Source of the DNA: Dichotomocladium elegans
Taxonomy: Eukaryota > Mucoromycota > Mucoromycetes > Mucorales > Lichtheimiaceae
NCBI GenBank assembly: GCA_025716815.1
Contig: JAIXMN010000039.1
Coordinates: 62,001 to 126,000 of the forward strand
DNA: 64,000 nucleotides
Direction of reading: 5' to 3'
Position numbers and translations under genes: made by a program
Shown: positions 1-64,000 of the stretch, piece by piece
Layout: each line of letters begins with the position of its first letter
Numbering within the stretch: the stretch's first letter is position 1
Notes under the pieces: generated by a model
The model's input: only the letters and a program-made list of their open reading frames with translations
Told to the model about the DNA's origin: nothing
Database searches by the model: none

Positions 1-14
1 CTGACCCTTTATCG

Positions 15-2229
15 ATGAACAATACGCAAGCAGCCAACAATCCAACGACAGTCGATGACGAAGGACTTCAGCGCATGATCGACAATAATGCAGTCATGTA
101 CCGCAGCAATCAGATGATTATCGCTCAGAACATGGCTGCCCGGCCGTCGAACACATCTAAGGCGTATATGGCAAAGCAAGAAGAATGGAAGGTAGCAAGT
201 TGTACAGCTTAAAGCAAAAAAACAAAATGATGCTAATAACATTGTCGGCATAGAGAGATGGTGTCTTGAGCAAAACTTCAGCGATGGGGAAACAGTTACC
301 AATCAAAAGCTGAGCTATTTCCTTGCGGAATTCGTGATGAAGCGTGGAAGAAAGCTGAAGAGAAATGCCGACGACACCCCGATCGCATTAAGCAGGGAAT
401 CTATCCTTGGATACGTCAAAGCTGCCGTGGATCTGTACAACAAGCAGAAAACTTTGGGTGCCAATCCGCATGGTCATGCAAGAGGTCCACTTGTTCAAAC
501 TTTTTTGAAGACAATTGACATACAAAAGGCCAAAGACAAGCGAAAATATTTTGAAGACCGGGGAAAGAATACTCTTAACGATGGCTATACAAAGCAAGAG
601 CTCCAACAAGTCAGCGAATATTTTCTTGTGCGAAAAAATAATCCAAGTGGCTGCAGAGATCGACTATGCTTCCTACTGAGCCATGCAATGCTGTGCAGAA
701 GCCAGACTACCCTTGGCATGCAATTTGCGGATCTTTTCTCTCTCGAGATCGATAATCAAGGCGCCTCACAATGTGTGGCATTGGTCGCAACAATCACGTT
801 CGGGAAGACAAACCAGCACGGAAAAATCGAGTACGGGTCTTCAATAAGGAGCAAAGAAGTCGAGTTATGCTCAGTTGGCGCACTGGCCATGTATCTTTTT
901 TCTCGCTTCCACTTTGAAAACGAACCTTTTCTGGACTTCACCAGGCGCGAGAATTGGTACGAAACCGTCCTTTTCAAGGGAGCAGATAAATCCACGCCAA
1001 TAAGCTATCGAGCTCAGCACAAGGTTTACCTCGAGGCTTTCAAAACTCTGGGGATCCATACGTCCAAAGTAACACATGCGAACAGAAAAAGTGCACTCAA
1101 CATGATCGCACAAGAGAATGTCTCCGGAGATCAACAGCGGATGGTAGGACGGTGGGGAACTGATCGAATGGTCGGCTGCTATGTTTCAAGTTTACCGGTC
1201 GAGGCGATGAAAAGCTTAGCTGGGTTCCCCAATCATCCTGGCAACTACTTCCTGCCTCGCGCCCTGGTGATCCCGCCAAACGAGCTACAGGCGATGATCT
1301 TTCCTGAGCTCGACCAATGGAAGGAGAAGTTCGACAAGCATGACGGCTCAGTACAAGAACATATCGCTGGACCTAACGTCTTGTCGCTGCTTCGGTACCT
1401 CAGACTTGTACTTCTTCAGGTACTTAAGGCTAACGTTTTACTGCACTGCTGAAATTGCAAAAAGAGTCTAATTCGTTATATTGTATTCAATAATTGACAG
1501 GACGCCGTGTTGTTAAAGAAGAAATTCCCCGACTTCTATCTCTGGTCCTGTAACATATTCTCGCACGAGCTATTTCAACAATTTGAAACAGAACTGCTCG
1601 CATCGCTCCAAGAAGATGAAGTCGCGCTCACTGCCTCACAAAGGCTACAAGCAGCCTTGCCGGAGCTCATTTCAAGCTTGAATGACGGCTTCGAATCCAT
1701 CCACTCCTCCCTCGCAGCCATTCGATCTAACCAGGCAACCGAGTTCCGTAATATGAACCAAGGGTTTAAAGATTTCTTTGCCCTTGGCAACGCCTGCTTC
1801 AATAACAACAGCTCAACAGCTCAATTGTCTGCCTTGACATCGATTGGTACTGGCATTAGCTCGACTCCCAGTGTCAACTTGGCGACTCCAACACCTGACA
1901 ACAGTCCCCTTCAGGGTGGTATCCCCTTATACCATCTTAACCGAAGTCTTATTACCATTACAGACGTATGGCGGGAGTATGTTAATGGTATTGCTGGCGG
2001 ACCTGCTGTGAGGGACTTGGAACGAATGTATGGAACTGCTTGGAGGATGGAGAGAAAGGAATCAAGGTATTACAGCAGAAGAAAAGAGGTGTACGATATG
2101 GTGAAGAAAAAAGCAGACAGTGAACAAATATCGCACGAGGAGGCGGCAAGGCTATTGGAGGGAAAAAGAAGCCACCTTTCCGTATCAATAGCCAAGTTCA
2201 GGAAGATCGCCAAAGGATCAAACATTTAA
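15..2229 (+). CDS. Crypton-type tyrosine recombinase with GCR1_C-like tail
   Basis: Predicted three-exon gene: 15-191, 256-1419 and 1501-2229, with GT-AG introns of 64 and 81 bp. Joining them keeps frame and gives about 689 residues. The middle exon carries a tyrosine-recombinase core: HANRKS and GRWGTDRM are followed by CYVSSLP, the likely His/Arg/Trp/Tyr catalytic segment. The last exon ends in a GCR1_C-like domain (ITDVWREYVNG through EEAARLLEGK), a common partner of fungal Crypton recombinases. It should cut and rejoin DNA for element movement. The start at 15 gives a short Asn/Ala-rich leader, but upstream exons could lie outside the window. No stop or frameshift is seen, so it may be functional. 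Crypton ends have no TIRs and I could not place them. Confidence 0.8.
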
Positions 2230-2595
2230 TTATAACTAGTCAATAAATATGTGTATGCGTCCTCAATTTCAACCTGCATATAATTCTGAACAGATGCTTT
2301 GTTTCTTTTTTTTTAAATAGCCACAACAACTTGATGATATACAGTGTAGAATTCCATATAATAGTGGTTGATCATTTATGTACTGCTTAGTCCATTTAAT
2401 CTTTCAAGGACTTTTGTCTGTGAGCTTGCAATATGCTCCTTGGCAACAACCGATCCTTTTTGCATCATTTTTAGGTAGCTTTTTGGAGTGCCGGTTCAAT
2501 TTTTCTCAGAAAGGTAATTTCTTCTCAGACTCATCCTGCCTAAAAATCCCCCAGTCCTGGGTCTGAGTCCGGGCTTGCCCAAAGAAAATACCCGC
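2230..2595. other. Spacer without recognisable gene
   Basis: AT-rich sequence after the Crypton stop. I see no supported gene; the longest open frame here is about 60 codons and matches nothing I recognise. It may hold the 3' end of the Crypton. Confidence 0.4.
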
Positions 2596-2648
2596 ACAGT
2601 CTATACGAACAACTAAATTTTGTGGCAAACTTCTTCTTGAAAATCCTG
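2596..2648. repeat. Right end of a Tc1-type MITE (fragment)
   Basis: The segment matches the right terminal 53 bp of the three MITEs at 16730, 44157 and 44965, ending in GAAAATCCTG followed by TA. The left part of the MITE is missing or too diverged. It abuts the broken Helitron Rep sequence directly. Confidence 0.7.
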
Positions 2649-2650
2649 TA

Positions 2651-3945
2651 TATTGCAACTGTGGAATTCCAAAAGCATGGTTTACCCCATGTCCATATGC
2701 TATTCATTCTCCACCAAGAGGACCGACCCAGGAATCCATCTGCCTATAATAAATTTGTGTGCACAGAATTGCCTGACCCAGTCGCTCACCCACAGCTGTA
2801 TCGTACTGTCACGTCAACAATAATCCATTTACCATGTGGACCTCATAGCTGGTTTCCATGCTGTGCAGCAATGGGACGGTGTGAGAAGGGATATCCGAAA
2901 AGCTTTTGCTCAGAGACACGTGACAGCAGAGATGGCTATCCTGTATATCGGAGGCGCAATAACACTGGCCAAGGATACTTCTTGGGAGAACAGCGCGGCG
3001 AGGCAGACAATCGCTGGGTGATTCCTTACAACCCCTACCTCAGCCATATGTATGATTCACACATCAATGTTGAAATCTGCATGACTGCCCGCGCTGTCAA
3101 GTACATTTGCAAATATATCACCAAGGGTATGGACTGAGCCCAACTTGAAATTGCTTCTGCTACTGCCACAGACCCAGAACCAGCTGACGAGATCACCCAG
3201 TATCAGAATGCCAGGTATGTTAGTAAAACCATAGACGTACGATTAAGAATTTGCTAACGAAAACATCCAAGGTACAGTATATTGGCCCATCTGAAGCGAT
3301 CTGGCATACTCTTAAGTTCGATCTCCACATGCACGATCCACCAGTTGTACGGCTACAGATACATCTTCTGTCAGAGCAGTATGTGACGTTCCACGCATCA
3401 GTCACAAGAATAGTTCGACGCTGTAAGACAAATGGCGGCAATGGGGACAACACTCCTTGGCTTCTTTGCTCTCTGCACCCAGGATGAATTCGCCTGCACA
3501 CTGTGCTACTCGGAAGTTCCCTACCATTACACATGGGACCAGCAGAACTGCCAGTGGAGACGACGAGCTAGAAACGAGATCGCCGACGTAGTACCACGCA
3601 TCTATTCCATACGGCTTTCTAACATGCCTCTCTACTGCCTTCGTTTGCTCTTACTCCATATCCCAGGTCCAACAAGTTTTGCTGCGCTGCTTGCTAACAG
3701 TGATGATGCCCCACACCTGACACTGGAGGCGGCAGCGCTTGCACGTGGTTATTTGGAGTCTGACGAGGAATGGGATCATGCCATGACTGAGACATCACTC
3801 ACCAGATCGGCAGCATCCCTACGCAGAGTTTTCACATGCATCCTGATGTACTGCTCACCTGCCGATCCTCTTCAGTTGTGGGACAATCACCGCGAGAGGA
3901 TGGCAGACGATTATTTCTTTCAGCTCAGACGGGATGAACATCATT
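2651..3945 (+). pseudogene. Helitron Rep/helicase remnant
   Basis: Fragments of a Helitron replication protein. The HUH signature lies in FQKHGLPHVHML near 2665-2700 and the Rep segment VKYICKYITKG near 3095-3130. Further downstream come YIGPSEAIW and FDLHMHDPPVVRLQ, then the start of the helicase region (LLANSDDAPHLTLEAAALARGYLESDEEW). The reading frame is broken by TGA at 3136-3138, where the family normally has Arg (KGHDRA), by a small insertion near 3281 after a probable intron, and by a frame change near 3425. The sequence stops in FFQLRRD and passes into a MULE terminal sequence at about 3946. It cannot encode a working protein. Confidence 0.8.
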
Positions 3946-5071
3946 ATGGGCCCCCTACCCTCAGGGCTCCCCCCCCCAAGAAATTTTTGAATTTATAAGC
4001 CTGCAGGTTTGCTAGTCAGCCATCCACTTTGCCGCGAAAATTTTCCAAGTTGGCCTTCGCTGCTGCAACTGTCTACCACAATCTGCTCAAATCTCTGCTT
4101 CTTGCATCGTGATCCTTTGACTCATTATTTCACGAAACAGACAACATCACCTGGCTGGAGCATGCCATTTGATCCTTGAATTCCCCTTTGCCAAATCATA
4201 CAGTCCAAACGCAATTCTCTGCTTTTCTCGCCGCCAAAAACAACTGATGCAGCCTTCCGCATTTTCCTTAACAATTATGGCGCACTTCAACATACGTCAT
4301 CCCTCTTGGAAAGAAAAAAAACGCGACATCTTTTTGATTGTGCAGTTTTTTTTCACTAATTCGTTTACTAATCTCAAATGTGTACTCGGGCAGTGCATTT
4401 GTGTTTCATCGTTTAGCGGTAAGTTGCAGGCGATTCAGGGTGGTTTGGGATTTTGGCAAAAAAAGAAACAGCTTAGATGTTCCGTCCATTTTGCAGACAT
4501 TTGCTCCAATCTTGTGTTGAACAGATGTTTGTATGCTTTAGAGACATTACGCAATGCTTCGACTGCCGCTCTCCTCCCCCCCTTTTTTTGCTTACTGACT
4601 CTACAAGAGAGTTCAAGTACTGCGCGGTTTTCTAATGGAAAGGGTAGTATACACGAAATGCACAACAGTTTCGCCATCGATTAGGAAATTGTCTTGCTAC
4701 ATTAACAATAAGTCAATCACAATCAGCAGCAAAGTGAATCATCACTGCATTTCATAACAACATCTCTCTGAACAATATGCCAAAACTATACGCCGAGGAA
4801 TAATGGAACCTCAGACCTACCAGCAACTTGTGCGGCTAGAACTAGTCAGCAGCGCAAACGCTTGGAATGACTGAACAGCGTGACAATTAGGAGGTGATGT
4901 GCTGAGATTATTGACAGGAGCATTGCTGATGTGCACATAATAGTGAAGTCGAGTATGAGCTGAAAACTGCTCAGGGATGATATGCACTTTCACAGAATAT
5001 CCGAAATTGTGAATAAATAAATAAAAAAGTTTTTAGACGATGTACTTTCTTTTCATTCATTGCTCATTCAA
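3946..5071. repeat. MULE terminal arm (remnant)
   Basis: The segment opens with C-rich runs (ccctacc ctcagg, then a run of Cs followed by aagaaatttt). These resemble the outer ends of the long-TIR MULEs at 15616 and 28617. It lies between the cut Helitron frame and a MULE transposase start, the position expected for a MULE left arm. No matching right arm is evident. Confidence 0.5.
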
Positions 5072-5602
5072 ATGTCAGCACTTTCAGATAACACGCCATC
5101 GACCATCGTTGTTCCTGTGCGCGCAACTACCAGTACACGCATTGTCAGCATTCACAACTGGGAACAAACCTTGAAGGACTCAGCACTAGAGTCTGGTGAA
5201 CTTTGGGTGTCAAAGGGATGGAGTGTTAAACCCAACGGTAATGTCGCCAATCTAGATGTGAACGCGATGTTCATAATGTTTATAGTGGAAAAGAAACGAT
5301 TGACTTCGCAATCGGTGTTGTGGTCCAAGAAATTCGAGTGCCATCGGGCTGGTAAACCACGACCTCATTTAGAACGTGTGCCTGGTGGTGAAAGTGGCCA
5401 GCTTAGGCTGAATCAGGCTGATTCCAAGAAAGTCGGATGCACAGCTACACTTCTCGCCACTTGCTACCCTTCTGATCCTGAAAATGTTCATCTGAAATAT
5501 CGGAATGGGCATACCAATCATATTCCTGGGAGTATTGAAGATGTCGCCTATCTCCCAAATACTGATGAAGTCAGGAATATGATCAGAGAGTCTTTTACTT
5601 AG
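5072..5602 (+). pseudogene. MULE transposase N-terminal fragment
   Basis: From MSALSDNTP this matches, residue for residue in many places, the N-terminus of the MULE transposase at 24083 (RIVSIHNWEQ, WVSKGWSVKPNG, SQSVLWSKKFECHRAG, VPGGESGQL, GHTNHIPGSIEDVAYLPNTDEVR). A GT-AG intron of about 50 bp lies near 5238-5288, at the same place as intron 1 of that copy, although the unspliced frame also stays open. The protein ends at 5602 shortly after the zinc-binding N-terminal region, before any catalytic DDE residues. It is a truncated copy of the same family. Confidence 0.75.
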
Positions 5603-5613
5603 CATCTAACTGA

Positions 5614-5760
5614 ACTGGATTGTTAAACACTATAGAATGGGACCTCAACAGCAGCCGCTTAACGCGCAGACGCATTAATGATGACGATGGAGAGGAATCA
5701 AATAGCCAGAGTAGTAGTGATAGTGATTCAGATAGTGACTTTGTAGAATCTGATGACTAG
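5614..5760 (+). pseudogene. Acidic Ser/Asp-rich C-terminal tail, unknown protein
   Basis: A short open frame ends at TAG 5758-5760. It encodes a basic patch (RLTRRR) followed by an acidic serine-rich tail (NDDDGEESNSQSSSDSDSD). There is no start codon, and a possible 3' splice site (TATAG) lies at 5631-5635, so it looks like the last exon of a lost gene. The parent protein is not recognised. Confidence 0.4.
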
Positions 5761-6070
5761 TTCTATTAGCTAGGCAAAAATCAAAATTTTCTTTCGCTTA
5801 ACATGCATGCATTCAACTCTACGCTATTTAAAGATGTGACTTTACTTATATATCATGTCACGGAAATGTCATTTTCATGCAGAAAATGCATAAAAAGGTA
5901 TTTCCTAGTCAGATATTAGATATCGATCATTTTCAAACTGCAATAGCATATCCATATCTAAACCCCGCGTGACGCAAACTATATGTGGAGGAAGCCCAGA
6001 AAACACGCTTTTAAACGCATATTTCAGCGTCACAATAGCTCAACCTGAAATAGAGTAACACATGATTTAA
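5761..6070. other. AT-rich spacer
   Basis: No gene, repeat end or RNA recognised between the acidic-tail frame and the broken Helitron fragment. Confidence 0.4.
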
Positions 6071-7420
6071 AAGGTGAGTACATATCTTTACAGAGATCCT
6101 ATATGCTGAGTGCAGGGAGCTGATGGTCTCAAGAGCTCCACCTGCCCTGTCATGGAGCACGATGTCATGTGGATCGACCCGTCCATCGGTGGATTGCTCG
6201 ACAACTAAAGCAGCGACTTCTGGATGAGATTGCGGATCGTAACGCCTGCCCATATGACGCGCAGTGCGAATGGTAGCCTGGAGACTTCCTATAGGTAAAT
6301 CTCGATAGCGCTCTGCTGCAGACATGTATGATCGGACGAAGGGGTTGTCACGTTCCATGACCTGCTGGAGAAGTGCGATTGTATCCGTGTTGAGGTCTGC
6401 AAACATAGATGTCCTTAGCCCTAGTTGGTCAGTCGTGTCAGCAAAGTAGATATGTGAAAACCTGGCGTTGTTGTAATTCTCAGCTCTCAGCGATCCGATG
6501 CGGTGGTACATGGCACCATTGATCCTGAAAGTTGAAACACCATTTGACCCATTTGCCAATTGCTCGTCCCAGTTCCCTCTAATGGAAGCGAAGGAAAACA
6601 TATTGTTGTACGCGCGAATAAATCTTCGAAAGTCACGTGCAGAAGGATCTGTGTTGGTAAGAAGTGCTATGATCTCCTGTGATGGAGCGCGGGGGGAGGA
6701 AGTTGAATTCCACTGGGCGTGCAGCACATTCCAAAGCGAGGATTGATGAGTGATGAATTGGCCGTTCGTTCGTGAATCCACATTTTCGCATTGCAAAAGT
6801 GGCAAGAAGCTTCCATCTGACCAAAAATGCTACGTCAATAGTTCGGGCCTGGGGTGTGGCAGATGCTACGTCCGAATATGTTCTCAGGCTGAAACGGCAT
6901 CCTGAGTGCAATCTTGTACTGAGCGCCGTGTTGAGACTGAAAGTTGAGTGGATTAAATGGGCATAGACTGTGTGTCCGTCGGCTGTGGGAAGGAGATCCG
7001 CATTGACTACAGGATTGAGCTGGGGTTGGGGCTGGGGCTGGGGCTGGAGCAGGAGCTGCATCACACTGAAAATTAACATTGGCATTCTTCGCAATATTTG
7101 CATATTCAGTAATACCTTGTTGACGCCGCGGATTTGCAGGGCAATCGCGATGGGTTGATCGCCGATGAGAAGAGGAGCCACAGGAAGGACAGGTTGGGGC
7201 TGTTTGATTTTGGGTTTGGACAAAGGAGACAAATTCCTGCATATATATGTCAATGTTAACCACTGAAAGCAGAATCTTCATAGGGTATAAAACATACTTC
7301 AGTAGCCATAGTTCTTGGACGAACTCTACGAACGTTTAAAGGACAATCATTCAAAGACGGATCAGTGTGTGTGATAGAGCCGCAGATGCAGGTTCCTGGA
7401 GACTGATCCCCCTGGTGATG
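6071..7420 (-). pseudogene. Helitron N-terminal region with three zinc knuckles
   Basis: Reading leftwards, three similar Cys/His knuckles occur: CICGSITHTDPSLNDCPLN near 7350, CPSCGSSSHRRSTHRDCP near 7175 and CSQCGSPSHSRRTHSLCP near 7000. The first is separated by a probable intron (GTATGT near 7297 to ATGCAG near 7237). A Pro/Ala linker follows, then the conserved region before the Rep domain: TDPSARDFRRFIRAYNNMFSF, FRINGAMYHRIGSL and NPFVRSYMSAAER. Stops or frame changes near 6835 and 6690 break the frame, and it ends near 6080 before the HUH motifs. It resembles the N-terminal part of fungal Helitron proteins and is not contiguous with either helicase copy. Confidence 0.7.
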
Positions 7421-8157
7421 ATGGTTAAAAGTCACGCGTATCGATTATACTCCTTAGTAAAAGTTACCATCTTTGCTAAGCAATATGAGAAAAGAAAGAG
7501 GAGGTCAGAAAGTATGAATGGTAGGATAGGTGAAAAAACTCAGGTTTACCAATGCATGATGGGATCTATATATATATGAATTCGAAGCAAGCTTCGATTT
7601 AGAGAAGTAAGACATCCACGGATGCAAACAGTTTCATATGTTAGGATATACAGGATCGGTTCCTCTATTGTGAGTTATGTACATGTGTTAGAATACCAAG
7701 GCTTCTATATGGATGCTTCACTTAAGAACGCCAAGGCTTCTGTTTGGATGTTTCATCTAAGAAGGTCACCTCTGCTGTGATGATTGGTCCAACTGTTTCT
7801 GCTCTTGCTGCGGCAAGAAGCACTGTGTGGAAAATTAACATGTGAAAAAGGTATTAGTAATATCTGCATCGCAAGCTAACATATGATTTTCGCTGCTCTA
7901 ACTCCATCACAGCTACCCTTCTCGTAGCATAAACGTGTGGTAAAATACTCAAAAACCACCACCAATATGATACTTTTCTAACAGCCTCAGAAATAAAAAC
8001 CATGCTACCACAGGCAACTTTCTAATCTGTGCCCAATCATCAACCGCAGACCTCAGCCTCGTTAGAAAAATTAACCAAATCAAATTTTAAGAAAATCGGG
8101 GCTAACCATATTTGTAAATTAACTTGCATACGGACCAACGGTCTATTCTAATACCGA
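7421..8157. other. Spacer without recognisable gene
   Basis: No convincing coding sequence, TIR or RNA. The right edge (A at 8157) is the flank of Helitron copy 1. Confidence 0.4.
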
Positions 8158-10880
8158 CGAGCCTCCAGCCTCTTTCGCCCGTCTGCTGACTGAGCCCCTG
8201 CGCTGCGCTTCGTGTCAGTCGCTTCCTGGGCTACAGAGAATTCGGCTCGCTGGGGGGTAAACCCCCCTAGACCCCCCGTACGTGTCGTGGAGAATAGATT
8301 TTTGCTTTGTGGCGCAAGTTGGTTACACGGGACAGGTCTTGGTTTTTATTATTGACGAAAAAGGAAAGGAATCGGAGAAGGGCATAGGTGAATGAATGGA
8401 GAAAAAGTTGGCGTCATAAGTAAAAAGGAATCGTATGGGCATAGTTAATGTTTATATAGAGGTCGACTGGCGGAGAAGAACCTCGGGATACACCACATTC
8501 GCTGTTGCGGGGTGGGTAGCTGTCATATCACCATATACTGCCACGTGCAGGTTGTCAGGGTTTGTTGCTCGTGACAGTGCGACATATAACTGCCCGTGTG
8601 TAAATACAGGTTCGCGAAGATGAATACCCACACGGGACAGTGTTTGGCCTTGTGCCTTATGGATGGTCATTGCAAACGCGGGACGAACAGGCAGTTGGCG
8701 ACGGCACAGGACAAATGGCATCTCGCCCTCTTTGGTACAGAGGTTGATTCGAGGAATAATATGCTCCACGCCCTGTTGGCCATGGGCAATGGATCTGACG
8801 GCAATGCAATGGTCCATAAGCCGCGTGAGGATGAGTTTGGTGCCATTGCAGAGGCCTGCAGCGGGGTCGAGATTTCGGAGCAGCACCAAAGGCATACCCA
8901 CCTTTAGCCTCAAGCAGTGTGGGGGAACACCTGAGGAATTGAGGCTGTTGAGGAACTCTGGAGGGTAGCTTGATGCCGCTACATCTGGGTCATCGGCGTC
9001 AATAATGCGGTCGTGGGAATGGTACTCTCTGCTTTCACCGGGAAAGACACTGAAAGCCTTGTTGTTGATATCGTCAACGTCGGCGTTCTTGGTGGCAAGA
9101 ATAGCACCATCGCGGAACTGAACCGATGGCTGGTTTGGGAGGCGGATCGAAGGGTAGATGACATGAATGAGATCCATGCTGTCGTTGGCCTCGATACGCC
9201 ACTGTTGCGGGATTTCGAAACTCTCGTGGTATGGTGGCCTTCCATCACCAACAGCAAGGAGCAGGTCAGCAAAGGCAGCAGCTTGAGGACCGGCATTTCG
9301 CACTCTCATGTTGATGTTGAGATGCAGAATGCGGACATGGCGCCAGAACGTAGTGCGTTGGATGGTGCCAGCGACGATCTCTGGGCGTGTACCCTTCTTG
9401 AGGACTGGAAGCAACTGGCGAAAGTCGCCGCCAAAGACAACCACCTTGCCACCAAAGGGAATGTGTTCGCAGGGAGGGTCGACTGCACCCATAATGTCCT
9501 TGAGGGTCTTGTCCACGGCCTCAAAGGAGTACTTGCCACCCATGACGGCCTCATCCCACACGATCAGAGAAGCACTTTGAATGAGATGCGCGTGTGCGCT
9601 GGTCAGGCTAATGCTGCAGGTGCTTGTTTCGTCTGGATCGAGTGGGATCTTGAAGCGGCTGTGAGCTGTGCGGCCACCGGGAAGCAGAATTGCGGCAATG
9701 CCGGATGAGGCGACAGGCAACGCAATCTCCTGTTGAGCGCGTACATGGGTCAAGAGAGCTTTAAAGACTTGCGACTTTCCTGTACCGCCGGGACCATTGA
9801 TGAAGAAAATGCGCGGTACATGATGGTTGCTGGCTTGCTCAGCAATTGATGTGACAATAGCATTGTACGCAGCTCTCTGGTCATCATTGAGGGTATGAAC
9901 CAATTCGGCATTTTGCAAGGCTTGTTCGTACTGATCATATTGCGTGCGCTCGGCATTGATTAGGACTTGAGCCGGTGGCACGGATTCTTCGAGGGTGTCT
10001 CGGGACTCCTGGGGCAGGGTCGGAAAATCCGAGAGGCGGCGGCCTGATGCCTGCATGATCGAGTCAATGGCGCCAAGCGTGCGTTGGTAGATGATATCCA
10101 CGTCTTGTTGCTGCAAGTCCTGCTCACTGGGCATATTACGGATCCGTCGGAACTCGAAAAAGTAATTGTCCGCCATTCGTTCGCGGTGGTTGTTCCAGAG
10201 CTGCAACGGGTCAGCAGGAGAGCTGTGGATCAATATGCAGACAAAAAGTGCGCGCAAGGATGCCGCAGAAGCAATAAGCGATGCCTCCGCCATACACTGT
10301 TCCCACTCGTCGTCAGATTCCAAGTAACCTCTTGCAAGAGCAGCAGCCTGGAAGGTTGGGTGTGAAGCACCGACCCCATTCGCGAGTAGGTCCTCGAAGC
10401 TTGTCACAACAATTTTCCAGCCCAGCTTAGCGGTTACCATTTTTGTAAGTTACGTCGGAACATCAAGCCAAGTACCTTGCATACTTGAGCGAATCAGGGA
10501 GGGCACCCCGACCACACAAACGAATGAAAACTTTTCCCTTTCTACTTCTGTAGTGTCACCCATTCCATGAACCTCTTTACTGTTTCCACACAACCATTTT
10601 TCTAAGCAAACTCCTCCAAAACTCCCCGCCACCCCCACAAAGATCAATGTACTCCATCAACTGTGCTCATCCAAAAAAAATCCACTGCAAATAAAACTAA
10701 AAATGACAACCACCAAAAAACCCCCTCCACAGACACATTTCCCAGAATGAGCAAACCAACATCCAAACGTAAAAGCAAACGGTTCAATGATAGCAAGTAA
10801 AGGGTAAGGACCTTCCATATATAGAGTTAGCGCCTTCCAAATTGAGCTAAGTACCAAGGCGTTTTAAAAAGGGGCTAGGA
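8158..10880 (-). mobile_element. Helitron copy 1 (helicase only)
   Basis: Comparison with copy 2 (12902-15582) defines both ends. On the minus strand the element begins TCCTAGCCCC (10880) and ends GGAGGCTCG (8158). Both copies sit between an A and a T in unrelated flanks, the Helitron target rule, with no target duplication. The 5' TC is canonical; the 3' CTCG departs from the usual CTRR. A G6/C6 stem with a short loop lies about 100 bp inside the 3' end. The only gene is a PIF1-type helicase; the HUH Rep domain is absent. Confidence 0.8.
8452..10440 (-). CDS. Helitron PIF1-like helicase, Rep-less
   Basis: A single open frame of 662 residues. It carries Walker A (NGPGGTGKSQ), Walker B-like IVWDEAVM, motif III (FGGDFRQLLPV), LRLKVGMPLVLLRNLDP, and the C-terminal motifs AFAMTIHKAQGQTL and GQLYVALSRA, all typical of the SF1B helicase half of Helitron proteins. 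The N-terminus starts inside the normal linker between Rep and helicase (TSFEDLLANG), so the HUH nuclease part is missing. A start at 10440 is supported by the near-identical start in copy 2; an upstream exon is possible. No inactivating change is seen. On its own it could unwind DNA but not nick or join it. Confidence 0.85.
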   Translation of the reverse strand: MVTAKLGWKIVVTSFEDLLANGVGASHPTFQAAALARGYLESDDEWEQCMAEASLIASAASLRALFVCILIHSSPADPLQLWNNHRERMADNYFFEFRRIRNMPSEQDLQQQDVDIIYQRTLGAIDSIMQASGRRLSDFPTLPQESRDTLEESVPPAQVLINAERTQYDQYEQALQNAELVHTLNDDQRAAYNAIVTSIAEQASNHHVPRIFFINGPGGTGKSQVFKALLTHVRAQQEIALPVASSGIAAILLPGGRTAHSRFKIPLDPDETSTCSISLTSAHAHLIQSASLIVWDEAVMGGKYSFEAVDKTLKDIMGAVDPPCEHIPFGGKVVVFGGDFRQLLPVLKKGTRPEIVAGTIQRTTFWRHVRILHLNINMRVRNAGPQAAAFADLLLAVGDGRPPYHESFEIPQQWRIEANDSMDLIHVIYPSIRLPNQPSVQFRDGAILATKNADVDDINNKAFSVFPGESREYHSHDRIIDADDPDVAASSYPPEFLNSLNSSGVPPHCLRLKVGMPLVLLRNLDPAAGLCNGTKLILTRLMDHCIAVRSIAHGQQGVEHIIPRINLCTKEGEMPFVLCRRQLPVRPAFAMTIHKAQGQTLSRVGIHLREPVFTHGQLYVALSRATNPDNLHVAVYGDMTATHPATANVVYPEVLLRQSTSI

Positions 10881-11023
10881 TTGGAAGTATTCACGAACAG
10901 GAATAAAAATATTCAATATGAATATTGTTAAGTATATTTGTTTTTTTTAAAAAAAGCTATAGTCTATGGGCGGAAATGATGCGTGAGATAGGAAGACAAA
11001 CGTATACAGTAACATTATGTTTC

Positions 11024-12604
11024 TTACGTTTGCAATGATTCGACAAGCTCGTTTCGTAATTGCCGACCTCGCTCACGCTCAACGTTCTGCAGCTCTCTGG
11101 CTTCTTGCTCGCTCAAAGAGCTGATATTGGCGAATGCCACGTTATTCGGATCCGCGCGAGCGTCACTGCCAACAAACACTTCGAATTCTTCAACGATATC
11201 ATCGTCCGCTCCATCTTCGATATCACCAGCGTCAATACACATATTGTGTAAGACACAGCAAGCATAGATCGTATTTGCAATCCGATCTATGTTGAGCATG
11301 TACAAATGCTTCCACAAAGTACACCAGCGGGTGGAGAGGGCACCAAAAGCATGCTCAATCGCAATACGTGTGCTGGAGTGAGCCAGGTTGAATCGTTTTT
11401 GGCTATCAACCATAGTTCCACGAGGGAAAGGAGTGATAACCGTCGACATCAGTGGGAAGGCAGAATCTATAGAATTCATTGTCTCTTGTAAGTATAACTT
11501 GGTGATTGTTGGCATACCAAATACTTTATCAATAAATTACCCGCTGCGATGTATGTGTTGCCCATGCACATGCGTTCAGGCATGATCAACAAGTTCTTGT
11601 AAAGCGCACTTGATGTGAAAGAACGCGCATCATGCACGCGACCTTCATATCGGTAAACACATCCGGATTTTGCTTCGCCATTACATCCAGTCTATACTAG
11701 CAGTTGACTGCAACTTACCGGATTCTCCTGCTTTCACATAAGTGAAACGCATAGTGTCATCACAGACAGCGAGCAACAAAATGGATGCATTGTTTTTACG
11801 GTCAACATATGCATTTCCATTTGCACTCGGCTTCTGGATGACACACAGCTTTCCATCCATCGCCCCGATCACCTGGGGGAGGCGGGATCTTCTTGAAGTT
11901 CCACCACTTTTGAACCCCTCTGCAATGGCCATTGCTCGGCGGATGTCGTCTTTTGGCCAGGTAATTGTACGCTGGCCTACTCGTTGCATGGCTCGCACAA
12001 ACCGATCGGTAAAGTTGTTGTACGAGCCGTCTTCGATGCCCAACGTTTCCTTCATCAAGCGAAAGCCGAAGTGCGAATTCGCAAAATGCCAGAGGACCAC
12101 GGCCACTTGTATCCATACCGGATACCCGCCTCTTGCGACACTACCGATGTATTCAGGATCATTTGAGAGCTCATTGACGAGCCTCTCAAATGAAGCACGT
12201 GTAATCTGATAGTGCGCCTTGAATCGATTACGACCACTGGCGCTATCGGTCAGCTGGGGATGTCGAACAGTCCACCAACGGATCTCTTCGTACGATCGAG
12301 GACGCCGCTCCCTTGGTGTTATGGCAGCTGACAGGAAGACTGGGCATGCATAAAAGATATCGTAAAAGATATCTCTCTGTACAATTCGAGTTCGAATTGC
12401 AGCTTCCATGGCGAGTGAAGAGAACAAATGCCATGGGCAGCTATCAAGGCGCTCAAGATCTTCTACAAGCCACTCCAAGATGGCTTTGTCCTCGGCATCT
12501 TGCACAGTAAGCATCTCGTCATTGAGTGCATCTTCAAGAGCCAAAATGCTGTCTGCGATCGTCAAGATGATCTCGTGTTCGGAAATGTTGGTGTGCGTAT
12601 CCAT
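11024..12604 (-). CDS. PIF/Harbinger transposase (DDE)
   Basis: Predicted three-exon gene: 12604-11719, 11642-11541 and 11466-11024, joined through phase-1 GT-AG introns to about 476 residues. The DDE nuclease core appears complete: AMDGKLCVI (first Asp), YIAADSAFPLM across the second intron (second Asp), and RIAIEHAFGAL (Glu). The N-terminal half includes a helical region ending in ITWPKDDIRRAMAIAEGF. Harbinger elements normally also encode a Myb-like DNA-binding protein; none is seen nearby. Element ends are not identified. The intact frame and clean splice sites suggest a recent insertion. Confidence 0.85.
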
Positions 12605-12776
12605 TTTAAAGGTATGTTAAAGCGGGTGCGTAAGTGTCGCAGGTAGGTTAAGTAATATGGTCAGGCTTTCGCTTTCCGACTCTTACAAAGTTACTGAGCT
12701 CCAATCTACAGCACTTCCATAAAAGGCGCCCTTCCTTTATAAGAAATAATTGATCGATTTAATTGATGTAATGAGA

Positions 12777-12901
12777 GGACCTAATGATATCAATGTTTTA
12801 GATCGTTCACTGGTGTTCACACAGTACTTGCAAGGTAGTAGCCCATCTGTGAGCTTCACTATCAACAATCGACAGTATGACACGGGCTACTACCTTGCAG
12901 A
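12777..12901 (+). pseudogene. Second Harbinger transposase fragment, split by Helitron copy 2
   Basis: The + strand reads GPNDINVLDRS and, near the end, NNRQYDTGYYLA, the conserved block before the second catalytic Asp region of ALP1-type Harbinger transposases. After the Helitron, the frame resumes at 15583 as D-GIYPNYTTFMK, exactly the continuation expected (YYLADGIYP). Helitron copy 2 therefore inserted inside this codon. The fragment is cut on the right by MULE 1 at about 15616 and is degenerate on the left. Confidence 0.8.
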
Positions 12902-15582
12902 CGAGCCTCCAGCCTCTTTCGCCCGTCTGCTGACTGAGCCCCTGCGCTGCGCTCCATGTCAGTCGCTTCCTGGGCTACAGAGAATTCGGCTCGCTGGGGG
13001 GTAAACCCCCCTAGACCCCCCGTATGTGTCGTCGAGAATAGATTTTTGCTTTGTGGCGCAAGTTGGTTACACGGGACAGGTCTTGGTTTTTAATGAATGG
13101 AGAAAAAAGTTGGCGTCATAAGTAAAAAGGAATCGTATGGGCATAGTTAATGTTTATATAGAGGTCGACTGGCGGAGAAGAACCTCGGGATACACCACAT
13201 TTGCTGTTGCGGGGTGGGTAGCTGTCATATCACCATATACTGCCATGTGCAGGCTGTCAGGGTTTGTTGCTCGTGACAGTGCGACATATAACTGGCCGTG
13301 TGTAAATACAGGTTCGCGAAGGTGAATACCCACACGGAACAGTGTTTGGCCTTGTGCCTTATGGATGGTCATTGCAAACGCAGGACGAACAGGCAGTTGG
13401 CGACGGCACAGGACAAATGGCATCTCGCCCTCTTTGGTACAGAGGTTGATTCGAGGAATAATATGCTCCACGCCCTGTTGGCCATGGGCAATGGATCTGA
13501 TGGCAATGCAATGGTCCATAAGCCGCGTGAGGATGAGTTTGGTGCCATTGCAGAGGCCTGCAGCGGGGTCGAGGTTTCGCAGCAGCACCAAAGGCATACC
13601 CACCTTTAGCCTCAAGCAGTGTGGGGGAGCACCTGAGGAATTGAGGCTGTTGAGGAACTCTGGAGGGTAGCTTGATGCCGCTACATCTGGGTCATCGGCG
13701 TCAATAATGCGGTCGTGGGAATGGTACTCTCTGCTTTCACCGGGAAAGACACTGAAAGCCTTGTTGTTGATATCGTCAACGTCGGCGTCCTTGGTGGCAA
13801 GAATAGCACCATCTCAGAACTGAACCGATGGCTGGTTTGGGAGGCGGACCGAAGGGTAGATAACATGGATGAGATCCATGCTGTCGTTGGCATCGATACG
13901 CCACTGTTGCGGGATCTCGAAACTCTCGTGGTATGGTGGCCTTCCATCACCAACAGCAAGGAGCAGGTCAGCAAAGGCAGCAGTTTGAGGACCGGCATTC
14001 GCACTCTCATGTTGATGTTGAGATGCAGAATGTGGACATGGCGCCAGAACGTAGTGCGTGGATGGTGCCAGCGACGATCTCTGGGCATGTACCCTTCTTG
14101 AGAACTGGAAGCAACTGGCGAAAGTCGCCGCCAAAGACAACCACCTTGCCACCAAAGGGAATGTGTTCGCAGGGAGGGTCGACTGCACCCATAATGTCCT
14201 TGAGGGTCTTGTCCACGGCCTCAAAGGAGTACTTGCCACCCATGACGGCCTTATCCCACACGATCAGAGAAGCACTTTGAATGAGATGCGCGTGTGCACT
14301 GGTCAGGCTAATGCTGCAGGTGCTTGTTTCGTCTGGATCGAGTGGGATCTTGAAGCGGCTGTGAGCTGTGCGGCCACTGGGAAGCAGAATTGCGGCAATG
14401 CCGGATGAGGCGACAGGCAACGCAATCTCCTGTTGAGCGCGTACATGGGTCAAGAGAGCTTTAAAGACTTGCGACTTTCCTGTACCGCCGGGACCATTGA
14501 TGAAGAAAATGCATGGTACATGAGGGTTGCTGGCTTGCTCAGCAATTGATGTGACAATAGAATTGTACACAGCTCTCTGGTCATCATTGAGGGTATGAAC
14601 CAATTCGGAATTTTGCAAGGCTTGTTCATACTGATCATATTGCGTGCACTCGGCATTGATTAGGACTTGAGCCGGTGACACGGATCCTTCGAGGGTATCT
14701 TGGGACTCCTGGGGCAGGGTCGGAAAATCCGAGAGGCGGCGGCCTGATGCCTGCATGATCGAGTCAATGGCGCCAAGTGTGTGTTGGTAGATGATATCCA
14801 CGTCTTGTTGCTGCAAGTTCTGCTCACTGGGCATATTACGGATCCATCGGAACTTGAAGAAGTAATTGTCCGCCATTCGTTCGCAGCGGTTGTTCCAGAG
14901 CTGCAACGGGTCAGCAGGAGAGCTGTGGATCAATATGCAGACAAAAAGCGCGCGCAAGGATGCCGCAGAAGCAATAAGCGATGCCTCCGCAATACACTGT
15001 TCCCACTCGTCGTCAGATTCCAAGTAACCTCTTGCAAGAGCAGCAGCCTGGAAGGTTGGGTGTGGAGCACCGACCCCATTCGCGAGTAGGTCCTCGAAGC
15101 TTGTCACAACAATTTTCCAGCCCAGCTTAGCGGTTACCATTTTTGTAAGTTACGTCGGAACATCAAGCCAAGTACCTTGCATACTTGAGCGAATCAGGGC
15201 AGGGCACCCCGACCACACAAACGAATGAAAACTTTTCCCTTTCTACTTCTGTAGTGTCACCCATTCCATGAACCTCTTTACTGTTTCCACACAACCATTT
15301 TTCTAAGCAAACTCCTCCAAAACTCCCCGCCACCCCCACAAAGATCAATGTACTCCATCAACTGTGCTCATCCAAAAAAAATCCACTGCAAATAAAACTA
15401 AAAATGACAACCACCAAAAAACCCCCTCCACAGACACATTTCCCAGAATGAGCAAACCAACATCCAAAACGTAAAAGCAAACGGTTCAATGATAGCAAGT
15501 AAAGGGTAAGGACCTTCCATATATAGAGTTAGCGCCTTCCAAATTGAGCTAAGTACCAAGGCGTTTTAAAAAGGGGCTAGGA
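12902..15582 (-). mobile_element. Helitron copy 2 (helicase only, decayed)
   Basis: Nearly identical to copy 1 over its whole length, with the same ends (minus strand TCCTAGCCCC to GGAGGCTCG). It is inserted between A 12901 and T 15583, within a Harbinger reading frame. It is about 40 bp shorter than copy 1, mainly through a gap near 13095. Confidence 0.85.
13154..15140 (-). pseudogene. Helitron helicase, inactivated copy
   Basis: Same protein as 8452-10440 but broken. One-base deletions relative to copy 1 occur near 14058 and 14000. A TGA replaces the Arg codon of VQFRDG near 13815. The N-terminal 350 residues, including Walker A and FGGDFRQLLPV, and the C-terminal 153 residues (HKAQGQTLFR, YVALSRATNP) remain readable. 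Most other differences are single transitions. Copy 1 is the better candidate for a functional helicase. Confidence 0.85.
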
Positions 15583-16729
15583 TGGTATATACCCAAACTA
15601 TACTACCTTCATGAAGAAAGTCCTTAGATCGCCCTACCCCTCAGGCCCCACCCCTCAGGCCCCACCCCCCAAAAAAAATTTACAAGTCCACTTCAAAATT
15701 TTTTTCGCTTGCATTGCTCAGGGGCAAGTGCTTTTCATGAACATACCATTTACATTACCTTTGGGGTCGTTCACCATTACTGTCTTTTCAGCATTTCGCA
15801 TTTGTTCAATCAGCTCGCGTGTCTTTCAAAAAAATGGGCATTACTCTGAAGCCAATATTGCATTATTTTCCAGAAGGCTCAAGCGTTTTTTCACAGCCAT
15901 TAATTTATACAAAGCATCATGGCCGGTAAGAGTCTGCATTCACCTTTCGCGTATTCCAAAGCGTTTGAGATGGAGTTAATTCAATTGGTGAAAACGCATT
16001 AACACATCTGCATAGCTTTGTTGCCGACATTATACTTAGTCACTAACACAATCAGGATTTTCACTGCAAATGTCTACAAGCAATGCCCGTTAAGTTTCTT
16101 TCCGAAAGCGGTTTGCAATATACGAACTTTGGGGCTTCATTCACTTCAGGACCATGGCGACATCTAAAGGAATTTAAAAGAAATCAACGATTTTGCGGAT
16201 TTGGATGGCAGCTTGCCGTAATCAAAGAAACTTGCATTTGTTTTCTACATCAATCGCGGCTCACACCCATTTGAAATCTGAAGCGACTTTAAACTACTGT
16301 GCGAAAGAAGGCATGCATCAGGTGATTGACGAGAACAAGTTCCTTTAATCGCTAGCTAATCCTGGAAATTGTTTTCGATTCTTCTAATCGAAGAAACAGT
16401 AATCTGATTTAGGGTTTCTCATCGAATCCAGATCTTATGATCTGATCCGGATCAAAAGGCAATGGTGCGGATTCGGATTGACCTCATCTCGGATTTTGCA
16501 GATCCGGTGTAGGACATTTGCAATCCGGATCTCATATGGGTTGCACTTCACGGATCTGAACCGATCCGGATCGCACACGGATTGCACTTCGCGGATCTAT
16601 TCCGATTCGTTAGATCTGTCCAAATCAACCTAGACATTGGGTTCCTGCCATTATAATCCTGTTAATGTATAACAATAGCAATTACAGATGTGCAAGAAAT
16701 GGGATGTGGGAGTTTGAGAATAAGGAATA

Positions 16730-17091
16730 CAGGATTTTCAAGAACTTTGCCACAAATTTTAGTTGTTCGTATAGACCGTCTAGGTTTTTCGTTTTTTTTG
16801 CTTCAAATTCGAATACCATTTTTAGTATTTCGTTTCTCTTCTTCCTTTGAAATTAGAATGAAACATAAATGGTTGGCCTCCCAAAATTATTCTGGTGTAA
16901 AAGGAGGAGAAGGAAGACTCACATATAGCCTTGGTTGACATGTTCTTGCTGCTATTGCCTTTAAATTTGACAAAAGGGTAGCAACGAAATACTAAAATTT
17001 GTATTCGAATTTGAAGCGAAAAAAAACGAAAAACCTAGACGGTCTATACGAACAACTAAAATTTGTGGCAAAGTTCTTCTTGAAAATCCTG
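16730..17091. mobile_element. Tc1-type MITE, copy A
   Basis: A 362 bp element with TIRs beginning CAGGATTTTCAAG and ending GAAAATCCTG, flanked by TA on both sides. Arms of about 60 bp include the AGTTGTTCGTATAGAC motif. It has no coding capacity. It is related to the copies at 44157 and 44965 and shares its extreme ends with the 7.2 kb Tc1-like element at 50949. Confidence 0.9.
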
Positions 17092-17344
17092 TACAGTTAG
17101 TGCAAAATTGCGGAATAAACAAAACCAGCAAGAAATGTAGCTTCGTTATAGCTCATACATAGTTGACTTTGGCGAAATGACTGACTCCTTAGATAATAGC
17201 TGGTAGTATTTCGATGTGAAGCTGGCTCAGTACACATCTCTTTTAGGATATCTCAGGTTTTATATTTGCAGAACGTGAAAGGTAAAAAAATCAAGCAAAC
17301 TCCTCGAAAGTAAATATTCTTTCCATATCAATCATTCCACGGCC

Positions 17345-18154
17345 ATGCGCTTTTCCCCATATTTCCGTATTTCCTTTTCTCATTTTCCAGCGATCAGTAT
17401 TTCTTGGTTTTCACCAAGCAATGATCACAAACGCAACCTGCGCCTCGATTTAGTATACATATTCCCACTCACCTTGAACCTTGTAATTCTCTCATATAAC
17501 CGGTTGCTTGACCATCTGGAAAACTTTGAGGAGGACTGGAAAAATGTAAGCGAGGTTACAGTGAAGCGATTCCAGACACCAAACTTATATGTTGATTCGT
17601 AGCAATGGCCCGCGCTACCAGAAGCAGCACGCTGTGGATGGGCAAAATTAAAAGGCTACTACTGCAAGGCCGAAGGACATGCCTTTGCTGTCGCGACTGC
17701 TATGGATCCACGGCTGAAATTCCAATGGTGGGAGGACAAGAACTGGGGACACTTCGGTGATGTTGCGAAAGAGCAAGTGCAAGCGACCTGGGAAGCGTAC
17801 AAGCCGATTGCTGGTCATAAGTCGTCCATTTGCAATCCAGATGCCTTAATCAGGAGGCCGCAAAAGATTGCTGACCAGCTGCAGGCATACGTCTCCGCCA
17901 ATTGTATATTTGATGAGACAAACGGTGTCAATCAGGAACTTGTTCTCAGCTACTGGCGCGGCGAGGTGAACGAATGGAAAGAGCTGAAGACAATGGCGCG
18001 CAGATACCTGGCAATACCAGCATCGTCAGTCGGTTCAGAGCGCACATTTTCACGAGCAAAGCATTACATTCCAGCATCAAGAAATCGACTCAATCCTGCA
18101 AAGCTTCGCGAGAGTGTACTTGCCAACTCGTGGTGTACATATTTCGGCGAGTAG
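17345..18154 (+). pseudogene. hAT transposase, C-terminal half
   Basis: The frame carries the typical hAT block: LLDHLENFEEDW, then AVATAMDPRLKFQWWE, and the C-terminal dimerisation domain (LSYWRGEVNEWKELKTMARRYLAIPASSVGSERTFSRA...RLNPAKLRESV) at 17935-18130. An in-frame TAG at 17600-17602 interrupts it. The N-terminal BED finger and most of the RNase H core are missing; the MITE lies in the corresponding region. It is inactive, so this hAT copy must have moved with another source of transposase. Confidence 0.85.
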
Positions 18155-19225
18155 ATGGGCGTTAGCAGGCGGCAAACTAAAAGAAGATTGTTTATGCTAG
18201 AAAGATGTCACCTTAAGCGTGAGTCTCGTAAATAAATAAAAAAAGCTTTCGCGTCGCTGTAATTGCAGCAATTAACATCGATTAATAATACTTTGTTGCT
18301 GGTTTCGCAGTACAATTACATACGCGGTTACTCTGAAGGCAGACTAGCTTTGAAATGTGGTGGGCATGGGTGCAAAATTAAATTGTTCAGCTTGTGACCG
18401 TCACCCAGCCACAACCATAGGCATAACTAGCGTTCCAAACGGCTCCCGCGTCAGCAATTATACCACTTTGCCTTCTATGGATCAAACCCTCCAACTTTTT
18501 TAATTCCTATTGGGATTTTCTGTTCTTTGACGCTTAATTTTTTGCTACAACTGCTAATGTCATCTTAAAATCAACTTCGGTTTTCACCTTTCTCCGTTCT
18601 GACAGTACTGCCGAATGGCCATATTCTTTCCAATTTCGCTCTATTGATGTGTTTTAATAAATCTCCTCATTTCAGCATTACGGATCACGGATTGGGACGG
18701 ATTGGGACGGATTGAAGCGGTGTGGATCCGGATTGCAATTTGCAATCCGTTTAGCAAACGGATCGGATCCGGTATGAGCAATTCGATCCGCGGTGTGGAT
18801 CCGGATTGGATCCAATCCGATCCAGATCCGTCAATGAGAAACCCTAATCTGATTAGAATGCAATTGTGGACGCGTTTGGGATCGGAAAGCAAAGGAATGA
18901 AGTAATGTAAGTAGATATTAAGGCTATGGACTAAATAAAACGTACATCGACAAAAAACGCTTTCTGTGGTGATGAAACGATGATGTCTCCTTATATCCAT
19001 GTATCACATACAAGTCAGTAGTGGAAATATAAGGATATTGGATAAATCAATGGTGTGAAGGTGCAACCGAAAGGTCAAGGTTTATTAAAGGAAACAATAA
19101 AGGAACGAGCAGGGGAACACCAGTCATATGAGGGCAATACTAGCTTTGACGTTGAAGTTTTGAATTTCGTCCAACCTTTGCTAAGCGCTTCATATCTTTT
19201 TCAAGCTGAAGCGCTGCTTCAACTA

Positions 19226-22088
19226 CAGTCAGCGCTCGATTTACCGGTTGGCACTGTCAGACCCAAATGCCACCAGTAAACTGGTTACCGGTATTCGTTA
19301 TTGTAGCCCCGATTGAATAGCCGTGACTACCTCCGTTTAAGGTATAGAAGTTAGGTAATTTGCTATGTACAAATACTATACAGTCTGAGCGTTGTACCTA
19401 CGAGACTAGTTATCAAATGAAGTGAATGATATAATGAAATGATGGCTTTCAGTAGAGCATTAAGGTCATTGATGTTCCCAGAAGAACGGCTAGAAAGCAC
19501 ATGAGGATCTCGTTGCTGTTTTCTGGAAACAAATATCATAATCAATCATAAATACGATGTAATTCACATTAGACCATTTCTTTAGCTTATTATTCTGGAG
19601 ACTCTTTATTCTCTTTTTTTTTGAAAATTGTCATATCCATGACTACTCTTCTTACCTCACAACAGTGTCCCTGGTTTACACAGGGCATCAACACGTTGTT
19701 TCATTCTTTGAGCGTCGTTATCATAATTACTTTCGTGCTATACGGATGTCGTATCCACGACTATTTTCTTACCTAACAGCAGTGTCCCTGGATTATATGG
19801 GACATCAACACTTTGTTTCACTCTTCGAGCGCCGTTATCATAATTACTCTCGCGCTATCCGGATTCATAATTTATATCCCGGACCTGTCTCAGGACGCAG
19901 TTATAATCACAAGGGTAAATGATGAACTTCTTTATCAACCTTTTAACTGGTCCACCGTCCCGGGGGACCGCCTAGATGATTATCCACATCTAGCCTCCAG
20001 AGTGACCGTTTTGATAAGCACTTCTTAAAAATAGGCTCAGCGTTGGCACTTAATAAAATAATCTCTTTTTCCAGTCTCACAGAATCATATTCTGTTTCTT
20101 CTTTATTCTTAACACCCCTTGATTCCACAAAAATGCCTCCACAACGCAAGCGTATACACCTTACATATGAGCAGAAGAAGCAAATATGTATTTATGCGAC
20201 TAAGGAGCCGAACCAGTCTTCAATTGCGGCGTGGGCTAAGGAGCAGTTCAATCTTCCACACGCTCCAGGACAGCAAACGATCTCGGATATTCTGAAGCTC
20301 AAGGAGAAGATTATGGGGATGTCAGATACGGAGCTCGCAACTAAGCATTCCAAGAAGCCTGCTCTTCCTGAATTAGAATTGATCCTAAAAGAGTTCGTTC
20401 AAGCCATGGCAGTTGTTGGGTGCCCAATTGACCAAAATCTTCTGATCCTTGAAGCAAAGCTTCAAGTCCATCGGCGAAATATAGTTATTCCAACCAACTT
20501 CAAGTTCTCCGATGGTTGGCTGTCCAGATTTATGGAGCGTAACGGATTTCGATCGCGATCAATGCATGGTGAGGCGAATTGCATTGATATCAACGATGCT
20601 GATATCCAGGTCGCGCTGAAAGAGGTCAAAAACAAAGTTGCTCAATACCCTCCCGAGCGGGTCTATAACATCGATGAGACTGGGCTATTTTGGAGGGGCG
20701 CCCCAACGTCTATTATCTCGCAGAAACCCATCGCCGGCGGGAAAGTCCTAAAAGATCGGATGACCGTTATCTTATGCTGCAATGCGGATGGATCCCACAA
20801 ACTTCTGTTGGGATTTGTTGGGCGTCATGAGAGCTCAAACGGAGTTGGACTTCGCGGAAAACCAAGTAAATATACTAAAGGTCTCGCTTCACATAAAAAT
20901 GCTAACCAAAAGCTTTATCAGTTTCTAGATTCGGTTATCACTATTACTTCAATTCAAAGGCCTGGATGACATGAGAGTTGTTCAGGAAAGTCTTGAACAG
21001 ATGGGGAGCGATTATTGAGACCCGTCACAAAGGAGAGAAGGCGTTATTGCTGATGGACAATGCACCTTCACATACCAAGCTCAATCTTAAATTGAAAAAT
21101 ATTGAAATTTGCATGCTTCCCCCAAACACCATGGCACACTATCAACCGCTCGACGCTGGTATTATCCATAACTTCAAGCTGAAATACAAGTATGTTGAAG
21201 CGGAAGTTTGTGATAGTAATATTTTATAGGGCGACACTTCTGCGCTATGCCGTGATCCAATATAGAAGGAATAATCTTGAGTCACTTTTCAAGATTGGCA
21301 TGAAACAAGCACTCGATAATATGCAAACTTCCTGGAGAGCAGTTACAGCTCAGACTATTGGGAATTGCTGGAAGCATACTGGTCTTTTTGATCACATCGG
21401 AGCTGCTGGGCTGGAAAGCGGGCAAGAACTTGCCATCGATAGTGCTGAGACTGATGAAGAGATGGATGAGTCCATCAAAACAATTACAAGTACGCAAGCA
21501 GATATCTCCAAGGTAGCTGTGTTTCACGACGATGAGAACAAAGGCATTCATAATGTGCCTACACTTCCTGAACGTCTGGACTTGGTTTTTCCTCTGGAAA
21601 ACGTACATAGCAGTATTCAAGGTATGAACACCACCTCAATCTAGAGAACGATTCTCACCAGATGGAGCAGAAGATACAGGCAGCAACATTTTTGACGAAA
21701 CAGATGTTCCATCGCCGTTGTCTCTTGGGCAAAAGAGAAAGGCATACCAAGAATTTATGGAGTTGGTGGCTGGTGAAGACGGAGACAATCTGGAGCTGAT
21801 CCAGATTCTCCGGAAAAAGATCAAGGAGTTTGACTGGGAAATTGGTGCTGCCACCACAAAGAAGCAAACTTCGCTCAGCAGCTTTGGATTTTCTTCCAAA
21901 TAAAACTCAGTATAGATAGAATGTTTTTATTGGTCAGATTTTAACGGTATGAGTGGAGAACCCTACCGGCCACCGATAACCTTATTTATCGGTATTTCCC
22001 AGCCAAAAATGGCCATGTTTTAAAAATCTCACCGGTAAACGCTCTACCGGTATATACGTATAGCGACCAGTAAATCGAGCGCTGACTG
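19226..22088 (+). mobile_element. pogo/Tigger-like element nested in the MULE 1 transposase gene
   Basis: TIRs begin CAGTCAGCGCTCGATTTA at 19226 and end with the reverse complement at 22088, flanked by TA at 19224-19225 and 22089-22090. CAGT ends and TA duplication are diagnostic of the pogo/Fot1/Tigger group. It is 2863 bp long and carries a DDD transposase on the + strand. Confidence 0.93.
20133..21903 (+). pseudogene. pogo/Tigger (CENP-B-like) transposase
   Basis: Starts at MPPQRKRIHLTYEQKKQI. It has an N-terminal CENP-B-type HTH, then a second HTH (NFKFSDGWLSRFMERNGF), then the catalytic region: NIDETGLFW (first Asp), LMDNAPSH (second) and YQPLDAGII (third), i.e. DDD. Probable GT-AG introns lie near 20863-20923 and 21191-21233 (TATAG acceptor), the second restoring KYKATLLRYAV. 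An in-frame TGA near 20970 (WMT*ELF) and a frame change near 21620 before the Ser-rich C-terminus suggest decay, though an unmodelled intron could explain the latter. Confidence 0.8.
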
Positions 22089-25000
22089 TAGTATTTCCCC
22101 TTCTTCGTCATTATCAAAGTATGATCTTTTAAGAAGATTGTTCATCCTAGTGAACACCGCATTCATCTTGGTAGTAACCATTTCTGGTGGTGCTGTTGTG
22201 CCCTCAGGCACAATGGCTGCTTCTACAGTCTTAGCTGACAGCACTTGCACATGGTGGTCAGGATGGCGGCGAATAACCAAGCACATATGCTTGCATGTCT
22301 TTCTGCTGTGAACATGTTCTGGGCATGTACAGGCTATGACATGCAGATTGTTGCAATTCACCTACAGTTAATTTGTTAGTTTATGCGAAATAAAACACGC
22401 GCGCTTATGCACCTTATAAATCAGCTCCGCGTTAGTGAAGGAGCGAACATTATAACCACTGCCATCTTGAAGTTGAGTGACAAAAGATGGGACTTCGCTC
22501 TCAGGGATGAGCTCCGCCTTTCTCATTGTTGCTCGTTCCTCGCGCTGTAGTTTCGTCATAGAGCCAACACGATTGGTAAGCCTTCTTATCTCCCAGTGAA
22601 TATCGAAACTAATGTCGTCAACAAGTAGGAAAATAAGTGCGTCGAGTCGGTGATTTTGCTTTCGGCGCATGTATATGGTTTTAAGTTGGTTGTGCCAACT
22701 CTCGACGTAGTTATTCGTCTCCATATTTGTGAAGACGTCTGGTTGGTGGCAAGCAGCCCATCGTTGAACTTGTTGTGGCTGAAGCCACTGGCGCGAAAAA
22801 TATCTTATGAAGTCTGTCTGGTTGATAAACTTCGCATGAAAGGATTCAAGGCGGCTTTCAAATATAGCCTTCTCCTTTTCGTACATCAGATCTTTCAAGT
22901 CAGCAATTATACGCCCTTGGATAGTGCTCTTCGCCTCGTCATCAGTCGCCACAACTTTTGAATGAATATTATTCATCCATGCACGCAAAACATGCCAATT
23001 GCAATATTGAATTGAACAGTTATTCCCCCAGACTGATTGGATTGCGTTACCCTCAGGGAAACTGCAGTCAATCGTCACCTTAACTGGTTTCATCCCGATA
23101 TCTGCGAGCGACTGAAGCCACGACCCAATTGGACGAGATGTAAGATCATTCGAAACGAAATAAGCAACTGGGACACCTCGACCAGCTGCTTCATGTAAAA
23201 TAACTAGCGTGTACAGCACCGTATTCGGATATGCTGAGACATCATGCGTGGCGTCTAAGCAGAAGTGTTTCGCATTCAGAAGAAGGTCTCGTTGCCATTT
23301 AAGGCAAAACCCAAAAGAAATGTTGAGGCTGCTAATGGATTCAACGAAGACAAAATCGCCAGCTTTTTGCAGATCGGCCATCCACTTTCTCGTCGAAACG
23401 AAGTTGTTCTCATCCTTCTGGGTGCGTTCTCTTAGCATATTATAGTACACATTATAAACGTCGACTGCGTTGATGTATGCTGCACGTTGATTTTCAGGTG
23501 TATCTGCAAAGTGGCGTCGAAGAGAATTCCGCACTTCACGGACAGTGTACCCTTTCAGGAGCTCTTCCCTGATCATTTCCCTTACTTCAGCTGTGTTCGG
23601 GAGGTATTGAACATCCTCAATTGATCCAGGAACATGGTTGCAATGAGAATTGCTGTACTTGAATTCAACATGTTCAGGATCCGCCACATAACAAGAGACA
23701 AGAAGGCTGGCCTTACAACCGATCTTCTTAGAACGGCGTTGGTTGGGGCGCAGTTGGCCACTTTCCCCACCAGGAACATGGCCGGCCATGCGTTTCGGCT
23801 CTCCTGCACGATGACAGTTGTACCGCTTGGACCATAGTACTGATTGCGTAGTCAATCGCGTCTTTGTTGCTATATGGTTTTAAGAATTACAGTTTCAAGG
23901 CGCGTTAAAAAAATTACCTCCTGGCTTAACGTTAAAACCTTTCGACACCCAGCATTCACCAGTCTCTTGCATTGTATTCTCTAAGATTTGTTCCCATTCG
24001 CAAATGTCGACAATGCGCGTTGCAGCAGTACGACGTGCATTAACAATAATGACAGACTGATCGTTGATTGCGAGTTCAGACATGTATGTAATCAAGGAAA
24101 AGGTGTTCAAAGCGCACCCAAGCGTATTTTCAAAATCAAATATGACCCAGACAATGGGGTCCATTTCTCTTCTGACCTATTTCTATTGCACTAACTGCGT
24201 GTACCATGAAGCCAAACCAAAACCCATTCCAGCAGCACTATGCCAATGCAGCATCTAACTGCATGCTAACTTTGCATGCTATGGTCGCAACCACTGTGCA
24301 GAAAAAACGACTTGTATGTGGTACATGAATATAAGGAGACATCATCGTTTCATCACCACAGAGAGCGTTTTTTGTCGATGTGCGTTTTATTTAGTCCATA
24401 GCCTTAATATCTACTTACATTACTTCATTCCTTTGCTTTCCGATCCCAAACGCGTCCACAATTGCATTCTAATCAGATTACTGTTTCTTCGATTAGAAGA
24501 ATCGAAAACAATTTGCGGGATTAGCTAGCGATTAAAGGAACTTGTTCTCGTCAATCACCTGATGCATGCCTTCTTTCGCACAGTAGCTTAAAGTCGCTTC
24601 AGATTTCAAATGGGTGTGAGCCGCGATTGATGTAGAAAACAAGTGCAAGTTTCTTTGATTACAGCAAGCTGCCATCCAAATCCGCAAAATCGTTGATTTC
24701 TTTTAAATTCCTTTAGATGTCGCCATGGTCCTGAAGTGAATGAAGCCCCAAAGTTCGTATATTGCAAACCGCTTTCGGAAAGAAACTTAACGGGCATTGC
24801 TTGTAGACATTTGCAGTGAAAATCCTGATTGTGTTAGTGACTAAGTATAATGTCGGCAACAAAGCTATGCAGATGTGTTAATGCGTTTTCACCAATTGAA
24901 TTAACTCCATCTCAAACGCTTTGGAATACGCGAAAGGTGAATGCAGACTCTTACCGGCCATGACGCTTTGTATAAATTAATGGCTGTGAAAAAACGCTTG

Positions 25001-25262
25001 AGCCTTCTGGGAAATAATGCAATATTGGCTTCAGAGTAATGCCCAGTTTTTGAAAGACACGCGAGCTGATTGAACGAATGCGAAATGCTGAAAAGACAGT
25101 AATGGCGAACGACCCCAAAGGTAATGTAAATGGTATGTTCATGAAAAGCACTTGCCCCTGAGCAATGCAAGCGAAAAAATTTTGAAGTGGACTTGTAAAT
25201 TTTTTTGGGGGGGTGGGGCCTGAGGGGTGGGGCCTGAGGGGTGGGGCGATCTAAGGACTTTC

Positions 25263-27192
25263 CATGAGAAGGGGGAAGAGGAGAGTTGTTAGTATGGCGG
25301 AAGGATGAACATGCCTTGGTGAAACGGTAACTGTAATTTTTTTGGGTAAGGATGATAGCGTTGGGCGAGATAATAAGTGGTGGTGTGAATGGATCACCAA
25401 CTTACTTATATTGCCTCAAACGTTCAGCACTCCCCCCCCCAACTCAATTTTTTTGAGGTCAGACGCACATCCAGCTTAAAAAATTTCAGGCAATGAATCC
25501 TTTGTCTTTTTGCGAATTCATTTGCATCAGTCCATTCCTTAACAATAATGCGGTAACTTCAATTCAATCTGACGAGAGAGACGTGTGCAGATGACATTCA
25601 ATGTAGGGGATGTGCGCAATCTCTTCATCTTCGTTAATTCTTTTCTTTTCAACATGGGCCCAGTTTGTGCTTAAGGCAATTCGGCAATTTCCCTCAACTA
25701 CAAAGACATCTTATTCTCAATGTTCGATGCGACGTTGGATCGCTGCGACATCAATAAATCTGTATGAGACATATGTCCAAGCGTCATAAGAATTATATTT
25801 CTACGCGTGCTGTGGTCATTTGGTACAGCTAAATCAAATTGGAAATCAGGTTTCCAGATAGTCTAATTTTATTAAAATAGACAGCAACAAATAGCAGGAG
25901 ATGACAAGAAGTAACAGTTGCGTGGTTAAGAGTAATAGCATTGTATCATGGGCTGGAGTGAAATGGGTCTAATTAACATAAACTTAATTCCAAAGCTTGG
26001 CTACATTAACAAGAAAAAAGGGATACGTGTTGTATTCCAGTTTTCATCGTTATTCACATAAGCAACCAATTGCGGATGGGCATTGGGCATTAAATTCCAG
26101 GAAACAGTAATTACTGGTATAAGCCAACCAAGCATGCATGCGTTTCTTCTTTCCTTGCTGATGGTAGTGGGCAAGAAAGGAAATGGATAAAATAACCGAA
26201 GTCAGTAAGTGGGATGTCTGGATGAAATTAACAACACTGCAATCGTCAATTTCACGACATCTTCTCCACGTTGCCTATTTGATGCATCCATCATAAGTGC
26301 ACATCATTCATAATCCTTATGGAGCATGCAGCTTCCGTTTCCATTTATTCCCTACATATGTTCTCATTCCTCCTGCCAGCACTTAACTAATCCTTATTTC
26401 ACAAACCACAGAGTCCTTGGCATTTGTAGATTCTGTAGCCATCAATCACTACGTGTCTCTTGGTCTACGCCTCCTATAGCGACAATATAAAGCTTGCGTG
26501 AAAATGACCTGACAAATAGAAGCAGCTGATAATTACTGACTTCAGGTCAATCGTGTTAATAATGGATAATGCCCTGCTGATTATGACTTTCTTTCTTTCA
26601 CAGACACAAATTAAGATAAAGTCGATTATAGGTGACACACAACAGTCGATCTCCATACAGTGTAGAATGTTGTGCCCAATGGCTCTGTTGGTCTTGATGA
26701 TTGTACCAGATGTGAAGCAATTAATGTCCTCAGCACAAAAATGACCGCGGAAAATAGACAGGCTTATATTTAGAGGCTGACGTCTGTAGTTTTTTCCCTG
26801 TTTAATTTCGCGTTACAATCCTTGCCATGGAACAAGACTTTTTCAATTGCTGCTTTTTAGATAAACCATGCATAGTCATTGTCACGAATCACTCTTTGAG
26901 AGAAATCGCCAGAGACTTGTCAGTATTCAAACGCCATCCAGCAACAGCTTTCGTCTTATATGAGATTATACTAAACTACATGGAATCATTCTTTAGTGGT
27001 TACTCTTATGCGCATTCAGTTGCGATTATTGAAAAAAAACCATGCTAATAAGCCACAACAGATGAATGAACTATAAGACTCTTTTGAACGCCATTCGCCG
27101 TTAAACTTGAACGTAAGTACAGCAGTCCGCTGAGCATTATCTTTCGAAAGTAATTGACATATATTTCTGGTACATTAAACAATGCGCCAGTA
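25263..27192. other. Noncoding; probable left arm of MULE 2
   Basis: A C-run followed by aactcaatttttttgagg at about 25432-25460 resembles the outer ends of the other MULEs. The remainder is AT-rich with no supported gene. Position next to the MULE 2 C-terminus fits a MULE terminal arm; the opposite arm is missing. Confidence 0.45.
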
Positions 27193-28616
27193 TCAATTGT
27201 TTTGACGGCGGAAATTAGCATTTGGAGGAATAGTAAGAGCTGCGCCAATGAAGGAATTAATTGAGGAAAGCTCTTCAGTAAGGTTATTAATCCGTGTGTC
27301 GGCTTCTGCAATCTTGTCAGGATCTTCAACCATCGATCCCCCAATGCAACGTCTAAGAGCAGTGATGGATGCTGCATGCTTCTGAAGTGCATCCTCAAGT
27401 AGCTCTTTGGCCATTGGCGTATGCGTCAGGCGTTCTCTGGCAGAAGTAACTGGTTCATGTGGCACCTGTTGCATATATGTTGCAGAACTGTCCAAAAGTG
27501 CTGGATGGACAACTACACCATTGACATGTTGTTGCACTAGAAACATATGCTTACATGGGCGGCGCATTGTGCTAAACCAAGGACAAGTGCAAGCTGTAAT
27601 CTGTGAACCACTGGTGTGGACCTGGTAAGAAAGGTAAGAGTATGCTAGGATAAAAGGCGTGTTGAATCATGACTTCCTTACTTCATACGTGGTTCCATCC
27701 ATTGAAAACGAGCTACTGATATACTCGTTTTCCACTTGCAACGTTATCATTGCGGGTAACATGGCACGACTGACCAACTCAGCTTTTCTTCTCTGCGGAA
27801 GCGATGTTCACTAATACCCATTCGGCCAACGTTGGTGGACAGTCGTCGAGTCTCTTGTTTTATGTCGAATTCGACAACTGACGTCAAGATCTCGAGAAGC
27901 GCATCCATATGGTGGACATGTTTACGCTGCAAGTAAATGGTCTTAAGCTGGTTGTGCCAAGATTCAACATAGTTGTTGGTTTCCATGTTGGTGTATACAG
28001 CTGGCTGGTGGCAGGCCGCCCAACGTTTGCATCCTTGCGCTCCTTCAACCCAGTAACGCTTAAAGTAAGTCGCGAATTCAACCTGGGTCCATGTGTATCT
28101 GTTGAGAAAGGTATCAAGAAGTTCATTGAACTTCTCGATATCCTTCTCATACATCAGGTCGCGCAGGTGCTGGCAGACTACTTTTCTTGCTTGCTCTGGT
28201 GTCTGTCCTTGCTCTCCAACAACTTTCGATTGCACGTTCTTCATCAATGCGCACATGACGTGTCATGTACAGTACTGAATGGTGCAGCTCTCCCACACCT
28301 CACAGACCGCGTTGTCCTCTGGAAGACTGCAATCTATTGTGATTCTGCGTGGGACTATCCCAAGTGAATGCAAGAAGCAGAACCAGTGAACAAGGGGATG
28401 GGATGACAGATTATTTGTCAAAAGGTAGGCAACAGGAACACCACGACCAGCTATAGGATGGCGGATGACCATGGTGTATAACACACCATCGTTGTAATGG
28501 CTGACGTCATGGGTTGCATCCAAAGAAAAGAACTTCGCACCAACGAGCAGTGTTTTCTGCCATGGAGCAGTGAAACCGAAGGCGAAGTATTCAGCAGAAA
28601 GAGCACTTCCTGCAGC
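27193..28616 (-). pseudogene. MULE 2 transposase, N-terminally truncated
   Basis: Reads from YFAFGFTAPWQKTLLVGAKF (about 28595) through FSLDATHDVS, ITIDCSLPEDNAVCEVW, RWAACHQPAVYTNMETNNYVESWHNQLKTIY to PCKHMFLVQQH (SWIM finger half) and a helical C-terminus. It is clearly related to MULE 1. The N-terminal third is cut at 28616 by the end of MULE 3. TGA at 28263 replaces the Trp found in MULE 1 (YCNWHV), and the frame changes near 27760. Confidence 0.85.
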
Positions 28617-31099
28617 AAAAAGACAATTTACCGTACAAAAATAGCTGGTCTTGAAATATTTCAGCAGCCAAAAAGAAAAATTTATCTGTACAAAAGTTGC
28701 GGGACTTTAAACTTGAATGCCCCCCCCAAAAAATTTTTTTTGGATAATTGCCTCAACCAGCAATGCATGGGCACCTCATTTTCGCGTTTTTTTTTTCTTG
28801 GAAATCCAATTGCATTCAACTTTCACATGACCATGCACCACATTCCTGCACAGTCATGAAAATTGCGGAAACGGCATCAGCAACAATGCAGCTAATTATA
28901 ACGAGAGACTTTCCCTATGCATGCGCATTTGCTTTGAAGTAAGTGGGAACATGCCAAGTCGGCGATTTAGGACATTCGTTTTCATTTCTTGTCGTGTCAT
29001 CCATTAACATTACATTGTGTGCTTCAGGCAATCATACTCTTTTATTATATGTACGACGTGCTCGTTCTCCGTTTCTTAGATGGCATTTGCGCAATGTTGG
29101 TTTGCCACGCACATTTCGTTGCAAATGAAGCTGGTTAATTTATGGGAACATTACATTTATTTGGCTTTCATTGCCGTGCAATTGCCAAATCTAACATTGT
29201 ATTGTACCTTTGAGGCAGGACCAACTCTTTTGTTCGAAAAGTTACGCGTTTATCTTATGTTGTCTGGCAAATTCGACTTATACTTCAGCAATGCGGTTTG
29301 TATGCCATCTACATTTCGGCGACATTGAAGGTTAATTAGAAACGGAATGCGAGGCAGGGAGAAGGAAAGGTATACAGAAGTATGTGCACTAGGCCTAAGG
29401 GAAACTCTGCTTTGTTGAGAGATAATATAAAATATAAAAATATTGCAAATAAAAAGAACACCTTTTTTGTCCTTCCAGCCACCATCGTTTTATACAGTAT
29501 GCCCAATCTGCATGTTCCATTCCGCATCTGTCTCAGCAACGTGTAGATTTACGTCAGATTGCCATTGCAATCTTCATCTCGAGTTTATCTTCAACATTCT
29601 GAGTAATTACCGGAATGGTCGCGCACATCCTAACCAGCTAATTATATAGATCATGCCACGAAATCTCATCCAAGAAGCTGCGGAATTGTTACGAGAATCT
29701 TTTGTTGACGACGTTTACGATTACGACGCTGATTGCCCTGCAGTAATCGAGATGGGGTGGGGCTCATTCCAGACATTCGTTAACGAGGAGGAAAAACGGA
29801 CTGGGTGCACGTTCTACAACGAAACTACTGGAGGTACACGCAACAGTAACAAGAAGTTTCTGCAGCGCCTTGGTGAAACGCCCAATGAGGATGTATCTGA
29901 TGCTACCAGCATAGCCAGTGGGGTGAAACGCGGTCGTCCAAGCGGCAATAGCTTTACTTTGGTATGTACAAGCTCTTTGCCATTGATATTACCTCCTTAT
30001 TTCTTCTTTGCAGATCTTTAAGTGCCACAGGCACAAGAAGCCTAAAGCATCCGGGAGTTCAAACCGAGCTCATGAAAACTTGCCTTGTGGGTGTACTGCA
30101 ACAATCAAAGCTGTGAGATATATTAGTGATCCAGCAATGGTCACTGTGACATATAACTGGCGCCATACTGGGCATGTTCCTCGTTCACGCCAGGATTTTG
30201 CTACTGCTCCCAATAGCAGAGACGTTCGTGAAACCCTTACTCATCTGGTTGAGAGCGGATTAACCTGGAAAAGCATCCAACAAATGGTGAACCTTGATCG
30301 GTCTGTTTTGGAGAGGATTTTAAGCCATCAGGACAGCCAACAAATGAATGTCATTGGCGATGCAATGCCATTAACCAATGGATTCCCAGAAGCTGTGCCA
30401 CGCTCATTACGCATAACTTACTGACATGTGTACTATGCAATGAGCAAGTGCATTAAAAAGAAAGCGATGCATGCACCAGACATCGACACGAGCTTGGACC
30501 ATTGGGCTGAGAAGATCGGAAACGAGGATGGGATTGTTTTGTGGAAGAGGATGAATGATGTTCAAGAAGGGCTGTTTGTTTTTGCCTTCCTTTCGAAGTG
30601 GCAACGACAGGTACTTGTAATATATATATTATTTATTTATTCTTGTGTGAGCGTTGCTAATCACTGGTTTAAGACCCTGCTTGAGAATGGCAACTTAGTT
30701 TGCATCGATTCAACCCACAAAACATGTGTGTACAAAGATGGTGTGCACTGCTTCCTTTACACAATCGTTGCCAGATCACATCAAACTGGTAAAGGTGCAC
30801 CACTTTGTTGGATGGCAACCAACTCTGAGACACACTTTCCCATTGTCGAGTGGTTTAAATGGCTTAAGCATGAGGTCGGCTTTTTCCCTGAGAAGATCAT
30901 GATCGATAACTCTGACATAGAGATACTTGCGATTAGAACGGTCTTCAATGATGGTTGCCAAATCCTTCTTTGTTTTTGGCACATCCTTCGTGCATGGCGG
31001 AAGAACATTCGTTCTAAGGTGATGATGCCGCACATTGGAATCCAGAAAACAATGCAAGAGAAGAGGCAACACAGAGATGATGCTTTACACTGCGCCTGG

Positions 31100-31225
31100 G
31101 AGGAGGAATAAGGTAGTAAAAAAGTACCTTATTCCCTCACTTATTCCTGGGAATAAGGTAGAGAATAAGGTAGTACCTTATTCCTGAAGTGAACTTCTGT
31201 TCTGCAGGAATAAAGTACCTTATTC
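31100..31225. repeat. CACTA subterminal repeats
   Basis: At least five copies, in both orientations, of the core GAATAAGGTA / TACCTTATTC lie just inside the left TIR. A matching pair lies at 36726-36750. In CACTA elements such motifs bind the element-encoded accessory protein; here that role is inferred. Confidence 0.8.
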
Positions 31226-32139
31226 CTCTAAAAACTGTCAATGGGGGGAGCATGGCGCAGCTGCCGTCTCATCTATTTTTGAAAAAAGTGGGGCCGTTAC
31301 ACCAGTTATAAATGGTAGGTCCGTGTTTTATTTTATACAACTTTTTACAGTAACAGGTTGGCAATCCCGTTTGTTTATGGGCTGATCAATAACCCTCAGC
31401 AAACAATTATATACTGACGATGAAACAGATAGAAGTATCAATTGAAACGCGACCTTTTTTTTTATTATTTCAAAATGAAATGGTTGACAATTTTTAGCTA
31501 CACTACTGTGATAAATGCTACTATAATGATAAATGGGATTCTAAAGAGCTAGTGAGGCAGATGCTTCTGTTGAAGTGCAGGTTGTGCAACAGGATGGAAA
31601 TGTAGATGAGGTAAGATGCCGGAGGCACACCGGAATAACAGTTCGTCATAACAGAAAGTATAGTGGTCTTCTTTATCTAAAAAAAGTGTGATACCAGTTA
31701 GCACCCATATAAATCAGTGGATGCAGCAACATATGTAAACCTACCTGTGATTAATCGAACAGTCAGAAATGAACCTAATAAAATAATTGACCTTTGAGTA
31801 AGGATTCATATATCTGTTCCATAAGAAAACTTACCTCATCGTTCATAGGAGAAAATATGCGATGGAAACAAATCGCCTGTAGCCGTTCATAAGTTAAAGA
31901 GCATTAGGAAGAAGGAAGCCTTACATGAACACGCGTTGTCGTCCAAAGATCCCGGTATGAAGGAAGTGAAAAGAAAGGGAAAGAAATGATGAAACAAATA
32001 AACATACCAGACACCCGCTTTAAATACTGTCTTCACTGCGTATGTGCACCCATCTTCCATCTCTGCTCCAAACAATAAATTTCAGAAGTAAGCAAAAAAA
32101 AAGGTTGCATGCGAAATTGGCCCCTTCATCTTTGTGTAG

Positions 32140-33126
32140 ATGTTTTCCAATAGCAATACCACCCAGCGCCGCCAAGAACACGGCGAAAGCATCGAACAGT
32201 CCAATATGCTCTCGCATATTCGCCGTCTGGAGGACGAACAGGTCAGGTTGAAGGCCAAGAACCAGGCCATTGAGCAGCAGCTCCTCAACTTGTCGTCTGC
32301 GCTCATGGCCAGAGAGCAACCAGTCGCTGCTGCATCGTCTGTATCTCGCGAACCTGGAGTTGAACGAGTTGTGGTGCGTTTATTATTTGATGTACTTAAC
32401 TTTTGTAACATGTCTAATATCTGTTGGCTAGCGAAACATCCATGACCGGCATGCTCTCTTTTCTGCCGGTCAAGGTTACGATTTCAATCGCTCGTTTCGA
32501 TGTGCGCACAATGAGGAGGTGACGGCAACGATCGCCGCATACTGCGTTGGACATGTCGGCGGCTGTGTGCTTGGTGCACGGGAGCTACGCTCCCAGATAC
32601 ACACTTTTTTCTCTGGGCAGAAAGATGCTCTCAAGCTGTCTCCAGCGCAGAAGAAAGCCGTTGCCGAGACGCGCAAACGCAACAAACGAGTGTGGAAGGT
32701 AATTAACCACTATGTTGGCCCTTTATAAGTTAAAATACTCATAGGTTACATACAGAAACTCGTGGGCCGCAAAGAAGCCTGTGAGAAGTATGCTGCCACG
32801 TTGGAGGCTGACTTCCCCGGTGGCTCGCGTCTTCTTGTGCGTGAATGCATGTCGCCAGAGATTTCTGACGACGATGGGAATGTGGAGGTCAAAAAACCTG
32901 CGCACAGAACTGTTAAGGTATTCTTAGTTTGGGTGACATTAGACGTTTGCGCTGAAAGAATGCGGTAATGTTGTAGGCAGCAGAGTTCTTTGAAAAGTTG
33001 GACTTGCTGGTAAAGCAAGGGAAAAAGAGGGAGTCGCGGGAAAGTCTTAAGAGGAAGAGAGTTGAGGACGACCAGGCCGTACTCCCTGAAGAAGTGCTGG
33101 CTGTTTTGCCCGATTGGGCCAAGTAA
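32140..33126 (+). CDS. CACTA accessory protein, coiled coil
   Basis: Four predicted exons (32140-32373, 32432-32698, 32756-32917, 32977-33126), all phase 0 with GT-AG introns, joining to 270 residues. The N-terminus is a probable coiled coil (MLSHIRRLEDEQVRLKAKNQ). A central domain begins RNIHDRHALF, and the C-terminus is basic and charged (KRESRESLKRKRVEDDQ). It ends 44 bp from the stop of the transposase on the other strand. It occupies the place of the second gene in plant CACTA elements and probably binds the subterminal repeats, but I recognise no named domain. Further 5' exons are possible. Confidence 0.7.
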
Positions 33127-33170
33127 AAAAAATAGTGACTATTCCCCATTCATACTTTTCTCTTTCTTTA

Positions 33171-36100
33171 TTACGCTGTGATTCTGCGTGCTAATGGAAT
33201 AACCAGGATCTTTGAAGTTGCAGAGTTTTGCTGCTGACCATATGCAACAATGGCAACTTGGGAAAAGATTCTGTGTATGGGTAAGATGCAATCGCGGTCT
33301 TCACTCATAAAGCTGTTGCGCCATTCCTCGAGACCTTCGTCGGCAAAGCGCTGTGTTGAAGCATGGGTACGATACCAACGGACAAATGCGAAGTAGTGGA
33401 TGGTCGGAATGCGGTTCACGACAAGGAGGTGACGAAAGTAAAATTGTACTTGACCAGTCCAGGCAACAACACGGTTACTTGTGTCAAGAAACAATGCCTG
33501 TATGTGCGAACCACGGATTGAGCGAGCTGTTGCTGATCGGTACGTTTGCCCGAAGATCTCGATGGTTCTAAATTTCTCAATCTCAGGCAAAACGTATGAC
33601 GCCGGCCTGCGTGCTGCATTGTTCAGATGGCGAACTTCTTCCTCTCCGTAGCTGGCCTGGTAAAACTGGACCAGCAGTTCGTAGGTAATGGTGCCGAGTA
33701 AGTTCGCTTTTTTGCCATCACGCATTGACGCAGCTGTATCCAGTGGGATTGGTTCCGATCCAAAGACATTGACTGCTGAGTCTGTGGATAAAGCCGCAAA
33801 CGTAAGTGGCTCGAAATGGGGATGGACTGCTTGCTGCTGGAGTGTGCGAGATTGACCAGCAATCTTCAAGAGTAAGCGCAACTCAAGATTTCTACCGGAA
33901 AAGCGCCTGGCCTCACGATGAACGAAGTCGACTGCGCTGGTCTTCTCGATAAAGCGCTTCATAAAAGTAAGCTCTAAAGAGTCCTTTTGGTTCGTTGCTG
34001 CGGCTTTCATGAACCCGTTATATCGTTCGAAGCTGAATAGCCAGAACGCATAGACAGGCCCAAAATCCTCGATCACTTCGCGTAAGTGCAGATGTAGATG
34101 CATATTAGGCGTGATGATCTCAGGACCGTATATCCGCTCGCAGCCGCGCACAAAATGCTCGAGGAACCCATGCGCCTCGTCAATATCGGCGTATGTGATC
34201 GTCGTTTTCGCGAGGATTCGGCAGGCAGAAACAAAGTCCATCCAGTTCTTGAACTCGGCTCGAGGCAGGAAATTCTTCAAAACGAATGGTGAATATACCA
34301 GACACCATGCTTTCCAGTCGTCAGCTGTCATGAAACCAAATTTGCGATCGATTTTGCGTTGCAGCGAAGGGATACCCGGTGGCAGCACGACACCGTCGGC
34401 CAATTTCTGCATTTGGGCTCCAATGGTGTCATTCAGTAGCCCGCGCGTCCTCCATACACGCACCATCCGGTCAGCAGTTCCCAGGAAGCAATTGTGCATA
34501 ACATCGATGACTGTGCCTTGTACTGGATCGAAATAGGCAAGCCTGTGAATTTCCGACCATCGCGTTCCTGTTGATCGTTCGATGTCATAGCGCTCTGAAG
34601 GCGATGTCGCTGTACGCCAACGCTCAGCAGCGTATGCATTATCAGCCTTGGTCCTTAATGGGTCGAGGACTTGGTACCCAGAATAGTCAAGCTTCGTAGT
34701 GTCAGGGAAAACACGGAACTCGCGCGTACATTTATGACATGCTCGCGTGCTGGCATGCGAAGTAAATCCACCAACCTTTCGCCCAGCAGGAATGTCACAA
34801 GCGATGTTGAACAAAGCTGCTCGAATGATTGCGCCATTGGGTTGTTGGAATGTTGGGATCATAATGCCGCGAAAGAGTGGGAGAAGATCGTCAATGAGCG
34901 GTTTCAGGTAGTGGTTCACCTCGTATGTACTCGGCTCTTTTGGTCCAGGCATCACACCAACAAGGATTACATTCTCTGTTTTATAGCGGTCGGCACGAGG
35001 CAAATTGTTTACCACAAGGTATATGGCACCGCAAGAGTACCCAGAATCAAAAGGAGCAAACCAATCGACGTTTAAGGTCAACATCAAGGAACGGCCGTCT
35101 CGAACAAATGGTTGGTTGATATCGTTGGGGTCCTTCAATGCACGCCACGCCATGCCGTCGTATACGTCATGGAAGATACCGTTCTGCGTGTTCCGAAGTT
35201 GCCACTGTGTGATCTTGGTCTCGAAATCATGTCGTAAAAAGAGCTTTTTTAGGCTCTGAGTAAGCGGGTAGTATGCATACTGCTTGATGGGTACAGGCCG
35301 GTTGCTTGACGTCAATTTACACAGCTGTGCACCACACAGTGTCCCATTCATCTGGTGGCTCTGCTTCGTGCATGTCTGAGGACCGGGTTGCAGAAAGATA
35401 CCATGGCATACAGGACATGCACTATACATCCGAAGGTCATCGGTAAGACTCTCGAATCCAATCCATCTTTTCCAGCCGGCGATTGTGTCAGGAAGAGTAT
35501 TCTGTTGCGCAATGGCTCCGAGACTGACTAGCAACATGGTGACAAAACTGATGAGGACGTTCGCCGCCCGCTCAGATAAATGGTGCAGCTGGAACAGGAC
35601 AAGGAAGAGAAATATGAACGGCAAAGGATGTGTAAGGAAGTCCAACGGGGTAGATGTAGGTGTGTCTGTTGTCTGCTTGTGATTGAGGGACCTTATTAAT
35701 AGGGCATTAATTTTTATTTAAGTTCACAAACCTCGTCGTCCTCAATCACACCATCAAACTCAATGTCGATGGCTTGATTCATTTCGTCTTCACTCGTGAT
35801 CTCGGGAATTACGCTATCGCTTCCGTCGAAATGCTCTTCAGGCAGCTCGTCTGCAACGAGACAATAACAACCACAACAATAAGCTTCCAGTGAGACCAGC
35901 AAATGACAAGAACATACCATACACAGTAGGTGGAAACATTCCCGCTGTTTCCATTATTGTATCACTGCCTATCCACGCATATATAGAGTAAGTTTTATGC
36001 AGCATGGGCTTTTGAACCAATGTACCATTCTGGAGAGCCTGGACTGGATTGGTATCAATGGAGCGTTCGAAATGCTCCCGCCATGTTCTGATATTGACAA

Positions 36101-36188
36101 TCCCATATTGGCGGGCAGGATTCTGCTGAACGCATTGTGGACAGACGCACATTGTTAGCTGTCCAGTGGTATCGGTGCGATCTGACAT
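33171..36188 (-). CDS. CACTA transposase, TNP2 / Transposase_21-like
   Basis: Predicted exons 36188-35918, 35850-35732 and 35675-33171, about 964 residues. The N-terminal exon has CVCPQC, a likely zinc-binding start. The acidic middle exon leads into a hydrophobic stretch (FIFLFLVLFQLHHL). The core has LTLNVDWFAPF (first catalytic Asp region), GAIYLVVNNLPR, ILVGVMPGPKEP, TRACHKCTREF and VIDVMHNCFLGTADRM (second Asp), then HLREVIEDFGPVYAFWLFSFERYNG. These blocks are typical of fungal TNP2-type CACTA transposases. No stop interrupts it, so it may be active. Confidence 0.82.
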
Positions 36189-39100
36189 GGTAAGTAAATA
36201 AAGCTGATAAATTGTTTTGCTTCTTTCATTGCTGCCCTTATATAAAGATTCTTTGCAATGAGTCAATAAAAGCATCCATTATTGAAACTCTTGGCAATGG
36301 ACTTGTATCAAGCATTTGCCAAGCAACTAGTCTTGGTTTGATCCAATCCACAAATCGAACTGTCTTTTACGGAGCATGTGAGATCGTGCTCCCCATAGAA
36401 AGCAAAATGCCGAGCTTTCTAATTATTTTTGGAACCTCATTTCTTTTGATTCATTGCTTGGCAAATGCAATGAATGCACTGTATCCATGTTCCCTTTTAG
36501 GGAAACATTTACTGCTGCATTTTTTCATCCGTGCTTTTTTTATACATCAACTTTTTTGATAGAACAATTGTGCTCATCACAATGTAGCACGTGGATACCA
36601 AACATTAACAATTTGAAGATAGGAGTGTGCAACGCAGACATACTAATTATGGACCATTTATTCGTGTCACCTATCCTGGGAACTTGGGGGTGCGGGTCAC
36701 TCACCAACCTGAAACTCATACTCCTAGGAATAAAGTACCTTATTCCTCCTCCTGGGCGCAGTGTTACAGTATCTTGCAGGTATGATGTATGCAGATACTG
36801 AAGAGGACTACAATATGATATATGACGAGATGATTATGTGGGCCGAGCATCATCAGCAGGAATGGGATGTGGATGACTTCATTGCTTACTTTGACAGCTA
36901 TTACGCCGAGAAAAAGGAAAAAAAGTCAAGAGTTTGGCGACGAGTAAGTACCAGGGCACCACGTGAGATAATTATTTACACGCGTTTCTATAGGGCAATT
37001 ACAATATTGACACCAACAACTTTATCGAAAGTTGGCATCAATCATTGAAGGAAGCGTACTTGAGCGGATTAAAGCGGCAACGCGTGAACGTTCTTATATA
37101 CATCCTCTGGGATGTGGTATTGCCATCAGTAATGACTGATCATGCACAGACAGCTCTGTTGGTGAAGAGTGCTACAATGACGAAAGCAGAGCGAGATCGT
37201 TATAATGCTGCGAGAGACATTCAAGGTAAATTAATCATTCAAATACAGCATGATCGCTTTCCTGTATTCCCTTCAATCGTCTGCTGTATAGTTGTAGTAG
37301 AATTAATAATGTTTTTTTTTTTAAAAAAAAAGATGGTGACGCAAATGCAATGGTTACAGAATACAGTGACAATTTTGCTACAGTATCGTCGTTTACTGAC
37401 AGCAATAGATCATACAATATTATGATCGTCAACGGCAAAATGACTTCATGCACGTGCCCCGACTTCCAGCGCAGCCATGCATCTTGTAAGCATATGTACT
37501 TGCTCAACAGAGTAAAACATACAGGCTTGCTCGATACGCGCCGCGTTATTCCAATAGCACATATCGCTAATCAAGATCCAGCACCTACCAGCGATATACA
37601 ACAAGGAGATGCACTACAAATCGCACTCAGCAGGTATATAAGTATTGCTGTCCTTGATCATTTATACCTTTCTTCGCTAACTTTACATAGATTCCACGGA
37701 ATGCTTGCCAATCTGGTGACGCAAAGTGAACGGGTGAACCCTTCACACTATACAGTAGATTCTGCTCGCTTTTTAAATCGTGCATCAGAGCAATTACGTG
37801 CTTTGACATCGGAATTACAGGATCAGGAGAATGTCAATAGAAACAATCACCACCAAGGTCGCTTCTAATTGAACGTTTTCATTCAACCTTTTCCCCGCAA
37901 TTACAACCTCTCTTTCATGATTTCAAAGCAATTTGTTAGGATGTGCGCGATCATTCCGGCGAGTACTCAGAATGCTGAAGATGAACTCGAGATGGAGATT
38001 GTAATAGTAATCACACGTAAATCTACACGTTGCTGAGAGAGATGCGGAATGGGGCATGCAGATTGCGCGTACAGTTTAAAGTGATGCTGGTTGGAACGAG
38101 CAGAAAAGCAATATTTATATTTATTTTTGTACTTTTGTATTTGCGGCCAAAAAGCAGAGTTTTCCTAAGCCCAACGCACTGTACTTCCATACAGCATTCT
38201 CCTGCATCTGCCGTGCATTTCATTGTACTGACCTTCAATGTCACCGAAATGGGAATGGCATACAAACTTCATTACTAAAGTACATGTCAATTCGCCAGAG
38301 AAAATAAGATGAGCGCATAACTTGTACAATAAAATAGTTCGCCTTGCCTCGAAAGCACAACGCAAAGTTGGTTTTAGCAATGGCATGGAGATTAATGCAA
38401 ATGGATGCGAAGTGCCCACAATTAATCAGTTTCACTTACAACAAAATGTGCGTGTCCAACCAAAATTGCGCAGATGCTAGTGAAGAAATGCGGAATGAGC
38501 GTGTCACATGTTCAATAAAAGAGTGTGCCTTGCGTAAAACAAGCTGCGATATTAACATTAGCAATTCCATGACAAAGTATATAAAGAAACGTTCTGATCT
38601 CTGAATTACGCGTTTTACTTGCATAGAAGCAATTGCACAGACATGTGGAGAATCTTTTATCTAATCCGCTGCATTGTTGCTGATGCCGTTTCCGCAATTT
38701 TCATGACTGTGCAGGAATGTGGTGCATGGTCATGTGAAAGTTGAATGCAATTGGTTTTCCAAGAAAAAAAAAACGCGAAAATGAGGTGCCCATGCATTGC
38801 TGGTTGAGGCAATTATCCAAAAAATTTTTTTGGGGGGGGCATTCAAGTTTAAAGTCCCGCAATTTTTGTACAGATAAATTTTTCTTTTTGGCTGCTGAAA
38901 TATTTCAAGACCAGCTATTTTTGTACGGTAAATTGTCTTTTTGCCTGTTAGGACTAGGTCATAAGTTTATACCAAAACCAAAACCAAATCCCCTTTTGCG
39001 TGCGCAAGCTTATAACAAGTTTGCTAGGTCTTTAAGAGTGAAAGAGTTCTTCAAGAGTCGCGAGGAAAACCCCTCGTTCGACCCTCGTTTTCACGTCAAG

Positions 39101-40573
39101 TCGAAATGGCAACCACCTCCCATTCGATCTGTACAAAAAACTCTTTCTCAGTTCCAGCTAGCCATTCGTTCTCTTCCCACACCACAGGAAAAACCACTTG
39201 GCCATATTCCAAAGAAGCTTCATGAGTTTCTTGTGAATCCCAACATTATTGTAAAACCATCTGACAAAAACTTGGGACTAATAGTGCTGGACACTTCATG
39301 GTACATCGCGGAAGGCGAACGTCAACTCGCGTCGTCAGCCTACAAACGCGTTTACCAGTCAGAAACAGTGTTGATTCGCGAAATCGCGCGTAAAGGATTT
39401 AACCTTTTCTTTACACTACGCAAACACGCGTATTCATCACCAGATTTTAGAGTGATCTTTACGGAACAGCATGCTAAATTCATTGAACACCATCTCAAAA
39501 ACAGCATTCGCCTTCCTAAGTTTCACCTCCTGCCAAAGATTCATAAAACACCTGTTGCTGGCAGACCTATTATCCCCTCCTATTCTTGGGTAACCAGTCC
39601 GTTTTCCAAATGGATTGATACAGTACTCCAACAAGGACTCAACCATTGTCCTACTGTACTTCGGGATACTAAAGAGTTGGTCACGATGCTCGACACGCTC
39701 CCTGATAAAAACTACACCTTCAGTTCAGGGGATATCTCAAGCATGTACACCAACATTCCGACAGAAGAAGGAATTAATCGTGTAGTTGGATTCCTGCATT
39801 CCGCGCTCCAGTGGGATTGGGATATTGCACGCGTCATTAAGTTAACGCTGCAGTTTATTATGACTGAAAACTTCTTCAGCTTTAATCGATGCAACTACCA
39901 ACAAGTAAACGGCACAGCTATGGGTACATCGTGTGCCCCTGCATATGCCAATATCTTCATGTACACACTTGAACGCGAAATGATGGCAATATACAAACCG
40001 CTTCTTTACGTTCATTACATTGATGATTTGCTTGTTATTGATCCCTCCTCAGAAACAGTAGAGAATGTCACCTCGTGGATCAGTGCTTGTAATCCTGCAA
40101 TCACTGTAAATTGGTCAACGTCAAATCAACACATCGATTACCTTGACCTCACTATCCACAATAAACCGTTTGGTTATGAAACACACCAAAAAGTGCTTAA
40201 CCAATATCTTTACGTGCCGTTCTGTTCCTATCACCCATTAGCTAATAAAAAGGGCTTCATCAAGGCCGAGCTAATTAGATATGCACGTAATTCGTCTACT
40301 GTCTCAGCGTTCAACACGATGGTTGTTAAATTCTTTTATCGATTAAGACAACACGGCTACCCTCCACGTCTTCTTCTTTATGTTTTCAACCAAGTTCGAT
40401 ATGCTGACCGTCCACGTTATCTAGAACTCGCCACGCGCGAACAGGACAAAATCGTCTTGCCGTTTGTCACAGAGTTCAATCCTGTATGGGAAAACAAGCC
40501 GTTTACCATTGCAGTACAAAATTTGCGCGCACAGTTGCCTAGATACCAAATCCCTGTCGCATTTCGCAAAAAC

Positions 40574-42041
40574 GGCTGAATGGGAGTATAGCACGCCACA
40601 CTTTCAATCTGACCTAGATGGTGCACCAATCATGCTACAAACATAAAAATTATATATTCTGATAGCTCTAAATAACGCGCATCGTGTAACAGTATTTTAA
40701 ACCCCGACACATATATACTTCACTTTGTCTTTAGATTTCAGCTTCTTCTCCCTTTCTAGTATAGCTCTTTTATTTACTGTTTCACACTCTTTTGCTAACA
40801 GGAAAGATTTCCTCCTCACTATATTCACTTTCATTGAGTTCCTGATCAGCGACAACTACTGTACCTACTACTACTATATGAGCTGAACAGTTAGATAGTT
40901 ATATCGACTTCCTATTGTCAATGTCTGGTGCTATAGAGAGAACCTCTGTAAGGGTGGTGCTTTCCCAGTAGGTGAGACTATAGCTATTTTGGACCCTTCT
41001 GGGTGGAACTTCTCAGGATATAAGGCCCCAATATCAAGTAGCCATCTTGTTTAGATGCTTTAGCTATAATAAACTATTACTGCTTCTAATGACTTACTTT
41101 GATGCCTGAACACAGTCTAAAAGAATAGGTGCTATATCCTTGAAGGTAAGGGAGCTTTCGATAGTAAGTGTGGTAGAAGTAGACATACAAGTAGAATGGG
41201 GGATATATGTGAAGCAGGAAAACTATGGCATTTTATACATTTTTCTAGGTTCTACACATTATCACAAGATAAGCATGTGATTATCATATGATTATCATAT
41301 GATTATTTCCTATTGGGTAATATTTTTATTCGATTAGTAATCAAATCTGAGATCATACAGTACATTTCATCAAGACTTTCTAGAAAAATAAAAAAGTGCA
41401 AGCTGCAAGGGCTGGGGATTGAACCCAGGACCTTTCCATTCTGAACCCGAGGCCCAGGAATTAAAAAATACATGGAAAGTATAAATTGCAAAAAGCAGGG
41501 GGTTGAACCCAGAACCTTTCCATTCCCTACCTAACACCCTTACCACTTCCACACACTGAACGATTTCGGAGCCTTTAAAAACATATACTAGATGAGGCAG
41601 TCATTCACCTTGATTTTGAGGTTTCACAGGCTTTGTATCACCGTAATATAGTAGGGACAACTTTCACATAAAGATTGCTGTATTTATTGCTATAGTTATG
41701 CAGCTAAAATATTGTAAAATTGGCATAAGAAAAAAAAAGGTCATTAATTGCTGAAAAATAGTAGATTCAGTTACTAAAAATGAATGACAAGTTATAAAAG
41801 TTTTCCAGAAATAGATCATAACCATTCAGGGAGTATGGTATGGTGTGTTTATAGATAAAACAAAGAAAAAACAAGTTTTCTAGGGAAGTGCAATAGTTAG
41901 CGGGGTTTGAAATGATCATTTTTGGACTCCCCGACCCATTTTACATATATAGGCAACGTTGTGTAACACAAGCATATATATTCTTATAGTAATATATAGA
42001 TATATATATTTAGAGTGTGGCGTGTTATACTCCCAGAGATC
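40574..42041. mobile_element. 1.47 kb DNA transposon with 9 bp duplication, Merlin-like?
   Basis: Inserted into the PLE frame with a perfect 9 bp duplication CGCAAAAAC (40565-40573 and 42042-42050). Left end GGCTGAATGGGAGTATAGC; right end GTTATACTCCCAGAGATC, sharing the TIR core GGGAGTATARCACGCCACAC. The first 400 bp match a second copy at 43579. On the minus strand near 40920-40975 it keeps the last ~20 codons of a transposase better preserved in that copy. TSD length and TIR suggest Merlin (IS1016/IS1595), but this is not certain. Confidence 0.8.
41395..41570 (-). repeat. tRNA-like / SINE-like doublet
   Basis: Two Pol III B-box-like motifs, GGTTCAATCC (41416-41425) and GGTTCAACCC (41500-41509, minus strand), lie 84 bp apart, each in GGAAAGGTYCTGGGTTCAA context. 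An A-box-like TGGAAGTGG precedes the upstream unit. No complete cloverleaf or anticodon stem could be drawn, so this resembles a dimeric tRNA-derived SINE rather than a tRNA gene. It lies inside the 1.47 kb element. Confidence 0.45.
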
Positions 42042-42237
42042 CGCAAAAACAAATCGTTGACGGATCTGTTAAACAAAATTAACTCAAGGAAACTTTCGAA
42101 GCGGCTCAAGTTCGTCTCACAAAAACGTTCACAAGCACGCGATCGTTCCCCTTTGAAAAAGGCTAGACGACACGCGCCTCATGGAAATGCTTCTTCCTGA
42201 GGTCGTTGGTGTCATCTTTAAAAAGCCATTGCCTAAT

Positions 42238-42269
42238 CCCTAAACCCTAAACCCTTAACCCTAAACCCC
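42238..42269 (+). repeat. Interstitial CCCTAAA telomere-like tract 1
   Basis: About four imperfect units of CCCTAAA, 38 bp after the PLE stop codon. It is the C-rich complement of TTTAGGG on the PLE sense strand, the orientation expected at the 3' end of EN-minus PLEs primed from telomeric overhangs. Confidence 0.85.
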
Positions 42270-42556
42270 TTCTATTACTGGGATTACATAAGCCGTGGAA
42301 CATTCTCGAACCTTCCAGGTGATTCTTATTACCTAAGCAGAAGGTTCTAGTCGACTACCATATCGGCAATATCTTATCTTTCCGCGGTTCGGTCATTTTC
42401 GGCCGGGAACAATGCACGCACGTGAAAGTCAACACGTGAAAATCACGATAATCAAGATGCGCGTTTTTTGCCGCAACGATTATTGGCTACAAAGGAGATG
42501 GCGTGATCATTACGCGTCACACTCCCCGCATTGTTCCGAGACAGAAAAATATATAT

Positions 42557-42627
42557 AGAGCTGGTGTAAAGCACCTGATGAAGCTTCAAATCGAAGCGAA
42601 AAGACTGTCTTAGTGTCTCCAAGCTCT
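42557..42627 (+). ncRNA. Hammerhead-ribozyme-like motif
   Basis: CTGATGA (42575-42581) is followed by a 5 bp stem (GCTTC/GAAGC, 42583-42597) and then GAAA (42598). A possible stem III (AGAC/GTCT) follows, with outer pairing AGAGCT/AGCTCT closing the motif as stem I. Type I hammerheads are known in PLE terminal repeats. Two features deviate from the canonical core: an extra A between CTGATGA and stem II, and an extra A before stem III. Activity is therefore uncertain. Confidence 0.4.
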
Positions 42628-42676
42628 ACTTTTGTTGCTCATCTGCTTTTCGGGTTACATCTATTCTACAACAACA

Positions 42677-42870
42677 CCCTAAACCCTAAACCCTAAACCC
42701 TAAATCATAAGTCCTAAATCTTAAACACTAAATTTTATAGCCTTATATCTAAATTCTAAACCCTAAATTCCTAAATCTTAAATCTTAAGGTCTAAGCCCT
42801 AAATGTTGAATTTTATATCCTATAATTATAACTCTAAATCTATATCCTAAAGCCTAAATTTTTTCTAAAA
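42677..42870 (+). repeat. Interstitial CCCTAAA telomere-like tract 2, decaying
   Basis: About four clean CCCTAAA units at 42677-42705, followed by about 160 bp of degenerate variants (CCTAAAT, TCTTAAA, CCCTAAAT). This is the same strand as tract 1 and separates the hammerhead-like segment from the next PLE fragment. Confidence 0.85.
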
Positions 42871-42894
42871 GTTGTTTTTAATAGCTATAAGGGG

Positions 42895-43515
42895 TTGGCT
42901 GCTGAGATGCTGGCTCTTTGGGACCAGCTTGCTAATTTAGAGGCTCACCATGCTTCAAACACTTGGCCTCAGTTTGTGTTGACAGCCATATCAGGCCTCA
43001 AGTTGCTCGCAGTGGACACGTCAGTCATATGCGAAACAGAACACGATCAGCTGTTTGCCGAAGTGGCTAGCAGCATTAACCAGGCACAGTCAGTATTGCT
43101 CAAGAGTGCCATTGAGGCAAAGCACCTTGCCCTTTCATGTCACGACGAATAAATGAATTTGTACAGCATCATTAACAACTTAAGGGGCCAGTTTTTTGAA
43201 AATCTCCGTGCCATGGAGATTCCCACAGGCCAGTGGAATCAAACTCACACTTTGCTCTTGTCATCTGCTCTGTGCCATTTGGGGTACATGATTACACAAC
43301 ACAACGACAAGATTAGGTGGGCCAAGGTCCAAACTGCGCGCGCAAAAGCAAAAACGGAAGCTGTTCAGTCTGCTGCCAACGTCGTTATGGGTGATTCGTT
43401 GTCTGTAACAAAATCAGTGGAGAAACTGGTTGCTGCCGAGGTCGCCAAGTTAAGTAAAAAATTGACCAACCTTCACGTTAAACAGCAGGGGAAAGGGCAC
43501 CAACCTTGGGTCTAG
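42895..43515 (+). pseudogene. Helical ORF, possible PLE upstream region (ORF1-like)
   Basis: Two consecutive blocks in the same frame, 85 and 120 residues, separated by a TAA at 43150-43152. Composition is strongly helical with Ala, Leu and Lys (SSINQAQSVLLKSAIEAKHLAL; KAKTEAVQSAANVV; EKLVAAEVAKLSKKLTNL). It follows the second telomere-like tract and precedes an Asn/Pro-rich stretch, then the second GGCTGAATGGG element. Position suggests the 5' region of a second PLE copy, whose RT part is not present here. I do not recognise a named domain, so this assignment is inference. Confidence 0.4.
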
Positions 43516-43578
43516 GGCTCTGCCCTAGGTCAGGTAAAGAAAGGAGTCCCCCCCAACAACAACAACAAGTCCAGTCTA

Positions 43579-44155
43579 GGCTGAATGGGAGTATAGCATG
43601 GCACACTTTCAATCTGACCTAGATGGTGCACCAATCATGCTACAAACATAAAAATTATATATTCTGATAGCTCTAAATAAGGCGCATCGCGTAACAATAT
43701 TTTAAACTCCGACACATATATAGTTCGCTTCGTCTTTAGGTTTCAGCTTCTTCTTCTATTATAGTATAGGTCTTTTATTTACTATTTCGAACTCTTTTAC
43801 TAACAGGAGGGATTTCTTCCTCACTATGCTCAATTTTACTGAGTTCCTGATCATCTACAACTGCTGTACCTACTATTATTATGTGTGCCAAGCAACTGGA
43901 TAATTATATCAACTTACCATTGTCAACATCAGGCTCCATAGAGAGAACCTCTGTAAGGGTTGAGTGATCCTCTCTATCTCCTGCAACTAGGTGGGTTTCT
44001 AACTTGGAGAATAACACCTCTCTAAATGCTTTTAAAAGGCCAGACCAGATAGCACCTTCATATTTTCGTCTCCAGATAAACTCAACAAGTTTCCATGGCA
44101 TTACCTTCTTGGTTCTCTGTCTAGCTGGGACATTCTGTTTAATGCCATTCCAAGT
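43579..44155 (-). mobile_element. Second GGCTGAATGGG element, with transposase C-terminus
   Basis: It starts with the same GGCTGAATGGGAGTATAGC end as the element at 40574 and matches it for about 400 bp. The minus strand (44153 to 43904) encodes a transposase C-terminal piece: GIKQNVPARQRTKK, MPWKLVEFIWRRKYEG, HSTLTEVLSMEPDVD. The EFIWRRK block resembles the C-terminal part of IS1595/Merlin-type DDE transposases. A MITE is inserted at 44157; upstream coding sequence beyond it is too decayed to follow, and the right end is not located. Confidence 0.55.
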
Positions 44156-44156
44156 A

Positions 44157-44521
44157 CAGGATTTTCAAGAAGAACTTTGCCACAAATTTTAGTTGTTCAT
44201 ATAGACGGTCTAGGTTTTTCGTTTTTTTTTGCTTCAAATTCGAATACAAATTTTAGTATTTCGTTTCTCTTCTTCCTTTGAAATTAGAATGAAACATAAA
44301 TGGTTGGCCTCCCAAAACTATTCTGGTGTAAAAAGAGGAGAAGGAAGACTCATCTATAGCCTTGATTGAAATGTTCTTGCTGCTATTGCCTTTTAATTTG
44401 ACAAAAGGGTAGCAACGAAATACTAAAATTTATATTCGAATTTGAAGCAAAAAAAACAAAATACCTAGATGGTCTATATGAACAACTAAAATTTGTGGCA
44501 AAGTTCTTCTTGAAAATCCTG
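44157..44521. mobile_element. Tc1-type MITE, copy B
   Basis: A 365 bp copy with CAGGATTTTCAAGAAG and GAAAATCCTG ends and flanking TA (44155-44156, 44522-44523). It is highly similar to copy A over its whole length. It sits in the transposase remnant of the Merlin-like element. Confidence 0.9.
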
Positions 44522-44964
44522 TACTTTAAAATTCTCCTCAATGTTAATAGTGCATGATCTGTGATGCACATGAGCTTATTAAATAATGTCACATCTTGGG
44601 TGCATTGGTTGATTTTTGTTTGTGGGGTGGTGCAGCTGATGAGGGGTGATGAAGTCTAGAGTGGTGGTGCGCCAGCTGAGTTTGTGACTGGGGTGGTGTA
44701 AATGGGGTGGTGCAAATAGCAATGCCCAAAAATACTGTTTACATTTCCACTCTATTGCCCATTGCTCTGAATTAAATAATGCTAACCAGGAGTAAAGCAA
44801 AAGAAATCGAATCGAACTGCTGCAGGGATCAGACTCGAATGATCCAAAATGTTGAATCAGATGCAATTGAGATTGGAATTGGATCTGATGATGAGCTGCT
44901 TTCGCCTCCTCCACTGAACTATGTCATCAATGACCTTGAACGAGGTTAGAAAACCGAATAAATA
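44522..44964. other. Spacer between MITEs B and C
   Basis: Includes G/T-rich repeats of GGGGTGGTG on the + strand at 44620-44715. No supported gene. It may contain more of the decayed Merlin-like element. Confidence 0.35.
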
Positions 44965-45332
44965 CAGGATTTTCAACAAGAAGTTTGCCACAAAATTTAG
45001 TTGTTCATATAGACTGTCTAGGTTTTTCATTTTTTTTTTGCTTCAAATTCGAATACAAATTTTAGTATTTCGTTGCTACCCTTTTGTCAAATTTAAAGGT
45101 AATAGCAGCAAGAACATTTCAATCAAGGCTATAGGTGAGTCCTCCTTCTCCTCTTTTTAAACCATAATAGTTTTGGGAGGCCAACCATTTATGTTTTATT
45201 CTAATTTCAAAGGAAGAAGAGAAACGAAATACTAAAATTTCTATTTGAATTTGAAGCAAAAAAAAAACGAAAAACCTAGACAGTCTATACAAACAACTAA
45301 ATTTTGTGGCAAACTTCTTCTTGAAAATCCTG
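44965..45332. mobile_element. Tc1-type MITE, copy C
   Basis: A 368 bp copy with CAGGATTTTCAACAAG and GAAAATCCTG ends and flanking TA (44963-44964, 45333-45334). The interior is in the opposite orientation to copy B. Confidence 0.9.
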
Positions 45333-45474
45333 TAGTGATCTATCATGTTTTAAACCAATTATTAGAGCTTGTATACCAAGAGAACTCCACTGTTGAGTTT
45401 CATTCCGCAAAGGATGGCTGCCTGACTTGTAAGGACATTGATATCTCCAGTGTAATATTGACTCTATTTTTTTA

Positions 45475-45765
45475 GTGCCCCTTGACTTGAATTCGTTCAA
45501 AGGAACGAAGGAGCCCACCTGCCCAATTTGCAATCTAAGTTTTGTAAAAAGGAGCATCTGGCAACAGCATTTGGTGCAGATTCACCATTATGCAATCCCG
45601 CTGTGGTTTGGAAAAAAGATGCTGCCTCGCAAATCATGGACAAAGGAACAAGAGTGGTTGAAGAAACAGAAGTACCATGCAGCAAAAAAAACAATAAAAT
45701 CTTCCACTTCCTGTCGGCATGTCAAATGTTTTACCTCAATTAAAACAAATACACGTAGAAAATGA
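45475..45765 (+). pseudogene. C2H2 zinc-finger fragment of unknown origin
   Basis: A probable 3' splice site (TTTTTTTAG, 45467-45475) precedes a frame encoding one C2H2 finger, CPICNLSFVKRSIWQQHLVQIHH, followed by a Lys-rich tail (WTKEQEWLKKQKYHAAKK). An upstream in-frame segment at 45340-45450 (LLELVYQENSTVEFHSAKDGC) may be the preceding exon. No start codon is evident and the right end runs into a MULE-like arm. It could be a host-gene or transposon-captured fragment. Confidence 0.4.
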
Positions 45766-45854
45766 AAACATTTTGCATTGCAAATTGGGTAATTCTAACA
45801 ATGGTTTTTTACTAATTGCAATTGAAGATGAACAGAAATGGTGCAACGCGGCAA

Positions 45855-46268
45855 AAATACAATTTTCAGCCAAAAAGAGCTGGTCTTTAAATTTGTGTCC
45901 CCCCAAAAAATTTTCTTGCCGCATTGCAGTGACATTTTTTTCAAACTAATCTCCTTCATTTGTCAACCATTGCATGAAGCCGACTTATAAATTTGTGCAC
46001 ATTAACTGCTAGCAATTGTTGCATCAACGTTTTCCACATGCATTCAGCTAGATGCAAAAACATCTTCGTAATTATACTTTTAATTTCTTCTTCTCAGCAA
46101 AGATCTACGAAATTGTTAACAATGTGCTGCTAGGCAAAGCGAGGTACTATTCTTAATGCAATTGTCCTTTTTTTTGACTTCAACAATCGCGCCATCAGCT
46201 TTCCTCCATGCTATACTGCAAAAACGAATGGCAATCAGCATACCCTCTTGTCTGCTTTTTGGTGAGAA
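45855..46268. repeat. MULE-arm-like remnant
   Basis: Contains ccaaaaagagctggtcttta followed by a C-run and aaaaaattttcttg. These are motifs of the outer parts of the MULE 3 TIRs in the same order. It abuts the truncated gypsy integrase at about 46270, so it probably marks the element that cut it. Confidence 0.45.
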
Positions 46269-48911
46269 TTACACAAAGGTGATATGCGTCCCAGAAATAA
46301 GTGTGTGCGTTTCACGCCAGTCCTGCCGCCAGCGTGTTAAAAAAAACCTTTTGTGCTGAGGGCAAGAATGAAGCCAATCTTGGATGTCATGCTTCATATT
46401 CGGCCACCAGTAGCGTTTGGAGACCAGGTCGTAAACTGTAGCATTACCTGCATGCCCAAAACCGTCATGGTATGCCTTTACTGTATCGGCACGTCGGGCG
46501 AAGAGCACGTACCGCCGTTCTTGAATAGAATTGCCGACTTTGACAAGACGATACACTTCGTTATTACGACTAACAAATTGATCACGATGCTGTATTAAAA
46601 GATCTCAATAAGTATTGGGCCATTTGGACTCTAATGTGGTATAAAATCGTGGCCAGTCCGACTCTTGGATCGCCTTCATTGCATAAAGGTAGTCAGGTTC
46701 GAGTGAAGGTTCCTCTGAGACACAAGCAAAACCATCGCGACGGGACAAGAGATCAGGTATATGGTTTTCGCGGCCGGGTTTATAAAGGATCTCGGGATTA
46801 TAAAGCTCAAGTTCAGCCATCCATCGTGTTAACCGTGGAGTCGGCTTAATCTGGGTACGGAAATACCGCAGCGGGTGGTGGTCTGTATAGACCACATATG
46901 ATTGTCCTTCTATGAAACAACGCCAGGTGCGCAAAGCATAGAGAATTCCCAACAATTCTCGTTCTTGAGCTGGGTAGTTACGTTCAGCAGGAGAGAGCTT
47001 TTTGGACTCGAAAGCCACAGGGTGCATCAAACCATCTTCGCCTTTTTGCAGGAGGACAGCGCCAACGCCAAAATCAGAAGCATCTGTCTCAATCGTAAAA
47101 AGTTTAGAGCCATCTGGTGGGATTAGAATCGGCGCCTGGGACATTCGGAGTTTGATTTCATCAAATGCGGCCTGGCAACGGGGAGTCCATTCTATAGCTC
47201 TCTTTCTCGCACCAGTTCCTCTCGTCAAGTCGGTTAGTGGGGCAGCAATCGTAGAAAAGTCCTTAATGAAATGGCGGTAATGTGAGCCGAGTCCAACGAA
47301 TTGGCGTACCTCATGCACATTTGTTGGCTGTGGCCATTCTTGAATAGCTTTAACTTTTGACTCGGAAGGCCGTATACTGGCAGCTGAAACACGAAACCCT
47401 ATGAATTCGAGTTCTGTCTTGAAAAATTCGCACTTCATGGGGTTTGCAACAAGCTTAGCATCGCGGAGATGATTAAGCACCTGACGTACATGGCAATGGT
47501 GCTCGTCTTTACTCTGACTAAAAACCAAAATGTCATCAAGATACACTAGGCAGAACTTGTCGAGGCAATCGCGGAGTACTGAGTTCATGAGCCGTTGAAA
47601 CATAGGCGGGGCGTTTGTCAGGCCGAACGGTAGTACTAGCCACTCCCAACTGCCATAGCGTGTATTAAACGAGGTTTTTGGAATATCCTCTTCGCGAATG
47701 CGAACTTGATGGTACCCACTCTTAAGGTCAATACTGGAGAAGTATCGTGCACCACTGAGACGCTCGAGGCACTCATCAATCCGCGGCAATGGGTGTGAAT
47801 TGCGTTGGGTTACTTGATTAATAGCGCGGTAATCAATGCAGAGGCGCATAGTCCCGTCTTTCTTTTTTATGAATAGGACAGGGGCACCCCAAGGTGACGT
47901 GCTGGGTCGGATTAGACCAAGGTCAAGCAGTTCCTTAAGTTGCTTGTTTAACTCGTCGAGTTCCAGAGGGCTCATCTTATATGGATGACGGCTGATTGGC
48001 GAAGCATCGCCAGTGTCAATCACATGGGACACTCCGCGATCAGGCGGAAGCCCAGATAACCTGTCTCGAAAAACGTCTGGATACTCGTCACGAAGATCTT
48101 GCGGAACGCCTGTGCTGGTTGAACCATCGGAATGTACATGACAAAGGAACATATGGACGATTTTCTTTTTCTTTGCAAGGCGCTGTACTTGTTTGTGTGA
48201 TATCAGGTACGCCAGACTTGGGTCTAATCGATCGTATGTGGGGTGTAGCGTGAAGGTCTCGTTATTGGTATGGATATGCCATATATCGCTCTCCCAGTCG
48301 GGAATCGGATTGATTTGCTTGATCCAGTCGCGCCCAAGAATCAGGTCGAACTTAGTGTCAAGAATGAAGGCTAATGTTTGATGGACAAATCCAGCGGCAT
48401 TTACCGTCAACGTAGCGCATTTGTTGATGTTCAATTTATGACCACCGGCTGTTTCGACTTGTCGTTTTGAAATGGACTTTAAAGAGCTGCCGCGAGCTAT
48501 TGTCGAAGATACGTATGTTGCAGTTGCACCGCTATCGATCAATGCACGAATAGTTCGACCATTACATTCCATAATATACAGAGGCAAAGGGGTGTTTTTT
48601 ATTGTGTTCAGACATTCAATGTGTCTTACGTCAGCAGTTAGATCGATCGTTGGTGAATTGTTGAGATTTTGATCTGATTCGTTTCGTTCATCTGAAAGGT
48701 CGATTAGAGCGGCTTCTTTTGTTTCAACGTTCTTTAGAGGTGTGGATATGGCATGAAGGGATGGGTTCTGGCGCGAAGGGACTCCCTTCAGTCCTGACGC
48801 GCCTGTTCTTTTAAATTCACTTGATGACTCCATTGAGTAACTTTTTGCCGCTGTCCCGAAGCGTTCGGAGGAGCTAGACAATGACGAGCCAAGTGGTTGG
48901 CACCGCCACAA
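46269..48911 (-). pseudogene. Ty3/gypsy pol, truncated in integrase
   Basis: Domains in order from 48911: aspartic protease (IDSGATATYVSS), RT (SPWGAPVLFIKKKDGTMRLCIDYRAIN; YLDDILVF catalytic Asp pair), RNase H (FTIETDASDFGVGAVLLQ; YTDHHPLRYF) and the start of integrase with its HHCC zinc finger (YHDGFGHAGNATVYDLVSKRYWWPNM...C). TGA at 46605-46607 interrupts the frame between RNase H and integrase; a frame change follows near 46340 at a poly-T run. The sequence ends at 46269, so the integrase DDE core and 3' LTR are missing. The start overlaps gag by 124 bp in another frame, implying frameshift expression. Confidence 0.88.
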
Positions 48912-49750
48912 TTATAACAAAGCCTTGGTGCGCGTGGGCCATTGGGTACTTCCTGGGAATGTTGACGGTCACTTCTTCGGCGCCACCCACCATTCATGAC
49001 TCGATTGTTTGCGAAGTATGGTCCCCGGATAGCATCCAGTTCCATAGGTGTAGGACCTGTTTGCGGGACAAAATATGGTTGTTCCACCTCCTTCTGTGAG
49101 GTCTCAAAGGAGCGTACTCCTTGCGCTAGTTCTTGTGCAGCTTCAAACGCCTCGGCTGCGTTATACGCGTCTGCCAAAGTGCGTGGATCCTTCAGTAACA
49201 CTTGGAGTCGAGCGTTATATTCCAAGCCACTTATAAACTGGTGTTTTGCGTCCTCATCGTACATGTCAGGCAAGTCTAACATGATGTCTCGAAAAGCAGT
49301 TACATATTCACGAATCGACTGGTTTTGCCTCAAGCTTTGCAAACGGAAACGAGCGATCTGGGAGCCGTTCTTTGGCTTGAATTCATTCTTGAAGGCTATC
49401 TTGAACTGTGCCCATGTCTCCGGCTTGGCTGGACCGCCGTCCCTCGGGTCAATGCTTGTCTCAAGATGTCGCCACCATGTGGCTGCTCCCTCGCGTAGTA
49501 GAGTCGATACGAATTCGACTTTCTTGTTCTCTTTGACGTCTGGTTTGCAGCTCAAGTACTTCTCCACAGTGTGAAGCCAAGCTTCGACCTTGGATGTAGA
49601 ACGTTCGCTGGTGTAGACATCGGGTCTTGTGGGGTTCAGGTCGGTATGTGGAACTGCAGCTAATCGTAGCTGTCTGATCTCTTCTTGCTGCTGCTGCATT
49701 TGTTGCATCATTGCTTGCATGGCCGCAAGCATTTCGTTGGTTCCTACCAT
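48788..49750 (-). CDS. Ty3/gypsy gag with CCHC knuckle
   Basis: 320 residues with an N-terminal Gln-rich helix (MQQMQQQQEEIRQLRL), a retrotransposon capsid region (VEAWLHTVEKYLSCKP, ATWWRHLE, SIREYVTAFRDIMLDLPDMYDEDAKHQFISGL) and a C-terminal CCHC zinc knuckle (CYNCGGANHLARHC) for RNA binding. It starts 49 bp downstream of the proposed 5' LTR. The frame is intact, although pol is broken. Confidence 0.9.
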   Translation of the reverse strand: MVGTNEMLAAMQAMMQQMQQQQEEIRQLRLAAVPHTDLNPTRPDVYTSERSTSKVEAWLHTVEKYLSCKPDVKENKKVEFVSTLLREGAATWWRHLETSIDPRDGGPAKPETWAQFKIAFKNEFKPKNGSQIARFRLQSLRQNQSIREYVTAFRDIMLDLPDMYDEDAKHQFISGLEYNARLQVLLKDPRTLADAYNAAEAFEAAQELAQGVRSFETSQKEVEQPYFVPQTGPTPMELDAIRGPYFANNRVMNGGWRRRSDRQHSQEVPNGPRAPRLCYNCGGANHLARHCLAPPNASGQRQKVTQWSHQVNLKEQARQD

Positions 49751-49798
49751 TGTTCAAATATTTGCGGATCGTTCAAAGGAGGGGCATCAGCTACCAAA

Positions 49799-50074
49799 TG
49801 TCGCTCTCCTTTTTTGTATATAGGTTTTAAAGGCAATAAACAGGCTCACGAAGTAAACGCCTGAGGGGATCACGAAGTAGATGATAGACAAAAGGTCTAC
49901 TTTATTCCTATGCATATTATTACCTATTTATAATTTGTTTCTTTCTAGTTCCTTCCATTCTTTTGGATGTTTCAGGCATTCATGTCATCGAGATTGATTA
50001 TAAGCGCCCAAAGCAATAAAAGGAAATCTAGAATCGGGCCAAAATGATTGGCTATTGCCCAATGGGTCACGACA
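49799..50074 (-). repeat. Ty3/gypsy 5' LTR
   Basis: A 276 bp segment bounded by TGTCG and CGACA (TG...CA). On the minus strand it has a TATAAATA box near 49925 and a GAATAAAG poly(A)-like signal at about 49896-49909, in the right order. A primer-binding-like stretch beginning TGGTAGC lies immediately inside, at about 49783-49796. The partner 3' LTR is lost with the integrase end, so the boundaries cannot be verified by comparison. Confidence 0.6.
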
Positions 50075-50948
50075 GTAGTGTCGGCTATTTTTGGCGGATG
50101 AACCTTGGCCAGTGTCGTCTTTTTATCAAACTTGGATACCACTGAGAAGAGACGACGTCCACTGAGAGAATAACCACGAAGAGATAACCACAGAGAGATA
50201 GAACCACACAGATAGTCGTCTGGACAATATATGATGATGTTTTATTACGATAAATGTCCCATTATTTATACTGTATTGACTTGTAAGAAATGAGTACAAT
50301 GCTGTCAAGATTGCTACTGATGACTCATGTTTAGCAACCATTGTCATTCGGACTTTGTCTAAAAAGTGCTACGCTCCGCGGTAATGGTCATGTAGCCGGT
50401 GATTAAAATAATCGACTGGACTGTACTACGACACCAGTGTAGGGACGAGTTGAGTAGTGATGATTTTTATTATAGTTGGATCGAGGGTATTTATACTAGA
50501 TTCTAGAATGCATTGATGGGGATGTTGAGGTTAATCGTAATCGTTTGGAAATTAATATATGTAGCTGTAGCAATAATTGCCGTGGATTAATCAATGCACG
50601 GAAGTAATAAACGCAGTGAATCAATCAATGCACCATAAGTAATACATGCAGTCCAAATCGGGCGCTCTTGAATAATTCCCCTTTTTTTGGTTATGACAAT
50701 GAACCTTTCTGATTGGATGGCGTATTTGTATGCGACAGTAGTCGTGTCATGGTCTGCTACTGGTTACATGGTACAGTCAAATGTGTAACCTTTCTCGAAG
50801 GAGTACAATGCGTAGCCGTTTTGCTGAGCATTCACTATCTGCTGAGCATTCACTATTTGCTGAGCATTATTGCCAAGGCATGTAATGCGCAGCCATTTAA
50901 TAGTTTCCCTTGTCAAGATGCTTAGCTACCTAGAATTAACAATACATA
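50075..50948. other. AT-rich intergenic sequence, possible solo-LTR debris
   Basis: No supported gene. Short repeats of ACCACNGAGAGA-like sequence occur at 50136-50205, and a TTATTTATACTG promoter-like stretch near 50265 recalls LTR sequence. No boundary pair was found. Confidence 0.35.
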
Positions 50949-51973
50949 CAGGATTTTCAAGAAGAATTTTGCCTTAAGGATTAGTTGTTCGTCACCGTGT
51001 TTTTTAGTTGGCCATTGTTGAAAGGGAATTGGGCATAGAAGCTTTGGTTGTTGGCAACCTGCAGCGCCGAATTTGGCCGCCAGCGGCAGTTGAATTCGTA
51101 AAAAATGGACGAGGTTTTTCGTTTTTTTTTTTCTGTTCAATTCGTCTTCCCCAGCTTAGTTGTTCGCCATCATTTCGAAGGTCGATGCCACAGAGAGGTT
51201 GTTCGAAATTGAAATATTATTTTATCGCCAAGACAATTCGTTTTTATGGATTTGGTTGACAAAGATAATCGCGCAATTAGTGTAAGTGATTGGTTTCAGT
51301 AATCCCATTTGGTTACTGCAAAATCATTGTTGGAACGCACTTTTATTTTGCTCATATAGCATCACTACATTTTTCGCAATCTATCTTTGCACACATAACT
51401 CGCGCATTTGCATGATTAAGAGCAAAAACGGTGAACGCTGGGCAACGAGCAATTACTGAAATGCACCAGACTCGGCATCCGCTATTCTTTCCTTGTCATC
51501 CGTCGCCATTTCTGTGCAGCTAGACCGGAAAGATGTCTGTTGACCAGTCCATTGCAGTGTGAGCATAAAGGTGGGTGGACGACACCAATGGGAAGGCGAA
51601 CGAAGGGGCTGCTGGAAAGCTTTTCAAGCTTAAAATCAAACGGAGAGAGCGATAGAGTAGGAAAATAAAAAGGGCGCGCTGCAGTTGTCGAAATATCGAC
51701 GTGTCTTTCCTCCCCTTATACTTTTGAACATGTGCAAAAAAAGAGCCCATCTTACTCTTAATTAAACCCGAATTATTGCGAGGAGGAAAAGGAACAACGT
51801 CAACTTCTTCGAGCTCTCTCACATAAGACCCGTGCTGCCACTCTATTTGCAGGTTCTTTCGACACGTTTGTGCGTCTTTGTCTTTTACAATTAGAAGTCC
51901 TGATGTGGACAGGATATTTCCGTTGTCAGCAACAAACTCAAGCTGCGGCTAATGTCTGGCTCCAAATGTAAGG
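50949..51973 (+). repeat. Left TIR of Tc1-like element 1
   Basis: About 1025 bp matching the right TIR in inverted orientation, diverging just after CCAAATGTAAGG. A 100-codon open frame occurs identically in both TIRs but is best explained by the duplication itself. Confidence 0.92.
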
Positions 51974-52859
51974 ACAGTATTCCTGGTCAATGCGCTGATT
52001 GCGAGGAGGCCGAGCAAACACGATCAACTATTACTCTATAAAAATATTAGTTGCTATATCGTGATATTATGATCGTGCAACCGCCAATTTATGAGACTTT
52101 TAGACCATGGCAGACCTCACGAATATACGGGAAGCCATGCGAGACTCACGATGACATTAACGATGCAGATCCCGGAAAAGAAATGAATGCTACTGCTTTA
52201 AGCACACTCTTTTGTGTTCCGCTTAAGCTATTACTGCTTCTTTTACAAAATCCGCATAATCAGTGCTAAACTCAAAGCTCAGTCGAAGAATAGCTCCAGG
52301 AATAAGTAAAATAACTGATATCCTTGGTTGGCTCAGGCAGGAATCTACGGAAAGTAATATTTTTGATACAGCAAAGCATAATCCGCCTCAACGAAGGAAG
52401 TATAGTTATTACGTTACGTTTATTCAAAAGTCGGCTAATAAACTGGCGGCACGGATTTTGTTAGAGCAGTCTGTATGGATGGCAGAAGAAGCGGTAGTAA
52501 AAAGACAGCTCATCCTGCTATAGAACATTTGCGCTATGTGTCTAAAGGGAAAGAAAGAGCTACACATGAAGTAAGTTGAGAAGCCAGAGAAAAGGTTTCA
52601 GACAGTGAAGATGGTGGCTCATTTCTGCTGTCGAAACGGATCGCAGGAAAGCTCATGCTATAATAATAAGTATGTGACGAGCGATTATTGGAGCATAACA
52701 TCTTAGAGAATGATTAATCAGAACTGCTAGGCTGTTTCACCGTTGGTGGCAACGTTGTGATACAAGAGCTAGAACGGATACCCACTTAAGGCGCTTTCAT
52801 AATTCCTTGATCACCTCTTCTTCGCAAAGATTTATCCGTGTACCCTTGTTCCCTATAAG
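51974..52859. other. Upstream region of transposase gene in element 1
   Basis: No supported gene; small open frames at 52051 and 52263 match nothing I recognise. It presumably contains the promoter of the transposase gene. Confidence 0.4.
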
Positions 52860-54605
52860 ATGGCTTCCTCAAAATCCAATAAACTCTCGGCGCGCACTGT
52901 TGCCAAGGTCACGAAGCATCATTATCGACCAGTAGTCCCTTCACAGATGCGCTCGCAATTCGCGCACAGTTCCTCTCTTCTCCTGACACGACGGCTGACC
53001 AGATCTATGGCATCATTAGATCTTCGTGAAGACGATGGTATGCGCATACAGGATGCGGATTCTGATGAGTGGCCAGTGATCAGTATCCAAAATATACAAA
53101 ATACGGTTTTGCTGAAAAACTTATGTAGATGATTCTGCGGCCAAGCCAATGAGTGACGATGACGATTGCGAAGGTGATGAAGTGAACAGCAGACATGAAG
53201 AAGGCGACGAGGAAATCGATCTAGAAGATGAAATGGTGGATGGCACGAATGACTCGGCATTCACCAAATATCGCTTCCAGATCGACGAATCAGAGAGCGA
53301 TTACAAGAGTGACAGTAATAGTGACAGCGATGAGACCGAGATCAACTACAACCATGGCAGAGATGGCAGTTTGCTCGATATCCCCCAGTCTGTTCGCCAA
53401 AGGTCAGTCTTACAGTCCCTGTTGCGTGATGATAATTCTTCAGCGTCGCTTGTTGTTGAACAAGAAGTGATCGAGCAACCCAGCTTAAGATCGAGGCGCG
53501 TACACAGTACCAGCAACCATAAGAATGGACCGAATTTGACTGCTCATCAGATCAATAAGATCATTGAGCTTGTTAAACTATGTGGTGCAACGCATGCCGT
53601 TGCAGCAGCAACAGTTGGAACCTCGCGTCAGAATGTCGGTAATGTTATTCGACGATTTAATGAAAATGGTGGTGTTGTTCTACCTGGTCAGAAAGGCAGG
53701 ACAGCACCACGTAAAATTAGCCCGAGTGGTGACGCTTTCCTCCGCGAATTCATCACCAAGCATAATACTGCTACGTTAATGCAGATTCAGGAACACTACC
53801 TTAAAGAGATCGGTACCCTTATACCTATCTCAACTCTTCACCGGCACCTCTGTAACCAATGCAGACTAACTTTGAAGCGTGCCGGCAGATATCCGGAGCG
53901 CCGTGACGATAATGAAACCAGGGAGATGAGGCGTGATTGGGTGCTTAATTGGGTCGACAAAGGCATTCTTGACTACACGACAAACTGTGTTTTCATCGAT
54001 GAAGCATCATTTAATGCTAGTATGCGTAGAAATTATGCACGATCGGAAGTGGGGAAAGCAGCTCGTGTAGTCGTTCCAGTTCTTCGATCGCCCTCTATGA
54101 CATTACTGGCAGCTATCAGCGCAAAGGGCCTCGTTGAGGCAAGCATGAAGACTGCACCGAAGCTCGCTAGCACAACACCGTCTGGTTCAAAAGGCAAATC
54201 GGCAACGAAGAAGTCAAGAAGAGGAACAAATAGCCATGATTTTCTAGCTTTTTTGCATTTGGTCATGGACCGATTGGATGCTCAAAACCATCACGGAGCC
54301 TACCTTGTTTATGATAATGCCCCGATCCACACTCCTGCATTTATAACAGAAGCAGTTCAGGAACGCGGCTACCATGTGGTACTTTGCCTCGTTATTCGCC
54401 TTTCTTGAACCCGATTGAAGAGTTCTTTTCCAAGCTGAAGACACTGTGCCGCAGAGATCCTATTGACAAAGAGACTATGCTGATGGATATCACTTCCCGT
54501 GTTACCGAGTCCATGGCGCAGATCACTACAGCAAACTACGAAGCTTGGGTGCAACATTCAATTAGCTTTTTTGAAAAGTGCCGTCAGAAAGAGGCAATGT
54601 TATAA
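52860..54605 (+). pseudogene. Tc1/mariner-like DD34E transposase (element 1), one frameshift
   Basis: Exons 52860-53037 and 53129-54605 joined by a phase-1 GT-AG intron. A basic N-terminus is followed by an acidic region (MSDDDDCEGDEVN), a helix-turn-helix (HQINKIIELVKLCGATHAVAAATVG...QNVGNVIRRF) and a second winged-helix part. The DDE_3 core has VFIDEASFNASMRRNYA (first Asp), VYDNAPIH (second) and NPIEEFFSKLKTL (Glu). The frame slips near 54385 at the conserved YLPRYSPFLNP block; restoring one base would give about 551 residues. The C-terminus EAML parallels EDML in element 2. This copy is probably dead unless the slip is a sequencing error. Confidence 0.85.
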
Positions 54606-54768
54606 CGCCCAGAGTTTAATAGTTTCGTTATTATAAAAGGTTTTTGTATCGCTCCTACCGAAGTAAATATAGCAATCCGTGTCACTGGGACACGTCGGAA
54701 GCTGTTTAACTCGCCGTTCCTGGTCGTCGATGATCATTCTTTCTCTTTCGGTAAACTCTTACTTCACC

Positions 54769-56343
54769 ATGAACAACAACAACCAGCCCACCACTCCCAC
54801 TCCCGCCCGTCGACTGTCAACACGCGAATCCGATGCAGTGGATGCTTTGTCGATGCTCTTCACCAGAAGTGCGAGCTTCAAAGACACTGGTTCGTAATCT
54901 CAAGCATACATCCTAATATACGCCGAATACTTAACCTTGTTATATTTGACGTCGACGGCGAATAGACTCGGACTATACCGATCCTGGAGATGGTAAGAAC
55001 ACGTTTTCTCGCACATAATTGAACTAAAAGCAAAAGAGAATAGACGATGAGACTATGGAAGATTATCCAGGCACCTCGTTTTCAGTAACCAGCGCTGGCG
55101 CAATGGCAGAACAAGAGCATTGTATGTAGAAAGGATTGAATGAATTGCAGTTTACTTACTGGAATGTTAAAAAGCGGATCAAGTAATGACAGAAGTCGGA
55201 AGCCAGCAAGTTTCGTCCAATGTACCTCCACCAATTGCTCATGTCGCTGGTACTGGTGCTTCTAATGCTCGTACACAATCTCGCACGACCAAACCTGTCG
55301 CCAATTCTAGAGGCAAAGTGTACAAACGCGGTAAAAAGATAGGATATAAGGTGTGGAGCGAAGACCTCGTAAAGACCGCGATCGAAAACCATGTGATATA
55401 TGGTATGACGATGGCCGCCGCTGCCGATACCATCCATATGCCAATCTCAACATTTCAGGGGTACTATCGGCGCTTCAAAGCGTCGCAAGGAATTACTGTG
55501 ATGCCAAGACGACGAGGACCTGCGCGGGCGGATGAGTTTGACCATGTTCAGACCCGCTTTCTGCTGGATTTTGTCGATGATCATCCAGAATGCACTGTGG
55601 AGGACATCTTGGCGGCACAGGCCGACCAGCAGATTGAGGGGCGTTTCTCGAGCACAAGAGTGCACAAATGGCTTGCGAAGAATGCGCGCATTACCTTTCG
55701 CCGTGGTCATAGTTTTGCGGTAACTCCAAATGTTGACGAAAACAAGCACCTGGAGGGAATTTTCTTCCAGTTGTCGTCAAGGGAAAACTTCAAACCTGAT
55801 GACAACGTTATCTTTATTGGTGAAACCTACTTCGATGCTAACGTGCGCCGCCAATATCCCGCATTGTCCAAGCAGTCGCCATCCCGGACAAACGTCCAAT
55901 ATAAGCCTGTTCCTCTTGTTTGTGTTTTGGTCGCCTTTTCCTGCGCTGGAATAATCACCCACTCAATGAAGCACTACTCCGGGTTCACAAGCGCTGAAGA
56001 ACTTTCTGCTTTCGTCGATGACGTACTTGGCGAGTTAACCACGAGAGAGCAGAAGAGCTGGCATGTCGGCTTCGATTTCCTGCCGGAGCACGTTGCAGGA
56101 CCGGTTTTCGCAAAGATCAGGGAAGAAGGGTTTACCCCTTTTTCCTTTCCAAGTGCAGACGTGCCTTGGAATGCAGCCGAGTACTTGTTCCAAGATCTTC
56201 CCCATCTTTGCGACCGTAAGCGACTGGACGTGGGAAAAAGAGAGACTATGCCGAGTCGGATGGCCACAGCTTTGGCAAAAGTCACCGCAGAGAAGTGCGA
56301 AGGATATATTTTCCGTGCATTCCCAACTTTGCACGATGCATAA
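54769..56343 (+). CDS. Non-catalytic transposase paralogue (element 1)
   Basis: Predicted exons 54769-54889, 54966-54992, 55044-55121 and 55175-56343, all joined in phase 1, giving about 464 residues. A Ser/Thr-rich N-terminus and acidic micro-exon (DSDYTDPGD) precede an HTH (EDLVKTAIENHVIYGMTMAAAADTIHMPISTFQGYYRRF) and a DDE-like fold that aligns with the neighbouring transposase. FIGETYFDANVRRQY sits where FIDEASFN should be, so the first catalytic Asp is Gly. HVGFDFLPEH retains the second Asp, and PWNAAEYLF keeps Glu but loses NPIEEF. It is probably a DNA-binding partner or regulator that cannot catalyse transposition. Frame and splice sites are intact, suggesting selection. Confidence 0.7.
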
Positions 56344-57097
56344 TAAAACTACCTTCATATGTTTTGATTGCCACGATATTCGCTTTATATCCTTCGCCAC
56401 CGTGTTCTAGAATTATTTCAGAAAGGTTCCATATATATGATTTCTTTAGTGTTACAGTATGGAGAATGCTTACATCATGCACTAAATGTAAGGAATGCAA
56501 TGGTCTGCTTATGAATGTTAGCTTGCGCGATCGTTCATTTACTTGATAGAGTTGACAAAAGTTTACTTACCGTTTTTCAAGTTCTCATAGACAAGCTATA
56601 CAGAATGCTGTCCTCCGAGAAGCAGCTGACGAATTGCAGTTCAAAAGTGATCTTGTTTTCAACTAATTGTTCTAGCCTACCAGTAGTAATCGATTCTTGC
56701 CGTTATCGCAATTGAAGCACAGAAGAGAGCAGGAATGTTAAACTCCATATCAGCGTAATCAAAAGTAAAATAAAATAAAAAGGCTCAACAAACCCGCGAT
56801 CTCTCCTTTATTTGTGTCGTGAAGTAGAAGAGCAGTCGTAAATAATTTTTGCAGGCGCCTGGCTCTATGAAGCTCAACGATCATAGCTTTGTTAACGAAA
56901 TCTTTAGCTCTATGACATGCTGCTAGCCAATCAAACACCAGGTATATACCATCACAGATGCGTGGCAAGAGCGTAGGTTTCTTACAATGACTTCTCGTTA
57001 GTCCTTGCCTTTCACGAACACTTTCTTCCGCAGTTCTGCTTTTATAGTCTTACCCATATAGGCATAGCGCTATGTAAAGGACAATATCAAATGCTGG
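56344..57097. other. 3' region of element 1
   Basis: No supported gene between the paralogue stop and the right TIR. Confidence 0.4.
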
Positions 57098-58120
57098 CCT
57101 TACATTTGGAGCCAGACATTAGCCGCAGCTTGAGTTTGTTGCTGACAACGGAAATATCCTGTCCACATCAGGACTTCTAATTGTAAAAGACAAAGACGCA
57201 CAAACGTGTCGAAAGAACCTGCAAATAGAGTGGCAGCACGGGTCTTATGTGAGAGAGCTCGAAGAAGTTGACGTTGTTCCTTTTCCTCCTCGCAATAATT
57301 CGGGTTTAATTAAGAGTAAGATGGGCTCTTTTTTTGCACATGTTCAAAAGTATAAGGGGAGGAAAGACACGTCGATATTTCGACAACTGCAGCGCGCCCT
57401 TTTTATTTTCCTACTCTATCGCTCTCTCCGTTTGATTTTAAGCTTGAAAAGCTTTCCAGCAGCCCCTTCGTTCGCCTTCCCATTGGTGTCGTCCACCCAC
57501 CTTTATGCTCACACTGCAATGGACTGGTCAACAGACATCTTTCCGGTCTAGCTGCACAGAAATGGCGACGGATGACAAGGAAAGAATAGCGGATGCCGAG
57601 TCTGGTGCATTTCAGTAATTGCTCGTTGCCCAGCGTTCACCGTTTTTGCTCTTAATCATGCAAATGCGCGAGTTATGTGTGCAAAGATAGATTGCGAAAA
57701 ATGTAGTGATGCTATATGAGCAAAATAAAAGTGCGTTCCAACAATGATTTTGCAGTAACCAAATGGGATTACTGAAACCAATCACTTACACTAATTGCGC
57801 GATTATCTTTGTCAACCAAATCCATAAAAACGAATTGTCTTGGCGATAAAATAATATTTCAATTTCGAACAACCTCTCTGTGGCATCGACCTTCGAAATG
57901 ATGGCGAACAACTAAGCTGGGGAAGACGAATTGAACAGAAAAAAAAACGAAAAACCTCGTCCATTTTTTACGAATTCAACTGCCGCTGGCGGCCAAATTC
58001 GGCGCTGCAGGTTGCCAACAACCAAAGCTTCTATGCCCAATTCCCTTTCAACAATGGCCAACTAAAAAACACGGTGACGAACAACTAATCCTTAAGGCAA
58101 AATTCTTCTTGAAAATCCTG
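57098..58120 (-). repeat. Right TIR of Tc1-like element 1
   Basis: Inverted copy of 50949-51973, ending GAAAATCCTG at 58120 followed by the TA target duplication. Confidence 0.92.
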
Positions 58121-59664
58121 TATAAATATGCATCTAGCAGTAGTAATAAAGAACCTCGAAGCTTCTGATATTTCTGAATAGTCTCCGTGACATTCCCATT
58201 CTGTGTGAATTTGCCGTTACCTGCTACAAAAAGGATCTTCGTGACCAGGGCAACGACAGTCGGACTCGGCGGGATTTCCCTTTTTAGTAACCACACCATT
58301 GTTGCCGTTCGAACACATAGTCGCCTCTCGTTAACCCATGTCGCCGCCAACACGTAGTCTCCTCTCCATTGAACACGTAGTCATCCCTCAACATGCCATG
58401 TAACCATTGCCTTATATTTGGCATCACCACAACAGCTAGAAAAACATATAAATACTCCCCTCCATTACAAACAATAAAAGGGCATCTTATCATATCTTCT
58501 ACTTGTCTGTTCCTGGCTATGGTCTGATCCGCCAATTATGTCGTAACAGAGATTATCTGACCAATCAGAAGCGTTTGCCAAGAATATCCTTTTATGCTTA
58601 CACCTCCATCACAGCACCAATACTACACCTCTCGCCAAGAAAACCAATCCCAACGATTATTACCCTTTTCCCTCTGCATTCCATCTATGTATTTTTAGAT
58701 AACAAAAACAGTATAAATAACAAGAAGCCCATATACAATAAAGGACACCTTTCGAAACCCTACTTCTGTTTCTGCCCCCAAGCTTAATCACTATTCCTGG
58801 CCAAAGTTTATCCGCCAAAATAGATGACAATTATGTCGTTGCCTAGGTCACTGAGATCCTTTTGTATACTGGGGACAACGACGGGTTCACACAGAACACT
58901 GAATGTCACTAAGACAATTCGGAAGATTGTGATTGATCAGATAGATGCCCTTTATTCTATATTACTGGCTTGATATTTATACTTTGTTATACATTGGATA
59001 TCCATAGAGGTTATGTAAAAGATATGTCACGCCATGTAGAGCTTGTCAGGCCATAGCGACATAATGTATGCATATGCATACATTGCGGGCATGTGCCTGA
59101 GGGCGATGGGATCAGGTCATTTTAGCATGCATATGCATGATGCAAAATCTTTACATTCATGCCACGTGACTCGCACGATCAGTCCACGACAATTACACGT
59201 GTCGTTATCATATTGGCTGATCAGATCAGTGGCCAGTGATAATACTTTTGATATTGCTGTGTAAAGTGATGATCCTTTATTCCTGACTACTCATGCTATA
59301 TATATATATACTGCTATCAATTATTCTATGAATGATGTGGAAGACACTAGTAAAAGAGCTTCTAGCAAATGCCATTGTCGAAGGAAGGAAAAGGAGAACT
59401 AGAAGGAGCCAGCAAAAGCTGTTATACGCAGTCACATGACTACGACACATGTAACAGTACAGGCACTGTTGTGCGAGTACTTACAAAGAGCGTCTGATAT
59501 ACAGCGTGGAGGAAGCGCGAACGCGACGAGAAGAACGATGATTATAATAATACAACGTGGGGATGCCCGACGTCACAGGGCATCCTTGTTTATATAGTAA
59601 CAGTAGCGGGGTAATTACAGTGGTATACATATAGGATCGTCGTACAGAGAAAGTGAGTGTGGTA
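58121..59664. other. Noncoding spacer between the two Tc1-like elements
   Basis: No supported gene. It includes a perfect 22 bp palindrome and a second related one (separate entry) and several TATAAATA-like stretches (e.g. 58975, 59295) that could be LTR debris. Confidence 0.4.
59063..59143. repeat. Paired palindromes with ATGCATATGCAT core
   Basis: A perfect 22 bp palindrome (59063-59084) and a 14 bp perfect palindrome CATGCATATGCATG about 45 bp downstream share the core. They could be a dimeric protein binding site; no function is known. Confidence 0.5.
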
Positions 59665-61710
59665 CAGGATTTTCGGTTGGCTACCGGCCAAAGGTAGGAA
59701 AGAAATAATAGGGTGGAGTATTTTTTCGAGAAGAGCAAGAAAAGAATAATTGAAGCAATAATATTTCAAGAAGCGGAAGGGAAGAATTCCGGAAAGAACT
59801 ACCTCTATGTCTATAGTATGAAAAAGGATTATGGTTGGAGAAAGGAATTGCCGGTTGAAGTATGCGTTTCGCCTTGGGAAAGCACCTTGTGTCTATAGTC
59901 CGATTTGTATTCCCTGTTTTCATTTTTGTGGTGGAAAGTTGACGAAAGGAATAGTCCAAGTGAAGATAATTTTCGCGGCACCAATGATTCAGACCAATGG
60001 GTGGCATTTTTCGTAGCACAGACGTCGTAGTCTATAGGAAAATATATTAGCGTCAACAACGGTATTTTCGCGGGTAGGATTAAATTCGCATGCTGCTACC
60101 TTTATTCGTAGGGTGCACGATATTCATCAGAAGAGAGCCTTTATGCACGCAAACGCTTGACAGTTTTACTATAAAAGGACATATGAGGAAGACACTTCTT
60201 GAAAGAGACAAACAGCCGCGTACCTTTTGTACGCTTTGAAAATAAAGAGCACAGGGCGCTTTTTTGCGAAAATTTTTTTTGGCATCTCTTCCACTCCTAT
60301 TTTTTATTTTGTTTTTTTTTCGCAATGCCTGAACACGAATCTTCCGCCTTGGACGGTCTCCGCTCGACATTTAAAGATTGACATCTGAAAGCCCCCAAAC
60401 AAACTCAGAAGTGTTCAGCTTATATCTTCTGATGCGTAGTGTGGTGAAGAATGTCGCGTAAACAGCAGCTCTCTACGATTTTCTCACTTTTCTCGCAAAT
60501 CCGCGGTTGTTAATCGTCGCAGAAGTACAGCACTGTTTTATCACCCTGCTCAGAAAGATCACTAAGCAGATGTCGAGATCTGTTGTTCTGCCCTTCGGCA
60601 GCACACGCACAGGTAAAAGATTAGAACTCTCGCTTACAATACAGACGAATGGCGGTAAGAAGTTACGACGAGATCGCGCGAAAAGAATAAAATCAAGATA
60701 GATTGAAAAAATGGACTGCTTCCTTGCATGACGAACGGGTGGTTTGCTCTGAGCAGGTCATGGCAAATATAAAGCGCTTGTTATTCTAGGGTGTTGAGGA
60801 GCAGTAAGTGCACGGATCAACAGAGGTCACATCAATATAGATGCGGTTTTTTGAATTGTGAGGAAATCGGGTTTTGGATTTTACTCCAGAGGATCATTCT
60901 GTGATGGTCAGTAATTATTGGTATCCATCCAGCACTTACCTCGCATGTGCATCTTTCTCGGCCCCAACAAGCTAAGAGTATGACTAGGGCAGTAAGTCGA
61001 AATAGTGCTGAGCGTCGCTTTACCTTCCTGGATATGTTTTGCCGGCTATGAGCGCAAACCAGCTGCCTTTGTCCACATAGCGAGTGTGCTTATGCGGTCT
61101 TGAGGTGTCGCAGATCACGGCTAGGCATCATAGACACCTCCATAGAGAACAATAGAAAGCGAAACAGTATTCGTTTTTTGAGGATCATCTGTAACGTACT
61201 CCCCGCTAATGGAGACAACAAAAAATAAATGCGTCCCTGCTCTCCATGGAAGTCTTCGTCGTTCTCTTATCCACCAATCTTAAACCACACACTAACATTT
61301 AACCATAATAACATTAATGCCAGTCATCCCACCCCAAACACTCGTTTACATCCACACTGCTTCGAACGGAAAAAATCGGTTGCTACTGTTGCCTGATCAG
61401 CTGTGTGAAGCTACATTTAAGGGTCAAGATCGCGTAAAATATCGTCTGTCAAAGAGTAGACTACACTATCCAGGAGTGGTATCAGTTCAGTCCGTTTGTG
61501 CGCGCAGGACTATTAGTAAGTATGGTTTCGGGTCATGGCATCAGGCTGCCAACCAGTGAGCCCCAGGCGTCTTGTTAGAGCAAGCATAGTTAAATGCATT
61601 TCAAGTAGTTAGTCCTGCTGGATAACTCGAAAGGGAAGAAAAATAAGGTTTGAATGCACAAAGCTGCGTTTAAGATTCTAAGCTCTTTCTATCTTATTCT
61701 TATTTTTACT

Positions 61711-63243
61711 ATGACTGATACCAACGCCACAAGTGCTCGAGTTCCGGCCCGTCGGTCAGCCAGGATTTCGAAGCGAAAACATAGGGCTAGCACGGTAAAC
61801 CAAGCGACTACTCTGGTTCGAGTTCCTAACTTGGTTGATGCAATAAGAGATCTTCAGTTGGGTCAGTAGATAAAGCGGCTTATAGCTTTAGATCGGGGCA
61901 CCTCTATGCTTATGCCATCTACATTAACACTACAATTAGGTAATGAGGAACCAGAAGAATCGCTAGGAGGCGTCATGGTCGAATATTGCAGCGATCTGGA
62001 CGAGCAGGAAGATGAGGATATGGCGGATTGTGAGGAAGTCGATGCAATGGACACTGACGACGTACAGGACATTCCGCCGCGATCACTCATGGCTGCAATT
62101 CGTCTACGCATGCAAGAGCTTGGTAGTCCTTCACCTACGCCAAGCCGTGCCATTTCGCGACGTGACAGTGTCGCTAATTCTTCCTCCAATGACACAGAAA
62201 AGAAAGTTCGGCGGCGCTGCACAGTTTCAGAGAAGTTGCTTGTTGCCAATGCAGTTCACGACAAACGCCTTTCTCACGCTGCTGTAGCCAAGCTTTTTGG
62301 CATTGGACGATCCACTGTCGGCGACATTTTGAAACAATACGCTCGCGGAGACCTCAGCGATGACGCCGAATCGAAAAGAGTCGCAGCAAGATCGGGAGGT
62401 GAACGGAAGATCACTGATGAAGGGAGTACCTACATCATTGAATTCCTTGCCAAGTACAACTCTGCTACCCTCCGGCAGATCCAGACCGCATATCTTGACA
62501 GATTCGATGTCCAACTCGGTCTATCGACCATCTATGACCATTTGAGAAGACAATGCAAATTGTCTCTCAAGCGAGCTGTATTTTATCCCGAGAAACGAAA
62601 CGCTGATGAGACTAAAGACAAGCGACAAGCGTATGTGAAGGAATGGATCTCGAGCGGCATCCTGGAATATGAGAGAAATTGCGTATTCATCGACGAGGCA
62701 TCGTATAACCTGTCGATGGGACGCAATTATGCATGGTCTTTAGTTGGCCAGCCAGCTAGGGTTATGGTCAAGAAGATGAGGTACCAGTCTCGCACGCTCC
62801 TAGCTGCCATATCGCACGAAGGACTTGTAGGTGCATCAATCAAGGAAGGTAAAGGTGGTACCAAAAGTCCCGACTTCCTTGCATTCCTTGAAGAGGTGAT
62901 GGATGATCTTGACGGCAAAGAACGACGAGGGTGGTATCTTGTATGCGACAACGCGTCGATCCATAAGACAAAGATCATTCAGGAGGCAGTGGAGAAAAGG
63001 GGTTATCATATGGTGTACTTGCCGCCATACTCACCATTCCTCAATCCAATTGAGGAATTTTTCTCCAAGGTAAAAGCAGTGTTTCGACGAGTGGCAGTAG
63101 GCCTTGACCCGGAGAATGCACCGCTGCTACACGAGCGTCTGGCGCAAGCAATTGCTGAAGTCCGCCCAGAAGACTATGCTGGATGGGCTCGCCACGCAAC
63201 CACGTTCTTTGAACCGTGCCTTGGACGTGAGGATATGCTGTAG
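61711..63243 (+). CDS. Tc1/mariner-like DD34E transposase (element 2), intact
   Basis: Exons 61711-61861 and 61940-63243 join in phase 1 to 484 residues. The N-terminus is basic (RVPARRSARISKRKHRA), then acidic (DLDEQEDEDMADCEEVD), then an HTH (SEKLLVANAVHDKRLSHAAVAKLFGIGRSTVGDILKQY). A second helical DNA-binding part (LAKYNSATLRQIQTAYLD) precedes the DDE_3 core: CVFIDEASYN (first Asp), LVCDNASIH (second) and NPIEEFFSK (Glu), with 34 residues between the last two. It is the same family as 52860-54605 with no stop or frameshift, so likely functional. An in-frame ATG 57 bp upstream would add 19 hydrophobic residues; I prefer MTDTNATSARV because it starts the basic segment. Confidence 0.88.
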
Positions 63244-63503
63244 TTTTTCCCTTGCCTCTTATATATATATATATAAAGGTTATCTTCATACTTTGTTTAC
63301 CCATTCTGCTTTGGTTTTGTAAATCGGAGTACTGTAGGGGAATAGTTACGGTTCCATACACCATCCGTTAGAACTATCAGTGTAACGTAAGCCTCAGACG
63401 ACTGTATCACCGCTTTAAAAAGACAGCGATCGATGTTAGTAAAAGTTTGCTTCTCTTTAGACAGCATCATCCCTAGTACCATTTTCGAAAGCTACGAACT
63501 GCC

Positions 63504-64000
63504 ATGTCTTCTTCCAACTCCACCCCGAATAACACCAGCAAGCATGCAGAGCCCAGTCTTGTTCGGCAGCTGTCCAGGTCTATGTCGGACATGACAATCG
63601 ATGAACCTGACTTCAGCGGTATATTAGTGAAGCCCTGACATATTTGGCGTGTTTTGACTGTATATTTACAAGTAGACTTTGATATTGCTGAAAGCGACGT
63701 AGCGGACGTGTCGTCTAACCAGCAAGGTAACGAAAGGACCTTTACGAATCGGCAATGCTGGCAACATATTGATATTATGAAGTAGAAGCAGAAGCAGAAG
63801 CGACAGCTGGACCGAGGACAACTAGTCGGAGAAAGGACAAGGGCAAGGCCCCCAGGGCTAAAGTTTATGAAAGGATGTCGTACGAGCGGCGGATGCATGC
63901 CCTTTCCGCCATGGTGGATACCTGCGCTTCGCCTTCCACCGTTGCCGCGCGTATCGGTGTTAGTGTAAGCACTCTGAGGTCCATCCGCAAGCGGTATCAC
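63504..64000 (+). CDS. Start of second transposase paralogue gene (element 2), partial
   Basis: Predicted exons 63504-63618, about 63673-63726, and 63783 to the window end, with phase-1 introns as in 54769-56343. The N-terminus is Ser-rich (SSSNSTPNNTSKHAEPSLVRQLSRSMSD), followed by a small acidic exon (DFDIAESDVADVSS) and a basic stretch (TTSRRKDKGKAPRAKVYERM). An HTH follows (MHALSAMVDTCASPSTVAARIGVSVSTLRSIRKRY). Exon plan, charge pattern and position after the transposase match the non-catalytic paralogue of element 1. The DDE-like part is outside the window, so its catalytic state is unknown. Confidence 0.6.

Follow-up and report, generated by a model that had tools for sequence, protein, structure and literature searches.

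The genome of Dichotomocladium elegans (Mucorales) was found to carry transposons in which the gene for a DD34E transposase is followed by a gene for a catalytically dead paralogue. These elements are a new variant of Tc1/mariner, with no counterpart found in the searches made. Two of them, elements 1 and 2, are located in the window, i.e. the whole 64,000-nt stretch of DNA analysed (Table 1). Comparison of the sequences shows the transposase homology of the paralogue, its loss of a catalytic residue, the linkage and co-retention of the two genes, selection over the dead core and the predicted fold. The live transposase and the dead paralogue may together form a working machine.

Structure of the two elements

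Both elements start with TACAGG and finish with CCTGTA, and the TA target-site duplication was read from the flanks alone. Element 1 had been described, from the sequence-only reading, as bounded by TIRs of ~1 kb and TA, and both features were confirmed (TAs at the two ends of 50947-58122). Its TIRs are composed of two blocks, 858 and 185 nt in length and 100% complementary, separated by a short indel within a run of T. A 14/16 repeat was also observed inside this TIR, at TIR positions 33 and 208, and additional copies of the element 1 end are present in the genome. Between the TIRs of elements 1 and 2, no listed frame of more than ~120 aa was seen besides the two genes. With a DD34E DDE_3 domain, TIRs plus TA and an N-terminal HTH region, the elements belong to the IS630-Tc1-mariner group.

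Table 1 Features of elements 1 and 2 in the window
Feature	Positions	Strand	Remarks
Element 1, whole	50947..58122	+	7176 bp including flanking TA at each end; boundaries TACAGGATTTTC ... GAAAATCCTGTA
Left TIR of element 1	50947..51981	+	inverted repeats, ~1.04 kb (~1035 bp)
Element 1 DD34E transposase, main exon	53116..54602	+	open 53116-54405, frame shift, resumes ~54396-54602
Element 1 paralogue, predicted exon 1	54769..54889	+	121 nt, phase 1 end; length and phase match P0121 exon 1 on L048 and L049
Element 1 paralogue, predicted micro-exon 2	54966..54992	+	27 nt
Element 1 paralogue, predicted small exon 3	55044..55121	+	78 nt
Element 1 paralogue, main exon	55184..56340	+	1157 nt; HTH region and RNase H-like core; open frame 55171-56340
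Right TIR of element 1	57090..58122	-	inverted repeats and boundary reading
Element 2, left part within window	59663..64000	+	runs on to 68933; 9271 bp including both TAs
Left TIR of element 2	59663..61614	+	~1.95 kb; inverted repeats and boundary; right copy beyond window
Element 2 intact DD34E transposase	61906..63240	+	445 aa, counting from the first ATG in the open reading frame
Element 2 paralogue, predicted exon 1	63504..63618	+	115 nt, phase 1 end
Element 2 paralogue, predicted micro-exon 2	63676..63726	+	51 nt, phase 1 end
Element 2 paralogue, main exon start	63786..64000	+	continues to 64888; HTH region, then RNase H-like core

The transposase of element 2 is intact, as had been claimed, with a match to PF13358 (DDE_3; E = 4.8e-26) and the full triad FIDE / CDNA / NPIEEF, in which 34 residues lie between the second Asp and the Glu. 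It also gave CENP-B_N and HTH_23 matches above cut-off; HTH matches in the element 1 transposase and in the paralogues were below cut-off. For element 1, the claim of a DD34E transposase holds for the motifs (DDE_3 match to the first part, E = 3.6e-9) but not for the frame, which is broken in the window copy by a 1-nt frameshift 3′ of the second Asp codon. The copy on C101 is uninterrupted at this site, and the copies on C101 and C38 lie within 496-aa open frames. The nearest named proteins of the transposase were from Circinella minor, Rhizopus and Mucor.

The second gene and its lost catalytic site

The predicted exons of the element 1 paralogue (121, 27, 78, and 1157 nt, every intron in phase 1) encode 461 aa, not the 464 given earlier. 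As compared with FIDE in the transposase, FIGE is indeed present in this protein; NPIEEF, reported as lost, is altered to NAAEYLF, but the column of the catalytic Glu still holds E. Both the second Asp and this Glu are therefore retained in element 1, these two being replaced only in some other families. The element 2 paralogue is predicted to consist of exons of 115, 51, and 1103 nt and 423 aa, with all introns in phase 1; the ATG and the GGTAT donor of exon 1 are common to all four aligned sequences. The phase-1 micro-exons noted for this gene were again predicted, but its description as an HTH gene was incomplete: the genome sequence holds a whole degenerate transposase core (FVGE, FDAM, NPTE), and an HTH gene only is ruled out by this full RNase H-like core. 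The small-exon pattern in phase 1 is supported by P0121, a deposited predicted D. elegans protein of 467 aa, which matches exactly two of the three genomic copies tried (L048 and L049) and maps to four exons (121, 69, 102, and 1109 nt) separated by three GT-AG introns, all in phase 1.

Paralogues scored 63-102 bits against transposases, as compared with 5.2 bits or less for 612 controls; by this measure the paralogue is a true, divergent transposase homologue. That the two proteins have the same fold, as proposed in the earlier reading, agrees with this homology and with a structure model predicted to be Mos1/Metnase-like, the input alignment of which contained transposases and may bias it to their fold. 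The model from seven paralogues alone was poor (pLDDT 45), and its helix/strand order was almost identical to that of the main model. The first catalytic Asp was replaced in all 38 paralogue copies examined, many of them near-identical and drawn from 71 loci (G in 24, A in 10, I in 4), so that none has the complete DDE/DDD triad of an active transposase.

Another acidic residue could in principle take the place of the lost Asp and keep the paralogue catalytic. Glu directly follows the lost residue in 37 of the 38 paralogues (FVGE, FIGE, FVAE, FFAE, and FVIE; the exception is FVGV), and many paralogues also retain the second Asp and the Glu. Because some open copies have S or N for the second Asp and D or R for the Glu, the paralogues have no group-wide metal site, and residual catalysis seems extremely improbable.

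Linkage of the two genes in the genome

Among the matches listed from this genome, the two transposase clades have 43 loci, of which at least 37 are followed downstream by the paralogue in the same orientation, and the remaining 6 are truncated or broken; only the best-scoring candidates were scored, and pairing counts are thus lower bounds. At 34 of the 43 loci, the same-strand paralogue lies no more than 2 kb downstream, as compared with 0.08 loci expected by chance. All 22 transposase matches of at least 1140 bp in one row (8 of clade A and 14 of clade B) are paired. At 50 matches of other Tc1-type transposases in this genome (some being pieces of one locus, with the second pieces of three loci omitted), no paralogue was found downstream. 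One such match, C46:2061522, has paralogue remnants 9 kb off on the upstream side.

Pairing took 27 of 95 and 71 of 113 rows of the paralogue searches and 25 of 109 and 22 of 99 rows of the transposase searches. The omitted paralogue rows (68 and 42) had 19-31% identity and were of the other gene type or clade; the omitted transposase rows were other Tc1 families, duplicates of the other clade's list, or N-terminus-only matches from 3.65-kb elements and fusion derivatives. A broken element on C59 accounts for two of the 43 transposase loci and one paralogue, giving 36 paralogue loci for the 37. No transposase was found beside 35 of the 71 paralogue loci, some of which are deletion derivatives or lie at contig ends.

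Selection and evolution of the paralogue

Pairs of paralogues with finite dS had dN/dS values of 0.10-0.41. Five young pairs pooled gave 76 synonymous and 80 nonsynonymous changes (ratio 0.31; Fisher p = 9e-13, with site totals derived by hand); the sums are 49:41 without the pair L053-L064, which has a dN/dS of 0.41 and in which L064 is frameshifted near its end. The catalytic-type domain gave 0.13-0.31, and the first HTH had the lowest value in three of four pairs (0.10-0.11) and the joint lowest in the fourth (0.24). Judged by these ratios, the paralogue is under purifying selection, its dead catalytic domain included. It has diverged 2.3-2.7 times faster than its own transposase.

The triad positions differ among families and some copies have stops or frameshifts, as might be seen in a decaying duplicate retained solely through the shared TIRs. 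Such a passenger is contradicted for the period covered and was rejected on dN/dS, which is well below 1 whether the pairs are old or young; moreover, many families have open frames and the long transposase matches are without exception paired. We regard it as hardly credible.

The constraint on the first HTH bears on a further possibility, namely a DNA-binding or targeting factor that acts apart from the transposase, in transcription, target choice, nuclear import or end protection, via its HTHs and acidic N-terminus. Small-exon peptides are conserved across families, and accessory proteins of TBE elements are under purifying selection, with their role unknown, according to the accessible text of PMC12242761. 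Constraint extends to the catalytic-type domain, for which a simple DNA-binding factor would have no use, and this role is considered quite unlikely.

In the tree, a 99/98 clade unites two long branches, and with clade A or B alone the support for the attachment point was weak. Recent copying of each paralogue from its element's own transposase was rejected: a single group uniting the paralogues and transposases of clade A gave p-AU 0.0003 and, when placed singly, neither paralogue clade nests within its own transposases. Since the pooled ten-family correlation test failed (3285 of 14400 within-clade permutations reached the observed value), co-divergence of the two genes is supported by the within-clade tests alone.

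Derivatives

Among the derivatives of element 2, those of 4.07 and 5.0 kb have the outer TIR in common with it but not the inner part. The inner 305 bp of the element 2 TIR is present at both sides of the three full copies, with one further match of 131 bases elsewhere; a diverged inner TIR is retained in the 3.65-kb relatives of element 1. A need for the inner long TIR in cis was rejected on the derivatives lacking the 305 bp, and the TIR-bridging subunit suggested in the sequence-only reading is weakened to the extent that it depends on that region.

Deletion derivatives fusing the acidic region and first HTH of the transposase to the paralogue were found at six places, as is possible for repressor-type derivatives. 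The paralogue might be a self-encoded inhibitor that competes for the ends or poisons multimers and restrains copy number. Tn5 Inh and the P-element KP repressor are comparable self-inhibitors. Fold and HTHs are retained with catalysis gone, and a dead subunit in a multimeric transposase is expected to be dominant negative. Weak selection and easy loss would be expected of a pure inhibitor, yet all 22 long transposase matches retain the paralogue and selection on it was detected between families 41-80% alike. Multiplied derivatives also exist for which neither gene was found. Overall, an inhibitor appears unlikely.

Proposed role of the paralogue

We give about an even chance to the paralogue serving the transposase as an architectural partner that binds DNA but is catalytically dead. 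The first gene, encoding the DD34E transposase, would provide cutting and joining. The second would have begun as an ancient transposase duplicate, then lost the first catalytic Asp and become a non-catalytic DNA-binding subunit, its HTH region and RNase H-like fold being kept most likely for binding of transposon ends and assembly with the active transposase. In the mixed complex, the dead subunit would position or stabilise the catalytic subunits. We infer that the two proteins interact physically, that the ends are bound and that the paralogue is required in transposition. The earlier proposal that the second gene forms a genuine part of the elements is supported, and none of the three outcomes named against it was realised: the gene is present in most copies, its evolution is not neutral, and no related copy has recovered an intact triad.

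Tentatively, and at somewhat less than an even chance, a whole Tc1/mariner lineage may possess an obligately mixed transpososome with the dead ancient paralogue as an essential architectural subunit; we know of no earlier mobile element that carries its own live/dead transposase pair. A lineage with a duplicated, inactivated and selected transposase would show the step from homomeric to heteromeric recombinase inside a mobile element, a step for which the other cases known to us are domesticated genes like Pgm/PgmL. As the transposase frame of element 2 is intact and its paralogue open, the question is directly testable.

Comparison with known systems

Transposons with a single gene are typified by the Tc1/mariner elements. 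The elements described here have a DDE_3 DD34E transposase, a TA target and TIRs in common with the Tc1-like DD34E elements of Mucorales. They differ from the typical Tc1 element, with its single ORF, in that a dead paralogue forms a second gene (at the 37 of 43 loci among the matches listed) and in TIR lengths of 1.0 and 1.95 kb. PIF/Harbinger (transposase and Myb-like protein), CACTA (TnpA/TnpD) and MuDR likewise combine a transposase with a second protein that is required for mobility or aids it; they belong to other superfamilies and, to our knowledge, their second proteins are not transposase paralogues.

In its accessible part, PMC7325037 describes Tc1 elements as single-ORF and TIRs of several hundred bp in some of them, e.g. 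Minos; accessory proteins in Tc1/mariner elements are called 'surprising' in the accessible part of a 2025 paper (PMC12242761). The ciliate elements TBE, Tec, Sardine, Thon, and Anchois share a Tc1/mariner-type transposase plus accessory genes, and long TIRs are reported in the accessible parts of PMC7325037 and PMC3464196 for Tec (~700 bp), Thon (~700 bp), and Sardine (425 bp). Their additional genes (tyrosine recombinase, zinc-finger/kinase, small protein, and hypothetical ORFs) are nowhere in these accessible descriptions presented as a dead transposase copy; the accessory gene here is transposase-derived. In Paramecium, the active transposase Pgm is accompanied by related PgmL proteins without a complete triad, for which the accessible text of PMC6143343 suggests an architectural role and reports a faster-evolving catalytic domain. 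Pgm/PgmL are piggyBac-type host genes with no transposon, whereas the dead partner here is encoded within a mobile Tc1/mariner element; the present proteins are not of the piggyBac type, the transposase being of the DDE_3/Tc1 type and the paralogue agreeing with the DDE_3 profile and a predicted Mos1-type fold. In the literature searched, which included the accessible parts of PMC3464196, PMC6143343, PMC7928374, PMC7325037, and PMC12242761, no description was found of a dead transposase paralogue in a Tc1/mariner element.

In a search of 5.8 billion proteins, none of the 7997 candidates scored matched the clade A paralogue profile at E ≤ 0.001. No relative was found in IMG/VR with this profile and the element 2 transposase, and the window gave no match in Rfam. 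When PDB sequences were searched with the clade A profile, the matches were all weak and mostly to HTH regulators. With the clade B paralogue profile, the protein search gave 4 matches, 3 of them from D. elegans and the fourth, P0122, being this genome's own sequence.

Two genes in one element

Elements 1 and 2, two TA-flanked Tc1/mariner-like elements of which the second continues past the window end, each carry a transposase gene and, downstream on the same strand, a paralogue, that is, a transposase homologue without the first catalytic Asp. In long copies without nested insertion, 0.5–1.2 kb lie between the matched stretches of the two genes. The sequence-only reading had named a DD34E transposase in both elements and called that of element 2 intact. 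The element 2 frame is unbroken and matches DDE_3 and HTH; the window copy of element 1 has the same motifs and is frameshifted after the second Asp. The copy on contig C101 reads through that place, and 496-aa open frames hold the C101 and C38 copies.

The phase-1 pattern of small exons noticed earlier was recovered in both paralogues, with 4 exons (461 aa) predicted in element 1, 3 exons (423 aa) predicted in element 2, and all introns in phase 1. P0121, a deposited predicted D. elegans protein of the paralogue type, shares 54% identity with the paralogue of element 1, has an exon 1 equal in length to the one predicted there, and maps exactly to 2 of the 3 genomic copies tried, with three GT-AG introns in the same phase. 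Four aligned element 2-type paralogue sequences share the ATG and the donor that follows exon 1; the C64 copy has a stop inside exon 1.

Coordinates of the elements, their derivatives and neighbouring features (window positions, or contig positions in the same genome, G000)
Feature	Position	Strand	Remarks
Element 1	50947-58122		both TAs counted; boundaries read from sequence
Element 2	59663-68933		both TAs counted; boundaries read from sequence
Non-autonomous element 1 relative (example)	G000:C59:1790-5441
Fusion derivatives L056, L057, L060, L067, L069, L058	G000:C57:41.2-42.8k, C55:26.6-28.2k, C92:4.5-6.1k, C59:28.1-29.6k, C94:4.1-5.6k, C72:24.5-25.6k
Clade B paralogue remnants	G000:C56:154920-155682, C57:1231396-1232158, C59:74671-75433, C2:343096-343858		also C80, C93, C73 and others
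Gag-like frame with zinc knuckle	48788-49750	-	motifs by eye
Reverse transcriptase/RNase H frame	46605-48911	-	motifs by eye

Pairing across the genome

The genome (39.4 Mb, 122 contigs; window at G000:C56:62001-126000) was searched, and the transposase matches listed were clustered into 43 loci of two clades, A and B, including two pieces of a single broken element on C59. Among the matches listed, 34 of the 43 loci (18/22 in clade A, 16/21 in clade B) had a paralogue on the same strand no more than 2 kb downstream, versus a chance expectation of 0.08; three others had one within 15 kb and six had none. In all, the two genes co-occurred at 37 of the 43 loci. Transposase matches that reach 1140 bp or more within a single row, counted by eye (8 clade A, 14 clade B), were all paired, and the six unpaired loci were truncated pieces of 348–1014 bp, except one on C63 (1175 bp in two broken pieces). 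At C63:58533-65627, the two genes are separated by a 4.07-kb derivative (59827-63891); on C75, one pair of element 2 ends, 21 kb apart, encloses both. None of 50 matches to other Tc1-type transposases had a paralogue within 15 kb downstream on the same strand. Among the matches listed, 35 of 71 paralogue loci had no transposase nearby; the paralogue is therefore often found alone, but no long transposase match was found to lack it.

Selection on the paralogue

By the Nei-Gojobori method, in pairs with finite dS (saturated pairs give no usable ratio), dN/dS was 0.10–0.41 for the paralogue and 0.05–0.09 for the transposase. Pooling five young paralogue pairs gave a rate ratio of 0.31 (76 changes synonymous, 80 nonsynonymous; p = 9e-13). 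Without the pair that has one frameshifted member, the counts were 49 and 41 (p = 5e-11). The paralogue, for which this check had been proposed, is thus not evolving neutrally. In four clade A pairs, values were 0.13–0.31 for the RNase H-like core, 0.10–0.24 for HTH1 and 0.24–0.47 for the N-terminal part of the main exon. The low ratio across the core indicates, at the level of sequence, that the catalytically dead domain is being maintained.

Proposed role and novelty

The available text of PMC6182136 describes the cut-and-paste transposases of eukaryotes as multimers. A paralogue that is catalytically dead and retains HTHs and the fold would suit a subunit of such a complex. We give about an even chance to this role as partner of the transposase. 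That it acts as a self-inhibitor is fairly unlikely, and that it acts as a separate DNA-binding factor slightly more so. In Paramecium, according to the available text of PMC6143343, PgmLs have an incomplete triad and bind Pgm directly, their depletion inhibits excision, and their catalytic domain evolves faster. Pgm and PgmL are a tested precedent for a live/dead partnership; in the fungal elements we infer the role from sequence.

Tc1 elements are described as single-ORF (PMC7325037), and accessory proteins are termed surprising for Tc1/mariner (PMC12242761), in the portions available. The accessory genes of ciliate elements are not described as transposase copies in the available portions of PMC3464196, PMC7325037 and PMC12242761. 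Our literature search, with Repbase and most subscription papers outside its scope, returned no description of a live transposase with a dead paralogue in Tc1/mariner; within this known superfamily, such an architecture appears new.

History of the pair

The 13 paralogues in a 36-protein tree grouped together as a single clade (99/98), to which no transposase of either element clade or of Circinella belonged; the program warned of long branches. Tested one at a time, neither paralogue clade nested in its own transposases, with weak attachment; a single clade of A and B transposases was neither shown nor rejected (p-AU 0.445). Partner distances correlated within clade A (r 0.87, 5/120) and clade B (r 0.92, 1/120); the pooled test, dominated by between-clade distances, gave no support (3285/14400). 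The simplest reading is a single ancient duplication, after which both genes descended together.

Derivatives and stray copies

Twelve short element 1 relatives with both ends were found, eleven of 3652–3664 bp and one of 4023 bp, with TIRs of about 1 kb and ends 81–83% alike. Each has a single match, about 57% identical and mostly in 151-aa frames, to the first 105 transposase residues; among the matches listed by genome searches with both genes, there was no other in them, and none to either gene in the 4.07- and 5.0-kb element 2 derivatives. One family is an internal deletion in which the acidic region and first HTH of the transposase are fused in frame to the paralogue. This 512-aa frame is open in C55, C57 and C92, and related copies, some broken, lie in C59, C94 and C72; the copies are closely similar and so multiplied recently. 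This natural fusion is a candidate repressor or partner.

A 9.4-kb segment (G000:C13:89430-98817) with element 2 ends on both sides, in which neither gene was matched, may carry cargo or a nested insertion. Clade B paralogue remnants (about 38% identical) that have no transposase and share a pattern of stops form a decaying multi-copy family. L066 (G000:C24:307075-308193), the clade B paralogue that diverges most, lies in a 454-aa open frame; no neighbouring transposase was found, and this lone copy may be a domesticated gene.

Ends of the elements and neighbouring repeats

The TIRs, near-identical within each element, are about 1.04 kb in element 1 and 1.95 kb in element 2; they have in common the terminal TACAGGATTTTC and, beyond it, scattered 11-mers only. 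The 10-mer CAGGATTTTC was counted 308 + 305 times over both genome strands, versus 22 + 21 for the reversed control. Many of the sites listed are paired in convergent orientation with a spacing of about 355 bp, a MITE-like arrangement. In the element 1 TIR, GATTAGTTGTTCGTCA at position 33 (window ~50979) recurs as GCTTAGTTGTTCGCCA at position 208 (~51154), 175 bp inward. The arrangement resembles the IR/DR ends of Tc1 elements, Sleeping Beauty among them. A short inverted-repeat element at window ~45000-45334, its end 85% identical to that of element 1 over 46 nt, is probably a MITE mobilised by the element 1/2 group. An LTR-type retrotransposon, identified by eye from its motifs, has left remains at 46269-49757 on the minus strand.
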